Shown in pieces: positions 1-64,000 of a stretch of DNA of 64,000 nt. The notes under the pieces were generated by a model that made no database searches, had not been told where the DNA came from, and was given only the letters and a program-made list of their open reading frames with translations. The stretch is from Desulfofustis sp. PB-SRB1 (GTDB lineage: Bacteria > Desulfobacterota > Desulfobulbia > Desulfobulbales > Desulfocapsaceae). Position 1 is the first letter of the stretch; the number at the start of each line of letters is the position of its first letter. Both the position numbers and the translations under genes were made by a program. The stretch is from positions 1 to 64,000 of the forward strand of contig JAEQMT010000059.1 of assembly GCA_016722945.1 (NCBI GenBank). Reading direction: 5' to 3'.

Positions 1-355
1 GAAGCACTCCGTACGTATGGTGCGCCTGAGATATTCAACACTGACCAGGGGGCTCATTTACCAGTACGGCTTTACGAAGGTACTCACGGATGCAAAGATT
101 GCGATCAGCATGGATGGACGGGGCAGGGCATTGGATAATATTTTCGTCGAGCGGTTGTGGCGTAGCGTCAAATATGAGGATATTTACCTTAAGGGGTACG
201 AGTTCTTTGCCGAGTTGTACCGTGGCCTCCGAGCGTATTTCACCTTTTATAACGATGAGCGGCCCCATCAGGCGTTGGGCTACCTTACGCCCGCATCAGT
301 CTATCGAGCGGGCACGGGCGGGGGCGGAAATAAAGGATCATTTCAACACGGATAG
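1..355 (+). pseudogene. IS3-family transposase OrfB, 3' part, frameshifted
   Basis: This is the C-terminal half of a DDE transposase of the rve/IS3 type, which cuts and joins IS ends. Frame 1 reads EALRTYGAPEIFNTDQGA, containing the second catalytic Asp in NTDQG. From about position 68 the family sequence continues in frame 2 as GFTKVLTDAKIAISMDG, then ALDNIFVERLWRSVKYED with the catalytic Glu, and ends NDERPHQALGYLTP. The switch between 52 and 71 is a net +1 (or two single-base losses). It lies in the wrong place for the programmed orfA/orfB shift, so this copy is probably dead. The 5' part is outside the window. Confidence 0.8.
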
Positions 356-357
356 CT

Positions 358-402
358 CCGGTACCATTTCGGCTCCGCTTCGCTCCACCGAAATGGTACC
401 GG
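358..402. repeat. Perfect 15-bp inverted repeat near IS3 end
   Basis: Arms CCGGTACCATTTCGG (358-372) and CCGAAATGGTACCGG (388-402) are exact reverse complements around a 15-nt loop, CTCCGCTTCGCTCCA. It lies 3 nt after the transposase stop. There is no T-run, so it is not a standard terminator. It may shield the transposase or act as a structural end motif. A hairpin of similar design lies near the IS21 right end (21163-21221). Confidence 0.75.
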
Positions 403-494
403 AAAGAGGAACTGGGGCAGCGCTAATCCGCTGCGAATAAAGGAAAGGGAAATAACTTAAATTCAGGGGAAAATTGTCCTTGACTTGGGGTCCA

Positions 495-1732
495 CCTCAC
501 TCTGCGCATCTCGTCCGCTCCAGCGAGTCGAGCAATGAGATGCCAAAGTTCGCCACGCACATAGGAATAAGGGACCGCACTCTCCAGGTAATCAAGCGCC
601 GATTTAACGATACTGCGTCTTCTGCCATAGTTTGAGAAATAAGCAATAAACGCATCAATATGTTCCGGATGCCGTGGTAATAGCCTAAGAACAATTTTCA
701 GTATTTCACTATCTATCGGCGCTCGATACATAACGAATCGAAACCGAGCCTTATCTTTGACCTTTTGCGGTTTATTGCCGATCGCACTCGCGATAATCAG
801 TCGGGCCTCCGTTGCAGACATCAGCTGCTCCGCGTTATCGCGGCCATCCGTTGGAGCGATACTTGGCAGCGCCCCATCGCATCTCCCGCCGACTTAAGCT
901 CGCATATGTCAAATTTCGAACTTTGCGGTATTAACCCGCGTGCCGACATTCCTGCTCAAGCCTGATAGCCGCCTCGCGAACCTCATTTTCAGTACGCCCG
1001 AATAAACGAATATCGTCAACATAACGAATATATTGGAATGACTTCTTCTGCAATTGGGTATCAATTGGCAAAAAGAAGGCTTCGGCGAGAAAATCCGACG
1101 CAATAGGCCCTTGTGGAATTCCATGTGCTGTCGTAGCTGCAATATTGTCAGCTGACCAGATGCTAAGCCATCCCTTTATAGTATTTATGGTGTCTGGTTC
1201 TTTACTGTTCGGTGAAAAAATTGATAGCAGTAAGTCATGCGAAATTGTGTCATAGTATGCCGAAAGGTCGAAATGTGCCGACCACCTGAGCCCTCGTCAT
1301 ATGTTTTGGTGCATTTATCCTGGAAAGCGCTATAAGTCTTCTGCCATCGTTCCATAAAGAATATGGAATCCTTGGGGCTTGCCAGTTTGTTACTAAATAC
1401 TGTTTCCAGCTCAACCCGCTGTCTTTTCTTGTACAGCTTTGTGGCGAACTGGTTGGCGATGGCTTGCAGGACAATTTGGTCCTCGATACCCAGTAAAGAT
1501 AAAGGTCTTTGCAGACCAGAGGGCTTAGGGATGTACAATCGTGTAGCATGGTTGGGTATCCATGCTTTCGCGGCAAGAGCATCGTGAAGCTCCCTGATGT
1601 GGCTGTGGCACCGCTTTCATAAACCAGATACGACTCGCGAAAAAACCGCTTATATTGAAGGTTGCGCCCGGTATTAATGCGTCGCCAGGCGAGTTTGAGG
1701 TTTTTCATCGATATTAACGATTGCCACTTCAT
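495..1732 (-). pseudogene. Reverse transcriptase in the hsd operon, frameshifted and 3'-truncated
   Basis: This is an RNA-directed DNA polymerase remnant starting 24 nt after hsdS, with ATG at 1732 and an AAGG-type ribosome site. Pieces in successive frames give a recognisable RT: NLKLAWRRINTGRNLQYKRF, then RLYIPKPSGLQRPLSLL and EDQIVLQAIANQ, then FDLSAYYDTISHDLL, GIPQGPIASDFLAEA and the catalytic YVDD box (1012-1023). A helical C-terminal part follows (RFRFVMYRAPIDSEILKIV, then YVRGELWHLIARL). Frame changes are needed near 1605, 1290, 945 and 875. The reading frame then runs into the IS3 end at 494. The helical tail and operon position recall defence-associated RTs rather than group II intron RTs: no maturase or HNH domain is seen. 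The exact RT class is not assigned. Confidence 0.75.
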
Positions 1733-1755
1733 CCTTGGTTCTCCACGCGATTCCG

Positions 1756-2804
1756 TTAAGCCAGTTCTCCGTTCATCAGTTTGGGCAGGAGAAGGTCACG
1801 GGCTTTGGCGAGTGAGGCATTCTGACGCTTCAACAGTTCCATCTGCTGATGCAGCGGCGATGCCGTGTCCTCGAACAATCGCAGAATCTTCTGATCCGCG
1901 ACCAACAGCGAACGGCTGTGGGCAAAATCGCGATTCAAGCCCGGAACGGCAACATCCGTGCTGATGAAGGTCATTTGTTGCAAGGCATAGTAGAGGAAGA
2001 GAGAACTGTTTTCCGAGTCGATGTAGTAGACCGTATCGATGGGGTGACAATCGTCCGGCGACCAGTACAAGCTGCCGACATTACCTTTTCGGCCGACGAT
2101 AATGGTGGGGCCAGGCACGAGGGCTTTTGCGTGAGTCCCAACAATCCCGCTTGAGCCATAGACCGGAAACGGCCCAGGAACGCGGTCGTCGTTCTTCAGG
2201 GCTTTGCCGTATTTGAGGGGCGCTACAGTCCCCAACGGCTTCTTCTCCCACCCTCCGGCACCCCGTCGATGATTGGGGTGTGTTCGTGCCCGGGGAAACG
2301 GAGGTGGACGAACCATTCCTTGTAGAGCAGCCGCGCCGCCTGCTCCAGCAAGGCAATCCGCCGCCGGTTGTTTTCGATCAGGTCGTCGTAGGGGAGAGGG
2401 TGGAGGCGATGGACTTGCTCACCTACATCTTCTGGTACACCAACCTTGCGAGCATGTAAGTCATTTCGATTGACACCTGGGACTGCCGCCTTGTTACTCT
2501 CTGTTCCGTTAAGAACCCATTTCAGAAAGTAGGACACGAAGCGACGATGATTGCCTTTGAAATCTTGGACGTATAAAGCAGTATTGAGCGGCCAAAATGG
2601 CTCATCGATATAAAACACTTCACCTAATGTGCCGTATCGGCCTGTTACAACACCAGGGCCTGCTACCCTTGCTTCCTTGTGTGTGCCAGTAATACCAGAA
2701 GAGGAGACAACCGGAATCTCACCGGGGAGTCGAGCGTGCTCTGGAAGATCATAACCTCTTTTTAAGGTGAGAAATTCGCCGAGTTGGACTATAGCTCGCT
2801 TCAT
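1756..2804 (-). pseudogene. hsdS: Type I restriction-modification specificity subunit HsdS, frameshifted
   Basis: HsdS chooses the DNA target of a type I R-M complex. Two target-recognition repeats are visible, each with the family signature: first [18 protein letters not shown] and [14 protein letters not shown], then GPFPVYGSSGIVGTHAKA and GRKGNVGSLYW. A central conserved helix reads [20 protein letters not shown], and the C-terminal helix reads LLKRQNASLAKARDLLLPKLMNGEL. The frame breaks near 2247, where PEG should continue as [15 protein letters not shown] but a single G is missing in a G-run. The ATG overlaps the hsdM stop by 4 nt. The rebuilt length of about 350 residues is short for the family. 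Confidence 0.85.
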
Positions 2805-4914
2805 ACCCCCAGCTCCTCGAAATTCTTCTTGATCGTCGTCGCCAGTTGCACCGCCTCGGCGTTCAGGTCCTCCAGTTCCACATGGATATCGCGCAAGGCT
2901 TCCTCAAAATCGAAATCCTCATCCTCGTCCTCCGACGCAACGCCGACATAGCGGCCCGGCGTCAGGCTCCAGTCGTTGACCTCGATCTCGGTCCGGTCCA
3001 CCAACTTGACCAGACCTTCCACATCTCGCAGTTCGGCCTCGGGGAAACGATCAGTTAGCCAGTGGGCCTGTTTCCAGAAATAGCGGACAAGCTTGAGCTG
3101 TTCCACCGCCAGGGCGCGGGCTTCATCGGCGGCCTTGCGGGCGCGGGTGATATCACGGCCCGCCCAGGCGTCGCTGTCCCGGGCGTCGTAATCGTTCTCG
3201 CAGGTTTCGATCAGGCGGCAGGCGAGCTTGTAGAGCAGCTCAGTCTGCTTGACCAGATCGCGGCTGGTCTCGGCCAGGGGTGCGAGGCGGTTCACGGCCT
3301 TTTTCAATTCACCGTTGGTGGTATTCTGTTGCCCCAAGCTACCCGCTGTTCGCTTAAAGTTTTCCGGAAGGCCTCCGCATCCGCCTTGAACATCGGGATT
3401 GCGTCATCCAGTTCCTTGAGCGGCTCAGTGTGGGGTGCATCCTTAGCCAGGGTCTTGAGAAAGGGGTCGAAGTAGCTACGCAACGAGGTCAGTGCACTAA
3501 GAAAATCCGGCAGTGGTTCGACCATTTCATCGTTGTCGTCTTTCATCGTGAAACAGGCTGCGCCCTCAGTTAGCATACGTTGGCAGTAACCTGCCACGAG
3601 GTCGAGATATCGTCCTGTTTCGCCCGATAGAGCCAGACTATGGCGAGCAAGTTCTGCTCCTGCTCGGGCGAAAAATCGAAAATCTTGCGGGTGACTTTGC
3701 GGTAGACGTTGCGGGCGTCGATCATTAGCACCTTGTCGCGGTGCTGCTCGGGCTTGGCGCGGTTGAGGAAACCAGAGCTCACAGGGGACGGTGCGGGTGT
3801 AGAAAAAATTCGACCGAATAGCGACCATAACATCCACGTCGCCGGTCTCCACCAGCTTCCGGCGCACCTTCGCCTCGTCGCGCCCGGCACTGGAGGCCTG
3901 GGAGGACATGACGAACCCGGCCCGGTCCTGTTCGTTCAAATAGCTGTAGAAGTAGCTGATCCAGACGTAGTTACCGTTGCTGACCTTGCCCTTTTTGTTG
4001 ACGCCGGGCAGGCCGAAGGGCAGACGCCGGTCGCTCCCCACCTTGTCGGCGTCGATCTCATCCACGTTAAAAGGCGGATTGGCCATGACGAAGTCGGCCG
4101 TGCGCAGCAGTTCGTGCGGGTCTTCATAGTAGGTGATCGATTTCTGGATATCACCTTCCAGACCATGCACCGCCAGGTTCATCTTGGCCAGGCGGATGGT
4201 GGTGGCGTTTTTCTCCAGGCCGTAGAAGGTGAGCTTCTCCGTGGGATTTTCGTGCCGCCGCTCCACCACCCGGGCGCTCTGCACGAACATACCGCCCGAG
4301 CCGCAGGCCGGGTCGAGCAATGTGCCGCCGGTCGGTTCGATGACGTTGGCGATCAGCGAGACCAGCGACACCGGAGTGAAGAACTCGCCACCGTCGTGGG
4401 CCTTCTGGTCGGCAAACTGGGTCAGGAAGTATTCGTAGATGCGGCCGAAGACATCCCCGGAGACGCGCTTAAGCTCTTCGGGGTTGAGGGTGCGCAGCAG
4501 CTGGCCGAGCACGACGTTATCGAGTTCCTGATACTCGCTTTTAGGCAATACACCGCGCAGATTCTCATAGTCGGCCTCGATGGACTCCATGGCATCGATG
4601 ATCGCCTTGGCGCGGTCAGCGCTGTCAGGTAGGGCTACCAGAGTGTCGAACTGAGCCTTGGGCTGCAGGAAAATGGCGCTCTTCTGCGAAAAGTCTTCCT
4701 TGGTCAGCGGTCGGGTCTTGCCGCCTCGGGTGGGCAGGCCCGCCTCGATAGCATCCTTGACACCAAGATACCGGCTGTAGGCGTGGCGCAGAAACACCAG
4801 TCCCATGACCGGCAGGAAATACTCGTTGCCGGCGTAGTTGGAGTTGGCCCGCAGGGTATCCGCCGCGCTCCAAAGCCGTTTTTCAATAGCTTCGATGTGT
4901 TCAAGCTGGGCCAT
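2801..4914 (-). pseudogene. hsdM: Type I restriction-modification DNA methylase HsdM, frameshifted three times
   Basis: This is the N6-adenine methyltransferase subunit. It has the HsdM N-terminal helical domain (WSAADTLRANSNY), the SAM motif DPACGSGGMF and catalytic NPPF. After ...VPCELWF, near 3768, the family sequence moves to another frame (FLNRAKPEQHRDKVLMID, then IFDFSPEQEQNLLAIVWLY) and returns to the first frame near 3632 (GETGRYLDLVAGYCQRM). These are compensating shifts that leave about 45 foreign residues in an otherwise open frame. Near 3330 a third break ends the long frame, and the tail NTTNGELKKAVNRLAPLAE to [10 protein letters not shown] continues in another frame. Any product would lack a proper C-terminus. 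Confidence 0.9.
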
Positions 4915-4916
4915 GC

Positions 4917-5152
4917 TCAGGCTTCCTTCCCAATATACGTACTATGCAGGGCCTTGCCATTGTCCCCCAGGTTGCGCAGCAGGCTTTCGATCTTCTCCAG
5001 CACCAGCGGCGAAGGCTTGGCGCGTTCGTTCTCACAGCGGTTGATCTCGTGGCAAAGGTCACCCCGGGCCTGACCGCAAACTTTTCCTGCCTCAGACCGG
5101 TACGTTCCCGAAGCTCATGGACCAGCCTCGCCACACTGTGTTGCTCATCCAC
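4917..5152 (-). pseudogene. XRE-family helix-turn-helix regulator of the hsd operon, frameshifted
   Basis: A small Cro/CI-type DNA-binding protein sits directly upstream of hsdM; its stop is 2 nt before the hsdM ATG. It begins at a GTG and reads ARLVHELRERTGLRQEKFAV, the first helices of an HTH_3 domain. Near 5055 the frame shifts, and the recognisable continuation is EINRCENERAKPSPLVLEK, then IESLLRNLGDNGKAL, ending STYIGKEA. Such proteins commonly control R-M operons. With the shift the recognition helix is lost, so autoregulation is probably gone. Confidence 0.7.
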
Positions 5153-5311
5153 TGGACTTCTCCTTACTGAATCTTACTAACGTGCCGTCGGCACCATCGA
5201 TAGCGCCCAATGTGTCTTTTGGTATATCGTCCATTGCGCCATAAATTTCAAGCACGACCTTGAAATTCTTGCAGAAATTATCGTCTGATACGGCAATCTC
5301 AAATACACTCC
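5145..5311 (-). pseudogene. Conserved-looking 55-codon remnant upstream of the XRE gene
   Basis: An open stretch without a start codon, preceded directly by a stop, reads SVFEIAVSDDNFCKNFK, VVLEIYGAMDDIPKDTL and GAIDGADGTLVRFSKEKSSG. Its stop overlaps the start of the XRE gene by 8 nt, as expected for a coupled operon. It looks like the 3' end of an operon gene whose 5' part has been lost. I do not recognise the family. Confidence 0.35.
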
Positions 5312-5481
5312 ATCACTTCACGCCGCCACCCGGAATGTAAGATCCAGGAGCAGACATGAAATAATATCACCAGGCACCCGAGATTTTCTCCATCTCACCG
5401 GTAAGTAAGCTGGAAAAGTCATCAAAATTCACCACGAGGAGCCACCGACCAAGGGCATCAGCGACTTGTTGGACTTCAATC

Positions 5482-5640
5482 ATGAAGAATAGCAACCAGT
5501 TTGCCTGTGATGTCGTTGACCAGCGAGTGCAGGAAAAGATGCTGGACACCGGACGAGGTCCAGAGAATGAGAAGAAGAATCCGGAGGATTTTGAGACGAA
5601 ACAGAAGCCGGGTATGACGGATTTCCCGAAAAGGCAGTGA
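5482..5640 (+). CDS. Hypothetical 52-residue charged protein
   Basis: A short frame starting ATGAAGAATAGC encodes a hydrophilic, Lys/Glu-rich peptide (ENEKKNPEDFETKQKPGM in its second half). There is no convincing ribosome site. It lies just before the bidirectional terminator and the left att copy, opposite in strand to the hsd genes. It could be a real small gene, a remnant or chance. No family is recognised. Confidence 0.25.
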   Translation: MKNSNQFACDVVDQRVQEKMLDTGRGPENEKKNPEDFETKQKPGMTDFPKRQ

Positions 5641-5701
5641 TCGGGACGGTAGCACCGACACCCTGAAAGCGGCGTGAGCCGCTGACAATATTAAGAAACA
5701 G

Positions 5702-5750
5702 AAAACCCGTCACCCCGGAGATTGACCCCAGAGAGACGGGTTGTCTTTTT
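5702..5750 (-). terminator. Bidirectional rho-independent terminator next to the left att copy
   Basis: Stem AAAACCCGTC (5702-5711) pairs with GACGGGTTGT (5735-5744; at least 8 perfect pairs). It is followed by CTTTTT on the plus strand, and on the minus strand by TTTTCTGTTTC. It ends 3 nt from the 20-bp copy of the tmRNA 3' end. If the island between the two copies is removed, this hairpin falls directly behind the tmRNA gene and would be its natural terminator. Confidence 0.7.
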
Positions 5751-5752
5751 CT

Positions 5753-5772
5753 AAATGGTGGAGGCGGCGGGA
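5753..5772. repeat. Left attachment-site copy (duplicate of tmRNA 3' end)
   Basis: AAATGGTGGAGGCGGCGGGA is identical over 20 bp to 21550-21569, where it forms the 3' end of the tmRNA gene: the CCA end plus acceptor stem, read on the minus strand. Identity stops at both edges. Duplicated 3' ends of tRNA and tmRNA genes are the usual scar of tyrosine-recombinase integration. Confidence 0.75.
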
Positions 5773-5963
5773 ATTTAAGCTATTATAGACACTTACCTTA
5801 AACAATGAGACCCTGTATAGCTATTTGACGTTCGACATTTTGATCGAGCCTTGGCCGATTTACCACGGATTGAACCGTTGATGTGTAAGCGCTCAACAAA
5901 CCCCTTCTTTTTTTATCCCTCCCCCCATGCTCTGTTGTGCTGAACTTTTTCAAGGAGGCGCAT

Positions 5964-6314
5964 ATGGAGCAGAACAAGCGATCCGGCAGAGATGCAAAAC
6001 GCAGCTACTGGGGTGATCACATCGCAGGCTGGAAACAATCAGGATTGAGTCAGCAGGCGTACTGCCGCAAGCACCAGCTTTCCCTCTCGAGTTTTGGCTA
6101 TTGGCGGAGCCGGCTCAAGAGAGGCGGGGACGACCAAGCACGCTTTCACCCGGTAATGGTCGGCACCGGTACTCGGACAATCTCACCACAACCAGAGCAC
6201 CCCGACTCAGGCCTGGGGGTCATACTCGGTAACGAGAGATTCCATATAACCATAAAGCAACACTTTTGCCCGGCGACCCTGCGTGAATTGATCGGGATTC
6301 TGGAGCAGCGATGA
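5964..6314 (+). CDS. tnpA: IS66 accessory protein TnpA
   Basis: This is the small first protein of IS66 elements. It has a helix-turn-helix segment (WGDHIAGWKQSGLSQQAYCR, then FGYWRSRLK) of the kind that binds DNA and is needed for transposition. The ATG at 5964 is preceded by a strong AAGGAGG. An upstream in-frame GTG at 5937 lacks a ribosome site. The stop overlaps the tnpB start as ATGA, which indicates translational coupling. Confidence 0.88.
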   Translation: MEQNKRSGRDAKRSYWGDHIAGWKQSGLSQQAYCRKHQLSLSSFGYWRSRLKRGGDDQARFHPVMVGTGTRTISPQPEHPDSGLGVILGNERFHITIKQHFCPATLRELIGILEQR

Positions 6315-6661
6315 TGACCGGCTCACCCGAGGGCTCGATGGTGTACGTTGCGGTGGGCGCTACGGATCTGCGCAAATCGATCAACGGGTTGGCACTGCTG
6401 GTGGAAGAGCAGTTCGAACTGAACCTGTTTGGTGGCAGCTTGTTTGCATTTTGCAATCGTCGTCGTGATCTGGTGAAGATCTTGTATTGGGACGGCAGTG
6501 GGTTTTGTCTGTGGATGAAGCGCTTGGAACAGGATTGTTATCGCTGGCCCGAGGACGGCGAGGAGGTCATGGCGATGAGCGAACGGGCGTTGAGCTGGCT
6601 GCTCAGCGGTCTTGATGTGAGCCAGGCACATGGTCGCTTGGGGTATGGCTCGGTATCGTAA
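6311..6661 (+). CDS. tnpB: IS66 Orf2-like protein TnpB
   Basis: A 116-residue protein of the IS66 Orf2 family, required for IS66 transposition but of unknown biochemistry. The family features are clear: GATDLRKSINGLALLVEEQ near the start, LFAFCNRRRDLVKILYWDG in the middle and a tryptophan-rich C-terminal part (SWLLSGLDV). The length is normal and the frame is intact. An AT-rich gap of 69 nt separates it from tnpC. Confidence 0.92.
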   Translation: MMTGSPEGSMVYVAVGATDLRKSINGLALLVEEQFELNLFGGSLFAFCNRRRDLVKILYWDGSGFCLWMKRLEQDCYRWPEDGEEVMAMSERALSWLLSGLDVSQAHGRLGYGSVS

Positions 6662-6730
6662 AAAACATCACAAAAAATATGATATTATGTTGATTTTATT
6701 CGTGAAATAATTGCCCAATGGTGGTAGTAT

Positions 6731-8326
6731 GTGAGCATGATTAACACTGCTCATACACCTCTGCCTGAGACGGTTGCCGAACTCACAGAGATGATCAATT
6801 CTTTGGTTCGGGAACATGAGCGCTCCACTCATGAGAATAATCTGTTACGGGAAGAGATTCGGCTTCTGCGTGCCAAATTATTCGGCAAGAAGAGCGAGAA
6901 GCCTGCTCTCTATGATGAGAGTCCGCAATTGTCATTGTTCGATATGCCGGAGCCCGCCGAGATCGAGCCAGAACCCGAGACCATCGAGGTACCCGCCCAC
7001 ACCCGTACAAAGCGAGGAAGAAAACCCTTGCCGGAGGAATTGCCCCGGGTTGAGCTCGTCCACGATATAGACGAAGCGGACAAGCAGTGTGGCTGTGGTG
7101 CACCCTTGTCAAAGATCGGCGAAGATGTCTGTGAGAAGCTTGATATCATTCCGGCGGTGATCCGGGTAATCAGACATGTCCGGCCTAAGTATGGATGCCG
7201 GCAGTGTGAAGGAATTGAGACCAAGAACGCGACGGTAACGATTGCTCCGGCGCCGAAGCAGATTATTCCCAAAGGTATTGCCACCGCCGGTTTACTGGCC
7301 CACATACTGACTGCCAAGTTCTGTGATGCGCTGCCGTTTTACCGGCAGGAGAAGCAATTTGCCCGATTGGGCGTGGAGCTTGGCCGGGCGACCATGGGAA
7401 ACTGGGCGATAAAGGCGGCTACCGCCTGTGGGCCGGTGCTGGCACTGTTACATACTGAAATTCGTTCCGGCCCGTTGATCAACATAGACGAAACAACGGT
7501 GCAGGTGCTTGACGAACCGAACCGTTCGCCGACCACGAAGTCGTACATGTGGGTATGCCGTGGCGGGCCGCCGGATAAACCGGTAATTATCTATCGCTAT
7601 GCACCGAGCCGCTCATCCACGGTGGCCCAGGCATTGTTACAGGGGTACAAAGGGGTGGTGCAGACCGATGGCTATGTCGGATATGACTATCTTGATCACC
7701 ACCCGGACGTACTCCATGGCGGATGTCTGGCGCATGTCAGGCGGAAGTTCGATGAAGCCAAAAAAGCGCGAGGCAAGACGGCGACCAAGACCGGCGGAGC
7801 CGATGTGGCGTTGCACTATATCGGCGCCCTCTACCGGATTGAATCCGAGGCAAAGAAGGCCGAACTCTCGGCAGAGGAGCTGGTAAAAATACGGCAAGAA
7901 AAAGCCAGGAAAATCTTTGCCGAATTTTACGCATGGTTGGCCAAAAAGAAAACCCAGGTGGTTCCCAAGAGCTTGCTGGGTAAGGCGGTTAACTACGCAT
8001 TGAGCCAATGGGCTCGGCTACTGGTGTATCTCGATCACGGCTCTATGACCCCCGACAACAACCGGGCCGAGAATGCGATCCGCCCCTTTGTGTTGGGCAG
8101 GAAGAACTGGTTGTTTGCCGGCACCCCCGAAGGTGCTCAGGCCAGTGGTGATCTGTTCAGCCTGATCGAAACCGCCAAGGCCAACGGCCTGGAGCCTTAC
8201 AAATATCTTCGCTATCTCTTTGAAAAAATCCCGTGTGCAACAAGTGAAGATGATTACCGAGCACTGCTCCCCAGTCAGCTAAAACCCGCCGATCTCGACA
8301 TCGGTGATCGGGTGACGGGTGTTTAA
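6731..8326 (+). CDS. tnpC: IS66 transposase TnpC
   Basis: This is the DDE transposase of IS66. An N-terminal leucine-rich helix (EHERSTHENNLLREEIRLLRAK) precedes a zinc-finger-like CGCGAPL...CRQCEG segment. The catalytic core has INIDETTVQVL (first Asp), QTDGYVGYDYL (second Asp) and DNNRAENAIRPFVLGRKNW (Glu). The frame is complete at about 530 residues. The start is GTG 6731 or ATG 6737, two codons apart. A C-terminal IS66_C region (FSLIETAKANGLEPYKYLRY) is present. Confidence 0.95.
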   Translation: MSMINTAHTPLPETVAELTEMINSLVREHERSTHENNLLREEIRLLRAKLFGKKSEKPALYDESPQLSLFDMPEPAEIEPEPETIEVPAHTRTKRGRKPLPEELPRVELVHDIDEADKQCGCGAPLSKIGEDVCEKLDIIPAVIRVIRHVRPKYGCRQCEGIETKNATVTIAPAPKQIIPKGIATAGLLAHILTAKFCDALPFYRQEKQFARLGVELGRATMGNWAIKAATACGPVLALLHTEIRSGPLINIDETTVQVLDEPNRSPTTKSYMWVCRGGPPDKPVIIYRYAPSRSSTVAQALLQGYKGVVQTDGYVGYDYLDHHPDVLHGGCLAHVRRKFDEAKKARGKTATKTGGADVALHYIGALYRIESEAKKAELSAEELVKIRQEKARKIFAEFYAWLAKKKTQVVPKSLLGKAVNYALSQWARLLVYLDHGSMTPDNNRAENAIRPFVLGRKNWLFAGTPEGAQASGDLFSLIETAKANGLEPYKYLRYLFEKIPCATSEDDYRALLPSQLKPADLDIGDRVTGV

Positions 8327-8563
8327 TTAAGCGCTTACGTTGATGTACCATCGATTTTCTATGCTGTTTTTTCCAATTGTTGCTGGTTACCGTGGATTTG
8401 GGTTCGATGGAAAAAATTGAATCAACTCTACCAGTACCTGGAGCGACCTCTCAAAAAATGAACAAATTCTATCCAGAATTGAAATGCAAACTCCCTCTGG
8501 GAGAAACGGGGATACTACTAAATATACAATCAATATAGATGCAATCAGCACCAATGACCATCT

Positions 8564-9529
8564 TGATCCTCCCCTAAAAATGTGGACACTCAGTTTAGTC
8601 GTTGATAGAAACACGACAGGAGGAAAACATGAGTGGCCAACAAAGAAGGAAATACGACCCAGAATTTAAACGAAATGCTGTTCTTTTGACCGAGGAACCG
8701 GGGAGGAGTGTCAGAGAGGAATCCCTTTTCTATCAGAAACGTTGTGAACGATCGACTGAGAAAACGCATTCGGGAGCTCTATGCAGAGCACAAAGGAATG
8801 GCAGGTAGCCCCATGATCACCGCAGACCTCCGTGCTGAGCCGGAGTTTTCAAATGTTGGTAAAAATCAAGTTGCTCGCCACATGCGAGAAATGGGTCTGA
8901 AATGCCGAGCAACCCGAAAATTCGTGGTAACCACCGACTCAAAACACGATGAACCGGTGGCCCCTAATGTACTGGATCGAAACTTTACCGTTTCAAAGCC
9001 CAATAGAGCGTGGGTCAGCGACATAACGTATGTTAGAGTTGGGTCAAAATAGAACTACTTGTCTGTATTTATTGACTTATATTCTCGAAGTGTGGTTGGC
9101 TGGGACCTCAGTGCATCTCTTGAACGTCACTCCATGATACACGCATTCCAGAAGGCTCTGTGGAGAAGGCTCCCACCATCAGGTCTGCTCGTTCATAGTG
9201 ACCGAGGCGTTCAATATGCCAGTTCAGATTATCTTAAGCTACTCAGCAAAAATGGTTTTGTGCAATCGATGAGTCGAAAAGGAGATTGCTGGGACAACGC
9301 TGTGGCCGAATCATTTTTCCATACTTTGAAGATGCAATTGCTTTACCACCATAAATTTGCTTGCAAACGAGACACTGAGCAGGCATTGTTCAACTATATT
9401 GAGGTTTATTCCAACCGCAGACGAAGACACTCAACGAAGGACTATAAATCACCCGCATTATATGAGATGGAATGGGAGAGTCTGAGAAATGCGGCCTAAC
9501 CCTGTGTTCACTATTGCGGGGAAAGATCA
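8564..9529 (+). mobile_element. Decayed IS3-family element with internal deletion
   Basis: Ends TGATCCTCCCCTAAAAATG and, inverted, TGATCTTTCCCCGCAATAG share the outer TGATC and the CCCC and TG(g/a)ACAC steps of an IS3-type repeat. At 966 bp the element is about 250-300 bp shorter than normal IS3 elements, and the lost DNA is the orfA/orfB junction. The 3-bp flanks (TCT/CCT) do not match exactly. It sits directly upstream of the M20 peptidase gene and may have displaced that operon's original promoter. Confidence 0.75.
8629..9499 (+). pseudogene. IS3-family transposase remnant (orfA fused into orfB, with nonsense codon)
   Basis: OrfA starts normally after AGGAGG (MSGQQRRKYDPEFKRNAVL, then TEEPGRSV) but loses its frame after about 28 codons at an internal deletion. 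OrfB resumes as RLRKRIRELYAEHKGMAGSP and reaches the first catalytic Asp in WVSDITYV. A TAG at 9050-9052 stands where the family has Trp, ahead of YLSVFIDLYSRSVVGWDLS. The remaining part, with HSDRGVQY and the Glu in DNAVAESFFHTLK, is intact to the stop. No active transposase can be made. Confidence 0.88.
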
Positions 9530-9578
9530 CCTCAAAGCGTTGCATGATATGACCCGCTCGATTAGCAGGGAAAATTTA

Positions 9579-10766
9579 ATGAACGAACCAAAACAACTCA
9601 TTGAGAAAGAAGTTGAGGCCATGGCCGAGACATTGTTCTCGGTCAGCGAATTTTTACTACACAACCCGGAAACAGCCTACCAGGAGTTTAAGGCTTGTGA
9701 GCATATCAGCGAGGTACTGCGAAGAAACGGATTTGCGGTGGAAGAAGGCGCCGGCGATGTCGAAACCGCTTTTCTGGCGCGGCCGGCCGGGTGCAAAGCA
9801 ACGCGACCGGCAGTGGCGCTGCTTGCCGAGTATGATGCCCTGCCAAAAATAGGTCACGGCTGCGGCCACAACTTGATCGCCGCTGCCGGCGTCGGCGCCG
9901 CCCTGGCTCTCACAAGGGTGCTGGGAGAAAATGCCGGCGGCGTAGCGCTGGTGGGGACACCCGCGGAGGAAGGCGGTGGTGGTAAAGTGCGGCTGATCAA
10001 AGGAGGCGTGTTTGCAAATATGGATGCAGCGATGATGATTCACCCAGGGCAATACAACATCATCGGCAAGGGGATGCTTGGGCGGATAAAATTCACCATG
10101 GCTTTTCATGGCCGCACCGCTCATGCCGCCGGATCACCGGATCAGGGTATCAATGCACTCGATGCCCTGGTGTTGGCCTACAACGGCATCAATTCCCTCC
10201 GTCAGCACCTGCGACCTGATGCCCGCATTCATGGTATTATCACCAAAGGTGGGGACGCTCCCAATATTATCCCGGATTACACAGAAGCGCTGTTTTATGT
10301 ACGAGCCGAAACAATAGATTACCGGGAAGAGATCTTCAATCGGGTGTTGAATTGCGCCACCTCGGCGGCTGCCGCCGTGGGTGGCTCAGTTGATATCCAC
10401 GTGCATGAGCCATCGACTGATCCCATGCGGCATAACCATGCGCTTCAGGATGCATTTATTGCCAACATGGGTCTGTTGAATATAGCTGTCGACAAAGACC
10501 CCGGCCGTACCGGTTCTTCGGACATGGGGAATCTCAGCCAATATATGCCGGCAATTCATCCCTATCTGGCTATCTGCGATGATGATATCCCCAGCCATTC
10601 CACCGCCTTTCGCGATGCTACGGTCAGCGAACGAGGCAAAGCGGCCCTGTTGAAAGGAGCCAAACTTTTAGCCATGACCGCTTATGATTTTCTCACCTCT
10701 GAGAACCTGCGGGAACAGATTACAAAAGATTTCGCCGCCGGTATGAGTTCTCAGGGTCTCCATTAG
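9579..10766 (+). CDS. M20-family metallopeptidase / N-acyl amino acid amidohydrolase
   Basis: This is a cytoplasmic dimetal hydrolase of the M20D type, which cleaves N-acyl or N-aminobenzoyl amino acids or small peptides. Metal and catalytic motifs include AEYDALPKIGHGCGHN, GTPAEEGGGGK with the paired Glu, MMIHPGQ, and IPSHSTAF near the C-terminus. The dimerisation domain lies in the middle (AFHGRTAHAAGSP). I chose ATG 9579. The frame stays open upstream into the IS3 right end, so earlier starts are artefacts of the insertion. It leads the peptide importer operon, and together they suggest uptake and hydrolysis of acylated peptides. Confidence 0.85.
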   Translation: MNEPKQLIEKEVEAMAETLFSVSEFLLHNPETAYQEFKACEHISEVLRRNGFAVEEGAGDVETAFLARPAGCKATRPAVALLAEYDALPKIGHGCGHNLIAAAGVGAALALTRVLGENAGGVALVGTPAEEGGGGKVRLIKGGVFANMDAAMMIHPGQYNIIGKGMLGRIKFTMAFHGRTAHAAGSPDQGINALDALVLAYNGINSLRQHLRPDARIHGIITKGGDAPNIIPDYTEALFYVRAETIDYREEIFNRVLNCATSAAAAVGGSVDIHVHEPSTDPMRHNHALQDAFIANMGLLNIAVDKDPGRTGSSDMGNLSQYMPAIHPYLAICDDDIPSHSTAFRDATVSERGKAALLKGAKLLAMTAYDFLTSENLREQITKDFAAGMSSQGLH

Positions 10767-10988
10767 ATTTATTGTGGTAAAGCATGGTGGACATTTTAGT
10801 TCAAATTATGTACCCCTGAATCGTGGATACAAGATATCCGGATTCAATGAACATCAGTACCGAAGCACATCCTTTGTTCAGTTTGTTTATTTAAGCTCAT
10901 CAAGCGTGAAACCCATGTCAAACAACAGCTCCGGCGGCCAGATAAATGGGCTTTGGCTCTGCTTGGAGCAATAAAGGAGGATGGTTCC

Positions 10989-12656
10989 ATGAAAATTCGT
11001 TTGATTAGTTTTGCCGCTGCGTTTGCTATGACAACCCTGGCGCCGGTGATGGCATCGGCTGCCGACTTGACCGTTGGTCTCGCCTCCGAGCCCAGCTCCA
11101 TCGACCCGCATTACCACAATCTGGGTCCAAACAATGAGATGCGTCGCCACATTTTCGAATCCCTGATTTGGCAGGACGAGCAACAAAAACTCACCCCGCT
11201 ACTGGCAACTTCCTGGGAACCCACGAGCGAAACCACCTGGGAATTCAAATTGCGCAAGGGCGTGAAATTCCACGACGGCTCTGATTTTACCGCGCGCGAC
11301 TTCGTTTATACCGCCTGTCGTATTCCAACGGTTCCCAACAGTCCATCGTCGTTTACGATCTACACGAGCGCGATGAAGAAGATTGAGACACCGGATCCCC
11401 ATACCCTGATTATCCACACCGAAAAACCATATCCGCTGCTGCCGGTCGAACTGGCGGTTTGGGGTATCATTTCCGCGACCGCCAATGGCGTAACCGGGGA
11501 TATCACCTTCAATCCCGATGGCACGGGGTGCGGTATAACCAGCTTCCCTCAAACCAAAGAGTTTAATTCAGGCCAGGCCACTATCGGCACCGGTATGTTC
11601 AAGTATGGGGAATACGTCAAGGGTGACCGTTACGTCATGAACCGCAACGATGCCTACTGGGGTGAAGGTACCGAATGGGACACCGTTACCTTTAAACCAA
11701 TCACCAACTCTGCTGCTCGGGTGGCGGCGCTGTTGGCCGGAGACGTGGATTTCATCTCAAAGCCGCCGACCCAGGACCTCGAGCGCCTTGAAAGTGAGCC
11801 TGATATCACGCTGTCCTCAATGGGCTCCAACCGGGTAATTTATCTGCATATGGACCAATATGGCCCCTCAACTCCGGGGGTTAAAGGTACCGGTGCGCCG
11901 GATGGCACCTACGAAGGGGAAGGCCCCTGCGCAACATCGGCGTGCGAAAAAAATCCGCTGCTTGATCGGCGTGTCCGGCAAGCGCTTTCCAAGGCTATTA
12001 ATCGCGATGCAATTGTAGACAAGGTGATGGGCGGCTATGCCGTAGCAGCCGGAGAACTGCTGCCGCAAGGTTTTTTCGGGACCAACGAAGGCGCCAAACC
12101 TGAAGCCTACGATCCGGAAGGCGCCAAGAAGCTGTTGGTGGAAGCCGGGTACCCCAATGGTTTTGAACTTGTCCTCGGCACCCCCAATGATCGCTACATC
12201 AATGATGCCAAAATTGCCCAGGCGATCGCCCAAATGTTCACCCGCGTCGGGATTAAAACAAGCGTCAACGCAATGACCAAAAGCGTGTTCTTCGCAACCC
12301 GCAATAAATATGAGTTCTCCCTATACCTGGCGGGCTGGGGCTCCGGCACCGGTGAAATGTCCTCGCCGATGCGGGCTTTGGTCGGTACCCGAGACAAATC
12401 CCGCGGCCTTGGCGGTACCAATCGTGGCCGTTATTCCAATCCGGTCATTGATGATATGATCATGGAAGCCCTGTCGACTGTTGATGACGACAAGCGGGCG
12501 ACATTGCTGGCAGAATCCAGCCGCATGGCCATGGAAGATTACGCCATCTTGCCGCTGCACTTTGAGGTCACCATCTGGGCACACCGCTCAGACTTGAGTT
12601 ATGGTGCGCGGGCTGATCAGTACACTATGGCGATCGGCATCAACTCGAAGAAGTAG
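10989..12656 (+). CDS. Periplasmic peptide-binding protein of an ABC importer (SBP family 5)
   Basis: This is the extracytoplasmic solute receptor of a Dpp/Opp-type importer. A Sec signal peptide (MKIRLISFAAAFAMTTLAP, cleavage after VMASA) is followed by family motifs: GLASEPSSIDPHY, TSWEPTSETTWEFKLRKG and VKFHDGSDFTARDFVYT. Two cysteine-bearing insertions (GTGCGIT and CATSACEKN) could form disulfides. ATG 10989 has AAAGGAGG upstream. The ligand cannot be read from sequence, but peptidase and deformylase-type neighbours point to a modified peptide or acyl-glutamyl compound. Confidence 0.9.
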   Translation: MKIRLISFAAAFAMTTLAPVMASAADLTVGLASEPSSIDPHYHNLGPNNEMRRHIFESLIWQDEQQKLTPLLATSWEPTSETTWEFKLRKGVKFHDGSDFTARDFVYTACRIPTVPNSPSSFTIYTSAMKKIETPDPHTLIIHTEKPYPLLPVELAVWGIISATANGVTGDITFNPDGTGCGITSFPQTKEFNSGQATIGTGMFKYGEYVKGDRYVMNRNDAYWGEGTEWDTVTFKPITNSAARVAALLAGDVDFISKPPTQDLERLESEPDITLSSMGSNRVIYLHMDQYGPSTPGVKGTGAPDGTYEGEGPCATSACEKNPLLDRRVRQALSKAINRDAIVDKVMGGYAVAAGELLPQGFFGTNEGAKPEAYDPEGAKKLLVEAGYPNGFELVLGTPNDRYINDAKIAQAIAQMFTRVGIKTSVNAMTKSVFFATRNKYEFSLYLAGWGSGTGEMSSPMRALVGTRDKSRGLGGTNRGRYSNPVIDDMIMEALSTVDDDKRATLLAESSRMAMEDYAILPLHFEVTIWAHRSDLSYGARADQYTMAIGINSKK

Positions 12657-12676
12657 GCTTTACCCGATATCAGATC

Positions 12677-12706
12677 TCTGTCGGTGGACGTTAGTTCACC
12701 GACAGA
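12677..12706 (+). promoter_or_regulatory. Intercistronic hairpin between binding protein and permease genes
   Basis: TCTGTCGGTG (12677-12686) and CACCGACAGA (12697-12706) form a perfect 10-bp stem with a 10-nt loop, followed by ATCTTCTTTG. Such hairpins behind binding-protein genes commonly stabilise the upstream message or attenuate readthrough, so receptor is made in excess over permease. It also argues that the permease starts after it (12726), not at the GTG inside it. Confidence 0.7.
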
Positions 12707-12725
12707 ATCTTCTTTGAGAGGCAAC

Positions 12726-13703
12726 GTGCTCGCCTTTACCGTCAGGCGTTTGCTGCAAAGCGTTATCGTCCTTTTCGTGATGTCGATAATCGTTTTCCTG
12801 GGCATTTATGCCATCGGGAACCCGGTTGATATCCTCATCAATCCTGAAGCCGACATTGCCGAGCAAGAAGCAACCATTCGCCGCCTGGGCCTGGATAAAC
12901 CGGTCTGGACGCAGTATTTCACCTTCCTGACCAATGTGCTTCAGGGGGATTTAGGTACATCCTTCGTCCATAACGAGCCGGCATTGCTCATTATCCTGGA
13001 GCGTCTGCCGGCAACCATGGAACTGGCTGTCGGCGCTGTGGGGCTGGCGATAATAATCGGCATTCCCGCAGGCATTATTGCCGGACTATACCCGGATTCG
13101 ATCATCGGCCGGGGAATCATGGCCGGTTCGATTCTTGGTTTTAGTCTACCGACCTTCTGGGTCGGGCTGATGCTGATCATGCTGTTTTCCGTTATGCTGG
13201 GGTGGCTACCGGCTTCTGGCCGCGGCGACACCGTCGGATTTCTCGGTGTTCAGGTCAGTTTTCTGACCTGGGACGGCCTCACCCATATTTTCCTGCCGGC
13301 ATTTAATCTAGCGCTCTTCAAAATGTCGCTGGTGATTCGTCTGGCCCGGGCGGGAACCCGCGAAGTTATGTTGCAGGACTACATTAAATTCGCCCGCGCC
13401 AAAGGGCTCTCCAATGTCCGCGTCATCGGAGTGCATGTCTTAAAAAATATCCTTATTCCGGTGGTGACCGTTTTAGGCCTTGAATTGGGCAGCGTGATTG
13501 CCTTCGCGGTGGTTACTGAGACCGTGTTCGCCTGGCCCGGTATCGGCAAGCTGCTCATCGACAGCATCGGGAACCTGGATCGGCCGCTTGTTGTCGCATA
13601 TCTACTCATGACGGTCACCATGTTCATCATCATTAATTTCGTGGTAGACATTTTGTATTCGCTTCTCGATCCCCGGGTGAGGCTGGGAGATATGAAGGCA
13701 TGA
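12726..13703 (+). CDS. Dipeptide-type ABC transporter permease (DppB-like)
   Basis: First inner-membrane subunit of the peptide importer. It has an N-terminal transmembrane helix (RRLLQSVIVLFVMSIIVFLG), a periplasmic region with LGLDKPVWTQYF, and a BPD_transp_1 domain with five more helices. The EAA loop, which contacts the ATPases, reads FARAKGLSNVRVIGVHVLKN. The start is a GTG preceded by GAGAGG just after the hairpin; a GTG at 12684 would lie inside that stem. The last bases overlap the next permease gene (ATGA). Confidence 0.9.
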   Translation: MLAFTVRRLLQSVIVLFVMSIIVFLGIYAIGNPVDILINPEADIAEQEATIRRLGLDKPVWTQYFTFLTNVLQGDLGTSFVHNEPALLIILERLPATMELAVGAVGLAIIIGIPAGIIAGLYPDSIIGRGIMAGSILGFSLPTFWVGLMLIMLFSVMLGWLPASGRGDTVGFLGVQVSFLTWDGLTHIFLPAFNLALFKMSLVIRLARAGTREVMLQDYIKFARAKGLSNVRVIGVHVLKNILIPVVTVLGLELGSVIAFAVVTETVFAWPGIGKLLIDSIGNLDRPLVVAYLLMTVTMFIIINFVVDILYSLLDPRVRLGDMKA

Positions 13704-14617
13704 ACATGCCTGATAGCATACTCGAGGAGAAGACCGGCGTGGTTGAGGGGCAACCGCCCTGGCGGCGTTTTGCCTCGGATTTTTGCGAAAGCCGTCTGGC
13801 GGTCGCCGGCCTGACGATTTTCGTGCTGATTGCCCTTTCCGCCATATTCGCCCCCTGGATCACCCCCCAAGATCCATACGACCTGATGCAGATAGATATT
13901 CTCGATGGCCGTTTGCCGCCGGGAAGCGTCAGTGGGGAGATGACCTATCTTCTTGGCACCGACGATCAGGGTCGTGATATGCTCTCCGGTATTTTCTATG
14001 GTTTGCGCACAAGCCTCAGCGTCGGCGCCGCCTCGACGCTTATCGCCCTTTTTCTGGGCGGCAGCGTCGGCTTGATCGCCGCCTACTTCGGCGGACGGGT
14101 CGATACCATCATTATGCGGGTGGCGGATCTGCAGCTGAGTTTCCCCGCCATCCTGATTGCCCTGATCCTCGTATCCATTCTCGGGCAAGGCGTTGATAAG
14201 ATCATCATTGCCTTGGTCGGCGTGCAATGGGCTTATTACGCCCGCACAATCCGCGGTACGGCACTTGTTGAACGGCGCCGTGAGTATATCGAAGCGGCTA
14301 CCTGTCTGGCCCTTTCGCACCGGCGGATTGTGTTCCGCCATCTGTTACCCAACTGCACGCCGCCGTTGATCGTCGTCGGCACCGTGCAGGTTGCCCACGC
14401 CATTGCTCTGGAGGCAACCCTGTCGTTTCTTGGTATCGGCATTCCCATCACTGAGCCGTCTCTTGGCCTGTTAATCAAAAATGGGTTCGATTATATGCTC
14501 AGTGGTGATTATTGGATCAGTTTTTACCCCGGTATCGCCCTGCTGATTACCATCGTTTCCATCAATCTCGTCGGCGACCAGCTCCGCGATGTTCTGAACC
14601 CGAGGCTGCAAAGATGA
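13700..14617 (+). CDS. Dipeptide-type ABC transporter permease (DppC-like)
   Basis: Second membrane subunit. The cytoplasmic N-terminus PPWRRFASDFCESRLAVAG leads into the first helix. The periplasmic loop has LLGTDDQGRDMLSGIFYGLR, the OppC_N/DppC hallmark, and the EAA loop reads AATCLALSHRRIVFRHLLPN. The length of 305 residues is usual. It starts 4 nt inside dppB and ends overlapping the ATPase gene, so the operon is tightly coupled. Confidence 0.92.
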   Translation: MNMPDSILEEKTGVVEGQPPWRRFASDFCESRLAVAGLTIFVLIALSAIFAPWITPQDPYDLMQIDILDGRLPPGSVSGEMTYLLGTDDQGRDMLSGIFYGLRTSLSVGAASTLIALFLGGSVGLIAAYFGGRVDTIIMRVADLQLSFPAILIALILVSILGQGVDKIIIALVGVQWAYYARTIRGTALVERRREYIEAATCLALSHRRIVFRHLLPNCTPPLIVVGTVQVAHAIALEATLSFLGIGIPITEPSLGLLIKNGFDYMLSGDYWISFYPGIALLITIVSINLVGDQLRDVLNPRLQR

Positions 14618-15600
14618 CGGGGAACGAACCGACACTATGCGTCGAAAATTTGCAGACCTATTTTTATACCAAGTCGGGCGTGATCAAGGCGGTAGACGAC
14701 GTCAGCTTTACCGTCGATAAAGGTGAGGTTCTCGGGCTGGTGGGCGAATCCGGTTCAGGTAAATCGGTAACCGGCTTTTCCATCCTGGGTCTGGTTGATC
14801 CACCAGGTCGGATCGCCGGTGGCCGTATCCGCTTCAAGGGACATAGCCTTACCACCCTGCCTGAAAAGGAGTGGCGGAACCTGCGCGGATCACGCATATC
14901 CATGGTATTTCAGGATCCGATGATGACGCTTAATCCGGTCCTGCGTATCGACACGCAGATGATTGAAGCGGTCACCGCCCACGAGAACATCTCCCGTCAA
15001 GAAGCCCGCACACGTGCCCGCGATGCCTTGGGGCAGGTGGGCATTCCCTCGCCGGACGAGCGCCTCAAAGCGTATCCGCACCAGTTTTCCGGCGGCATGC
15101 GCCAGCGGGTGGCATTTTCCATCGCGCTCATCAACAAGCCTGATCTGATCATTGCCGATGAGCCGACCACGGCGCTGGATGTCACCATTCAGGCACAGAT
15201 TCTCCATGAAGCGCAGAAATTATGCCGTGATACGGGGACGGCATTGATCTGGATCACCCACGACCTCACGGTGATTGCGGGGCTGTCGGATCGGGTCTGC
15301 GTCATGTATGCCGGTCGGATTGTCGAGGCAGGTGGTATCAACCAGGTGCTGGATACGCCACACCATCCCTATACCTATGGTCTCATTGGTTCCGTTCCCA
15401 GTCGTAATAAGCGGGGGGCACCGCTGGCGCAAATCGCGGGGATGACACCGTCGCTGCTCAACCTGCCACCCGGCTGTGCTTTCAGACAACGGTGCCCTCG
15501 CGCAAGCCGGGCCTGCCTGACAGAACCCGAAATCCATGAGCTTAAGGACGGTCGTGCGGTGCGTTGCTTCCATCCATACGAGGAGGAAGCCACGGCATGA
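14614..15600 (+). CDS. Peptide ABC transporter ATPase (DppD-like)
   Basis: First nucleotide-binding subunit. Walker A is GESGSGKS, the signature is FSGGMRQRV, Walker B is [12 protein letters not shown] and the switch His lies in WITHDL. The C-terminal oligopeptide/dipeptide domain, with [11 protein letters not shown] cysteines, is typical of DppD/OppD and may hold a metal cluster. The ATG overlaps the dppC stop as ATGA; the frame remains open upstream but only inside dppC. Confidence 0.93.
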
Positions 15601-16604
15601 CGAACACATCGTATCTGGAAATCAAGGGACTTGATAAGAAATTTGTAAAGCCGCTTGATCTGGCAGGAAAAATCGCCCACGTCCTAGGATCTGCAATCCG
15701 CGAAGAAGTCGTACACGCCGTGAACAACGTCGATCTCAGCATCGCCGAGGGCGAGGTGGTGAGCCTGGTCGGCGAATCGGGGTGCGGCAAATCCACCCTT
15801 GGGCGCATGGTAGCGGGTATTCTGGCGCCCACCGGCGGGCGGATTCTTTACCGCGGCAACGACGTCGCAACCATGGAGCTGATCGAAGCGCGCGATGCGA
15901 TGTTGAAAATTCAGATGATTTTCCAGGACCCCTTCGCATCACTCAATCCACGCTTGCGCATCGAAGATATCGTCGGCGAGGCGCCGTTGGTTCACGGAAA
16001 AGTAAAACGTGAGGATTTCGATTCCTATCTCGACGAAATAATGGTCCGCGTCGGTCTTGATCCTTCATTCAAGCGCCGTTATCCGCACCAGTTCTCCGGT
16101 GGCCAACGCCAGCGTATCGGCATCGCCAGGGCCTTGGCGGTTGGGCCGGAATGCATTGTCTGCGACGAGGCGGTAGCCGCCCTGGACGTGTCGATCCAGG
16201 CGCAGATCCTGAATCTGTTTATGAAACTGCGTGAGGAGCTGGGGCTTACGTATCTCTTTATCAGCCATGACTTGGGTGTGGTCGAACACATTTCCGACCG
16301 GGTCGCCATTATGTATCTGGGTCGTGTCGTCGAACTGGCGGGCACCGAGGAGGTATTTGACAAACCCAACCACCCCTATACCCAGGCCCTGTTGGCCGGC
16401 ATCCCTCGCCTGGAAAATCGGCATGCTTCCTTTGCATCCGTTGAGGGGGAGATCCCATCACCGTTGGATCCGCCCAGCGGGTGCCATTTTCACCCCCGCT
16501 GTAGGCATGCAATGGCCCGTTGCAAAGAGGAAGCGCCGGAATTGCGGGAGATCACTCCCGGTCGATATTCTGCCTGTCACTTGAATGAACAAGCATATAG
16601 TTGA
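15597..16604 (+). CDS. Peptide ABC transporter ATPase (DppF-like)
   Basis: Second nucleotide-binding subunit, partner of the preceding ATPase. Walker A is GESGCGKST, the Q-loop IFQDPFASLNP, the signature FSGGQRQRI and the switch His in ISHDLGVV. The Walker B region reads CIVCDEAVAALD, so the Pro usually following the catalytic Glu (DEPVSALD) is Ala. C-terminal CHFHPRCRHAMARC is the oligopeptide-transport domain. It overlaps the gene before by ATGA and the one after by 20 nt. Confidence 0.93.
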   Translation: MTNTSYLEIKGLDKKFVKPLDLAGKIAHVLGSAIREEVVHAVNNVDLSIAEGEVVSLVGESGCGKSTLGRMVAGILAPTGGRILYRGNDVATMELIEARDAMLKIQMIFQDPFASLNPRLRIEDIVGEAPLVHGKVKREDFDSYLDEIMVRVGLDPSFKRRYPHQFSGGQRQRIGIARALAVGPECIVCDEAVAALDVSIQAQILNLFMKLREELGLTYLFISHDLGVVEHISDRVAIMYLGRVVELAGTEEVFDKPNHPYTQALLAGIPRLENRHASFASVEGEIPSPLDPPSGCHFHPRCRHAMARCKEEAPELREITPGRYSACHLNEQAYS

Positions 16605-17454
16605 TAGGGTTCTTGCCGAAGTTGCGCCGACGCTCAAGCCGCTGCCGATCCTTTACAGCATCCCCCACGCCGGCCGGGATTACCCCGAAGATTTCGGCTC
16701 GGCCTTACCCCTGGAAATCCTGCGACGAGCCGAAGATGCCTATGTTGATCTGTTACTCGATAAGGCGCCGGATCAGGGTATAACGCTTCTCACGGCGCTG
16801 TTTCCCCGGGCTTATCTTGATGTCAACCGAGATGAAGATGATCTTGATCCGGAACTGTTCACACCCGGAATCATTGCAGCACCCGGCCCCAAATCCCGCT
16901 TGGGCATCGGCTTGATCCGACGCGTTGTGACGCCCGAATATCGAATTTACGACCGGTTGCTGAGCCTTGATGAGGTTAAATCTCGTATTGAACGCTATTA
17001 TACACCCTATCATAAAAAACTTGCCGAATGCCTCGCTCGGTTGGGAAAGCTGAAAAGCCCGGTACTATTTATTGATTGGCATTCGATGAAATCGGTGGGT
17101 AATGCCGCAACACCCGATGGCGAGGGGAGCACGCGCGCCGATTTTGTGATCGGCGATAATCATGGGCGAAGCTGCAACCCTGCCTTGACCACGGCTGTCG
17201 CCGATTACCTGGCAGCGAGAGGGTACCACACAGCGATCAACGATCCTTACGCCGGCGGCGCACTTCTGCAGCGTTATGCCCATCCGTCCAACGGGGTTCA
17301 CGGGCTGCAAATTGAGATCAACCGCGCCCTTTATCTGGACGAGTCACGGATAACGCTTCGCTCCGGCATCGAAAAACTGAAAATCGATGTGGCCGGTTTG
17401 GTTCCGCTCTTCTCGGCCTGGTTATCTGAAGCGGTGCCGGCTGACAAAGGGTAA
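16585..17454 (+). CDS. N-formylglutamate amidohydrolase-family protein
   Basis: A PF05013-type zinc amidohydrolase, whose known members remove formyl from N-formylglutamate (HutG) or act on related N-acyl amino acids. Motifs are YSIPHAGRDYPEDF at the N-terminus, AYLDVNRDEDDLDPE, the metal-site region FIDWHSMKS, and GLQIEINRALYLDE near the end. No histidine-utilisation genes are near. Its start lies inside the importer ATPase gene, so it is the last gene of the peptide-uptake operon and probably acts on the imported compound. Confidence 0.85.
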   Translation: MNKHIVDRVLAEVAPTLKPLPILYSIPHAGRDYPEDFGSALPLEILRRAEDAYVDLLLDKAPDQGITLLTALFPRAYLDVNRDEDDLDPELFTPGIIAAPGPKSRLGIGLIRRVVTPEYRIYDRLLSLDEVKSRIERYYTPYHKKLAECLARLGKLKSPVLFIDWHSMKSVGNAATPDGEGSTRADFVIGDNHGRSCNPALTTAVADYLAARGYHTAINDPYAGGALLQRYAHPSNGVHGLQIEINRALYLDESRITLRSGIEKLKIDVAGLVPLFSAWLSEAVPADKG

Positions 17455-17815
17455 TTTTTCTGTATTCAAACGGTGGGTATCGCCAGTAATGCAAGCGGCC
17501 ACGGGGAGCCCATTCCCAGCTGATCTGCAGCGATGAGCTTATGTCTTAGATGGCGGAGATGTTCCACATCGACCATGTTGCCGTGTATGGTTCTTTGGCA
17601 ACCGGACAAGGCATTTCGCAACAGGCCTGCCATTTGTTACGGTATTTATGATGCTCTCGTAACAAGTCGAACCTGCAGCTAAAGATGGCTAAGCAAAAAT
17701 ACAGCTATACTAGGAGTGGTGGTCGTTTTGACCTCGCAGGCGTACACCCTGAGTTCCCGGAAAGATATAACGAGGAAGTACAACTAAGCCTATGAAAAAG
17801 TGATAAATAAGGACG
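17455..17815. other. Intergenic region after the peptide operon; no gene seen
   Basis: No supported gene, RNA or terminator is visible in this 360-bp stretch. It contains one copy of the 34-nt dispersed repeat (17656-17689). The stretch from about 17815 probably belongs to the left end of the following IS1634-type element, but its terminal repeat could not be fixed because the right end is missing. Confidence 0.5.
17656..17689 (+). repeat. Dispersed 34-nt repeat, copy 1
   Basis: The copy begins CTCGTAACAAGTCGAACC and ends CTAAAGATGGC. It differs at 3 of 34 positions from the copy at 41540-41573 and at about 8 from the inverted copy at 62674-62707. All three lie outside genes. Confidence 0.7.
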
Positions 17816-17833
17816 ATTTCCCTTGCCATTATT

Positions 17834-17861
17834 CTCGTTACATGTATAATAGTGTAACGAG
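17834..17861 (+). promoter_or_regulatory. IS transposase promoter enclosed in a palindrome
   Basis: CTCGTTACA (17834-17842) and TGTAACGAG (17853-17861) form a perfect 9-bp inverted repeat. The 10-nt centre, TGTATAATAG, contains a consensus TATAAT -10 box. It lies just upstream of the transposase ribosome site. The layout suggests self-regulation, either by a protein bound at the palindrome or by a hairpin that blocks translation of readthrough transcripts. Confidence 0.6.
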
Positions 17862-17882
17862 GAACAAGGAGGGGAAATCGCC

Positions 17883-18562
17883 ATGGCAGCCATCGTCTAT
17901 CAAACGAACAAGAAAACAGGTATCACCTACGCTTACGAGTCAGTTTCTCACTGGGATAAGCAAAAGCAACAATCCCGGGCAAAGCGCAAATGTATTGGCA
18001 GGGTTGATCCGCAAACCCACAAGATTGTTCCGACCCGGAAAAGAAAGGCACCGACAGTCGAGCCGAAAGGTAAACGAGGACCCGTGCCATCGATCAAGAC
18101 GACAAGGAGCTTTTTCGGAGCAACATACTTGTTTGACCACATTGGCAAACTGATGGGAGTAACCGATGATTTGAAGACCTGTTTTCCGCATTCTTACAAG
18201 CACCTACTCTCGATTGCTTACTACTTGATCCTTGAAGACAGGAATCCCTTAAGTCGTTTTCCCCACTGGGCGACACTGCATCATCACCCCGCTGGTGAAG
18301 TTATTGCTTCCCAGAGGAGCAGTGAGCTTTTTGCCTCTATCAGCGAGGAAGCGAGACAACGTTTTTTCAAACTCCAAGGCAAGCGCCAGGTGGAGCGGGA
18401 ATACCTGGTCTATGACAGCACCTCTATTTCCAGCTACTCAAAATGTTTGAAGCAGGTGCGTTATGGCAAGAACAAGGACCATGAACATCTTCCCCAGATC
18501 AACGTGAGCATGGTATTCGGGCAGCAGTCGCGTCTGCCGTTTTATTACCGGAAACTTGGTTG
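17883..18562 (+). pseudogene. IS1634-type (IS4 superfamily) transposase, 3'-truncated by IS21 element
   Basis: This is the N-terminal 225 or so residues of a DDE transposase: MAAIVYQTNKKTGITYAYES, GATYLFDHIGKLMGV, and the first catalytic region LVYDSTSISSYSKCL followed by VRYGKNKDHEHLPQINVSM. The family sequence stops after LPFYYRKL, exactly where the IS21 left end starts. The second half does not reappear right of the IS21 element, so DNA was lost as well. AAGGAGGGG supports the ATG. Confidence 0.85.
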
Positions 18563-18687
18563 TGCTAACCTAAAATTGACCAGCAAAACAGGGTAGTGAT
18601 CACCGAAAACTGACCACCCTGAGCAATCAATTTTCTGCTAGAATACCATTTTTAGTCATTCAAGCAGGAGGTGAGGAGTTGCTCAAC

Positions 18688-20182
18688 ATGGATCAATACG
18701 AATACATCAGGACGGCCCACAGGGTCTACGGCAAGAACATCAGTGAGTTGGCAAGACAGACAGGCCATTCTCGAAACACCATCAAAAAGGCACTTCACGG
18801 TGAATCGTGGGGATACCGTGAACGTGAACAGCAATCGTTTCCAGTCCTGGGGCCATATCGTTCACTGATCGAAGCATGGTTGAGAGCGGACAAAGAAGTG
18901 CCGAAGAAACAGCGCCATACTGCCCGACGTGTCTACAACCGCCTGCGCACCGAGCAGGGATATCAGGGCAGTGAATCGAATGTTCGCCGCTATGTGCGGC
19001 TGGTGCGAATGGAATTGGGAATTGATCCTGGCCGGGAGGTTTTCATTGCATGTGAAGCTGATGCGGGACAGGAAGCGGAGATCGACTGGGGTACTGCAAC
19101 GGCAGTTGTGGGCGGAGAGAAAGTCCGGTTGAAGTTTTTTTGCATGCGAAGCAAATATTCCGGCAAACACTTTGTCCGTTGTTATCCCTGTGAACGGCAG
19201 CAGGCTTTCTTTGACGCCCATATCAAGGCCTTCGATTTTTTTGGGGGGATTTTTCCGGTTCTGATCTACGACAACCTCACTACCGCGGTACGCAAAGTTC
19301 TCCAGGGTAAAAAGCGTATTGAACAGGAGAGTTTCAGCCGATTCAAAGGGTATTACAGTTTTACCGCACGATTTTGCAACCGGGATAGCGGCAATGAGAA
19401 AGGAGGAGTTGAAGGCTTGGTGGGATTTGCTCGCCGGAATTATATGGTTCCCGTGCCGGTGGTGGAAAGCTTTGAGGAACTCAATGAGAAGATTCTGGCA
19501 GACTGTCTGGCGTACGGTTCACACAAGATGGCTGGTCGCTCAGAGAGCGTAAATGAGCGCTTTGAAGGCAGAGCAGCAACATCTTCTTGCTCACCCGGAG
19601 ACAGCGTTTAGCACTATCCTTCCGGGTGATGCCCGGGTCGACAAATACGCCACGGTGATGATTGACAAGAACCGTTACTCAGTGCCCTGGCAGTACGCGG
19701 GGCGGCGGTTGAAAACAGTGGTGTATGTGGACCGGGTGGAGATTTTTGCGGACGGCGCCAAACTGGCTGTCCATGAACGATTGTTCGCCAACAACAAGTG
19801 GAGTCTTAATCCCGCACATTATCTGGAACTGATCCAACAACGCCCGATGTCGTTTTCCAGTGCTCGAGTAATTCGGCAATGGAAAAAACAGTGGCCCCAA
19901 TCGCTGCATCAATTGCTTGCAAATTTCTGCCGTATCCAGGGAGAAACCAAAGGGATCAAGGATTTTATTTCAGTATTGATGCTCTACAGCCACTATGGAG
20001 TCGACGAGGTTGAGACTGCGGTGAAACGTGCCCTGGAGAGCAATCTTAACGGCAGTGAAGGGGTACGGCATGTGCTGATATCTTCACGAGAGAAGGACAC
20101 CACGAGTGCCCGACTGACAGACTGGCCGAGTCTGCCATCTCCTGATGTAAGCGTCTACGGGGTATTGGGAGGTGTGCAATGA
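18688..20182 (+). pseudogene. istA: IS21 transposase IstA, single-base frameshift
   Basis: IstA is the DDE transposase of IS21. An N-terminal helix-turn-helix (ISELARQTGHSRNTIKKAL) leads to the catalytic core: EIDWGTATAV with the first Asp, PVLIYDNLTTAV with the second, and a Glu in GNEKGGVEGLVGFARRN. Near 19565 an extra G changes VNERFE-AEQQHLL to VNERFEGRAATSS, and the frame stops at 19611. The correct C-terminal half (YSVPWQYAGRRL onward) follows in another frame to 20182. ATG 18688 has GGAGGTGAGGAG upstream; a TTG at 18679 is possible. Confidence 0.9.
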
Positions 20183-20946
20183 GCAGTGCACTCATGGTCG
20201 AATTGCGTGAAAATCTGAAGGCACTGAATCTTGCGGCCACGGCCCGGGGTCTGGAAACCAGCATTCGTCAGGCAAAAGAGAGCGGTCCAGGCTACGATGA
20301 GTTTTTACTGGATCTGACGATAACCGAGCTTGCAACCAAAGCGGAACAGAGACTCACCCGCCGAGTGCGCGAGGCGAAGTTTCCTTTGCTCAAGACCCTG
20401 GAAGGGTTTGATTGTGCCGCGGCACCCGAGCTCGACATCAGGGTTATACGAGAGTTGGCGGGATGCGACTATATTACAGAGCATAGCAATGTTATGTTTC
20501 TTGGCCGTAGTGGTACCGGCAAGACTCATCTTGCAACGGCACTGGGCATTGAGGCCTGCAGGAACAATTACCGGACCAGGTTCGTCAGTTGTTATGGGTT
20601 GGTAAACGAACTGATAGAAGCTCGGCAGGAAAGAGAGCTTCGCCGTCTTATTGGACGTCACGCTCGCTACGATCTGTTGATTCTCGATGAACTGGGCTAT
20701 ATCCCGTTTTCTAAGGAGGGCGGGGAATTGCTCTTTCAGGTTCTTGCCGAACGTCAGGAAAAAGGGTCGGTCATCATTACCACGAACCTTGGATTTGCCG
20801 ACTGGACACAGGTGTTTGGTGATCCGGTGATGACCGCGGCCCTTCTTGATCGACTGACGCATCGAGCCCATATCATCACCTGTCAATGGGATAGCTTTCG
20901 TCTAAAACAAAGTCTCAGAGGGAGACCATCAAAGACAGAGAAATGA
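20179..20946 (+). CDS. istB: IS21 helper ATPase IstB
   Basis: A AAA+ ATPase that assembles on DNA and directs the IstA transposase to targets. Walker A is GRSGTGKTHLA, Walker B LLILDELGYIPFSKEG, and sensor region IITTNLGFADW, followed by the C-terminal LLDRLTHRAHII typical of DnaC-like IstB proteins. The frame is complete at 255 residues and overlaps istA by 4 nt. With istA broken, it has no partner in this copy. Confidence 0.94.
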   Translation: MSSALMVELRENLKALNLAATARGLETSIRQAKESGPGYDEFLLDLTITELATKAEQRLTRRVREAKFPLLKTLEGFDCAAAPELDIRVIRELAGCDYITEHSNVMFLGRSGTGKTHLATALGIEACRNNYRTRFVSCYGLVNELIEARQERELRRLIGRHARYDLLILDELGYIPFSKEGGELLFQVLAERQEKGSVIITTNLGFADWTQVFGDPVMTAALLDRLTHRAHIITCQWDSFRLKQSLRGRPSKTEK

Positions 20947-21318
20947 AGCACGATATCAACAACATAGTGAGACACCCCGGGATCTTTGCACGTGTCCATA
21001 TGGCCACTAATCTTGACACTTGCCGGCAGATCTTGATCGACATAAGGGGGGAACCGTATTTGTTTATGATGTCTCAAGAAAGGGCATATTGCAGCCGTAA
21101 AAAGCGGGAGAATTATGTAAGTAGGCACTGTTGCTGCATTGAATCGGTGCTGGAGGACACCTCCGGGGGGCAGGAGAAACTCCAGTCGCCTACGGCTCCC
21201 TCCGTTTCTCCTGCCCCCCGGAAACGACCACACTGGGGTGGTACCCAACACCCTTCTTTTTGTTTAATTCAGGGTGGTCAGTTTTAGGTAATCACAAGTG
21301 GTCAATTTTCGGTTGTCA
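20947..21318. other. IS21 right-end non-coding region
   Basis: About 370 bp between istB and the right terminal repeat. No convincing gene is present. It contains an 18-bp hairpin (21163-21221) and IstA-binding-type repeats near the end (GGTGGTCAGTTTTAGG and GTGGTCAATTTTCGG). An open frame through the region encodes low-complexity sequence and is discounted. Confidence 0.6.
21163..21221. repeat. Perfect 18-bp inverted repeat near IS21 right end
   Basis: CCGGGGGGCAGGAGAAAC (21163-21180) is exactly complementary to GTTTCTCCTGCCCCCCGG (21204-21221). The 23-nt loop contains GTCGCCTACGGCTCCCTCC. The GGCTCC-rich loop resembles the hairpin at 358-402, also beside an IS end. Confidence 0.8.
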
Positions 21319-21549
21319 TTCGCAACATCATGACGCGGTTTTGGACGGTAACCAGCAACCACTGCTCACCGAGACACTTTACGTGAATAAGTCACCACCC
21401 TTTCCCGTTTTTTCAATGCAAAAAAAATGGCCCATTAATGGCATATGTACCACTAATGGACCACTTGATGTACCAGTTCGACGTTTTTTTGCCGAACCTA
21501 ATAACCCAAACGACAGGTAACTATTTGGTTTTACTGAAACCTATCATTC

Positions 21550-21569
21550 AAATGGTGGAGGCGGCGGGA
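21550..21569. repeat. Right attachment site within the tmRNA 3' end
   Basis: The exact 20-bp partner of 5753-5772. It contains the encoded CCA and 3' acceptor strand of tmRNA plus 3 nt beyond. Because the repeat restores the gene, tmRNA stays functional after integration. Confidence 0.75.
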
Positions 21570-21918
21570 GTCGAACCCGCGTCCGTGAATGCTCCCCTCC
21601 CGTATCTACATGCTTAGTTTCCGGCGTGGGTGTTCGCCCTGGATATGCCGCGGAAACAGAGCGCTTCCAGTGCTAGCCCTTGTAGATCTTACCGCGTGGC
21701 GTACAGGCACCGCCCAGCGGCCAGCCCCTTGAGTCGACGCCCCTAATCCGGCCGCAAGGGCGGCAGCCGGTGGGACGGCAGTATGACAGCTGTTACGCTG
21801 CTACTGCGTAGTTATAATCGTCTGCGATTATATTTAGGTTCCGCCGTTTTTACGAGCCGACAGAAGCTCGGCATGCAACGATGAGCTTGCACATCCCCGT
21901 CGAAGCCGTTTCGCCCCC
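21553..21918 (-). ncRNA. ssrA: tmRNA (ssrA)
   Basis: Transfer-messenger RNA, which rescues stalled ribosomes with SmpB. The 5' end GGGGGCGAAACGGCTTCGAC pairs with the 3' CGCCUCC of the acceptor arm, and a T-arm GGACGCGGGTTCGACTCCCG and encoded CCA follow. The tag frame (21793-21825) starts at a GCA resume codon after ...TAATC and encodes ADDYNYAVAA and a stop. A TATAAA box lies 14-19 nt upstream (21932-21937). Its 3' end is the island integration site, so any original terminator now lies about 15.8 kb away. Confidence 0.96.
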
Positions 21919-22269
21919 CTTTGTTGTAGTTTTTATATCTGATGGAGTCTTAAAAACCCCGATTACGCTCATTGTGGAGTTGACCCGAAATCCATAATGA
22001 TTCGAAATTACTGGATTCCCGATGTAGCCTGCCCTTGAGTGTTGTTATCGAGGGCGGGAATGACGGTAGCAAGCAAATTCAAAGTTTTCACGAGTCCATC
22101 AGTGTTTGATGCTTTCTTAAAAACTCATAAGCCCGCCATACCGGAATTGACCCGGCATCCATGATTAATTGAAGTCACTGGATTCCCGCTTTCGCGGGAA
22201 TGACGGTAGCAAATAGTTTTTGGGGTTTTACCAATTCATCACTCGTTCAAAGTCGTCTTAACCACGCTG
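21919..22269. other. ssrA-smpB intergenic region with two dispersed repeat copies
   Basis: The region holds the tmRNA promoter and two copies of a hairpin repeat. Copy A (21980-22075) and copy B (22147-22212) share a TTGACCC start, TACTGGATTCCCG or CACTGGATTCCCG, and an end with GCGGGAATGACGGTAGCAA. Copy B folds as TTCCCGC-TTT-CGCGGGAA. A related copy is at 62759-62855. No gene is seen. Confidence 0.7.
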
Positions 22270-22725
22270 CTAGCCGCGCCGCATGGCACGCTGTACTTCA
22301 CGGTTGGTCTGCTTCTCCTTGAGCGCGGCACGTTTATCGTATTGTCGCTTGCCGCGGGCAAGACCCAGTTCCACCTTGGCCCTGCCATTTGCAATAAAGT
22401 ATATCGACAGGGGCAGCAGGGCAAGGCCTTTCTCCTGCAGCTTGCCGATGAGCTTGCGCAACTCACGCTTGTGCAGCAATAGTTTGCGCACCCGGAGCGG
22501 GTCGTTGGGGTTGTGGGTGGCATTGATATAGGAGGAGATGTGGACGTTATGGAGCATGGCCTCGCCGTGTTCATCGATCTTCACGTAGCCGTCCTTGAGG
22601 TTGGCCCTGCCGGCCCGCAGGGATTTGACCTCGGGGCCGGAAAGCACCATGCCGGCCTCGAATTTCTGGTCGATATGATAATCGTGAAAGGCCTTCTTAT
22701 TGCGGCATACCACCTTGGCGCCCAT
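22270..22725 (-). CDS. smpB: SsrA-binding protein SmpB
   Basis: SmpB binds the tRNA-like domain of tmRNA and brings it to stalled ribosomes. Family motifs are clear: [39 protein letters not shown] and the basic C-terminal tail [18 protein letters not shown]. At 151 residues it is full length. It lies upstream of ssrA on the same strand, so protein and RNA partner are neighbours. It follows the GspE-like gene by 16 nt and is probably co-transcribed with it. Confidence 0.96.
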
Positions 22726-22741
22726 ACTGTTTCGCCTCTGG

Positions 22742-24535
22742 TTACGTGGAGGTAACCCGAAGCGCCTCCTCGATGGTGGTGACGCCGGTTTTCACCTTGT
22801 TCCAGGCGTCTTCACGCAGGGTGGTCATGCCCTCGCGGGTGGCCACCTGGCGCATATCCTCGACACTCTTGCCGTCGGCAACCATCTGCTTGAGCTGGGT
22901 GGAGAGCGGAAATATCTCAAAAATCCCGGCCCGGCCGCGAAACCCGGTGCCCCGGCACTCCCGGCATCCCTTGCCGCGCTTGAGCTTAACCGGCTGCGCA
23001 GCGTTGACCGGAAAGCCCACCTTGCGCAGCGACTCCCCATCCACCTCGTAGACCTCGGCACACTCCACGCAGATCCGCTTGACCAGCCGCTGAGCCATGG
23101 CGCCCAGCATGGTGGAGCTGATCAGAAAGGGTTCCAGATCCAGATCCATCAACCGAACGATGGAGGATACCGCGTCGTTGGTGTGCAGAGTGGAAAAGAC
23201 CAGGTGGCCGGTCATGGCGGCCTGGACGGCGTGGGCCGCGGTTTCGTGGTCGCGGATCTCACCGATCATGATAACGTCCGGGTCCTGGCGCAGGATGTTG
23301 CGCAGGATGGAAGAAAAGGTGATGTCGATGAGCGGCTGCACGGCAATCTGGTTGAACTCCTCATGCACCATCTCCACCGGGTCTTCGATGGTGACCAGAT
23401 TCATCTCCGGGCTGGCGATTTCTTTGAGCGCCGAATAGAGCGTGGTGGATTTGCCGCTGCCGGTGGGGCCGGTGACCAGGACGATACCGTGCGGCGAGGT
23501 GATGAAGGAACGAAATACCTGGTAATCGCGGGCGGAAAAGCCCAGCTGATCCACCGACTGGAAAATGACGTCAGGGTCGAGAATACGCAGCACCGCCTTT
23601 TCGCCAAAGGAGACGGGCACCGTGGATATCCGCACCTCCACCTCTTTTTCAGCGGAAACACCCAGTTTGATACGGCCGTCCTGGGGCCGTCGCTTTTCCG
23701 CGATATCGAGGCGGGAGAGGTATTTCAGCCGCGAGATGATCGCTGGATGCACCACTTTGGGCAATTGATAGATCATGTGCAGGGTACCGTCGATGCGAAA
23801 GCGGATGACGCAGAACTCCCGCTTGGGTTCCACATGGATATCGCTGGCCCGCTGATCCAGGGCGTAGTTGAAGATATGGTTGACCGCGTTTTTGATATGC
23901 TGATCGGTGGAGGCGAGGTTTTTTTCGTTGATGGCGACAAAGCGCTCCAGGTTGCCGATATCCACCGCACCGATGGTCTCCCGGCCGAACTGATCCTCAG
24001 CCGCGCTGATGGAGGTCTGAAACCCGAAAAACTCGGCCAGGATACGCTTGATCTCGGCTTTGGTGGCGATATAGGCGCGGGTCTTTACCTGATTGGCCTG
24101 TTCAATATCTTTGCATACCTGCTCGCAGTCCGGATGGTAGCTGGCCACTTCCAGCACCCCTTCATCCACGTTGAAGGGTACCAGCAGATGGCGGATGGCA
24201 AAGTTTTTGGGGATGGTCTTGGTGACGATGTTGATGTCAAGCTCCAGCGGATCGAGCTTTTTAAAGGGCAGGGTAAATTCCCGGCTCACCGCCTGGGCAA
24301 TAGCCTCCTCGTCCACCACCTCGTTTCTGGTGCCCCGCTTTTTCAGGTTGAGCGAGACGATGATATCGACAAGGTCGGGAAAATTTTTGTCCAGCGGATC
24401 GGTTGTGCCGTGCAATTTGAGCAGTTTATGGCGCTGTTTGCCCTTTTCCAGCTCAACCAGTTGCCGCTGCTTGTCGGTGATCACCCGCTGCCGCACCAGG
24501 GTGTCGAACAGGGCGTCACTGTAGAGAAATTTCAT
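22742..24535 (-). CDS. Type II secretion / type IV pilus assembly ATPase (GspE/PilB family)
   Basis: A hexameric cytoplasmic ATPase driving pilus or pseudopilus assembly. Residues 1-200 form an N-terminal GspE/MshE-type domain. The core has [17 protein letters not shown] (Walker A), the Asp box TIEDPVE, Walker [13 protein letters not shown] and the His box. A four-cysteine zinc knuckle (CVEC and CREC) sits before [10 protein letters not shown]. At 597 residues it is full length. No other pilus or secretion genes adjoin it, so PilB or GspE identity cannot be decided here. Confidence 0.9.
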
Positions 24536-24609
24536 GTGCTCTCACAAGGTTCAATGGTGGTTGTTCTATTGTGCAGGGAAGTGGGTATTTTCGCAAGGTC
24601 AATATCTCG

Positions 24610-25458
24610 TTATGGGTGCAGCAGGCCATGCAGACGGGCCAGGTTTTCCCTGTCCTCGTGGAGATCCTCACCCTTCGGGGTCTCGATTGCCATGGCGTGG
24701 GAAGCAAAGCGTGGATCGTTGAGCAGCGGACCGAAGCCTTCCAGCCCCAATGCGCCATGACCGATGTGTTCGTGCCGGTCCACCCGGCTGCCGAGCTCCT
24801 TTTTCGAGTCATTGAGATGGAAAAAGCGCAGGTGTTCACACCCGACAATGCGGTCAAATTCCGCCATGGTGCGATTATATGACTGCTCACCGCGGATATC
24901 GTAGCCGGCCGCAAACACGTGGCAGGTATCAAAGCAGACGCCGATGGATGCGGCCGTCGCCGCCTGTTCCCGAATCATCGCCAGTTCTTCAAAGCGGCGC
25001 CCCAACCCGGTGCCCTGGCCGGCGGTGTTCTCGATCAGCACCATGGTATCGGCCTCGGCCCGGTTGATGGCCTCATCCAAGGCAGCGGCAACTCTGGCAA
25101 TGCCTTCATCCACCCCATCACCGCCGTGGCTGCCCGGATGAAGAATCAGATAGGGCAGGCCAAGAACGTGGCAGCGGCGCAGTTCGGCAACCAGCGCATC
25201 GATTGATTTGTTCCGGGTTGCGGGATTACCGGCGGCAAGATTGATCAGATAGGAGCCGTGCGATACCACCATCATGGCGGGGTGGCGGTCGCGCTCCCGG
25301 CGAAACAGGTCGATCTCCTCATCCACCAGCGGCTTATGGCGCCACTGCCGCTGATTGCGGGTAAATATCTGCAGACATTCACCGCCAACCGCCTCGATGC
25401 GGGCAAAGGCGGTGTGCAGACCGCCGCTCACCGATTCATGGGCGCCCAGATACGGCAT
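24610..25458 (-). CDS. nfo: Endonuclease IV (AP endonuclease)
   Basis: A zinc-dependent AP endonuclease of base excision repair. A TIM-barrel sequence starts PYLGAHESVSGGLHTAFAR, with the family segments LILHPGSHGGD, VLIENTAGQGTGLG, GVCFDTCHVFAAGYD, FHLNDSKKELGSRVDRHEHIG and AIETPKGED; these hold the metal-binding His, Asp and Glu residues. I chose ATG 25458, just after GGAGG at the end of the M48 gene; a GTG six codons upstream is less likely. It lies 5 nt after the M48 gene. Confidence 0.94.
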   Translation of the reverse strand: MPYLGAHESVSGGLHTAFARIEAVGGECLQIFTRNQRQWRHKPLVDEEIDLFRRERDRHPAMMVVSHGSYLINLAAGNPATRNKSIDALVAELRRCHVLGLPYLILHPGSHGGDGVDEGIARVAAALDEAINRAEADTMVLIENTAGQGTGLGRRFEELAMIREQAATAASIGVCFDTCHVFAAGYDIRGEQSYNRTMAEFDRIVGCEHLRFFHLNDSKKELGSRVDRHEHIGHGALGLEGFGPLLNDPRFASHAMAIETPKGEDLHEDRENLARLHGLLHP

Positions 25459-25463
25459 GGTCC

Positions 25464-27284
25464 TCAATCCTCCCACCTGGTTTCGGCGCTGTAGCGCTCT
25501 ATTTGAAAACGGCTGAGCTGACGCTTGTAAAACTCACTATTGTCAGGATCGGCGGCAATGAGCCCACGCATGATGGTAATCGCCCGATCCGACTCACCGT
25601 TGGCCCAGTAGGCGGTGGCCAGGGTATCCATGATATGGGGCTGCATCGTGTCCCGGGCGGCGGTCTTAGCCAGTCGTAAGGCTCGCCCCGGGTCGCGCAG
25701 GGCGGGATCGGTGCCGGTGAGCAGCAGCCAGGCCAGGTTGTTGAGCGCCTGCTCGTTGCCGGGGGCGATTTCCAGGGCCGTCTCATACGACTCAAGGGCC
25801 CGATCATAGATGCCTTTGCCCTGCATGAGATCGCCCATGATAGTAAAATAGGTGGCCTCATCATCCACCTCGAGCTGCTTCATGAACACCAGCTCGATAT
25901 ACTTTTCCTCGTAGTCGCGGACCAGAGAGGCGGTGGGCACCCCCTGCCACAACATGCCGACCAGCAGCGACAGTGAGATCAGGTAGATAAGCAGGCTGGT
26001 CAGTACCTTGCGATCGTGGCGACCGATGAGGCTCGGGTCACGTTCGGCCCGATCAATCATGGCTATGCGCTCATCGATGCCGAAATGGTGCCAGTTGTGC
26101 TTGCTTCTGTTTTCACCGGCGCCGCCGATTTTTTCAAAGGCATCGACCAGCGGCCGGCCGCTGCCCAGCACCCGGATCACGTAGAGATCCGCCTGACGTT
26201 CGAAGTTTCTCATGAAATAGCCGAAGATAAAGCGAAAATAGATCAGCATCAGGGCAAAAAGCGGCAGCGAGCCAACGACGCTCATTACCGTTTCCGGGGC
26301 CAGCAGATCGGCTGCCATGATATGAAAGAGAAGATCCTGAGCCAGCATGAAATGCCACAGCGGTTCAGCCAGAACCCCGATAAGCAGGGCAAACCCGATA
26401 ATCAGAACAAGGTAGAGCAGCAGGTGTTTTTTCTTTACGTGGCCGATCTCATGGGCCATTACCGCCTCGAGTTCAGCCATGTTCATATTCTGGATGATCG
26501 CCGGGGTCAGCAGAATGTAGCGCAGCTTTGGCACCAGCCCCATCACCGCGGCGGTAATCACCCGTCCCTCAAACAGCGGCCAGCTGTAGATTGTTGCATT
26601 GAAACCGAGCCGGCGAAAAAATCCGCGGAAATGATCATGGATCGGCCCCACCGGCAGCGGCGTGCATCCCCACAGGCGTAACACGATGGGCGGAAACAAC
26701 AGGATGATGAAGAGCAGAAACAAGCCGAAGAACAGCATATCTCCCCACTCTGAATCAAGCACCGCATGCACCGGGGCCAGGGGAAGGACGCGCAGCAGAT
26801 CAAAGAGCAGCGATAAAATCAGCCAGGGCAGGATAATCGGCAAGTTCCGCGCCATGTTGACGGCCACGAACCGAAGCGGTTTGTGGGTGGCACCGAACAC
26901 CGCCGCGTAGCTCTGCCGCCCGGCCAGCCAGACAATAGAGAGCAGGCCGATGAAGATGGTGAGCAGGACAATGCCCGGCACCGCGCTCAATTGGGCGCCA
27001 CCGAAATAGCGACTCACATATGGCGCCGCGTCGGTGCTGAACAGGATGGCCGCAAAGACCAGCAGGGCGGCCAGACACAACCGCTGTTCGGCTTTGAAAT
27101 AGCCCCCTGCCGAGCGTGTCCAGCTTTTACTGAAGACCCGCCGGGCGCCATAGTTGAACAGGGCGAAAAACAGCGCCGTCCAGACAATCGTCCGGGCCAG
27201 TGATTCGCCGGGTTCCGAACCGGTGGAAAAGACGTTCACCAGAAAGATGGCGGCAATGAATATGAGCAGGTTGGCGTAGACCAC
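25464..27284 (-). CDS. Membrane M48-family metallopeptidase with C-terminal TPRs
   Basis: An HtpX/Ste24-like integral membrane protease of 606 residues. Multiple transmembrane helices occupy the first 220 residues and the segment after the active site. The zinc site HEIGHVKKKH is followed by the third-ligand region NFERQADLYVIRVLG. The last 130 residues contain TPR-like helices (GIYDRALESYETALEIAPGN and ALNNLAWLLL). The combination suggests membrane protein quality control with a protein-binding tail. It is first in a minus-strand run with nfo, gspE and smpB. Confidence 0.87.
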   Translation of the reverse strand: MVYANLLIFIAAIFLVNVFSTGSEPGESLARTIVWTALFFALFNYGARRVFSKSWTRSAGGYFKAEQRLCLAALLVFAAILFSTDAAPYVSRYFGGAQLSAVPGIVLLTIFIGLLSIVWLAGRQSYAAVFGATHKPLRFVAVNMARNLPIILPWLILSLLFDLLRVLPLAPVHAVLDSEWGDMLFFGLFLLFIILLFPPIVLRLWGCTPLPVGPIHDHFRGFFRRLGFNATIYSWPLFEGRVITAAVMGLVPKLRYILLTPAIIQNMNMAELEAVMAHEIGHVKKKHLLLYLVLIIGFALLIGVLAEPLWHFMLAQDLLFHIMAADLLAPETVMSVVGSLPLFALMLIYFRFIFGYFMRNFERQADLYVIRVLGSGRPLVDAFEKIGGAGENRSKHNWHHFGIDERIAMIDRAERDPSLIGRHDRKVLTSLLIYLISLSLLVGMLWQGVPTASLVRDYEEKYIELVFMKQLEVDDEATYFTIMGDLMQGKGIYDRALESYETALEIAPGNEQALNNLAWLLLTGTDPALRDPGRALRLAKTAARDTMQPHIMDTLATAYWANGESDRAITIMRGLIAADPDNSEFYKRQLSRFQIERYSAETRWED

Positions 27285-27479
27285 GGGAAATGATTGATTG
27301 AGTCCGAGGATAAATTCTCATCTAAATAGTATTTTAGAATAATAAATATTGTCCATCCCCGCGCAACCGCCCACCGGAGCCGGGCAAAAATCACCGTGGT
27401 GGTTGCCGGAAAAAGAGGTGCCGATTTTTGTTGACTTGAGTTGCTAAATTGATTTAAGTGAAGAGTTTAATGCCGGACA

Positions 27480-27553
27480 GGGCGCATAGCTCAGCTGGCT
27501 AGAGCCACCGGCTCATAACCGGTCGGTCGTAGGTTCGAGTCCTACTGCGCCCA
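27480..27553 (+). tRNA. tRNA with CAU anticodon (elongator Met, or Ile2)
   Basis: A full cloverleaf: acceptor GGGCGCA pairs with TGCGCCC, D-stem GCTC/GAGC, anticodon stem ACCGG/CCGGT with loop CTCATAA (anticodon at 27514-27516), and T-arm GTAGG-TTCGAGT-CCTAC. The discriminator base is A and CCA is not encoded in full. Features such as the CTCATAA loop resemble elongator tRNA-Met. A lysidine-modified tRNA-Ile2 cannot be excluded from sequence alone. It is not an initiator, because the first base pair G-C is normal. Confidence 0.95.
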
Positions 27554-27693
27554 CCGCTGAGATCAATTGTCACCAAAAGAATGCCAGTACGACCACGGTT
27601 ACACTATCCAAGAAGAAAGCGGGAGGGGTGGCGACCACCACTCATAGATCGAACCCACCAGTCAGCGTCCAGGGTTCCTGGACGCCGGATTTC

Positions 27694-27727
27694 AAGGTGC
27701 ACCCACATGGGGTGTACCTTTTTTTTT
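27694..27727 (+). terminator. Rho-independent terminator after the tRNA
   Basis: AAGGTGCACCC (27694-27704) pairs with GGGTGTACCTT (27710-27720) around a 5-nt loop and runs into nine T residues. It ends the tRNA transcript about 140 nt after the gene, just before the Nif3-like gene. Confidence 0.88.
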
Positions 27728-27745
27728 GCCTGAAACCGGCCGCCC

Positions 27746-28585
27746 ATGACGCTCACCCTGCGCCACCTGCTCGACGCTCTTAATACCATCGCCCCCCAGC
27801 ATCTGGCCGAGCCCTGGGATAGTGTCGGCCTCATGGTGGGCAGCCTCGAACAACCAGTTTCATCGGTGCTGATCGGCCTCGACCCCACCACCCGTCTCAT
27901 TGACGAGGCCGTGGAAGTAGGCGCCGATGTGGTAATTACCCATCACCCGTTCCTGTTCAAGCCGCTGCGCACCATCGATCCGGCCACGCCGGTGGGACGA
28001 TTTCTGAGCACCGCCCTGCGTGGTGGTATTGCGGTGGTCGCCGCCCATACCAATCTGGACCGGACCAGTCCGGGGGTAAGCGACCGGCTTGCCGAACTGC
28101 TCGACCTGGAGCGTCTTGTTCCCCTGATTGCCGAGCCGGGCGCCGAGACATACGGATCCGGCCGCCTTGGCGAATATCCGCATGCCATCACCGGCACCGA
28201 CTTTATCACAAAGCTGACGACTCGCCTGCAACTGCCCGCCGTCTACCTTGCCGGTACCCTGCCGGAACGCATCGCCAAGGTTGCGGTATGCGGCGGCAGT
28301 GGCAGCGAATATGCGCCTGAGGCAAAACTGGCGGGAGCGGACTGCTTTGTCACCGCGGAAATAAAACATCATATCGGCTGCTGGGCGGTGGAATGCAATT
28401 TCTGCATCATCGACGCCACCCATTTTGCCACCGAACGACCCGCCGTCAGCCTTCTTGTTGAATTGTTGCAACACCATGCCAGCGCCCGCGCCTGGCCGCT
28501 CGTCATTGCCGAGTCACGGCGGGAGATTTCACCACTTACCCTTATGTATCACCCGGAAATATTGAAGAAAGGAGAGCAACCGTGA
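27746..28585 (+). CDS. Nif3-like dinuclear metal centre protein
   Basis: A member of the NIF3/YbgI family, which forms toroidal hexamers with two metals per subunit. The family is often annotated as GTP cyclohydrolase I type 2, but its true role is unsettled. Motifs include PWDSVGLMVG, the metal-binding THHPFLFKPL, VVAAHTNLDR and the C-terminal DATHFATERP. At 279 residues it is usual for the short form. It overlaps the next gene by 4 nt; this pair is conserved in many bacteria. Confidence 0.92.
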   Translation: MTLTLRHLLDALNTIAPQHLAEPWDSVGLMVGSLEQPVSSVLIGLDPTTRLIDEAVEVGADVVITHHPFLFKPLRTIDPATPVGRFLSTALRGGIAVVAAHTNLDRTSPGVSDRLAELLDLERLVPLIAEPGAETYGSGRLGEYPHAITGTDFITKLTTRLQLPAVYLAGTLPERIAKVAVCGGSGSEYAPEAKLAGADCFVTAEIKHHIGCWAVECNFCIIDATHFATERPAVSLLVELLQHHASARAWPLVIAESRREISPLTLMYHPEILKKGEQP

Positions 28586-29295
28586 ATGAGTTAGCCGCCC
28601 AGATTGTCGCCCTGCAGGTAATCGACCAGGAAATCGATCTGGTTGAAGATGAGATCAGCCAGGTGCAGACCGAGCTTGACCAGCGCATCGAGGCGCTGGC
28701 CGAACGCGAACAGCACATCGATTACCTGACCACCACCATAGATGAACTGGAAAAAGAGCGCCGTACCCTGGATGATGAAATGGTGGACAAGATCGCCCAT
28801 GTCAAGGAACGTCAGGCCAAGATGATGCAGGTCCAGACCAGCCGTGAGCAGACCGCCCTGTTGAAGGAAATCGAAGATGCGAAAAAGAACGTAAAGGAAA
28901 ACGAGGAAAAAATCGTCAGCATCATGGAGCAGTCGGAAACCCTGAGCGCCGAACTGAAAAGTGAAAAAAACCTGCTCAAAGGCGAACAAACCCTGGCCGA
29001 AGAAGAAAAAGACACGGTAAAAAAGAGCATTGAAAAACTTAACCGGAAAAAAAGGACCAGAAAGAATAAACGTGACAAGCAGGCCGAATCACTTCCCGCC
29101 GCCACCCTGCAAAAATATGAGGTGCTGCGCAAACGGCGCAACGGACTGGCGATTGTCAACGTGGTGCAAGGGGTCTGCCAGGGCTGCTTCATGAATCTGC
29201 CGCCTCAGCAATTCAATCTTCTGCTGCGCGGCGACAAAATCCTCGAGTGCCCGTCGTGCCAGCGTCTGCTCTATCATCAACCCATCGAGCATTAG
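28582..29295 (+). CDS. C4 zinc-ribbon coiled-coil protein (zf-RING_7/DUF164)
   Basis: A long antiparallel coiled coil (about residues 10-170, rich in Lys, Glu and Gln) is followed by a C-terminal zinc ribbon, CQGCFMNLPPQQFNLLLRG...CPSC. Family members are linked with Nif3-like proteins and proposed as chaperones or nucleic-acid-binding factors; the biochemical role is unsettled. Translation is coupled to the Nif3 gene. It ends just before the RNase P RNA gene. Confidence 0.9.
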   Translation: MNELAAQIVALQVIDQEIDLVEDEISQVQTELDQRIEALAEREQHIDYLTTTIDELEKERRTLDDEMVDKIAHVKERQAKMMQVQTSREQTALLKEIEDAKKNVKENEEKIVSIMEQSETLSAELKSEKNLLKGEQTLAEEEKDTVKKSIEKLNRKKRTRKNKRDKQAESLPAATLQKYEVLRKRRNGLAIVNVVQGVCQGCFMNLPPQQFNLLLRGDKILECPSCQRLLYHQPIEH

Positions 29296-29342
29296 ACAAT
29301 ATTTTTCTTTCAACTTGCCCCCACCTGTACTAAAAAGAAACT

Positions 29343-29692
29343 GGAGCGGGTACGTGATCGCTCCGGCCGCGAGCCGGGGAGGAAAGTCCGAACTCCACCG
29401 GGCAGGATGGTTCGTAACGCGAACGCCGGGCAACCGGGGGAAAGTGCCACAGAAAACAAACCGCCCGCCGACGGCGGGTAAGGGTGAAACGGCGAGGTAA
29501 GAGCTCACCGCTTCCATGGTGACATGGAAGGCAGGGTAAACCCCATCCGGAGCAAGACCAAATAGGGAGATGTTTGAGGGCGGCCCGTCCGATATCTCCG
29601 GGTAGGTCGCACGAGGTGCCGGGTGACCGGCATCCCAGATAAATGATCACACCCTGAAAAGGGAACAGAATTCGGCTTATAGCCCGCTCCTT
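29343..29692 (+). ncRNA. rnpB: RNase P RNA, bacterial class A
   Basis: The catalytic RNA that trims tRNA 5' ends. The 5' GGAGCGGG pairs with the 3' CCCGCTCC (P1). The conserved cores GAGGAAAGTCCGAACTCCA and GGGCAGGATGG (P3-P4 side) are present, with AGTGCCACAGAAAACAAACC, GGGTAAGGGTGAAACGGCG, the GAGCAAGACCAAATAGG segment and the 3' strand CAGAATTCGGCTTATAG. A run of T follows directly and serves as terminator. Confidence 0.97.
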
Positions 29693-29708
29693 TTTACGAC
29701 GCCATCAC
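29691..29708 (+). repeat. 18-nt sequence shared with 53476-53493
   Basis: TTTTTACGACGCCATCAC occurs here, overlapping the rnpB T-run, and identically downstream of the symporter terminator. The TTTTTACGA part resembles the outer end of the dispersed repeats (CTCGTAAAAAG inverted), so these may be solo ends of that family. Confidence 0.55.
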
Positions 29709-29751
29709 AATGCACTGTTCGATGTAAGGTTTCTTCAACTCCTCTGTTTTC

Positions 29752-30951
29752 GTGGAAATTTCCGCTGCCGCCATTATCGCCGCCGCCGGCTCCGGCACCC
29801 GCATGGGTGAGGCCGTCCCGAAGCAGTTTCTGGAAATCAACCAGAGACCGCTGCTGCTTTTTGCGATCGAGCCGTTTACCCGGTGCGCCTTCATCGACAC
29901 CATCATCGTCGTGGTGCCACCGGCCTGGGTTGACCAAACAACCCGGTGGCTCGCCACCTTGTCCACGGGCGATCGCACCATGATCGTCATCAGCGGCGGC
30001 AGCAGACGGCAGGATTCGGTGCGTGGTGGTCTTGCCCAGGTATCACCCAACCATGAGGTGGTCATTATCCATGACGGGGCACGCCCGCTGGTTACCCCTG
30101 CTTTGATCACCCGCTGTTATGATGCGGCCAGGCGCCATGGCGCCGCCATTGCCGCCCTGCCCGTCACCGACACCCTCAAACAGGCGGACAGCGGCGGGAC
30201 AATCAGGGCAACCATCGAGCGGGCCGGACTCTGGCGGGCGCAGACCCCGCAGGCCATGCAGACCGCTCTACTCAGACAGGCCGTTGCCCGATACAGTGAT
30301 GACGAGGTAACCGACGAGGCGGCCATGCTTGAAAAGGCAGGAATCAAGGCGGTCGTGGTCACTGGTGAATCAACCAATATCAAGGTAACCTACCCGGAGG
30401 ATCTGACCATGGTCGGCGCCATCCTGGCTCAATCTTCACCGGTGCATCAGCGTATCGGCCACGGCTTTGACGTCCATGCCCTGGTGAGCGGCAGAAAACT
30501 CATTCTGGGCGGAGTCGAGGTGGCGCACCATCTCGGCCTTGCTGGACACTCCGATGCGGACGTGGTATGTCATGCCCTGATCGATGCCATCCTCGGGGCT
30601 GCCGGCGAAGGCGATATCGGCACCCTTTTCCCCGACCACGACCCGGCCTACAAGGACGCCGATTCTCGTGAACTTTTGGCCAGGGTAGTGGATATCGTCC
30701 AGGAAAAACGGTGGCGCGTGGCCAACGCCGACATAACCATTGTCTGCCAGGCGCCACGCCTTGGCATGCATATCCCGGAGATGCGCCGGCTGATCGCCGC
30801 CGCATGCCGGGTTGCGCCGTCATCTGTAAACCTCAAGGCGACCACCACCGAGCGTCTGGGGTATACCGGCCGTGAGGAGGGCATCGCCTGCCATGCCGTG
30901 GTAATGATTGAATCCGCGGCAGCACCTCTAAACAGGAAAGCGTATGAATAG
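29752..30951 (+). CDS. ispDF: Bifunctional IspD/IspF isoprenoid enzyme
   Basis: Fusion of two steps of the MEP pathway. Residues 1-225 are MEP cytidylyltransferase (AAAGSGTRMGEAVPKQFL and HDGARPLV). Residues 230-399 are MECDP synthase (RIGHGFDVHALVSG, GHSDADVVCHALIDAILG, GDIGTLFPD). The IspDF fusion is known in several proteobacteria. The start is a GTG with a weak ribosome site, and the next Met is inside the IspD motif. It overlaps the PepT-like gene by 8 nt. Confidence 0.95.
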   Translation: MEISAAAIIAAAGSGTRMGEAVPKQFLEINQRPLLLFAIEPFTRCAFIDTIIVVVPPAWVDQTTRWLATLSTGDRTMIVISGGSRRQDSVRGGLAQVSPNHEVVIIHDGARPLVTPALITRCYDAARRHGAAIAALPVTDTLKQADSGGTIRATIERAGLWRAQTPQAMQTALLRQAVARYSDDEVTDEAAMLEKAGIKAVVVTGESTNIKVTYPEDLTMVGAILAQSSPVHQRIGHGFDVHALVSGRKLILGGVEVAHHLGLAGHSDADVVCHALIDAILGAAGEGDIGTLFPDHDPAYKDADSRELLARVVDIVQEKRWRVANADITIVCQAPRLGMHIPEMRRLIAAACRVAPSSVNLKATTTERLGYTGREEGIACHAVVMIESAAAPLNRKAYE

Positions 30952-32092
30952 TGAAATAAACCTTGAACGGCTTGCCGACACCTTTACCACCCTGTGCGAA
31001 ATCAGCAGCCCGTCACGGCATGAAAAAAAGGTGCGCGATTATCTGCGGCATGTCTTTACCGAACTGGGCGCGGACGAGATCGTCGAGGATGACTCCGCCC
31101 GCCAGACCGGTGCTGACTGCAACAACCTCATCGTTCGCTTTGCCGGCAGCCAGAAGGGTGAACCGCTGTTTTTCGCGTGTCACATGGACACCGTGCAGCC
31201 GGGCGACAATGTCGAAGTGGTGCGCACTGGCGATATCTTTACCAGCGCCGGTCAGACCATTCTCGGCGGTGACGACAAATCGGGCATCGCTCCGCTGATC
31301 GAACTGGTCCATATGCTCAAGGAACAGTCCCTGCCCCATGGTGACTTCGAGCTGGTATTTACCACCTGTGAGGAGATCGGGCTGCGCGGCGCCAAGGCCC
31401 TCAACCACCAGTTGTTACGTGCCCGTTATGGCTACGCCCTGGACTCCACCGGGATCGACAAGTTGATCATCGGGGCGCCGGCAGCCAATCGGTTTACCGT
31501 TACCGTACATGGTATCGCCGCCCATGCCGGGATGAATCCGGAAGAGGGAATCAGCGCGTTTGAGATGGCCGCCGAGGCCATTACCAACCTCACCCTGGGC
31601 AGAATCGATGAGGAATCCACCGCCAATCTGGGCGTCATGCAGGGCGGCACGGCCACCAACATCATCCCGGAACAACTGGTCATCCACGGGGAGGTGCGCT
31701 CTCATTCAGAAGATAAACTGGCCCGCTATACCGCCAACATAGAATCCGCCTTTACCGCCAGTGTGGCAGATCGGCGGAAAGACAACGGCGCTGGGGATGC
31801 GCCGCCGCGGGTTGAATTTCTGGTGGAGCCGGAATATCCCGCCATGCGCCTGCGGGAGACCGACCCGGTGGTGCAGCGGGCGATAACGGCTGCCCACAAG
31901 CTGGGCCGAGAGCTGCATAGGGAAATAGCCGGTGGCGGCAGCGATGCCAATATATTTAACGGATATGGGCTGTCCACCGCCATTCTCGCCACCGGTATGA
32001 GCAAGGTCCATTCCACCGACGAATGGGTGGACCTGCGGGATATGCGCCGGTTGACTGAAATGCTCATCGCCTTGGTATGCACTTCAGAGTGA
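30944..32092 (+). CDS. M20-family peptidase, PepT-like
   Basis: A zinc aminopeptidase of the M20B type. Metal ligands lie in FFACHMDTVQPGDN (His, Asp), ILGGDDKSG (bridging Asp), TCEEIGLRGAKAL (catalytic Glu pair), YALDSTG and a C-terminal HSTDEWVDL. The dimerisation domain starts near VTVHGIAAHAGMNPE. At 382 residues it is close to tripeptidase T and its relatives. It is coupled to ispDF and distinct from the M20D enzyme at 9.6 kb. Confidence 0.9.
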   Translation: MNSEINLERLADTFTTLCEISSPSRHEKKVRDYLRHVFTELGADEIVEDDSARQTGADCNNLIVRFAGSQKGEPLFFACHMDTVQPGDNVEVVRTGDIFTSAGQTILGGDDKSGIAPLIELVHMLKEQSLPHGDFELVFTTCEEIGLRGAKALNHQLLRARYGYALDSTGIDKLIIGAPAANRFTVTVHGIAAHAGMNPEEGISAFEMAAEAITNLTLGRIDEESTANLGVMQGGTATNIIPEQLVIHGEVRSHSEDKLARYTANIESAFTASVADRRKDNGAGDAPPRVEFLVEPEYPAMRLRETDPVVQRAITAAHKLGRELHREIAGGGSDANIFNGYGLSTAILATGMSKVHSTDEWVDLRDMRRLTEMLIALVCTSE

Positions 32093-32268
32093 TGAATTAC
32101 CAAGAGAGAACCCTGAACAATGAGAATGTCTATCCAAGCTCCAGGCGCGAGGAAACATGTACGGCAGGCATATCGCTGATATTGCCAGGATAAATTTTTC
32201 CGAGCAACGATGAAATTGGCCAAAAAGGCCATTTTGCAAGGTCCCCAAAACGCCGAATAGTACTGATA

Positions 32269-33681
32269 ATGCAACCTGCTCAACAATTAACCAGACCGAC
32301 GCATGAGTGCGGGGTCTGCGGCATCTGCAACCATGAAGATGCCGCCAAGCTCACCTACTTCGGGCTCTATGCCCTCCAGCATCGCGGCCAGGAAAGTGCC
32401 GGCATCGTCAGTTCGGACGGAGAAAAGGTGCGGATGCATAAGGATATGGGGCTTGTCCCGGAGGTGTTTTCCGAACAGAACCTGAGCGCCATCAGGGGCC
32501 AACTGGCCATCGGCCATGTGCGCTACTCCACCACCGGCGGCTCCACCATCGTAAACACCCAGCCGCTGCTGGTGACCCACAAGGGAAACACCCTGGCGGT
32601 AGCGCATAATGGAAATCTGACCAACTCCGTTACACTGAGGCACGAACTGGAGCAGAAAGGCTCTATATTTCAAACCGGCATGGACAGCGAGATCGTTCTG
32701 CACCTGATGGCGCGGGCCGCCGACCGCTCCCTCGATGAGGCGCTGGCAACGAGCTTCACCGAGCTCAAAGGCGCCTTCTCCATGCTGTTGATGACCCGCG
32801 AAAGCATCATTGCCGCCCGCGACCCGCACGGCTTTCGCCCCCTCTGCCTGGGCCGGCTCAACAATGGCGGGATAATCGTGGCTTCTGAGAGCTGCGCCCT
32901 GGACCTGATTGGGGCACACTACGAGCGCGATATCGAACCGGGTGAAATTCTCGTCTGCAGTGGCAACACCATGCGTTCCATCTTTCCCTGGCCGAAACAG
33001 CGCTCCAGTTTCTGTATCTTCGAGCAGGTCTATTTTGCCCGGCCCGACTCTGATATTTACGGCAGCAATGTCTATGAGATACGAAAGCGGATGGGCGCCA
33101 TTCTGGCAAAAGAGTGCCCCATTGACGGCGATTTCGTCATGCCCTTTCCCGATTCGGGCAATTACGCCGCCATCGGCTACTCACAAGCCTCGGGAATCCC
33201 CCTGGAATTCGGGGTGATCAGAAACCACTACGTGGGCCGCACCTTCATCCAGCCCACCCAATCCATGCGCGACTTCAACGTCCGGGTCAAACTCAACCCG
33301 GTACGCTCCTTTCTGATGGGCAAGCGGGCCATCATCGTGGAAGATTCAATCATTCGCGGCACCACCGGCAAGAGCCGCGTTCAGTCGCTGCGTGAAGCCG
33401 GTGCCGCCGAAGTACACATGGTGGTCAGCTGCCCGCCGACCAGACATCCCTGTTATTACGGTATTGATTTCCCCTCGCCCAAAGAACTCATCGCCACCGA
33501 CAAATCCATTAGGGAAATCGCCCGCTACCTGGGGCTTGATTCACTGCACTATCTCAGCCTGGAAGGGCTGGTGGAGGCCACCGGTAAATCGTTTCAGGAC
33601 TATTGCCTGGCCTGTTACAACGGTGACTATCCGATCACCCCGGATCTCTCGTTTCAAAAAGATGCCTTTGATCAGCCCTGA
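32269..33681 (+). CDS. purF: Amidophosphoribosyltransferase
   Basis: First committed step of purine synthesis: PRPP plus glutamine to phosphoribosylamine. A 13-residue propeptide precedes the nucleophile Cys14 (CGVCGICNHED), as in the Bacillus-type, self-processing enzymes. The glutaminase domain has LQHRGQESAG and GHVRYSTTG; the PRPP loop is IIVEDSIIRGTT. Cysteines in CPPTRHPCYYG and YCLACYNGDYP fit the [4Fe-4S] type. A small GGCC-A5-GGCC hairpin lies about 40 nt upstream of the start. Confidence 0.96.
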   Translation: MQPAQQLTRPTHECGVCGICNHEDAAKLTYFGLYALQHRGQESAGIVSSDGEKVRMHKDMGLVPEVFSEQNLSAIRGQLAIGHVRYSTTGGSTIVNTQPLLVTHKGNTLAVAHNGNLTNSVTLRHELEQKGSIFQTGMDSEIVLHLMARAADRSLDEALATSFTELKGAFSMLLMTRESIIAARDPHGFRPLCLGRLNNGGIIVASESCALDLIGAHYERDIEPGEILVCSGNTMRSIFPWPKQRSSFCIFEQVYFARPDSDIYGSNVYEIRKRMGAILAKECPIDGDFVMPFPDSGNYAAIGYSQASGIPLEFGVIRNHYVGRTFIQPTQSMRDFNVRVKLNPVRSFLMGKRAIIVEDSIIRGTTGKSRVQSLREAGAAEVHMVVSCPPTRHPCYYGIDFPSPKELIATDKSIREIARYLGLDSLHYLSLEGLVEATGKSFQDYCLACYNGDYPITPDLSFQKDAFDQP

Positions 33682-33708
33682 TTGAGCCGGCACCGCTGCA
33701 ATGGAGCC

Positions 33709-33927
33709 TTATTTGTCGCGCGGGTCACGCCCCGTTTCAAACATTTCAAACAGATCAAAAAAGAGACGGGCCACCGAACTGAAGTGAGTGACCGAGCCGG
33801 AGCCGGCGTATGCCTTGGTAAGCTCCAGCGCCCTGGCAAAGCTCTCCTGACTTTCTGAGGCAAGCGGATCTTTGAGGCATTCCACCAGCTTTACCCCCAC
33901 CTGGGAAGAAGTTTTCTGGTCTTTCAT
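33709..33927 (-). CDS. Hypothetical 72-residue protein
   Basis: A short helical protein containing LVECLKDPLASESQESFARA and a hydrophobic-charged end VARLFFDLFEMFETGRD. There is no signal peptide, cysteine or known motif. It is convergent to purF and lies downstream of the HEAT/cNMP gene on the same strand. The composition looks protein-like, but the ribosome site is weak, so it may or may not be translated. Function unknown. Confidence 0.45.
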   Translation of the reverse strand: MKDQKTSSQVGVKLVECLKDPLASESQESFARALELTKAYAGSGSVTHFSSVARLFFDLFEMFETGRDPRDK

Positions 33928-34028
33928 AAGGGTCTACAACTCAATCACATGTGGCAAAGGCGGTAAGATTTGCTGCATATTTTCCTCACAACTCGAGCTT
34001 GCGTGAAACTTCTCATTCTCAAGCTTAC

Positions 34029-36131
34029 CTACAAAATCTCAAGAGAGGTACACCGGTAGTCGGCCTTTTCCACCGGATTATACAATTTGATATAGAGATC
34101 GGCGGCCGCACCCATGTCGCCGCCCGCGCAGGCACCTGCAACGATACCGAAACAGGTGCGGATGGCGCCGTCAAACATCTCGATGGTGGAGATAGTTTGT
34201 CGTCTCAGCAGGGTTGAGAGAGTATATTCATCCGACTGCTCGAGACGCAGGCAATAGCCGCCCCTGGCCACCTGGCGATGCGTGGTCTGGAGGATGCCGT
34301 CGCCCTGTTCACCCGGCGTAGAAGAGAAGAGTTTGTCCGCCTGGATGACCACCGTTTCATCGACAGCTTTGCCCATACCCCCACCCCCATTGCCGGCCAG
34401 ATAAATTAAATAGGGAATAACATCGAGGGTGTTGAAATCATAGCGTACTTTCTGCATGCTCTCGGGGTGCTTGCGTGCCAATCCCAAAAAGGTGGTCTGC
34501 TCGAGGATGCGGCATTTTAGCTCGGTCTGCGCGCTGAGCGACACCGACCAGGATATACCCAGATCAAACCCCTCGCTGCCGATCAACTCACCTGACTGCA
34601 GGTTGTTCAAGGTGAAAACCCTGCTCTGATCATGCCGGTTGACAGCGGCGATGCCGCTGTCGATAAAGAAGAGATCGGTAACCATGTCTCCCTGCCTCAC
34701 CAGCAACTCGCCGGGCGCAAAAGAAACGGGACGCAGGGCGTCATAGAACTCATCCGCCTCCTTATCGCTCATATATTTGTAGAGGTTGCTCCAGGTCATG
34801 GCATGACGGGTGCGATCAACCAACAGCGGCCGGCCGGCAACCGCGGTTTCAGCGTTGCCTGCCTCCTCCTGCTCCGGCCCGGCCGCATCATCTGCCGCTT
34901 GCGGGAGAGAGGTCTGCTCAGGGGTGACGAATTCGCTTTCGATATGCGCCAGTGAGGCGACGGCGGCACGACCTACCGGATCGTCAGGACCGAACTTGAT
35001 GGTGCGCTCGGCGCCAATGCGACGCAATTCCAACAGGGTCTGTTCCCGGGGATACTCGGTGAGCACGGTACCGATTTTTGCAAGCAGCGCTTCATATACC
35101 TCGGAATCTTCGGGCAACTCAGCGGTACCCGTTTCCAACTCACCTTCCCCGGCCAATAAGATGCCCACACCCTGTCCCGCCAACTCTGCATCCAGATCCC
35201 CCAGAGCGGCTAAAAGCCGCGAGCGCCGCACCGATTCATCGCTGTTTTTGATGTACTCAAGAACCTCCTTCTGGACTCGCACATCACCATAATCGCTATA
35301 CGAGGAAACCGTTTCATAATGATCATCGGTGCCGAGATTGTTGATTATGGCAAGCATATTTCGAACGACAAACCAGGGTGGCTCATCGGCCAGGCTTTCA
35401 AGGACCGGAGGGACACAGGTTTCACCGAATTTGGGGATCAGGGCAAGCAGATGCAGCCGTTCCTCCCTGATCTCGCTGGCGATCAGTTTCCTTACCAGAA
35501 ATATCGCCGCCAGAGTGCCAAGACGGAGCAACAAATTCTCGAAGATAAGCCGGCCCTCGTCATCCTGCTCACAATAGTGGGCAAAAAACCGCTCCATGAC
35601 GTCAGGCGCTGCCAGCCGACTCCACATGCGGGCCACGGTGCCGGTCATGATGTTGCTTTTCAGACTTCGCCTGGAAACAACCTGCTCAAGAGCGGCGAGC
35701 GGTTCCAGCAGTTCCTCCCACTGCTCCCGGTCAATCATCGTCAGCAGGCAGCGCTGATACTGCATGCAGACAAATTCAAACCCGCTGACAAACTCCTTTT
35801 CCTGGCGCAGCCAATTGGTAAGAATGGCTACCAGGGGGGCACGCAGTTCATCAATTCTGAGTTCATGAGATCTTTCACAGATCAGCGACACCACCACCAG
35901 GGCCCGCTCCCTGATCACCCGGTCGTCGATGCACAAACTCTTGCCCAGGGCCGCCAGAAGTTTATCGGTGGTGTCGTGGTCCTGGGCCTCATAGCGGGCA
36001 AAAAAATAATCCGGCAGTTCCGCCGAAAGCTGAGCATCTATGAGCAGGGCGGGGCGCCCGTTTATAAATGGCGCTGCCGCCTGGTGAATCCATGCCGCCT
36101 CAGCGTGGCTGCCGGTTTGCTCCGTTATCAT
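34029..36131 (-). CDS. HEAT-like repeat protein with cyclic nucleotide-binding domain
   Basis: A 700-residue soluble protein. The first 400 residues are helical pairs like HEAT repeats (VRKLIASEIREERLHLLALIP and VLEYIKNSDESVRRSRLLAAL). Around 440-560 there is a cNMP-binding fold: FAPGELLVRQGDMVTDLFFI followed by LQSGELIGSEGF. The Arg of the phosphate cassette is not obvious, so ligand binding is uncertain. The last 120 residues are of unknown type. It stands opposite the HD-GYP gene group, suggesting a shared signalling role. Confidence 0.75.
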   Translation of the reverse strand: MITEQTGSHAEAAWIHQAAAPFINGRPALLIDAQLSAELPDYFFARYEAQDHDTTDKLLAALGKSLCIDDRVIRERALVVVSLICERSHELRIDELRAPLVAILTNWLRQEKEFVSGFEFVCMQYQRCLLTMIDREQWEELLEPLAALEQVVSRRSLKSNIMTGTVARMWSRLAAPDVMERFFAHYCEQDDEGRLIFENLLLRLGTLAAIFLVRKLIASEIREERLHLLALIPKFGETCVPPVLESLADEPPWFVVRNMLAIINNLGTDDHYETVSSYSDYGDVRVQKEVLEYIKNSDESVRRSRLLAALGDLDAELAGQGVGILLAGEGELETGTAELPEDSEVYEALLAKIGTVLTEYPREQTLLELRRIGAERTIKFGPDDPVGRAAVASLAHIESEFVTPEQTSLPQAADDAAGPEQEEAGNAETAVAGRPLLVDRTRHAMTWSNLYKYMSDKEADEFYDALRPVSFAPGELLVRQGDMVTDLFFIDSGIAAVNRHDQSRVFTLNNLQSGELIGSEGFDLGISWSVSLSAQTELKCRILEQTTFLGLARKHPESMQKVRYDFNTLDVIPYLIYLAGNGGGGMGKAVDETVVIQADKLFSSTPGEQGDGILQTTHRQVARGGYCLRLEQSDEYTLSTLLRRQTISTIEMFDGAIRTCFGIVAGACAGGDMGAAADLYIKLYNPVEKADYRCTSLEIL

Positions 36132-36280
36132 TTACCACCCACCTCCGTCCATGTACCCTGATCGATGTTCATTGTTTCCATGAAAACAGCATTTTTGTCT
36201 AATTTTGGAGACATTTACGTCCCTGCCAATCTGATTTGCGCAAGGACTCACGCCCTCTTCTTACCAATACTACTATTTGT

Positions 36281-36310
36281 TTGACATTTCAATTTGCCAT
36301 CATGTACTCT
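36281..36310 (+). promoter_or_regulatory. Possible sigma70-type promoter of the HD-GYP gene group
   Basis: A consensus TTGACA at 36281-36286 is followed after 18 nt by TACTCT at 36305-36310, a weak -10. It lies about 80 bp upstream of the first plus-strand gene in the divergent region with the HEAT/cNMP gene. The -35 is perfect and the -10 poor, so an activator may be needed, if this is a promoter at all. Confidence 0.4.
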
Positions 36311-36390
36311 TTTTTTGTGCGCTCCGCATCTCACCAATAATCCGCGTAATATTGACCAGGAACCTTTATTTCAGCGGAAGTTATCATGAG

Positions 36391-37410
36391 ATGAATTCAT
36401 CACGCCCCGCCGACGCGGTCATCGGCCCCGCCCTGTTTCGCGACTTTATGGTGTCGTTGCAGCGTCTTTTCAAGATCGGCGTCTACTATCCCGCCGCTCA
36501 CCCCATATTCACCGAAACCACCGGCCGTCTTATTGGACTGATTGCCACTTTAGCCGGCGACAAGCCCGCCATCACCCTGGAAAATTGTCATAACAGCATC
36601 AGAATAGATGAGGCCCTTCTCGACCACGACTTGCCCTTCGTGGCAGAGATCAAAGAGGTCATGGCATCGCTTGACGTCCACGCCTTTACCATCAGCCGGG
36701 ATATAAGCTGCACCGAGCTGCATGATTTTGTCCACATCCTGCTCACCCAACGCTCCAGGATCATGAGCGCCAAGAGCTTTTCCCAGGTTGAAATCACCAA
36801 TCTGCCCGCCTCCATAAAGGTACATCGGAAAAAATTTGTTGCCCGCAGGGGCGGCTCCATCGACGATCCCTCGTCCACCAGCATCGACACTCTGGTGGAG
36901 TCGCTTGCCGAGTACGGGCTTTCCGCGGAGCAGCTCGACACCTGCAGAGCACTGCTTGCATCACTGCCCCGTTACCTCAGCTCATCCGGGCCCATCGAGG
37001 ATACCGACGCCGCCGTCTCCTGGCACGATGTCAGCCGGTTGCTGGCTTCCGCCGTCAAGTCAAATCGTGATCTGGCCGCCATCGCCGACCAAAAGCATGG
37101 CGCCGCCTCGCATATCGATGCTCTGGGCGCCATGCTTGAGCAACTTGAGCATCATCCGCCCCATTCAAAGGCACGCACATCGCTCAACCTCATCGTCTCA
37201 CTCATCAAGGAATCGGCCCATCTAAAGATACACCACGACGAAGCAAACCCTATCCCTTCCGACCATTACCTTAGTCAGCACCTGGTAGCTGAAAAAATCC
37301 AGGCGTTCACCGCCAAAAACCGGCTGCACCGAAAAAATCTTATCGCCATCGCCGATTCATCACCCGATGATGAGATATTGTCAATACTGCTGCAACTGGC
37401 TCAAACATGA
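36391..37410 (+). CDS. Helical signalling protein, N-terminal domain shared with the HD-GYP neighbour
   Basis: A 339-residue protein without catalytic motifs. Its N-terminus (FMVSLQRLFKIGVYYPAAHP, then FTETTGRLIGLIATL) has the same layout as that of the HD-GYP protein two genes on: a helix, Y/F-x-x-x-HP, a helix, then a beta pair with a short loop. This suggests a shared sensory or docking module. I chose ATG 36391 rather than 36277, which would add an unrelated hydrophobic leader. Its end runs into the next frame. Confidence 0.65.
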   Translation: MNSSRPADAVIGPALFRDFMVSLQRLFKIGVYYPAAHPIFTETTGRLIGLIATLAGDKPAITLENCHNSIRIDEALLDHDLPFVAEIKEVMASLDVHAFTISRDISCTELHDFVHILLTQRSRIMSAKSFSQVEITNLPASIKVHRKKFVARRGGSIDDPSSTSIDTLVESLAEYGLSAEQLDTCRALLASLPRYLSSSGPIEDTDAAVSWHDVSRLLASAVKSNRDLAAIADQKHGAASHIDALGAMLEQLEHHPPHSKARTSLNLIVSLIKESAHLKIHHDEANPIPSDHYLSQHLVAEKIQAFTAKNRLHRKNLIAIADSSPDDEILSILLQLAQT

Positions 37411-37435
37411 GCAGCCGCTGCAGGCGCCGCTGAAC

Positions 37436-38272
37436 ATGCAGAAGTTTTTCCGCGAGATACTCTCTTCCCCGATCAGCGAAAAGAGATGGGCGATTCTCGT
37501 CAGCGGCCTGCATAGTATCATCACCACAAGCCAGGCCGCGCCTACCGGCGCCCTGCTACACATGGTTCTGGAGCCGTTGCGACGCTCCAGACACGCCTCC
37601 ACCACGACCCTGTTCAAAGACATTGTGCGCCTCTGTGAAAAAGAGAACTATCTGCTGATATGGCCGTATGTCGTCAATGAGATTCTCCTGGTGGGACGCG
37701 GCGCCGAAAAGGAGTTTTACGAAGCGTTGTGCCGGTTCGCCGCGCAACGGCCGGCACCGGAAATCAAAAAAGGGATGGAGGCCTTTCAGAACAAGATGGT
37801 GGCCGAAGACATTTTTCTAACACTGCCGGTGGAATCCTATCGGCTTTTCCTGATCCTGCTGCATACCGATCTCGCCCCGCTCATCAGCACCCGAATTATC
37901 GAGGGGCTCACCCACAACCCGCCGGATTGGCTGACAAAGGCGATGGCTCCGGCTCTGGATGGCGACCGCCAAGCCCACCGGGAATTTCTGCGAAAATATC
38001 TGCACGCAGCGCATCAAGGCCAGATACCTGATGATCTGCTCAAACAAAGTTCCGATCTTTTAGTGCAATCCCTGCAAGAATTGCCCCCTGAAAGACGCAC
38101 CGAACCGTGGGTGACGGAATCCATCAATGCCTTTGCCAGCCTGAAGACCAAGGAATCGCTCAGTTTTATGAAAGAAATCGCCACCGCCAAAAAACTCCTT
38201 CTCCTGCCGCAATGGCCGGCAACGTGTCGAAAGGCGGCGGCGCTGGTCTTGTCGGCAAAACGAAAACGCTGA
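37436..38272 (+). CDS. Helical repeat protein, possibly the C-terminal half of the preceding gene
   Basis: A 278-residue, HEAT-like helical protein (SRHASTTTLFKDIVRLCEKE, then FLRKYLHAAHQG) with no catalytic motif. Its frame is open back to 37367, past the stop of the previous gene, and reads HEQPLQAPLNMQKFFREIL. It could be separate from ATG 37436 or joined to the previous gene by a frameshift near 37400, making one protein of about 630 residues. The HD-GYP gene follows after 10 nt. Confidence 0.6.
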   Translation: MQKFFREILSSPISEKRWAILVSGLHSIITTSQAAPTGALLHMVLEPLRRSRHASTTTLFKDIVRLCEKENYLLIWPYVVNEILLVGRGAEKEFYEALCRFAAQRPAPEIKKGMEAFQNKMVAEDIFLTLPVESYRLFLILLHTDLAPLISTRIIEGLTHNPPDWLTKAMAPALDGDRQAHREFLRKYLHAAHQGQIPDDLLKQSSDLLVQSLQELPPERRTEPWVTESINAFASLKTKESLSFMKEIATAKKLLLLPQWPATCRKAAALVLSAKRKR

Positions 38273-38282
38273 GACAGCAACC

Positions 38283-39677
38283 ATGTCGGCTCAATTGAAC
38301 AATCTGTTGATCCTGATGTGCCGAACCATCTCGACCCGAAAACTCTATTTCGCCGACCATCCCACCGTAACCCAGCTGACCCGGAAGTTTATCGATGAAC
38401 TCAAGCAGTTTTGCGATGCCGCCGGCCTGGAAACCCTCTTCATCGGCATCGTCGATGGGGAACTCGTCTTTGAAGGCAAACACCTTGTCGGGCCGACTAT
38501 CATCGGCGCTCAATTCATCGATGCCGCCACCACCCTGAAGAGCGGCGGCATCTCCTTTGACGCGAACACGCCCGCCTCTGAGTTCGCTCAATTTCTCTCA
38601 CTCATTACCGAACTCACCGAGCCGCCCGGCGACCTCAACGCCGCCCGCACCCTGTTGAGCACCCACGGAATTACCCACATAAAACTCGGCCAGCGCTTCA
38701 AGGAATCGGCAACGCCATTGCTCAAAGAAGAGCAGGATATCTGGCGCGGCCAGGAATCAGATAAAATGTTGTCATCACCGGCGCTGATCTACCAAATGCT
38801 CTTTGACACCGTCGCCCAGGCCCATAACAATGCACTCACGGGCGGAGCTGTGGATCTGGATCATACCCGCTCGATCACCGAATTCATGTTGAAACGTTCC
38901 ACGGGCAATTTTTCAGACATGATGCAGCAGGTGCACTATCCCGATTTTGAGGGCTATACCATCGGTCATTCGGTGCGGGTGGCCGCCCTGGCCGTTTTTA
39001 TGGCCAATGCCTTTGGCTGGCACGAGGATGTGCAATTGGAAGTTGGCTCGGCGGCGCTGCTGCACGACATCGGTAAAAGCGGTATTCCCCACAATGTGCT
39101 CTACAAACCGGGCAGATTGAGCAAAGAGGAGTTTGCCATCATGATGGCGCACCCGCGGATCGGCGCGGAAATTCTGCTTGCCCAGGACAGCAGCACCAAA
39201 CTCGACGTGGCAATAGCATGGGGTCACCATATCAGACACGACGGGGACGGCTATCCCGAGCAGCCGCAATGGGCGGTGCGCCATCCCATTACCTCATTGC
39301 TGCGGGTCTGTGATGCCTTTGAGGCGCTTACCGCGGTTCGCCCCTACAAACCACCATTGACCCCGCATACGGCATTCTCGGTTATGCTCAACGACCCCGG
39401 CGCCTTCAATCCGGCCATCCTCGCTTCATTTATCACCATACTCGGCCTCTATCCTCCCGGCACCATGGTCAAACTTTCCGATACATCCGCCGGCATTGTC
39501 ACCGCGGCCGGCACCACCATAGATCGTCCCACCGTACGAGTCACCACTACCCCGAACAACGAGCCGATCCCCGCCAGGGATCAATATGAGCTCAACCTCT
39601 CCACCCTGGAGACCCGAGAGGTTGCCATCGTTGAATTGATTCTACCGCGGCCGCCGAAGGAGGGGCAATTGGTCTAG
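38283..39677 (+). CDS. HD-GYP domain protein (putative cyclic-di-GMP phosphodiesterase)
   Basis: The N-terminal 160 residues form a small sensory-like domain (MCRTISTRKLYFADHPTV) related to the gene two before. The HD-GYP domain follows with GHSVRVAALA, the HD pair LLHDIGKSGIP, HPRIGAEIL, and HHIRHDGDGYPEQ holding the GYP motif. Known members hydrolyse cyclic di-GMP using a bi- or trinuclear metal site, and all main ligands appear present. It is the last gene of its group. Confidence 0.9.
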   Translation: MSAQLNNLLILMCRTISTRKLYFADHPTVTQLTRKFIDELKQFCDAAGLETLFIGIVDGELVFEGKHLVGPTIIGAQFIDAATTLKSGGISFDANTPASEFAQFLSLITELTEPPGDLNAARTLLSTHGITHIKLGQRFKESATPLLKEEQDIWRGQESDKMLSSPALIYQMLFDTVAQAHNNALTGGAVDLDHTRSITEFMLKRSTGNFSDMMQQVHYPDFEGYTIGHSVRVAALAVFMANAFGWHEDVQLEVGSAALLHDIGKSGIPHNVLYKPGRLSKEEFAIMMAHPRIGAEILLAQDSSTKLDVAIAWGHHIRHDGDGYPEQPQWAVRHPITSLLRVCDAFEALTAVRPYKPPLTPHTAFSVMLNDPGAFNPAILASFITILGLYPPGTMVKLSDTSAGIVTAAGTTIDRPTVRVTTTPNNEPIPARDQYELNLSTLETREVAIVELILPRPPKEGQLV

Positions 39678-39827
39678 CAGTGCTAAGCAGACGGCAACGA
39701 CGATATAGCCGTAGCCGCTTTGCGAGTGGTTGTCTTTTTCGACGGTAGGGTCTACATGTATGGGCTTAATGTACCCTGAATATAGCTCTTATCAGTACCT
39801 ATGAGGTATGCGAACAGGAGAGTAACC

Positions 39828-41360
39828 ATGCTACTTCATCATCGATTTATCGATACCGCCAAGCGGTACGGCAAGAAACTCGCCATCCATGATTTTTCCA
39901 CAAACAGACAACTCAGCTACCACCGCACCCTCATCGCGGCGCTGTTGCTTGCCGGGTTTTTCAAGAAATACGAGCGGGGCTTTATCGGCATCATGCTGCC
40001 CACCTCGGCCGGCTGCATCCTGGCCACGCTTGCCGCTTTACTGAGCGGCCGCATCCCGGTGATGATCAACTATTCTACCGGGGCCGCCGACAATGCCCGC
40101 TATGCCCAGAAAAAGTGCGGTTTTCGCACCATCATTACGGCCCGTGCCCTGCTGGAGAAAATCGAGTGCGTCGAAGTGGACGGGATGGTGTTTCTCGAAG
40201 ACATCATGGCCAGGGTAACAACGCTGCGAAAACTCAGAGCCGCCCTGGTCGCGGCGCTGCCCGCATCCCTGCTGAAGCTGGTTGTGCAGGGGGGGGCGGC
40301 GGACGACACGGCGGTGATTCTCTTTACCAGCGGCAGCGAAAAAGACCCCAAGGCGGTACAGCTTTCCCATCGCAACATCGGCGCCAACGTGTTGTCGATT
40401 TCAGAGCGGTTCAGTTTTTCCGAGATGGATATATTCATGTCGGCACTGCCCTATTTCCACGTCTTCGGGTTGACCGTAAACCTGTGGATCCCTTTGTTTC
40501 ACGGCGCCAAAATCCTCTCCTACGCAAATCCTCTGGAGTACCGGAAAATATGTGAAATCGTCCGGGATCACCAAGCCACCCTGATGGTGGGTACGCCCAG
40601 CTTTTTCTGGGGCTATCTGCGCAAATCGGAAACGGGCGATTTCAGCTCACTGCGCATCGCTCTGGTGGGCGCCGACAAGTGCCCGGACGCTCTGCGTGAA
40701 GCCTTTCTTGAAAAACATGAACAGCCGCTCTACGAAGGGTACGGGGCCACCGAATGCGCCCCGGTTATTTCCACCAACACCCCCGAGGAAAACCGGCCCG
40801 GCAGCGTCGGCAAGCCGATACCCGGCGTATCGGTGCGGATCGAAAATTACGAAACCGGTGAGCAGTGCGGGGTGGGCGTAGATGGCCGGATCCTGGTTAA
40901 GGGCGACAATGTCATGAAAGGCTATTTTGATGATTTCGAACAGACCTCTTTGCATATCAGGCGCGGCTGGTACGATACCGGCGACATGGGAAATCTCGAC
41001 GAAGAGGGTTACCTGTGGCATGTGGGTCGGGTGAAGCGGTTTGTCAAAATCGGCGGTGAAATGGTTTCGCTGGTAAAAATTGAATCGATTCTCGACAAGG
41101 TTCTTCCCGAAGATGCTGAGTGCTGCGTGGTTGAGATTCCCGATTCAACCAAAGGCTCGAAGATAATCGCGGTGGTTACCCGCCAGCTCGATGAAAAAGC
41201 CATGATGAAACAGCTCGCCGCGCAATTACCGAAAATCGCTCTGCCCAAACAGTTCCAGGTGCTTGATGAGTTACCCAAAATGGGCAGCGGCAAAATTGAT
41301 TTTCGCGCCATCACCGAGGTCGTGCGTGAGCTGAACTCCGCAAGCCAGCGAAAAAACTAG
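39828..41360 (+). CDS. AMP-dependent acyl ligase (acyl-ACP/acyl-CoA synthetase type)
   Basis: An ANL-superfamily adenylating enzyme of 510 residues. It has the P-loop ILFTSGSEKDPKAVQLSH, the A5 motif YEGYGATECAPV, the A7 motif GWYDTGDMG and the C-terminal hinge VGRVKRFVKIGGEMV, with catalytic Lys in GSGKIDFRAI. Overall it resembles the acyl-ACP synthetase half of Aas, without the acyltransferase domain. The substrate is probably a fatty acid. ATG 39828 follows AGGAGAGTAACC. Confidence 0.88.
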   Translation: MLLHHRFIDTAKRYGKKLAIHDFSTNRQLSYHRTLIAALLLAGFFKKYERGFIGIMLPTSAGCILATLAALLSGRIPVMINYSTGAADNARYAQKKCGFRTIITARALLEKIECVEVDGMVFLEDIMARVTTLRKLRAALVAALPASLLKLVVQGGAADDTAVILFTSGSEKDPKAVQLSHRNIGANVLSISERFSFSEMDIFMSALPYFHVFGLTVNLWIPLFHGAKILSYANPLEYRKICEIVRDHQATLMVGTPSFFWGYLRKSETGDFSSLRIALVGADKCPDALREAFLEKHEQPLYEGYGATECAPVISTNTPEENRPGSVGKPIPGVSVRIENYETGEQCGVGVDGRILVKGDNVMKGYFDDFEQTSLHIRRGWYDTGDMGNLDEEGYLWHVGRVKRFVKIGGEMVSLVKIESILDKVLPEDAECCVVEIPDSTKGSKIIAVVTRQLDEKAMMKQLAAQLPKIALPKQFQVLDELPKMGSGKIDFRAITEVVRELNSASQRKN

Positions 41361-41539
41361 AGCGCCATCCGCCAAAAAACCAAAACCTCAGGCCTCGGCT
41401 GTGAAGATAAGAGCTGACGTCAGAGATCAGGGAATGGGGATAATCCTGTTTCAGACCGGCGTAAGAACCTCTATTTCAGTCATCCATTGCCTGACCGGTA
41501 ATTCATAACTAATTACATTAATCGATTGCCGTTGAAGCT

Positions 41540-41573
41540 CTCGTAAAAAGTCAAACTTGCAGCTAAAGATGGC
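41540..41573 (+). repeat. Dispersed 34-nt repeat, copy 2
   Basis: The copy begins CTCGTAAAAAGTCAAAC and ends CTAAAGATGGC. It is followed by GGGCATGACGGCGGAAAGCA and a terminal TTTTACGAG, the inverse of its own start. The whole 41540-41620 stretch is thus a small element with CTCGTAAAA ends. It sits directly upstream of the amino acid permease gene. Confidence 0.7.
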
Positions 41574-41638
41574 GGGCATGACGGCGGAAAGCAGGTTTGG
41601 GCTTTTACGAGTTCATAGATTAAAGCGAAAAGGTTATT

Positions 41639-42436
41639 TTGCACACTAACCGGATATATCGACCACCCCGCTCACCGCTGGCTGATACCGCGCAGTTCCT
41701 GATCCTGATAGCGGTGCTGAGCTGGCTCTTGTTCCAAAGCGCCGGTAATCTGAACTATAACTGGCAGTGGTACCGGGTTTCCGACTTTCTGTTGTCCCGC
41801 ACCGAGGAGGGGTTTCGCATGGGCCCCCTGCTTCTGGGGCTTGGTGTAACCATTAAAATATCGGCGGTAAGTCTTGTCTGTACACTGGTCATCGGGCTGA
41901 TGACGGCATTGTTCAGGCTCAGCAACTCCCCGGTGGCATCGCTTTTGGCACGCATCTATCTTGAGATCATTCGCAACACCCCGCTGCTCATCCAGATCTA
42001 TCTGATCTATTATGTGCTCGGCCCGGTTCTGGGGTTGGAACGCTTTCCCGCCGCCGTGCTCGCGCTCAGCCTCTTTCAGGGCGCCTATGCCTCGGAGATC
42101 ATCCGCTCCGGAATTTTATCGGTGGATCGGGGCCAGACGGAGGCGGCCCGCAGTCTCGGGCTGAACAAGGGTCTTGCCTACCGTCTCGTTATCCTGCCAC
42201 AGGCCTTGCGGACGATTCTGCCACCCTTGACCAGCCAGGCAATTTCACTGATCAAGGATTCGGCCCTGGTCTCAACCATTGCCATATACGATCTGGTGAT
42301 GAATGCCAACGCACTGGTGGCTGAGACATTTCTGACCTTTGAAATCTGGTTCCTCGTTGCACTGCTCTACCTGATGATTACCATAAGCCTATCTTTGTTT
42401 GTAGCGTATCTGGAAAAAAGAGTACGATATCGATAG
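41639..42436 (+). CDS. Polar amino acid ABC transporter permease
   Basis: HisM/GlnP-type inner-membrane protein. The N-terminal helix AQFLILIAVLSWLLFQSAG is followed by the BPD_transp_1 domain with LRLS-type turns, IYLEIIRNTPLLIQIYLIYY and the EAA loop EAARSLGLNKGLAYRLVILP. The start seems to be TTG 41639, because no earlier ATG or better start exists and the first helix needs it. The binding protein gene follows after 47 nt. Confidence 0.88.
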   Translation: MHTNRIYRPPRSPLADTAQFLILIAVLSWLLFQSAGNLNYNWQWYRVSDFLLSRTEEGFRMGPLLLGLGVTIKISAVSLVCTLVIGLMTALFRLSNSPVASLLARIYLEIIRNTPLLIQIYLIYYVLGPVLGLERFPAAVLALSLFQGAYASEIIRSGILSVDRGQTEAARSLGLNKGLAYRLVILPQALRTILPPLTSQAISLIKDSALVSTIAIYDLVMNANALVAETFLTFEIWFLVALLYLMITISLSLFVAYLEKRVRYR

Positions 42437-42483
42437 TTACCAGCCAGATCATCATCACAAAACCAACTCATGGAGGACTAGAG

Positions 42484-43314
42484 ATGAAACGTCTGTCGCC
42501 CATACTTGCCCCGGCACTCATTCTTGCCCTTTTTCTTTTTTCAGCACCGGCCATTGCCGCTTCCATAAACCAGGAACTGAGCCAGAGCAGCGTTGTCGAG
42601 CAGATCCTCAAACGTGGCGTCCTGCGGGTGGGCATGGATACCTTCCAGCCGTGGGCGATGAAAGACAAAAACGGCAATTTCATCGGGTTCGAGGTTGATG
42701 TGGCCACCCGGCTCGCCGATGATATGGGGGTGCGGGTGGAGTTTGTGCCCACCCCCTGGTCCGGAATCATCCCCGCCCTGCTCACCGGTAAGTTCGACGT
42801 CATCATCGGTGGTATGGGCATTCTCCCGCAACGGGCCCTGAAAGTCAATTTTACCCAGCCGTATGAATTCTCCGGAATGTCTATCGTTGCCCACAAGGAG
42901 CTGGCGGCCGGGTTCGATTCACTGGAAGATTTTAATAAAAAAGAGGTGGAGATTGCCGCCAAGCTCGGCACTACCGCCGTAATCGCCGCCAAGAAGCATT
43001 TTCCACAAGCTACCCTGCGACTCTTTGAAAACGAACCGCAGACCTATCAGGAGCTGAGAAACGGTAATGTCCACGCGGTGGTTGGTTCAGCCCCGCGGCC
43101 CGCCTTCGAGGCCATTGAGTATTCCGAAACCCTGTTTATGCCCGTTGAAGGAACCTTCACCAAGGAACCCATCGGATTTGCCTTGCGCAAGGGAGACCCC
43201 GATGCCCTGGCCTTCTTCAACGCATGGATCACCGGGGTTACCCACGAAGGATGGTTAGACGAGCGGCACCGCTACTGGTTCGGTACCCGTGACTGGGCCG
43301 GACTCGTCGAATAA
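42484..43314 (+). CDS. Periplasmic amino acid-binding protein (SBP family 3)
   Basis: Receptor of a polar amino acid importer. It has a signal peptide (MKRLSPILAPALILALFLF, cleaved after AIAA) and the family motif ILKRGVLRVGMDTFQPWAMK followed by GFEVDVATRLADDMG. WSGIIPALLTGKFDVIIGGM is typical of the second lobe. It is flanked by two permease genes of the same system. Specificity is not readable. Confidence 0.92.
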   Translation: MKRLSPILAPALILALFLFSAPAIAASINQELSQSSVVEQILKRGVLRVGMDTFQPWAMKDKNGNFIGFEVDVATRLADDMGVRVEFVPTPWSGIIPALLTGKFDVIIGGMGILPQRALKVNFTQPYEFSGMSIVAHKELAAGFDSLEDFNKKEVEIAAKLGTTAVIAAKKHFPQATLRLFENEPQTYQELRNGNVHAVVGSAPRPAFEAIEYSETLFMPVEGTFTKEPIGFALRKGDPDALAFFNAWITGVTHEGWLDERHRYWFGTRDWAGLVE

Positions 43315-43371
43315 CCCGGTCCAAGACAGAGCACCGGCCACCGGCAGCGTGAGGCGGGCGAACAAGCTGTT

Positions 43372-44262
43372 ATGAGGTCTCCTGCGCACCGGTGGCGCTT
43401 TCGCTGGTACGACTGGCTGCTGATCGCCCTGCTGGCGGGCTTCTGCATTTTTGTCGCCTATCGCCTGGCATTTCTAAACTATAAGTGGAACTGGGGGGTC
43501 ATTCCCACCTATCTCGTTCGCTTTGATGAAGAAAGCGGCCGATGGCTCCCCAACCTGCTCCTGCAGGGGCTGTTCACCACGATCAAGCTCAGCTTCTGGG
43601 GCGCCCTGGTGGCCGCCGTTGTCGGCCTTGTCATGGGGGTGTTGCGGGTTTCCCACCGGCTGTTTTTCAAATTAACCACCAGAACCTATGTGGAGTTGAT
43701 CCGCAACACCCCGCCGCTGGTGCTGGTTATTCTCTTTTACTATTTCGTCAGCGATCAGATCCTGCCGGTGCTCGGGGTGGACGATTTCGTCCGCTCCCTG
43801 TCGCCCTCTTCACAGCAATGGCTCGCCCTGGTGAGCGCCCCGCCCAGCCTTTTTGGCCAATTTCTCTCCGGGGTGATCACGGTAGGTCTTTTTCAAAGCG
43901 CCTATGTCACCGAGATTGTCCGGGCCGGTATCGAAGCGGTGGGTCGCGGCCAGTGGGATGCGTCCCGGGCCATCGGGCTGAACCGCTTTTTGCAGCTGCG
44001 ACTGGTTATTGTTCCACAGGCCCTGCGCATGATGATACCGCCGCTGGCCAACGAATTTATCAACACCATTAAATACACCTCGATTATTTCACTCATCTCC
44101 ATCCAGGAACTCACCTTTCAGGGAATGCAGATCATGTCATCGACACAGGCCGACATCGAGATACTGCTGACCCTTTTTTTGATGTATCTTCTGATCTGCT
44201 TCTCCCTTTCCATGTGGGTTCACCGGCTGGAGAAAAAATTCACCGCCTTTCGGAGGCGTTAG
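43372..44262 (+). CDS. Polar amino acid ABC transporter permease, second subunit
   Basis: A HisQ/GlnP-like permease of 296 residues. It has an N-terminal helix, the amphipathic TYVELIRNTPPLVLVILFYY, and the EAA loop DASRAIGLNRFLQLRLVIVP. An extra extracytoplasmic stretch (residues 140-165) separates the helices. With the gene at 41.6 kb it would form a heterodimer. No ATPase gene (HisP/GlnQ type) is adjacent, which is unusual. Confidence 0.9.
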   Translation: MRSPAHRWRFRWYDWLLIALLAGFCIFVAYRLAFLNYKWNWGVIPTYLVRFDEESGRWLPNLLLQGLFTTIKLSFWGALVAAVVGLVMGVLRVSHRLFFKLTTRTYVELIRNTPPLVLVILFYYFVSDQILPVLGVDDFVRSLSPSSQQWLALVSAPPSLFGQFLSGVITVGLFQSAYVTEIVRAGIEAVGRGQWDASRAIGLNRFLQLRLVIVPQALRMMIPPLANEFINTIKYTSIISLISIQELTFQGMQIMSSTQADIEILLTLFLMYLLICFSLSMWVHRLEKKFTAFRRR

Positions 44263-44273
44263 GGAGAATCGCA

Positions 44274-45635
44274 ATGGCCGCCGCCAGCGCTTTTCAGCTT
44301 AGAAATATCCGGCTGTTCATTGCCTTCCGGGTATGTTTTAACGCCCGCTTCTACTATCCGGTATTCACCATCCTGTTTCTCGACTACGGTCTCAGCATCG
44401 AACAGTTCGCCCTGCTCAACACGGTGTGGGCGATCACTATCGTACTCACCGAGGTGCCGTCCGGCGCCCTTGCCGACCTGCTGGGAAGAAAACGGCTGCT
44501 GGTTCTCACCTCGGTGCTGATGATCGTCGAACTCAGCGTCATCGCCTTCATTCCCCTGGCAAGCAGTACCCTGATCTTCTGGGCCTTTCTCATCAACCGC
44601 ATCATCAGCGGTCTGGCCGAGGCCATGGCCAGCGGCGCCGATGAGGCCATTGCCTACGACACCCTCAGCCTGGAGGGAGACGCCAATCAGTGGCCGCGGG
44701 TGCTGGGGGTGCAGATGCGGATCAGGTCCATCGCCGCCATGGTTTCCATGACGGTGGGCGCCCTGGTCTACGACCCCGATGTGGTGAACTCGCTTATCCA
44801 TCTGGCGGGCTCTTCGTTGAGCGTGGATCAACAAACCACCATGCGATTTCCCGTCTATCTCACCCTGGTGCTGGCCGTGGCCGCCTTTATTACCACCCTG
44901 AGGCTGAAAGAACCGCATCTTGAGTCCGCCGACGAGCCCACCGGGGTCTCGACCCTGATTGACACCGGCCGGCAGACCCTGCGGGCCGGTCGCTGGATCC
45001 TCACCACCCCGTTCGCCCTGGCTATCATCCTCTACGCCATGCTCTACGACCATGTGCTGCGCATGATGATCACCCTGACCAGCCAGTATTTGAGGTTAAT
45101 CGATCTGCCCGAGGCCAGCTTCGGGGTGATTATGGCGGCGCTCTCCCTGCTTGGGCTGGCGGTGGCCAGACTGGCCGAATGGATGGTGCAGCGGTTCAGC
45201 CCGGCCCAGAATGCGGGCTGGCTGGCACTGTTGACCATGGTCACCCTGATCGGCTTAACTGGTTTTATCCCCTACTTCGGGCTTATCCCCATGTCCATGG
45301 TAATGGTGGGGTTATTGCTCACCGACTTTTTCACCTCTCACTACCTGAACAAAATCACCAGCTCGAAGCTGCGTGCTACTGTCCTGAGTTTCAAGGGACT
45401 GGCCTATAATCTTGCCTACGGCGCCATCGGGGTATTGTTCGCCCTGCTCATGCACCGGCTGCGCGGGGCCGGCGCCGCCGCCCATCCGGACTGGTCGGCG
45501 GAGGCGGTGGAACATGGTGCATTTCGCGCCTCGATCGGCTGGTTCCCCTGGTATGCCCTGGCACTGATCGGTGTCGTTACCTTTTTCTCATGGTATCTGC
45601 TGCGCGGTGAAACAGCTCACCGCACCCGCGGCTGA
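44274..45635 (+). CDS. Major facilitator superfamily transporter
   Basis: A 453-residue protein with about twelve hydrophobic segments. The MFS cytoplasmic loop 2-3 motif appears as GALADLLGRKRLLVLTS. A long central loop (LKEPHLESADEPTGVS) separates the halves. Substrate unknown; the family covers drugs, sugars and organic acids. ATG 44274 follows AGGGAGAATCGC. An upstream in-frame start would overlap the permease gene by about 50 nt and lacks a ribosome site. Confidence 0.85.
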   Translation: MAAASAFQLRNIRLFIAFRVCFNARFYYPVFTILFLDYGLSIEQFALLNTVWAITIVLTEVPSGALADLLGRKRLLVLTSVLMIVELSVIAFIPLASSTLIFWAFLINRIISGLAEAMASGADEAIAYDTLSLEGDANQWPRVLGVQMRIRSIAAMVSMTVGALVYDPDVVNSLIHLAGSSLSVDQQTTMRFPVYLTLVLAVAAFITTLRLKEPHLESADEPTGVSTLIDTGRQTLRAGRWILTTPFALAIILYAMLYDHVLRMMITLTSQYLRLIDLPEASFGVIMAALSLLGLAVARLAEWMVQRFSPAQNAGWLALLTMVTLIGLTGFIPYFGLIPMSMVMVGLLLTDFFTSHYLNKITSSKLRATVLSFKGLAYNLAYGAIGVLFALLMHRLRGAGAAAHPDWSAEAVEHGAFRASIGWFPWYALALIGVVTFFSWYLLRGETAHRTRG

Positions 45636-45645
45636 GTTCCCGCCC

Positions 45646-46461
45646 ATGGTTCTTACCATCGCCCACCGCGGGGCACGCAGCCTCGCTCCGGAAAACACCA
45701 TGGCGGCAATCAAAAAGGCGTGGGAAGCGGGTGCTGACGGCGTCGAGGTGGATGTTGGCGTCAGCGGCGACGGGGTCCTGCTCCTGATGCATGATCCAAC
45801 CCTTACTCGTACCACCGATGTCGCCGCTCGTTTCCCGGATCGGCAAGATCATCCCTTCACCACATTTTCCATGGGTGAGCTGCAAAGCCTTGATGCCGGT
45901 TCCTGGTTCATCGATACCGATCCGTTCGGACAGCTGGCCGCGGGCGCCATCAACCGGGACGAGGCGGAGACCTTTCACCGATGTACGATCCCCACGCTTT
46001 CTGAGCTCTTGGACTTTATCACCGACAAGGCGTGGCTGATTAATTGTGAGCTGAAATCAATGCCCCCCCCGATGGAGACCTTCCCGCTGGCGGAGGCGGT
46101 GCTTGACGCTATTGACCGCCACAAGGTGGCGCCGGCAAAGGTAGTAATCTCCTCCTTTGATCACCGTCAGCTCGACATCGTCAGCGATAGGCGCCCGGAT
46201 ATCGAGATCCAGGCGCTCATTGGTGGTGATCCGGCCGCTGGCAACAACTGGGGCGACTATCGCTACCGCACCTACAATGCCAACGGCGACTGTATCGATC
46301 GTGCGCAGATTACCCGTGCCCACGACAAAAGATGTGCGGTCAACCTCTACACGGTCAATGAAACCGAGGCCATGCGCCGCTATATTGACTGGGGGGTGGC
46401 CGGCCTGATAACCGACTTTCCCCAGCTGCTCAAACCCATTGCCCTGTCTGCCACCAGATAG
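45646..46461 (+). CDS. Glycerophosphodiester phosphodiesterase
   Basis: A GDPD-family TIM-barrel enzyme that hydrolyses glycerophosphodiesters to glycerol-3-phosphate and an alcohol. The catalytic HRGARSLAPENT has the first His and Glu, and GVEVDVGVSGDGVLLLMHDP gives Glu, Asp and the second His. The C-terminal VNLYTVNE and GVAGLITDFP are typical. No signal peptide is seen, so it is cytoplasmic. ATG 45646 or an in-frame GTG 13 codons earlier, overlapping the MFS gene, could be the start. Confidence 0.92.
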   Translation: MVLTIAHRGARSLAPENTMAAIKKAWEAGADGVEVDVGVSGDGVLLLMHDPTLTRTTDVAARFPDRQDHPFTTFSMGELQSLDAGSWFIDTDPFGQLAAGAINRDEAETFHRCTIPTLSELLDFITDKAWLINCELKSMPPPMETFPLAEAVLDAIDRHKVAPAKVVISSFDHRQLDIVSDRRPDIEIQALIGGDPAAGNNWGDYRYRTYNANGDCIDRAQITRAHDKRCAVNLYTVNETEAMRRYIDWGVAGLITDFPQLLKPIALSATR

Positions 46462-46560
46462 AAAGTCGTTTGCCGAACGAGAATTTTTCAGGTAGAACAG
46501 TGCACCCATAAAAAACATCCCGAGCTTCTTCGTTGAACAGTTTTCCACTGTGCTGCCGAC

Positions 46561-48261
46561 ATGAAATTCTTAATGCCGCAACTGCTGTTTTTTTTCAGAA
46601 ACAAGACGACCCAGCGCAACCTCGTCCTGCTCAGCAAATTCCTTGTCTTTCTCGGGTTGATCATCTGCATTTACTCTCTGCTCTTTCATCTGCTGATGAT
46701 GTACGAGGGCCGGAATTTCAGCTGGGTTACCGGCCTCTACTGGACGATGACGGTAATGTCCACCCTGGGCTTTGGCGATATTACCTTCCACAGCGACATC
46801 GGCCGGGTGTTTACCATGGTGGTGCTGATCTCAGGCATCATGTTTCTGCTCATCATTCTTCCCTTCACCTTCATTCAGTTTTTCTACGCACCGTGGCTGG
46901 AAGCCCAGGAAAAAACGAGGATTCCGCGGGCGATGCCGGACAATGTGAGCAACCACGTGATCATCACCCACGTGGATCCCATCACCACCAGATTGATTGA
47001 ATATCTGATCCGCTATCATCAGCCCTATGTCATCGTCGTCGCCGATCCGCAGGAGGCGGGCCGACTCCAGGATGCGGGGTATCGGGTGGTACTGGGAGAG
47101 ATAGATCTGCCGGCCACCTATCGCAACCTGAGGGTGGCCCAGGCATCACTGGTGGTGGTTACCAACGATGATCAGGTGAGCACCAACATCGCCTTTACCA
47201 TTCGCGAAGTCGATGAAACCGTGCCCATCGTTACCAATGCCGAGAACCAGAATTCCATTGATATTCTCGAATATTCCGGCAACACCAGCGTCTTTGAGTT
47301 TATGAAGATGCTGGGTGAATCGCTGAGCAAACGTACCTTCGGGGTGGGCCGCTCGGCCAATATCATCGGCCGCATGGATGATTTGCTGATTTCTGAAATG
47401 CCGGCCATGTACACCGGTCTCGAAGGCAAGACCCTTGCTCAGGCGCAGATTGGTCAGCAGACCGGGGTCAATGTGATCGGTATGTCGGAACGCGGGCGAT
47501 TTCTGGCGGCGACCCCGCACACGGTGATCAACGCCCAGACCATCATGATGCTGGCCGGCTCCACCGTCCAGTTGAAAAAATTTGATCAACTTTTTGAACC
47601 AAGCTACCAGGCCAGCAACGCCGAGCCCGAGGTACTTATCCTCGGTGGCGGCCGGGTGGGAGATGCGGCGGCGGCAACCCTGGCAGCCCACGACATCAGC
47701 TATCGGGTTATTGAAAAACGCGCCGTCACCGCCGATAGGTACGCCCGGGAAACAATCGTCACCGGCGACGCCGCCGATATCAACACCCTCAAGGAGGCGG
47801 GCATCGAGCAGGCCCATTCCGTTATCGTCACCACTCACAGTGACGACATGAATATCTATCTCACCTTCTATTGCCGTAAACTGCGGGCCGATATTCAGAT
47901 CATCAGCCGCTCGATTCTCCAACGAAACGTGGCAAAACTTTACATGGCGGGGGCCGATCAGGTTATGTCGTACGCCTCTCTGGGGGCCGGTACCATCTTC
48001 CAACTTTTGCAGCCAAACGAAATGACCCTGCTCAGCGAAGGTATGGTGGTGCTCCACCATCTTGTGGGACCCGCCTTTACCGGCAAGACCATTATGAACA
48101 GCGGTATCCGTGAACAGAGCGGATTTTCCATCATCGCCATCAAACGCAATGGGAACCTGCTGGTGAGTCCTCCGCCTGAAACCGAACTGCATATCTCCGA
48201 TGAACTGATTGCCATCGGCACCTCGGAGAACAAGGATAGGTTTTTGCACCTGCCGTCATGA
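46561..48261 (+). CDS. Potassium channel with two RCK/TrkA-type domains
   Basis: A 566-residue inner-membrane channel. There are two transmembrane helices (residues 25-45 and 84-108) around a pore loop with the selectivity filter TLGFGD (68-73). Two RCK-like units follow: NHVIITHVDPITTRLIEYLI and, in the second, EVLILGGGRVGDAAAATLA, both Rossmann-type nucleotide sites. TrkA_C parts follow each. Filter Tyr-for-Phe variation is known in prokaryotic K+ channels. The stop overlaps the rhodanese start (ATGA). Confidence 0.9.
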   Translation: MKFLMPQLLFFFRNKTTQRNLVLLSKFLVFLGLIICIYSLLFHLLMMYEGRNFSWVTGLYWTMTVMSTLGFGDITFHSDIGRVFTMVVLISGIMFLLIILPFTFIQFFYAPWLEAQEKTRIPRAMPDNVSNHVIITHVDPITTRLIEYLIRYHQPYVIVVADPQEAGRLQDAGYRVVLGEIDLPATYRNLRVAQASLVVVTNDDQVSTNIAFTIREVDETVPIVTNAENQNSIDILEYSGNTSVFEFMKMLGESLSKRTFGVGRSANIIGRMDDLLISEMPAMYTGLEGKTLAQAQIGQQTGVNVIGMSERGRFLAATPHTVINAQTIMMLAGSTVQLKKFDQLFEPSYQASNAEPEVLILGGGRVGDAAAATLAAHDISYRVIEKRAVTADRYARETIVTGDAADINTLKEAGIEQAHSVIVTTHSDDMNIYLTFYCRKLRADIQIISRSILQRNVAKLYMAGADQVMSYASLGAGTIFQLLQPNEMTLLSEGMVVLHHLVGPAFTGKTIMNSGIREQSGFSIIAIKRNGNLLVSPPPETELHISDELIAIGTSENKDRFLHLPS

Positions 48262-48845
48262 TATCAGCGCCACCGTCGAACCGGGCCATCTGGGCGCTCA
48301 TGACGACGGCGCTGTGCCTGCTTGCCCTTGGTTCGCCGGTGGCATGCGCCCAAAACTACGGGGCCGCAACACCAGCTGATGATCGACAAAAATTAACCTT
48401 GGTCTACCGGCTCTACGATGAGTATCGCCGGCAGTTTCCGGAAATTTGCGAGATCTCGGTGAAACAGGCTCGGGCGACGGCAGCGGCGTCTAAACCGATA
48501 CTATTCGTGGATGTCCGCGGCAGCGCCGAGCAGGAGATCTCCATGCTGCCGGGAGCAATCGACAAGAAACAATTTATCGAAGATTACCACCGCTACCGCG
48601 ATCATCTGGTAGTCGTCTATTGTACCATCAGTTACCGGAGCGGCTTGTTTGCCAAGAAGATGGCGGCCCGCGGCATCACCGTCTGCAACCTGCGCGGCGG
48701 CCTGCTGGCCTGGATTCTCGAGGGCGGCCTGATCACTGACGCGCGGGGAGTAACCAACCGCGTCCACGTATTCGGTGAAACTTGGGACCTGGCGCCCGAC
48801 GGGTATCAGACCATAACCTATCCGTGGTGGCGACGGTTGTTCTGA
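48258..48845 (+). CDS. Exported rhodanese-like protein
   Basis: A 195-residue protein with an N-terminal signal (ALMTTALCLLALGSPVACA) and one rhodanese domain. It shows ILFVDVRGSAEQEISMLPGA and an active loop starting at Cys122 (CTISYRS), so it should handle sulfur or sense persulfides in the periplasm. The loop differs from the thiosulfate sulfurtransferase CRKGV(T/S) type. It is translationally coupled to the K+ channel gene, a surprising partner, and overlaps pncA tail to tail by 28 bp. Confidence 0.85.
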   Translation: MISAPPSNRAIWALMTTALCLLALGSPVACAQNYGAATPADDRQKLTLVYRLYDEYRRQFPEICEISVKQARATAAASKPILFVDVRGSAEQEISMLPGAIDKKQFIEDYHRYRDHLVVVYCTISYRSGLFAKKMAARGITVCNLRGGLLAWILEGGLITDARGVTNRVHVFGETWDLAPDGYQTITYPWWRRLF

Positions 48846-49504
48846 GTGGCGACGGACGATGACTCAGTGGTATCATCCTCGATACAGACAACGCCGGCGC
48901 CACGCAGTTGGTTAATTACCGCATCGGCATCTTGCCGCACAACTGCTCTGGTAGCAGCCAGCAGGACCCGGGTTTCATACCCCAGCGCGGCACCGTCCAG
49001 GGCGCTGAACTTCACACAATAATCAAGGGCCAGACCGACCACATCGAGCGCCTCGATGTCATGCGCCCGCAAGGCTCGATCCAGACCCGTTTCATTGATT
49101 CTGGCGTTGTCGAAAAAGGCGGAGTATGAGTCCACTTCCCTGTCCAGCCCCTTTGTGATGATCACCGTTTTATGACCATCCTCAGCAATGGTAACCAGCC
49201 GCTCACGCAGGGCCGGCGCCAGACGCGCCCCATCGCTTTCGGCAATGCAGTGCTCCGGCCACAGCATCTGGGCTCGACCGGCCAGGGTTCCCATGGAAAA
49301 AGGGGTGGCGCCCGGGTGGCTGGCGGCAAACGAGCCATGGTCGGGCGGGTGCCAATCCTGGGAGACGGCGATCAGATCATATCGCTCAGGTTCTTTAAGC
49401 AGGCCAAAAATAGTGTCGATGACCATATCGCCCTCCGGCACCGCCAGCGGGCCGCCGGGGAGAAAGTCGTTCTGCGCATCGATAATCAGCAAGGCTCTTT
49501 TCAT
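48818..49504 (-). CDS. pncA: Nicotinamidase
   Basis: Hydrolyses nicotinamide to nicotinate in NAD salvage. Catalytic triad residues are Asp9 (LLIIDAQNDFLPGG), Lys in VIITKGLDRE and Cys in GLALDYCVKFSALD. The metal-site motif is SQDWHPPDHGSFA. The cis-peptide motif usually reads GLATDYC; here it is GLALDYC. It overlaps pncB by 4 nt, which puts two consecutive steps of one pathway in one operon. Confidence 0.94.
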   Translation of the reverse strand: MKRALLIIDAQNDFLPGGPLAVPEGDMVIDTIFGLLKEPERYDLIAVSQDWHPPDHGSFAASHPGATPFSMGTLAGRAQMLWPEHCIAESDGARLAPALRERLVTIAEDGHKTVIITKGLDREVDSYSAFFDNARINETGLDRALRAHDIEALDVVGLALDYCVKFSALDGAALGYETRVLLAATRAVVRQDADAVINQLRGAGVVCIEDDTTESSSVATQNNRRHHG

Positions 49505-51072
49505 GAATCGCTCTTCTGCTCTGTATGGTTGTTTCCGTTTTCGTGCTGGGAAGCAAGGTGCGCCTTGATGAGTTCAAATTCATGCGCCTTCATCGCTTCA
49601 CGCCGCTCATGAAGCCGGTGCGACAGCCCGGCGGCGTAGGCATGCGGGTTGTCGAAGCGAAAGATGGCCGGATCGAAACGGCGCAGATTCTCCCGGGTGC
49701 GGGCGCGAATCCGGGCCAGCCGCGGCGCCTCTTTCACCCGAACGCCGTCTGCAAAAAGAGGGGTGAGCAGGGTTTGTCTCTCCAGGTTTTTTCGCGGTAC
49801 CACCTTGCGCTTCCAGGGATCAACCGGGGAAATGATGATAATCACCGTTTCATCGCTGCCGGGCAGCGGCTCGGTAAAGGTGTCGAAGATGACATCACCG
49901 GTGCAATGATTATCGACGCTGAGCCGGGCCACATCGAGACAACCGGGAATCGAGGTCTTGGCCGCCTGATCGGATAGCTTAAGACACTCCACCAGCTCAC
50001 CCACCTCTTTTTCCACCGCCGCCAGCTTATAGACGCCGCCAAGAGATGGATCATCATAGGCGGTTACCAGCTTAGTGCCCACGCCCCAGGCATTGATGGG
50101 CGCCCCCTGGAGCTTCAGACTGGTGATCAAACGTTCGTCAAGGTCACTGGAGGCGATGATTTTGGTATCAGCAAACCCCGCTTCATCGAGCATTACTCGG
50201 GCCTGTTTGGCAAGATAGGCGAGATCGCCGGAATCAAGGCGAATGCCGAGCAGATCGGAGCCCCGGGCACGCAGGGAATGACCGGTCATGATGGCGTGAC
50301 GTACCCCTTCCAGGGAGTTGAAGGTGTCCACCAGTAGCACCGCGTTATGGGGAAATACCGAAGCATAGGCATCAAAGGCACGCTGCTCATCGGCAAATGA
50401 CATCACCCAGCTGTGCGCGTGGGTGCCGCGCACGGGAATCTGGTAACACCGTCCGGCGAGCACGTTGGAGGTTGCATCCACCCCACCGATAAAGGCGGCG
50501 CGGCTGGCGGAAAGCCCACCGTCCATACCATGGGCGCGGCGCAGTCCAAATTCCAGCAATTCATCGGAGCCCACCGCCATTCTCATTCTCGACGCCTTGG
50601 TGGCGATCAGACTCTGGTGGTTGACCATGGTCAGCATGCCGGTTTCGATGAGCTGACCGTCCAACAGGGGCGCCCGCACCCGGAGCATGGGCTCATAGGG
50701 AAAGATGATTTCCCCCTCATCCACCGCCTCGATGGCACCGCGAAACCGCCACCGCCGGAGATAGTCGAGAAATTCAGGGTGAAACAATCCCCTGGAATCG
50801 GCGCCGGTGAGTGAGGCGAGATAATCGATATGATCGGCGGAAAAGTGCAGCCGTTCCAGCCAGTCGGCAAACGGCCCGATACCGGCCGCCAACGCATACC
50901 GGCCGGCAAAGGGAGCGGTGCGAAAAAACATGTGGAAGATGGAGCGGCGATCCGCCATCCCGGTAAGCAAATAGGCCTGAGCCATGGTCAGTTGATAAAG
51001 ATCGGTGGAAAGCGGCCACGGGTTATCCGGCCGCGAACCGTTCGCAGGTATCTGTTCGGACATGGCTTTCAA
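49501..51072 (-). CDS. pncB: Nicotinate phosphoribosyltransferase
   Basis: Converts nicotinate and PRPP to nicotinate mononucleotide, the step after nicotinamidase. The N-terminus STDLYQLTMAQAYLLTGMA, GLRRAHGMDGGLSASRAAFI, the PRPP region GIRLDSGDLAYLAKQAR, SSDLDE and GVGTKLVTAYDDPSLGGVYK match the longer, Bacillus/eukaryote-like family. At 523 residues it exceeds the E. coli form by over 100. It is transcribed ahead of pncA. Confidence 0.94.
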   Translation of the reverse strand: MKAMSEQIPANGSRPDNPWPLSTDLYQLTMAQAYLLTGMADRRSIFHMFFRTAPFAGRYALAAGIGPFADWLERLHFSADHIDYLASLTGADSRGLFHPEFLDYLRRWRFRGAIEAVDEGEIIFPYEPMLRVRAPLLDGQLIETGMLTMVNHQSLIATKASRMRMAVGSDELLEFGLRRAHGMDGGLSASRAAFIGGVDATSNVLAGRCYQIPVRGTHAHSWVMSFADEQRAFDAYASVFPHNAVLLVDTFNSLEGVRHAIMTGHSLRARGSDLLGIRLDSGDLAYLAKQARVMLDEAGFADTKIIASSDLDERLITSLKLQGAPINAWGVGTKLVTAYDDPSLGGVYKLAAVEKEVGELVECLKLSDQAAKTSIPGCLDVARLSVDNHCTGDVIFDTFTEPLPGSDETVIIIISPVDPWKRKVVPRKNLERQTLLTPLFADGVRVKEAPRLARIRARTRENLRRFDPAIFRFDNPHAYAAGLSHRLHERREAMKAHEFELIKAHLASQHENGNNHTEQKSDS

Positions 51073-51443
51073 GGAAAAGTGTTAGCAATCAATAGCGTGA
51101 AATGCACGGCCATACGTGCGCCTTCATACCAGCTTGCTCCCACGAATACAACCGATCGCGGCGCCATTTTCCACAACTCAAGACCTCCTGCGTGAGATTG
51201 ATGTACCACATCTTCATAAAAAATAAAAAAAAATGATGTTAATTATCAAATTTTATTTTACTCTACTGCGGCATCATTGGACAAGATGATGAGATAAGCC
51301 ATGCAGAGATGGATGAAAGTATGGCGGAAAGGGTTCTCACATGCACAATTTCTATAAGGGGGTGATAACACAGCCGATGGGCGCAGCATGACCAACAGGC
51401 CGCGAGGCTAAAAGAATAAATCACAAGAGAGGAGGGGAAATCG
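51073..51443. other. Divergent promoter region between pncB and the symporter
   Basis: A 371-bp gap with an AT-rich core (about 51215-51262), fit for divergent promoters. No riboswitch, operator palindrome or RNA gene could be recognised. A strong ribosome site GAGAGGAGGGG precedes the symporter ATG. Confidence 0.5.
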
Positions 51444-53222
51444 ATGGAACCAAGAGTGTGGGTGTGGATATTTCTGTTACTATACATCGTGTATTGTTTC
51501 TGGTGGGGTCTCAGAGGGTACTTCACTGAAAAAACCGCATCCGGGTACGCAATCGGCGGGCGCTCCATTCCGTTTATCGCGTTTCTGATGGCGGCCACCG
51601 CGGCCTCGTTTTCCGGCTGGACCACGGTGGGCCACCCGGGTTTGATCTGGCGTGATGGGCTGGCATACGCCTTTGCCTCATTTTACGTGCTCACCATTCC
51701 CATTACCGGAGCCTTCTTCGCCAAGCGCAACTGGCTGTTGGGAAAACGCTACGGGTTCGTGACACCGGGCGACATGTTCGCCTACTACTACAACAACGAG
51801 GCGGTGCGCTGGCTCACGGTGCTCTCGGCGGTGCTCTACTCCATGTTCTACTCCGGCCTGCAACTTATTGCCGCCGCCAAGCTGTTTGAAATCGTGGCTG
51901 GCGTGCCGTATGTGTACGGCCTTTTCTTCATGGCTTTCATCGTATGGTTCTACGTGGTTACCGGCGGCCTGAAGGCCTCCACCTGGGTGGGGGTCATTCA
52001 GTTTATCCTCCTTGTCCTTTCCATCGTCGTGCTGGGCTATTTCACCGTCACCTGCGACGCGCTCGGTGGATGGTCGGTATTTTCAGCAAAAATCGGTGAG
52101 CTCGATGCAAAATACCTGGAAGTCCCCGCCGTCATTAAATTCGAGCTCGGCACCGGCGGCTGGACATCGGTGATGATTCTCACCTACATGTTCGCCCTCA
52201 TGGGCATCCAGTCATCGCCTGCCTTCACCCTCTGGAATTACGGGATGTCCTCCCCCAAACCGCTGGCCTGGCAGCAGGTGTTCATGTCCACCTTCGTGGT
52301 TGGTATCGCCCTGTTCTTCTTCACGGCATTCCAGGGCATGGGGGCTAGGATATTGCAGGGGATGGGAGAAATATCGCCAAATGTCGACGGCGACGTGGTG
52401 CCGATGCTGATGAACTATCTGCTCCCCGGACCGATGATGGCCATCGTGTTCCTCGGTATCATCGCCGCCATCCACTCCACGGCGGCACCCTATATCGGCA
52501 CCGGCGGCACCATTGTGCTGCGCGACGTGTACTGGCGCTATTTCAAAAAACAGGAGGCCGGTCACGCCGAGCAGATCTGGGCAAACCGGATCTTCGTCAC
52601 CATCCTCACCGCCCTGGCAATTTTCGTCAGCCTCACGGCGCCCGGCGCCATCGTCATGATCGGCGGTTTTGCCACCGCCTTCGGGTTCATCATGTATCTG
52701 ATGCTGCTGGGCGTCCACTACGGCTTCAGATACCCGGCCATCGGCGTGGTGATCGGCCTGATCGGCGCCATTGCGGCCTGTTTCGTGACCTACTTCTACT
52801 ACAGGTACCCGCTTACCATGCACACGGCCTTCTGGGGTCTGTTCGTCGGCCTCATAATCGCCTATATCTGCCGCGGCATCGGCATCAAGGATTCCGAGGA
52901 GACCATCAAGCGCCAGCAAGAGATACGGGTCTGGATCAATGACGTGGACGGCCCGTCGGAACGCGGCCAGAAATGGCGTAACGCCATGAAATTCCTGGTC
53001 CCGCTCTGGTATGTATTCGCCATTGGACCGTTGTGCATCATTGGCAATAACGCTTTCAAGTTCGCCGGTTTTCCAGCCGTCTGGTCCTGGCAGATTGTCT
53101 GGTGGATCATCGGTATCGTGATGATGTGGGCGCTCTGTTTCAAGGCGGAGATGTCCACCACCTCGGAAGAGCAGATCAAGCGTGCCGGCGAAGAGCAGAT
53201 GATCGTCGTCAAGGAAGCCTAA
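51444..53222 (+). CDS. Sodium:solute symporter family protein
   Basis: A 592-residue SSS-family secondary transporter with about 13 hydrophobic segments. Family features are YAIGGRSIPFIAFLMAATAA near the N-terminus, SGWTTVGHPGLIW, YVVTGGLKASTWVGVIQF (the SSS signature) and FLGIIAAIHSTAAPYIGTGG in the sodium-site helix. A cytoplasmic C-terminal tail is rich in Glu. Substrate unknown; a carboxylate is common in this branch. It is followed after 21 nt by a tiny membrane peptide gene. Confidence 0.9.
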   Translation: MEPRVWVWIFLLLYIVYCFWWGLRGYFTEKTASGYAIGGRSIPFIAFLMAATAASFSGWTTVGHPGLIWRDGLAYAFASFYVLTIPITGAFFAKRNWLLGKRYGFVTPGDMFAYYYNNEAVRWLTVLSAVLYSMFYSGLQLIAAAKLFEIVAGVPYVYGLFFMAFIVWFYVVTGGLKASTWVGVIQFILLVLSIVVLGYFTVTCDALGGWSVFSAKIGELDAKYLEVPAVIKFELGTGGWTSVMILTYMFALMGIQSSPAFTLWNYGMSSPKPLAWQQVFMSTFVVGIALFFFTAFQGMGARILQGMGEISPNVDGDVVPMLMNYLLPGPMMAIVFLGIIAAIHSTAAPYIGTGGTIVLRDVYWRYFKKQEAGHAEQIWANRIFVTILTALAIFVSLTAPGAIVMIGGFATAFGFIMYLMLLGVHYGFRYPAIGVVIGLIGAIAACFVTYFYYRYPLTMHTAFWGLFVGLIIAYICRGIGIKDSEETIKRQQEIRVWINDVDGPSERGQKWRNAMKFLVPLWYVFAIGPLCIIGNNAFKFAGFPAVWSWQIVWWIIGIVMMWALCFKAEMSTTSEEQIKRAGEEQMIVVKEA

Positions 53223-53243
53223 CCACCAGCAAAGGAGAACGAT

Positions 53244-53330
53244 ATGGCCAAGGAAGATATGTGGTTGATTATTGTCGTGGCCGTGGCTATCGCCTTTACC
53301 GCCTCATTCGGCATGGGGCTGTGGGGATAG
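53244..53330 (+). CDS. 28-residue single-helix membrane peptide downstream of the symporter
   Basis: The sequence begins MAKEDMWLIIVVAVAIAFTA and continues to GLWG, one hydrophobic helix with a short charged head. A clear AAAGGAGAACGAT ribosome site precedes the ATG, and the strong terminator lies 60 nt after the stop, so it is the last gene of the symporter transcript. Small helper subunits are known for some SSS transporters. A role in stabilising or regulating this symporter is inferred only from position. Confidence 0.65.
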   Translation: MAKEDMWLIIVVAVAIAFTASFGMGLWG

Positions 53331-53390
53331 GCGCACACCGCTCATAATACACTGTGCCGGGGGCGCCGCCTTCGGCGCTCACCTTACCAC

Positions 53391-53424
53391 GGGCCGCCCG
53401 CACAGTGCGGGCGGCCCCTGTTTT
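53391..53424 (+). terminator. Rho-independent terminator of the symporter operon
   Basis: GGGCCGCCCGCA (53391-53402) pairs perfectly with TGCGGGCGGCCC (53406-53417) over a 3-nt loop, followed by CTGTTTTG. The 12-bp GC-rich stem makes it strong. Confidence 0.9.
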
Positions 53425-53475
53425 GTCGAGACTCTCAGAAAGCCGGGAAGGGCACCACGACGACGAAGAGCAAAG

Positions 53476-53493
53476 TTTTTACGACGCCATCAC
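53476..53493 (+). repeat. 18-nt sequence shared with 29691-29708
   Basis: TTTTTACGACGCCATCAC is identical to the copy behind rnpB. Here it lies between the symporter terminator and the stop of the convergent small membrane protein gene. Confidence 0.55.
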
Positions 53494-53912
53494 CGTTTAT
53501 GAATCCGGCAGGCCTGGAGAATGAAAAAGCCGATAAAACCGCCCACCCCGTAATAGGGTATCTTGTTGATGGAAAAATCACCAAACAGCGTGGTTCCCGA
53601 CAATGGCGCACCAATGGCGGGAATTTGCCCGGCGAGCAGTTCGATACCGCTCAGCACCACAAAGCAGCCGAGCAGCACCTGTTTTTCCCGGAGCCGGGGA
53701 ACGGCTATCTGGATAATCAGGCTTGCTACAATAAGCAGCAGTATGGCGGAAATGTAGATGTTTATCAGCTCCGCCTGCGGCCCGTTGAAATAGTGCAGGC
53801 TAAGCCACAGCGGCATGCAGATAACGAGAAACTTGATCAGCGTGATCCGGTTTTTGGTGGGATCGTCCGGTCCCTCAGCATCACGATAGGGCGATAATCT
53901 TCCGTCATTCAT
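53490..53912 (-). CDS. Hypothetical four-helix membrane protein
   Basis: A 140-residue protein with four hydrophobic segments (IKFLVICMPLWLSL, IYISAILLLIVASLIIQIAV, VLLGCFVVLSGIELL and YYGVGGFIGFFILQA) and a polar, Asp-rich N-terminus. I chose ATG 53912; an upstream TTG adds only seven residues. No family recognised. It is convergent with the symporter operon and lies downstream of the next minus-strand gene's promoter side. Confidence 0.6.
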   Translation of the reverse strand: MNDGRLSPYRDAEGPDDPTKNRITLIKFLVICMPLWLSLHYFNGPQAELINIYISAILLLIVASLIIQIAVPRLREKQVLLGCFVVLSGIELLAGQIPAIGAPLSGTTLFGDFSINKIPYYGVGGFIGFFILQACRIHKR

Positions 53913-53956
53913 ACTATATCCGCTCTTTTTCAATATGGGTTATATTACCGGCATTG

Positions 53957-55858
53957 TCAGACAATCCCGGTCATCTCGATGCTCATCTTCTGCTGGATCC
54001 CCTCGGTCCGGCGAAATATCTCCTTGAGCATGGTTTGATCGATGCGGGAGAGCCGTTTCGGGTTGACAAAATTATCGGCGCTGCCGCCCTCCTCGTTGAT
54101 GGCGGTAATCTGCCTGAGAAAACGCATGTTCATCAGATAGTGATACGACTGGACAATGTCGTCATATTCGGCGGTGGTGAGCTTGCGTTGTTCATGGATC
54201 AACCGCAGCCGCTCAAGGGTGTTGGTGTGGCGGATGCCTAATTTGAGGCCATAGATCCGGGCAAAATCGATAATCGGCTGTAGGGCCCGCTTGATATCGA
54301 ATTTGTCCTTATGCTCACCTTTTGACTGCACCACGATATTTCTGAAAAATCCTAGCGGCGGTTTGAAATAAAGGGCGTTTTCCACCATGTTGCGAAAAAA
54401 TCCGGGCCAGTTCTGAAGAGAGGTAAAAAGGTAGTGTGCCAGCTGATCGGTAAGCGCTGTATCACCATAACCATGGCGAAAATCAAAAAATATGGAGGAG
54501 TTGAGCAGATCTTCAGGATTCGGTGTCCTTATCCAATCCATGAAATAGCGCTTCCACACCGACAACGGCTGGCACCAGTGCGGGTTGGAGGCCATGTTGT
54601 TGCCCTCGCACAGCGAGTAACCGGCCTCATCTAGCCAGGTGCTGATTGTTGTGGCGAGCGCCAGAAAATAGCTTCGCGCTTCTTCCCGGTCGTTCTCATC
54701 TTCGATATCTTGATAGATAATCGCGTTATCCTGGTCGGTCTTTAAGGTCTGTTCCCGCCTCCCCTCACTGCCCATGATCAGAAAGGCGAAGGTGCAGGGC
54801 GGCGGCCCGGCATCGGCCAGAGCAAGTTCGACGATCTTTTCCAGAACCGCGTCGGAGAAGGTGGTGATCAGCGAAGTCAGGGTTTCCGGCTGAGCGCCGT
54901 TCTTGATGGGCTCCAGGAGAATGTCCGGTAGGCGCCGGTGAATATTGGTAAGCTCCTTGGCGTGTTCGGCCCGCTTCACCTCCTGGATGAGAAAATAGGG
55001 CGAGCGGCTCTGTTCAGTGATAATCTGCCGGTCGGTGACGATGCCCACGATGTTGCCGTCCATATCGCGTACCGCCAGATGCGAGATGGAGGTCTCGATC
55101 ATCGCCATGTAGGCCTCTAAGACAAGGGCGCCCACCTCCACGCTGACCAGGGGGCTGGACATGATCGTTGCCACCGGCTGGTCGCCGGACAGCCCGGTGA
55201 TGATGACGCGGGTGCGTAGATCCTCGTCGGTAACGATGCCCTCGATAACCTCATCACCATCGTGGACGAAGATGTAGCCGGTGTCCGCCTCGCTCATCAT
55301 GGTCGCCGCCTGTTTGATGGTTGCCGTGGCGGGACAGCGCAGAATGGCCGGTTCGATAAGAGCGGTTATGGGCTGCTGCAGAAAAGGCGTGGCGCCGCTA
55401 TCCGCCCTGATCTGGCCGGCGACCATATCGGCGTAGGCGCGATCCACCATTTTTTTGCCGAAGGTGTTGGTAAAATACTCCTTGAACACCTCAAACTCGT
55501 CACACAGCCCGATAAACTGATCGTGCGGCACCAGAAAAAACGAGGTGTCCTCAACGAGCTGCATGGTGCGAATGGCAACACCGCCGTTCACCAGCATCGA
55601 GATACCGCCGAAGCAATCACCCTCGGAAAGCATACCGCGCAGGGTTTTTTTCTGGTCATGCTCGAAGTAGAGCTCGGCTGAGCCTTTGGCGATTACATAG
55701 AGGTGGTGCACCGGTGTCTTCTGCTGAACAAATTTGATCTCACCGGCAGCGCTGGTCTCTTCTGAAATATGGGGCTGGAGCTGGGTCACGTTCCGGCGTG
55801 GCAGAAAGGCGAAGGGCACCAGATCGGTAAGCATGGACAGCTTTTCCTGATCAATCAC
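53957..55858 (-). CDS. cNMP-binding/CBS/DUF294 nucleotidyltransferase-like signalling protein
   Basis: Four modules in 633 residues. A cyclic nucleotide-binding fold comes first (residues 20-140, GSAELYFEHDQKKTLRGMLS, GDCFGGISML). A CBS pair follows (150-290, ADTGYIFVHDGDEVIEGIVT and ISHLAVRDMDGNIVGIVTDR). Then a DUF294 nucleotidyltransferase-like domain has GSEGRREQTLKTDQDNAI, and a DUF294_C helical domain ends the protein. This architecture is widespread, and its N-terminal parts sense nucleotides. Its target is unknown. Confidence 0.9.
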   Translation of the reverse strand: MIDQEKLSMLTDLVPFAFLPRRNVTQLQPHISEETSAAGEIKFVQQKTPVHHLYVIAKGSAELYFEHDQKKTLRGMLSEGDCFGGISMLVNGGVAIRTMQLVEDTSFFLVPHDQFIGLCDEFEVFKEYFTNTFGKKMVDRAYADMVAGQIRADSGATPFLQQPITALIEPAILRCPATATIKQAATMMSEADTGYIFVHDGDEVIEGIVTDEDLRTRVIITGLSGDQPVATIMSSPLVSVEVGALVLEAYMAMIETSISHLAVRDMDGNIVGIVTDRQIITEQSRSPYFLIQEVKRAEHAKELTNIHRRLPDILLEPIKNGAQPETLTSLITTFSDAVLEKIVELALADAGPPPCTFAFLIMGSEGRREQTLKTDQDNAIIYQDIEDENDREEARSYFLALATTISTWLDEAGYSLCEGNNMASNPHWCQPLSVWKRYFMDWIRTPNPEDLLNSSIFFDFRHGYGDTALTDQLAHYLFTSLQNWPGFFRNMVENALYFKPPLGFFRNIVVQSKGEHKDKFDIKRALQPIIDFARIYGLKLGIRHTNTLERLRLIHEQRKLTTAEYDDIVQSYHYLMNMRFLRQITAINEEGGSADNFVNPKRLSRIDQTMLKEIFRRTEGIQQKMSIEMTGIV

Positions 55859-55937
55859 TTGGGTTTCTCCCCAAAATGCGGATTGACAACGGCGATTGAC
55901 TGCGTGGAATTCACCCTAGCCCAAGCATCCCCGACTG

Positions 55938-57122
55938 TCAACGTGATCCATGGCTGGTTGTCGCAGCCTTAAAGTGGCTCAGGATAGCCCGGGCGCTGTT
56001 TTGCGCACCATCGAGGGCAAGAGGCGGGGCCGCCGCCGGATCAAGACGCGATACCTGGGCCAGTGCCTGGTAAAGCCGGTGGGCATCGGCCGTCGCCTCG
56101 GGCACCGTGATCAGGTGGGTGGTGCGGTATGCACGAAGCGCGTCCAGGTGGGCACGCTGTTCGCCGTCGCGCATATCGCGGACGATCACCACGGCGGCAA
56201 CATCCGCCGCCAACACGTCGATGACTGAATTGTAACCACCGAAGACAAGCGCCCAGCTCGACCGCGGCAGGCTGTCGGCATACCGTGCCGAAAACGGTTC
56301 CACCGTTACCCCGGCCATGGTGGTAAGCCGTCGATGCAGCGAATCAGGCGGCGGCTCGCCCAGAAAGAACGAGACCCTGCCGCGCTTCCCACCGAGCCGT
56401 TCCAGCGCCTGAGCGCATTGTTCAAGCATGAACAGGGTGTGTTCACCCAGCCAGGGAATCGAGACGGTTCCGCCGGATCGTGTGTCTTCAGACAGCGGGC
56501 CATTCGGCAGATATCTCAATTCGCGCAGACGCGAGACATAGCCGCATGGCTGCGCGACGGTACCGAAGCTCCGCTCAAGTACAACACGCGGCTCAGCACC
56601 CATCACCTTTTCATCGCCATACCAGAGCAGCCCCTGGTAATACCGAGCAAAGGTGTCTCGGGCAAGAGCCTCGGTAAGCTGTTTCACCTCACCCACCACA
56701 CCCCGTACCCCCAGCAGCCAGTGGGTGCCGCCTTGTTCGCTGCTCACCGCCAAAGCGGGCAGCAGCTCACGGTGCTTGCCCTGGGGGCTGTGATCAACCA
56801 GCACTACGCGGGGATGGAGCTGGCCAACGAAAAATGCCAGCTGTTCGCCGCGCAATTGTCCCAATTGGGAGTCCGAGTAGCCTGAAGAGCCGGTAACCCC
56901 TCTGGCCGTACCGTCTATAACCTCGGTGCGATAAGCGGGCAGTTTCAACCAGTCCAGCTCACCGCCGCCGATCAACTCGGCGGTGTGACGACAGCCGCTG
57001 ACCAGACATACTTTCAACTCCGGGGCCAGCCGGCGCAGGGCCAGGCCGATTGCCGCGGCCCGGCTCACATGCCCCAGGCCGCGCCCGTCATGGGCATATA
57101 GCAAGACATCGAGACGATCCAT
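55938..57122 (-). CDS. Glycosyltransferase, MurG/GT28-like
   Basis: A 394-residue GT-B-type enzyme. The N-terminus VLLYAHDGRGLGHVSRAAAI matches the glycine-rich loop of MurG-like transferases, and the C-terminal nucleotide-sugar region has FGGYNSVIDVLAADVAAVVI. There is no membrane helix. The longer open frame to 57215 lacks a ribosome site, so ATG 57122 is used. It is divergent from a GT4 enzyme 91 bp away. The likely product is a cell-surface glycan or glycolipid. Confidence 0.75.
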   Translation of the reverse strand: MDRLDVLLYAHDGRGLGHVSRAAAIGLALRRLAPELKVCLVSGCRHTAELIGGGELDWLKLPAYRTEVIDGTARGVTGSSGYSDSQLGQLRGEQLAFFVGQLHPRVVLVDHSPQGKHRELLPALAVSSEQGGTHWLLGVRGVVGEVKQLTEALARDTFARYYQGLLWYGDEKVMGAEPRVVLERSFGTVAQPCGYVSRLRELRYLPNGPLSEDTRSGGTVSIPWLGEHTLFMLEQCAQALERLGGKRGRVSFFLGEPPPDSLHRRLTTMAGVTVEPFSARYADSLPRSSWALVFGGYNSVIDVLAADVAAVVIVRDMRDGEQRAHLDALRAYRTTHLITVPEATADAHRLYQALAQVSRLDPAAAPPLALDGAQNSARAILSHFKAATTSHGSR

Positions 57123-57213
57123 AGATCCACTATAGCAGATGCACAACTGATTGCCACTGCAATGAAAAACCGGGTATGATGCAAAGCCGACTATCTTTTC
57201 TGAAATTGCCGCC

Positions 57214-58338
57214 ATGCAGATCGCCTACTATATGCCCTTCAAACCGCCGGGGCACCGCAATCCCTCCGGCGACCTGATCACCGGTATGGAGCTGCATGAT
57301 TTTCTGCGCGATGGCGGCCACTCGCTGAACATTGCCAGCCGGTTGCGCTGCCGCTGGCTCTATCTGAAGCCGTGGCGCTATCCACAGTTGGCGCATGCCC
57401 GGCAGTCCGCTCTACGCCACACGCGGAAAAGCGGCGCGGAGCTCTGGTTGAGCTATCACAGCTATTATAAGGCGCCGGACTTGCTCGGCCCATGGTGCAG
57501 CCGCACCCTTTCGATTCCCTACGTCATCTTTCAGGGAATCTACTCCACCAAAAGACGACGCAGCGCCATCACCTATATCGGTTTTGTGCTCAACCGCAGG
57601 GCCCTGCAGCAAGCTCAACTGGTTTTTACCAACAAAAAACGCGACGAAATCAATCTCAAACGGCTGCTGGAAGAACCACGAGTACGCTACATCGCCCCCG
57701 GTATAGAACCGGCACAATTTCACTTCGACCACCAGGCCCGAGCGCGGATGCGGGCGAACTGGCGAACCGGTGACCGGCCGGTGGTGCTCAGCACGGCGAT
57801 GCTGCGCCCCGGCGTCAAAAGCCGGGGTATGGAGATGGTAATGAAGAGTTGCGCTGAGCTGCGGGCCGATAATCAGCCTCTTCTGTTGGTTATTGCCGGC
57901 GATGGCGAGGAGCGCGCTCGACTGGCGCGCCGTGGGCACGAGCTGCTTGGTGAGGATGTCCTTTTTCTGGGCAGGATTACCCGCACCAGACTTTTTGAAT
58001 GCTACAGCGGCGCCGATATTTTTGCCTTTCCCGGCATCGACGAATCACTGGGCATGGTCTATCTGGAGGCCCAGTCATGCGGGCTGCCGGTGGTTGCCTG
58101 TGGTGACTGGGGCGCCCGAGAAACGGTCATTGACAAGGCAACCGGCCTTCTCACCGAGTATTCCCGCCCGGAGACCTTCACCGCCGCAATCAGGACCCTG
58201 CTGGGCGATGCACCGCGCCGCACCGAAATGGGCCACGCCGCGGCCCGCCATATCCGCACTCATCACGATCTTAACCGCAACTATCGCCAGGTGGAGCGCA
58301 CCCTGCGGCAGGTAGTGGACGGCGGAGAAAGGAAGTGA
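57214..58338 (+). CDS. Glycosyltransferase family 4 (GT-B fold)
   Basis: A 374-residue retaining glycosyltransferase. The acceptor domain starts MQIAYYMPFKPPGHRNPSGD. The donor domain has VVLSTAMLRPGVKSRGMEMV, LLLVIAGDGEERARL and the E-x7-E motif in FPGIDESLGMVYLEAQSCGLP. It is paired divergently with a MurG-like enzyme, and both may act on one glycan. A cruciform repeat follows it. Confidence 0.88.
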   Translation: MQIAYYMPFKPPGHRNPSGDLITGMELHDFLRDGGHSLNIASRLRCRWLYLKPWRYPQLAHARQSALRHTRKSGAELWLSYHSYYKAPDLLGPWCSRTLSIPYVIFQGIYSTKRRRSAITYIGFVLNRRALQQAQLVFTNKKRDEINLKRLLEEPRVRYIAPGIEPAQFHFDHQARARMRANWRTGDRPVVLSTAMLRPGVKSRGMEMVMKSCAELRADNQPLLLVIAGDGEERARLARRGHELLGEDVLFLGRITRTRLFECYSGADIFAFPGIDESLGMVYLEAQSCGLPVVACGDWGARETVIDKATGLLTEYSRPETFTAAIRTLLGDAPRRTEMGHAAARHIRTHHDLNRNYRQVERTLRQVVDGGERK

Positions 58339-58423
58339 AGTATTCTTGAAAATTGAGGAGTCTCGTCAAGCCCGCAGCGCACCATCAGACCCAAGAATCG
58401 AGCCGGCATCTGCTCAGCCAACT

Positions 58424-58586
58424 AGTGCCCTGTCAAGCCTCATCTGTTCAATCTTGCTTGTCCTTTTGGCTTCCCGACTTCGTTACTCAGTCGGTTACAT
58501 AGCGCTGCTATGCGCCCTCTTTCGCGCCTTGCGGGAAACCAAAATTACGGCGCAATTTTTGAACATCTGAAACTTGACATGACACT
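58424..58586. repeat. 163-bp cruciform/MITE-like element
   Basis: Terminal inverted repeats AGTGCCCTGTCAAG... (58424-58451) and ...CTTGACATGACACT (58559-58586) match at 22 of 28 positions. Nested inside are TTTTGGCTTCCCG with CGGGAAACCAAAA (58464-58476 and 58532-58544) and a central CATAGC-GCT-GCTATG. The whole unit can fold into one long hairpin. It has no coding capacity and lies between convergent genes. Confidence 0.75.
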
Positions 58587-58610
58587 GGTAGCTTTGGCAA
58601 TTTTGGCGCA

Positions 58611-59432
58611 CTACAGGAGAAGATAGTCCACCGCGTTGACCACCGACCAGCCCAGCGCTAGGCCGGTGATGACCAGACAAGCCACGGCCAGCAAGCGATG
58701 ACTGAACCGTTCCTGCCGACGCTCACGGTAGCCCAGTAGATACCCGACCAGTGCACCGGCAACAAGTCCACCGCCGTGGCCCCAGTTGTTGATACCGGGC
58801 ACGAGAAATCCGAAGAGAAAGATGCCGACCATCCAACTGCCGAGTTGGCTGAAGACTACCCGGCCATAGGTGCCGCCCCGACTTTTGCCGAAATAGAGGG
58901 CCGCTCCGATCAGGCCGCATACCGCCCCGGACGCGCCGATTGTCAGTGGCACACCGGCAACGGCCGAGACCAGGAAGCTGATGATGCCGCTCAGCGTATA
59001 GATAACCACCATGCGGCTGGCGCCGTACTCTTTGATCAGTAGCGGTGCCAGATTATACAGGGCAACCATATTGAAGACGATATGAAGCAGACCACCGTGC
59101 AGATAATTGGCCGAGATCAGTGTCCACCAGCGACCTGCCGCGAACACCGGCATGCTGCCGGAGGCCCCCAGCACAAAGAGGCTCTCGCTGCTGGGCGAAA
59201 GCGCACCACCCTGGGGCACCACGAGCAGCGACAAGACGAACATGGTGATGTTCGCCCCAAGAATCAGGCGGAAGAGCGCTTCTTCGTCGCTCACCAGCCG
59301 GCTCAATGGATTGTTCTTGAAAACCGAGCCGGGCCGCGACAGGCCACAATAGGGACAGCTTGGCGCCGAACGACTCACGAGCCGCCGGCAATTAGGACAC
59401 AATAGTGAGTTTCGCTGAGGTGTTGCGGTCAT
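58611..59432 (-). CDS. Rhomboid intramembrane serine protease with N-terminal zinc ribbon
   Basis: The first 32 residues carry CPNCRRLV and CPYCGLSRPG, a zinc-ribbon pair. Six hydrophobic helices follow. Catalytic Ser is in TIGASGAVCGLIGAALYFG and His in NNWGHGGGLVAGALVGYLL. HGGLLHIVFNMVALYNLAP matches the HxxxHxxxN region of rhomboids. It cleaves membrane proteins within the bilayer; the substrate is unknown. Confidence 0.92.
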   Translation of the reverse strand: MTATPQRNSLLCPNCRRLVSRSAPSCPYCGLSRPGSVFKNNPLSRLVSDEEALFRLILGANITMFVLSLLVVPQGGALSPSSESLFVLGASGSMPVFAAGRWWTLISANYLHGGLLHIVFNMVALYNLAPLLIKEYGASRMVVIYTLSGIISFLVSAVAGVPLTIGASGAVCGLIGAALYFGKSRGGTYGRVVFSQLGSWMVGIFLFGFLVPGINNWGHGGGLVAGALVGYLLGYRERRQERFSHRLLAVACLVITGLALGWSVVNAVDYLLL

Positions 59433-59754
59433 AAAGACAATAGGTGAAAAAGTGGTTTTTTCCGGTCACTATTAGCAACAAACATCGGGCAACTAAAACC
59501 AAACATTCTATTGGTTGACCAAAGTAACGCTGGCCGGAGGCCACGTCATAAGGAGCTATTTCCTCAGCGGGCCGACAAACTTTATAGAGACAATAATCAT
59601 CAGTGCACAGTGCTCGCCGCGGGCATATTGCCCTAATAGCGCCCCATCTATCCGCCTATTGAGAAACGTGGGGATCCATCAGGGTTTGCGCTAACTTCCT
59701 CAGGCTGATCACCTTCGGTATGACGGGAACAGGGCTTTTTCGAGCCCACCGTAT
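59433..59754. other. Intergenic region; nothing recognised
   Basis: 322 bp between the rhomboid gene start and the oxidoreductase gene end. No open frame with a ribosome site, no RNA gene, no strong hairpin and no known repeat could be supported. It presumably contains the rhomboid promoter. Confidence 0.5.
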
Positions 59755-60930
59755 TCAACAGACAGTCCAGGCTCCGTTATGTTCGCTGGAGCTGAGCATG
59801 GCCGCGATTAATCTGGCGCCGAGCAATCCGTCGCGGGCGTTGGGAAAATAAAGCGCCAGCGGATCAGCTTTGCCCCCGCTGCGCCGGGCGGCAATAACCT
59901 CGGCCGCATCGCTGTAGAGGTTGGCAAAACCATCCGGGAACCCCTCCGGATGGCCGGCTGCAATACGGCTTGCGCGTGCCGCCAGCGGCAACGTTCCCGG
60001 CCCCCTGGGAGTTCTTGTCTCGGCGGGCGCCCCCAGCGGTTTGAAGTGCAGAACCTGAGGATGCTCCTGCATCCACTCCAGGGTACCGCGTGTACCGCTC
60101 ACTCGGATGCGCAGACAATTCTCCACCCCGGCGGCCGCCTGGGTCACCCAGAACATCCCCCGCACCCCGCGCTCCAAGCGAAGCAGCGCACCGGCAAAGT
60201 CATGAACCAGCCGGTTCGGAACCACCGCCCCGACCTCGGCGGCAACCTCCATCACCTCTAGCCCGGTAATATAGCGAAGCAGGTTGTGAGCGTGGCTGCC
60301 GATATCGCCCAGCACCAGAGACGCGCCGCTCCTGTTCGAATCGAAGCGCCAGGGAACCGGTCCGGCGGCCGGATCGGGGTCTCTTTCGAGGGCCTTACCT
60401 CCTTGAACATATTCCACCTGCACCAGGCGAAGATCGCCCAGCTCCCCATACTCCACCATCGCCCGTGCCTGCCGAACCATCGGGTAGCCGGTATAATTGT
60501 GGGTAAGGCAAAAGACCAGCCCGGTGTCATTTACCAGGCGAACCAGGGTTTGAGCTTCGGCAACGGTATTGGTCATCGGTTTGTCGCAGATAACGTCAAA
60601 ACCATGCTCAAGCGCAGCCTTGGCATAGGGAAAGTGGGAGTCATTGGGAGTCATGATGGCCGCCACCTCGGCACCGTCGGCGCGGGCGCTTTCGGCGGCC
60701 AACATGGCCGTGACATCGGGATAGATCCGTCCCTCGGCCAACCCCAGAGCCCGCCCGGCGGACAAAGAGCGTGCGGGGTCAGAGGAAAGCACGGCGCTCA
60801 CCACCTCAAAACGATCGTCACGCCGTGCCGCCTGCCGGTGCATTGCCCCGATAAAAGACCCCGGCCCGCCGCCGATCAGCGCCAACCGCAGCCGCCGGCC
60901 AAGCATCGATATAACGGGATTCATAAGCAT
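59755..60930 (-). CDS. Gfo/Idh/MocA-family oxidoreductase
   Basis: An NAD(P)-dependent sugar or polyol dehydrogenase-like protein of about 391 residues. The Rossmann motif is RLALIGGGPGSFIGAMHR. The family lysine is in DVICDKPMTNTVAEAQ (the usual EKP motif is DKP here), and the catalytic His region is LGDIGSHAHNLLRYI. Substrate unknown; relatives act on inositols and hexuronates. ATG 60930 is used; a GTG 7 codons upstream is possible. Confidence 0.88.
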   Translation of the reverse strand: MLMNPVISMLGRRLRLALIGGGPGSFIGAMHRQAARRDDRFEVVSAVLSSDPARSLSAGRALGLAEGRIYPDVTAMLAAESARADGAEVAAIMTPNDSHFPYAKAALEHGFDVICDKPMTNTVAEAQTLVRLVNDTGLVFCLTHNYTGYPMVRQARAMVEYGELGDLRLVQVEYVQGGKALERDPDPAAGPVPWRFDSNRSGASLVLGDIGSHAHNLLRYITGLEVMEVAAEVGAVVPNRLVHDFAGALLRLERGVRGMFWVTQAAAGVENCLRIRVSGTRGTLEWMQEHPQVLHFKPLGAPAETRTPRGPGTLPLAARASRIAAGHPEGFPDGFANLYSDAAEVIAARRSGGKADPLALYFPNARDGLLGARLIAAMLSSSEHNGAWTVC

Positions 60931-61011
60931 GGACGATCCCGAACGGCTCACTGTATCGTTTTATCTGTACCCGCGGAAGTCGGCGGCACCCCTGGGCACC
61001 TTGCTAAGGCG

Positions 61012-62481
61012 CTATATGATCGGTTGCATGGCACCCATGTAGGCGCGTAGTTCGGCGCCGACAGCTTCTACCTCGGTGTAGCGGATTGCCTCGTTGACCT
61101 CCAGCAGTTCGAGGTTGTCCACCCCGGTATCGGCCGGATCCAGGCCGGCGCCCAGGACATCGGCGGACACCGCGTCCATAAAGTCACCAAGCAGCGGCAC
61201 TGCCTCATGGGCAAAGAGGTAGCAGCCGTATTCAGCAGTGTCGGAGATTACTACATTCATCTCGTAGAGTTTTTTTCGAGCGATGAGGTTGGCAATCAGG
61301 GGCACCTCGTGCAGCGATTCGTAATACGCCGATTCCTCCTTGATGCCCGCCGCCACCATGGTGTCAAAGGCAAGCTCGACACCGGCCTTGACAAAGGCCA
61401 CCAGTAAAATCCCCTTATCGAAATAATCCTGTTCGGCAATCTCATCGGTGGTCGAGACCGCCTGCTCAAAGGCGGTCTCGCCGGTCCGGCGGCGCCATTC
61501 AAGCAACTGAGCATCGTTGTTTTCCCAGTCCGCCATCATGGTGCGGGAAAACTCTCCTGAGAGAATATCGTCCATATGTTTGGCAAAGAGCGGAGTGAGT
61601 ATCATCCTCAACTCTTCGGCAAGCAGATGGGCGCGGATTTTAGCCGGATTGGACAGGCGATCCATCATCAGGGTGATACCGCCGAACTTGAGCGCCTCGG
61701 TAATCACCTCCCAGCCGTTCTGCACAAGTTTGGAGGCATAGCCGGAATCGATCCCCTCTTCGATCATCTTGTCGTAGCACAACAGGGAGCCGGCCTGCAG
61801 CAATCCGCAGAGAATGGTCTGCTCGCCCATCAGATCGGATTTCACTTCGGCGATGAACGAGGAATGGAGCACCCCGGCGCGGTCGCCGCCGGTACCGCAG
61901 GCATACGCCTTGGCAATTTCCAGCCCGACCCCGCGGGGATCGTTTTCGCCGTGCACGGCAATCAGCGTCGGAATCCCGAAACCGCGCTGATACTCACGCC
62001 GCAATTCGGTACCGGGGCCTTTCGGCGCCACCATGATAACCGTGATATCGGGGCGAATCCGCATGCCTACCTCGACGATGTTGAACCCGTGCGAATAAGA
62101 AAGACGGCTGTTTTGCTTCATCAGCGGCATGATGGTTTCCACCACCTGGCTGTGCTGCTTGTCCGGGGTGAGGTTGATGACCAGATCAGCCTCGGGGATA
62201 AGCTCTTCATAGCTGCCCACCAGAAACCCGTGTTCGCTGGCGTTTTTCCAGGACTGGCGCTTTTCGGCGATGGCCTCGGTGCGCAGGGCATAGGAAACAT
62301 CGAGGCCGGAGTCGCGCAAGTTCAGCCCCTGGTGCAAGCCCTGGGCGCCGCAGCCGACGATGACGATGCGTTTGCCTCTGAGTTCCTCCACCCCATCAAA
62401 TTCATCCGCATCCATGAACCGGCACTGGGCCAGTTCTTCCACCTGCCGGCGAAATGGCAGCGAATTGAAATAATTAGCCAT
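61012..62481 (-). CDS. ilvC: Ketol-acid reductoisomerase, class II
   Basis: Second common step of valine, leucine and isoleucine synthesis. The N-terminal NADPH domain has [20 protein letters not shown], then [28 protein letters not shown] and [14 protein letters not shown] carry Mg-binding and catalytic residues. At 489 residues with a duplicated knotted C-terminal domain it is the long, E. coli-type class II enzyme. AAGGAGGAATAAC precedes the ATG. Other ilv genes are not adjacent. Confidence 0.96.
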
Positions 62482-62597
62482 GTTATTCCTCCTTGTTATC
62501 GGTTAGACTCGGTTGTGCCGATGCTCTATATGCTCTATGAGCCATCGCGTCAAGAATTGATGGCGTTATAAAAACACCGCTCTACGGGCTCAAGGGA

Positions 62598-62647
62598 TCG
62601 TTTTGACTTGTCGACGCAGTATGTGTACGCCTGCGAAATCAAAACGA
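62598..62647. repeat. Hairpin in the ilvC-surE gap
   Basis: TCGTTTTGACTT (62598-62609) pairs with AAATCAAAACGA (62636-62647) apart from one G-T pair, and the inner GCAG and CTGC extend the stem. No T-run follows on either strand, so it is more likely repeat DNA than a terminator. Confidence 0.6.
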
Positions 62648-62673
62648 CCACCACTCCGCTGAGGTATTACGTA

Positions 62674-62707
62674 GCCATCTTTAACCACACGTGCGACCTT
62701 TTACGAG
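62674..62707 (-). repeat. Dispersed 34-nt repeat, copy 3 (inverted)
   Basis: Read on the minus strand it starts CTCGTAAAAGGTCGCAC and ends TTAAAGATGGC, matching 27 of 34 positions of the copy at 41540. Confidence 0.65.
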
Positions 62708-62758
62708 AATTTCAGGAATTGATCGTGCCGTTACAGAGATGCTCCCGACGGACGAGCC

Positions 62759-62855
62759 TTGACCCTTCGTCCATAATAAATTGAAATTACTGGATTCCCG
62801 TTGAAGCCTGCCTTTGAATGGGTTAATCGGGGGTGGGAATAACGGCAGAAAGCAA
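62759..62855. repeat. Dispersed hairpin repeat, third copy
   Basis: It shares TTGACCC, TCCATAAT, TTGAAATTACTGGATTCCCG and a closing GGGTGGGAATAACGGCAGAA with the two copies between ssrA and smpB. Like copy A it has a longer middle (GAAGCCTGCC) than copy B. Confidence 0.7.
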
Positions 62856-62898
62856 TTTCGAGGTTTTTACCAAAACACCACAACATAGAAGCAACCCC

Positions 62899-63669
62899 AT
62901 GACCACCATTCTCATTACCAACGATGACGGCATCAACAATCCCGGCTTGCACGCCCTCGCCCAGGCTCTGGCGCCACTGGGCCGGGTGGTGACGGTGGCC
63001 CCGGACCGGGACAACTCGGCCATCTCCCACGCCCTTACCATGAACCGGCCACTACGCCTTATCGAGCTTGCCCCGGATCGCTATAGCCTCGACGGCACCC
63101 CCAGCGATTGTGTTACCATCGGCCTCAACAAGGTGCTCTCGCAGCCGCCGGACCTGCTGGTTTCGGGCATCAACAACGGGGCCAATATCGGCGATGACAT
63201 CAATTATTCCGGCACCGTTTCCGCCGCCATCGAGGGCGCCATGTATGCGGTTGCCTCGGTGGCGGTGTCGCTGGCCGGCGAGCCTCCGTATAATTTTGCC
63301 GTAGCCGGCCACATCGCCTACCTGCTGGCTGAGCGCATCATCGGTACCGGACTGCCGGCAAACACCTTGATGAATGTCAACGTCCCTGCCGGCAGCGATA
63401 TCGCTGGGCTCAGGATAACCCGGCAGGGCAGAAGGTTATGGCAAGAGTCGGTGCAGGAGATCAGCGATCCCAATGGCCGACCCCATTTCTGGATTGGCGG
63501 CGGCCATGCCCAGCTTGAATCCGGCCGCGATACCGACAGTTATGCCCTGCACCACGGCTATGTCTCAATTACCCCCATCCACCTTGATCTGACCAACCAT
63601 GAGGGCATCAGCTATTTCAAGGAAGAGCTGGGCTTGGAAGCCATCCGGATTACCCCATCTCTGAGCTGA
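62899..63669 (+). CDS. surE: 5'/3'-nucleotidase SurE
   Basis: A metal-dependent nucleoside monophosphatase and exopolyphosphatase linked with stress survival. The metal site ILITNDDGINNPGL holds the Asp pair. NSAISHALTMNRPLR, YSLDGTPSDCVTIGL and SGINNGANIGDDINYSGTVS are the other conserved blocks. At 256 residues it is full length. I chose ATG 62899 because the family begins MTTILITNDDG; the frame is open for 22 further codons within repeat DNA. Confidence 0.96.
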   Translation: MTTILITNDDGINNPGLHALAQALAPLGRVVTVAPDRDNSAISHALTMNRPLRLIELAPDRYSLDGTPSDCVTIGLNKVLSQPPDLLVSGINNGANIGDDINYSGTVSAAIEGAMYAVASVAVSLAGEPPYNFAVAGHIAYLLAERIIGTGLPANTLMNVNVPAGSDIAGLRITRQGRRLWQESVQEISDPNGRPHFWIGGGHAQLESGRDTDSYALHHGYVSITPIHLDLTNHEGISYFKEELGLEAIRITPSLS

Positions 63670-63707
63670 TAACCGGGTAAGCCTTTTCTGAACCGGCCCG
63701 GCGGCAA

Positions 63708-64000
63708 TTATTGCAGCACCCACTGTCCCTGGGCGTTGCGACAGGCGGTGGTGTTTATGGTCTGCGGTTGGCCGTCGATCACTGAGGTCATTTCCGCCTT
63801 TCGGCAGATGGTATTGTCCGCCGCGGTATAGGCCGGCTGCGGGGTCACCTGATACTGGTTGTTGGTATCCGGATTCACCCAGCTGTACTGTTGCCCTGAT
63901 GGGCCACGCTCGTAGGCATCGTTGAGCCGCTGTCGATCATATTTTTCCATTTCATTACCGACGATGTAGCCCAGGGTCGTGCCGACAAAGGCGCCAATCA
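63708..64000 (-). CDS. Glycine-zipper surface-antigen-like protein, 5' end outside the window
   Basis: The visible part starts in a glycine-zipper segment, IGAFVGTTLGYIVGNEM, then EKYDRQRLNDAYERGPSG, and ends with a small beta domain with two cysteines (NTICRKAE and TTACRNAQG) that may form a disulfide. This arrangement matches 17-kDa/RT0821-type outer-membrane-associated proteins. A signal peptide would be expected in the missing part. Convergent with surE. Confidence 0.8.
   Translation of the reverse strand, partial: IGAFVGTTLGYIVGNEMEKYDRQRLNDAYERGPSGQQYSWVNPDTNNQYQVTPQPAYTAADNTICRKAEMTSVIDGQPQTINTTACRNAQGQWVLQ

Follow-up and report, generated by a model that had tools for sequence, protein, structure and literature searches.

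Does an open reading frame of 28 codons that follows a sodium:solute symporter (SSS) gene in Desulfofustis sp. PB-SRB1 encode a protein and, if it does, is that protein a part of the transporter? SSS symporters are commonly treated as machines made of a single protein; a review of the prokaryotic members uses none of the terms 'subunit', 'accessory', or 'small protein' in its main text (PMC7918813). The frame lies in the stretch of 64,000 nucleotides that we analyzed ('the window'; contig JAEQMT010000059.1, positions 1 to 64,000), and an initial annotation, made from the letters of this stretch, had proposed it as an overlooked transporter subunit.

The peptide gene in the window

The symporter gene (51,444–53,222, forward strand) encodes a protein of 592 residues. 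Two properties place this protein in the SSS/SLC5 family: it has the PF00474 domain (110.6 bits vs a Pfam cut-off of 22.8), and its fold model resembles the structures of SiaT, vSGLT, SGLT1/2, and SMCT1, with SiaT, SGLT2, and vSGLT as the best PDB folds. The SGLT2 chains that the model matches include those within SGLT2-MAP17 entries.

The symporter stop codon (53,220–53,222) is separated by 21 nt from the ATG of the peptide gene (53,244–53,330, forward strand; ATG at 53,244 and TAG at 53,328–53,330), whose predicted single-helix product is MAKEDMWLIIVVAVAIAFTASFGMGLWG. A Shine-Dalgarno sequence, AAAGGAG, is located at 53,231–53,237 on the same strand. The start and stop codons, the count of 28 sense codons, and the strong ribosome site that had been claimed for this frame were all verified in the sequence, as was the terminator 3′ of the peptide gene. 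This intrinsic terminator (53,391–53,427, forward strand) has a 12-pair stem (11 G-C) followed by CTGTTTTGTC; the stem-loop (53,391–53,417) begins 60 nt 3′ of the peptide stop, and the surrounding 100 nt (53,331–53,430) have a more stable fold than 200 of 200 shuffles (z −3.9). A scan of the window found no terminator-like site between the symporter stop and the peptide ATG, so the two genes likely share a single transcript, and the terminator is probably common to both. No sigma-54 promoter was found before the symporter gene (15 matches in the window vs 21 expected).

We compared the frame with all 269 ATG frames of 20–40 codons on both strands of the whole window. The sequence AGGAG, GGAGG, or AAGGAG is present at a fitting distance in two of these, and an 18-residue hydropathy reaching 1.7 in eight; the only frame with both is the one at 53,244.

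Conservation behind orthologous symporter genes

A scan of a genome collection with the symporter protein yielded 84 relatives, of which the best 80 were kept as loci (some are near copies or come from the same genome). The symporter stop is in view in 74 loci; of the six others, five end at contig ends and the sixth is L074, which is described below. A frame of exactly 28 codons is found behind the symporter stop in 71 of the 74 loci, 66 by the first pattern used, four more (L005, L006, L043, and L044), and L061 on inspection. Locus L007 carries the orthologue from Desulfofustis glycolicus DSM 9705. In L010, a 28-mer frame begins and the contig ends inside it; in L079, a Streptosporangiales record, the frame has 26 codons; and in L066 (the same locus as L137), an intact symporter gene has no peptide frame within 700 nt. 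The next gene in L066 is response-regulator-like (cluster c9).

The window peptide and those from the 71 loci (72 peptides, 63 distinct) align without gaps in 28 columns (alignment A1), with 32–82% identity to the window peptide and the consensus MAxEDxWLIxxxxFCILFTASFGWGWWG. M1 and G25 are invariant, and E4, D5, F22, G23, and G28 are conserved in at least 90% of the 72 rows. The start codon is ATG in 71 genes and GTG in one; a 5-mer of the Shine-Dalgarno sequence is present in 70 of the 72 genes and a 4-mer in 71. The median dN/dS in the peptide frame is 0.376 (from 558 usable pairs of 2556, those with pS of 0.1–0.6); the two alternative frames give 1.11 and 1.74, that is, purifying selection acts in the peptide frame only. 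Base entropies at codon positions 1, 2, and 3 are 0.88, 0.67, and 1.44, and in the 60 nt 3′ of the peptide stop the base entropy is near random. Purifying selection on the frame acts at the protein level, the length of the frame is fixed, and it is located behind one clade of SSS genes. The initial annotation had named a lack of conservation of the frame and ribosome site in orthologous loci as the observation that would speak against it; when we made this check, the frame, its length, and its ribosome site were found to be kept (71/74 loci; 70/72 genes).

The arrangement of the two genes is conserved as well. The gap between the symporter stop and the peptide start has a median of 35 nt (range 15–287) and is at most 60 nt in 63 of the 71 loci. 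Terminator-like sites are located between the two genes in two of 70 loci and within 150 nt 3′ of the peptide gene in 33 of 70, vs 3% in shuffles of those regions.

All 63 distinct sequences have their charged residues within the first six positions, and the rest of the peptide is uncharged and hydrophobic. At the start, 44 of the 63 have a net charge of −1, and the positive-inside rule therefore does not decide the orientation. When the symporter and the peptide were modeled as a fusion, a helix was formed over peptide residues 3–23 with a pLDDT of 53–66 (by blocks of ten), values at which its place on the symporter is not confidently predicted. Conservation over residues 6–22 does not favor a single helical face (permutation p 0.41); a fixed docking face would predict a conserved one, so this result counts against such a face.

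Association with one clade of SSS symporters

In a sample of 60 genomes from the same family, the peptide is present in 10, the symporter in 11, and neither in 49; by coordinates, all 10 peptides are directly behind the symporter, and the eleventh symporter gene (G703) is cut by a contig end. In a sample of 297 genomes from the phylum, five encode a symporter with at least 60% identity; the peptide is behind four of these, and the fifth, in G232, is cut by the contig end. A profile search of the phylum sample gave matches with E ≤0.01 in nine of the 297 genomes, four of which were accepted and five (E 0.001–0.01) set aside. Of these five, the matches at L088, L090, and L092 proved to be something other than a short frame following an SSS gene, and those in G232 and G144 are inside longer open frames (531 and 449 codons, respectively). 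The nine genomes reached through the loci contain 13 SSS genes, and all 10 strong peptide matches in them are adjacent to one of these (five matches with E 0.18–0.97 were dropped): G299, G300, and G302 each have two symporters and two peptides, G303 has two symporters and one peptide, G304 has no peptide, and G305 has only a 26-mer (vide infra). In the sampled genomes, strong matches occur beside no other gene.

The symporters sampled outside the clade lack the peptide. A sister SSS type (about 40% identity) is encoded by six genomes of the phylum sample and by seven of 52 genomes from the SAR324 phylum, and no similar peptide is located behind any of the 12 genes (of 13) with the 3′ end in view. 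None is found behind three more distant SSS genes (L103–L105). Of the further SSS genes in the genome of the window, L002 has no similar frame behind it, and none was seen by eye in 200 nt behind L003. In a maximum likelihood tree of 37 SSS proteins with a midpoint root (the long branches flagged, L100 and L103–L105, are all peptide-less), the 23 peptide-bearing rows fall in one group of 25. Presence of the peptide tracks the tree, with three changes that can be read as a single gain plus two losses.

The remaining two members of this group are L137 and L074. The genome of L137 also has a second SSS gene, with a peptide, so that for the L137 symporter the peptide is either dispensable or supplied from the other locus. 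At L074 (a Rokubacterial contig from G304; about 4700–5100 of the locus), the symporter tail deviates from its relatives after QIQRA and is open to the contig end, and no such peptide is seen behind it; given the deviant tail, the loss there could stem from faulty assembly or from a deletion. The altered tail itself may reflect a frameshift, a deletion, or an assembly fault. The tail motif Q[I/L]xRA is present in seven of seven peptide-bearing and none of nine peptide-less rows compared. As a docking site for the peptide the motif was rejected, because it may just follow the clade and peptide-less L137 retains it. A tblastn search of plasmids with the peptide gave no match; the symporter matched 202 plasmid records, all with <60% identity.

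Members in other phyla

The 28-mers occur in Desulfobacterota and one SAR324 genome, and 26-mers are found in the Actinomycetota and a Rokubacterial phylum. The SAR324 record (L014) encodes a 28-mer and is the only one of 52 genomes sampled in that phylum with a symporter of >60% identity; its contig is possibly wrongly binned. In the phylum of L079, symporters of this type occur in two of 246 genomes; the peptides behind them are MALEDRLLLLAIGLVALWLILLATVL and VLLEDRLLIVSLVVIVIWLVVLDTVL, the latter with a GTG start. In the Rokubacterial phylum, they occur in two of 95 genomes, G304 and G590. The G590 symporter (L139; 54% identity) is followed by the 26-mer MKIGLPEIWTFGTVIFALIFMFVYFG, whose ATG overlaps the symporter stop as ATGA; this overlap is a sign of translational coupling. 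Place and size join the 26-mers to the 28-mer family, as does an LED start in MALEDRLLLLAIGLVALWLILLATVL and VLLEDRLLIVSLVVIVIWLVVLDTVL; the G305 26-mer, the one 26-mer tested, was missed by the A1 profile. We therefore consider the 26-mers likely homologous to the 28-mers by position, size, and partial motif rather than by score.

Genome neighborhood and substrate

In the window, the upstream neighbor of the symporter gene is a nicotinate phosphoribosyltransferase gene on the opposite strand. Downstream, a gene for a 147-residue membrane protein (53,490–53,933, reverse strand) matches DUF2809 below the cut-off in the window copy, and a gene for a cNMP-binding/CBS/DUF294 nucleotidyltransferase (53,957–55,858, reverse strand) is convergent with the symporter-peptide unit. 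The protein encoded at the place of the 147-residue protein in L006 matches DUF2809 above the cut-off (cluster c7, six of 80 loci), and the cluster that holds the L006 cNMP-binding/CBS/DUF294-type protein (c6) is likewise found in six of 80. A larger cluster (c2; e.g., L030:4929–7082) is found in the flanks of 45 of the 80 loci, usually downstream; its members have about 700 residues with PAS and DnaQ-type 3′-5′ exonuclease domains and, by eye, N-terminal membrane helices, an odd combination for a transporter operon.

Genes for acyl-CoA ligases of the AMP-binding type were found, by clustering, in the flanks (≤3 kb) of 48 of the 80 loci. In L015, L026, L030, and others, a tandem pair of these genes is upstream of the symporter gene. 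Two complete representatives were scanned for their identities: the L055 ligase passes the cut-off for acetate–CoA ligase (770.9 vs 724.95 bits), and the L030 ligase has its best score as propionate–CoA ligase, 743.1 bits, below the cut-off of 955. The window has no acyl-CoA ligase gene beside its symporter gene, so the candidate substrate is proposed through the orthologues. SSS carriers of short acids are described among prokaryotic members, that is, ActP, MctC, and MctP (PMC7918813). From these neighborhoods, the clade probably functions in the uptake of acetate or similar short carboxylates.

Relation to known families and systems

Neither the window peptide nor any of the 72 members is assigned to a Pfam or NCBIfam family, and the same is true of seven further peptides in NCBIfam. 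The best of the weak matches were those of 10 members to the NGO_0222 family (lowest E 0.0077; an outlying member reaches 17 bits vs a cut-off of 38) and of four members to DUF2897 (lowest E 0.011); among PDB sequences, the only match to the A1 profile is Sec61 (E 1.5).

The NCBIfam model 'symport_access' (33 positions, cut-off 35 bits), which we take to be NF045580, 'symporter small accessory protein', describes a similar role, that is, a small protein beside a symporter, insofar as the role can be taken from the family name. It is above its cut-off in one of 14 control genomes and in none of five peptide-holding genomes; the peptide is absent from the 14 matches listed to E 10, and hmmscan gave no match among the 72 members or the seven further peptides. 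Small accessory peptides of symporters are thus a kind already named in the database, and, within the range of these searches, the window peptide would represent a distinct sequence family of that kind. In the library of papers searched, none contains 'symporter small accessory protein' as a phrase.

The nearest parallel in mode of action may be MAP17 (PDZK1IP1), the single-helix auxiliary subunit of human SGLT2, whose fold is the same as that of the SSS protein here; MAP17 is eukaryotic and longer than the 28-residue peptide. The single helix of MAP17 is described as contacting TM13 of SGLT2 and is regarded as a fixed, stabilizing part of the scaffold that also aids folding and localization of SGLT2 (PMC10803289). 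The A1 profile found no such chain in the PDB sequences (the presence of MAP17 there is taken from the SGLT2-MAP17 entries), and the likeness suggested is one of role only.

DUF4212 proteins are small partners of SSS symporters; like the YjcH (DUF485), YhdT (DUF997), and DUF3311 proteins, they are longer than the peptide, about 70–110 residues. These four families are not among the nine Pfam families matched by any of the 72 members to E 10. In record annotations, panF has an adjoining YhdT family gene; the acs-yjcH-actP arrangement, with a small protein gene beside the SSS gene, and a DUF3311 gene near MctP are described in PMC6498577 and PMC9100948, respectively. Single-helix or very small membrane proteins are also described for other transporters, including AcrZ and MgtS/MgtR/MgtU (28–49 residues where given; PMC10710835), and for transporters or oxidases to which they belong, i.e., KdpF and CydX (PMC10903887). 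The partners of all of these differ from SSS symporters, and none has a family match to the peptide: KdpF and CydX/CbdX gave no Pfam match, and the CbdX model matched one of 72 members at E 0.049.

Discussion

We think it likely that the frame is translated into a single-pass membrane protein and that this protein is an accessory subunit dedicated to one SSS clade, probably for the uptake of short carboxylates. The peptide gene, which is unannotated, has been kept with one symporter branch through evolution, and its product is therefore probably a small component of the transporter that has so far been missed. The initial suggestion of an overlooked subunit is supported, to the extent that sequence allows, by copy number, position, and the link to the clade.

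That the frame is a chance occurrence or an RNA element rather than a protein might be suspected of any frame so short and located just before a terminator. We give this explanation almost no credence: codon-position entropy, dN/dS, and the conserved start and ribosome site all speak for a protein, the sequence is near random over the 60 nt that follow the stop, and no Rfam family is above threshold (one match, over the terminator, has 21.9 bits vs a cut-off of 41). As a chance frame, it was rejected by conservation, codon statistics, and the count of one in 269 frames. A co-transcribed membrane peptide could instead act elsewhere, for example, on the PAS/exonuclease protein, an idea that draws on the presence of c2 in the flanks of more than half of the loci; we judge it improbable, since the peptide stays with the symporter where c2 is not in the flank examined (the window, L005, L006, L007, L009, and L011).

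A regulatory role deserves more weight and is still unlikely in our estimate. The peptide would bind the symporter in the membrane and inhibit it or steer its proteolysis, like MgtS/MgtR/MgtU; membrane proteins of 28–49 residues are described that inhibit, modulate, stabilize, or help degrade transporters (PMC10710835), and membrane location and pairing with a transporter are predicted equally by a regulator and by a subunit. For a regulator, however, control of its own would rather be expected, whereas the gap of 15–60 nt in 63 of 71 loci implies that the peptide would be made whenever the symporter is; the nearly one-to-one pairing of peptide and symporter also argues against regulation.

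For the accessory subunit, we propose the following. The peptide would be expressed from the symporter mRNA, right after the symporter. Its one helix, with 'xED' as a short charged start and glycine/tryptophan at the end, would insert into the membrane in one orientation or the other and bind the symporter by packing against the outer helices. Any effect on transport of the presumed short carboxylate would most likely come from stabilizing a fixed scaffold or assisting assembly, by analogy with MAP17 and human SGLT2. In a stronger form of this proposal, which we advance tentatively and hold to have less than an even chance, the peptide is an independently arisen bacterial counterpart of MAP17, that is, an obligate one-helix subunit of an SLC5-fold branch, present in several phyla and missed by gene callers, and the symporter alone would not fully fold or work.

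If the peptide is a conserved unannotated partner, this clade, including the candidate acetate/propionate importers of sulfate reducers, would have been studied minus one part; it would also offer a small bacterial system for asking why SLC5-fold transporters recruit single-helix partners.
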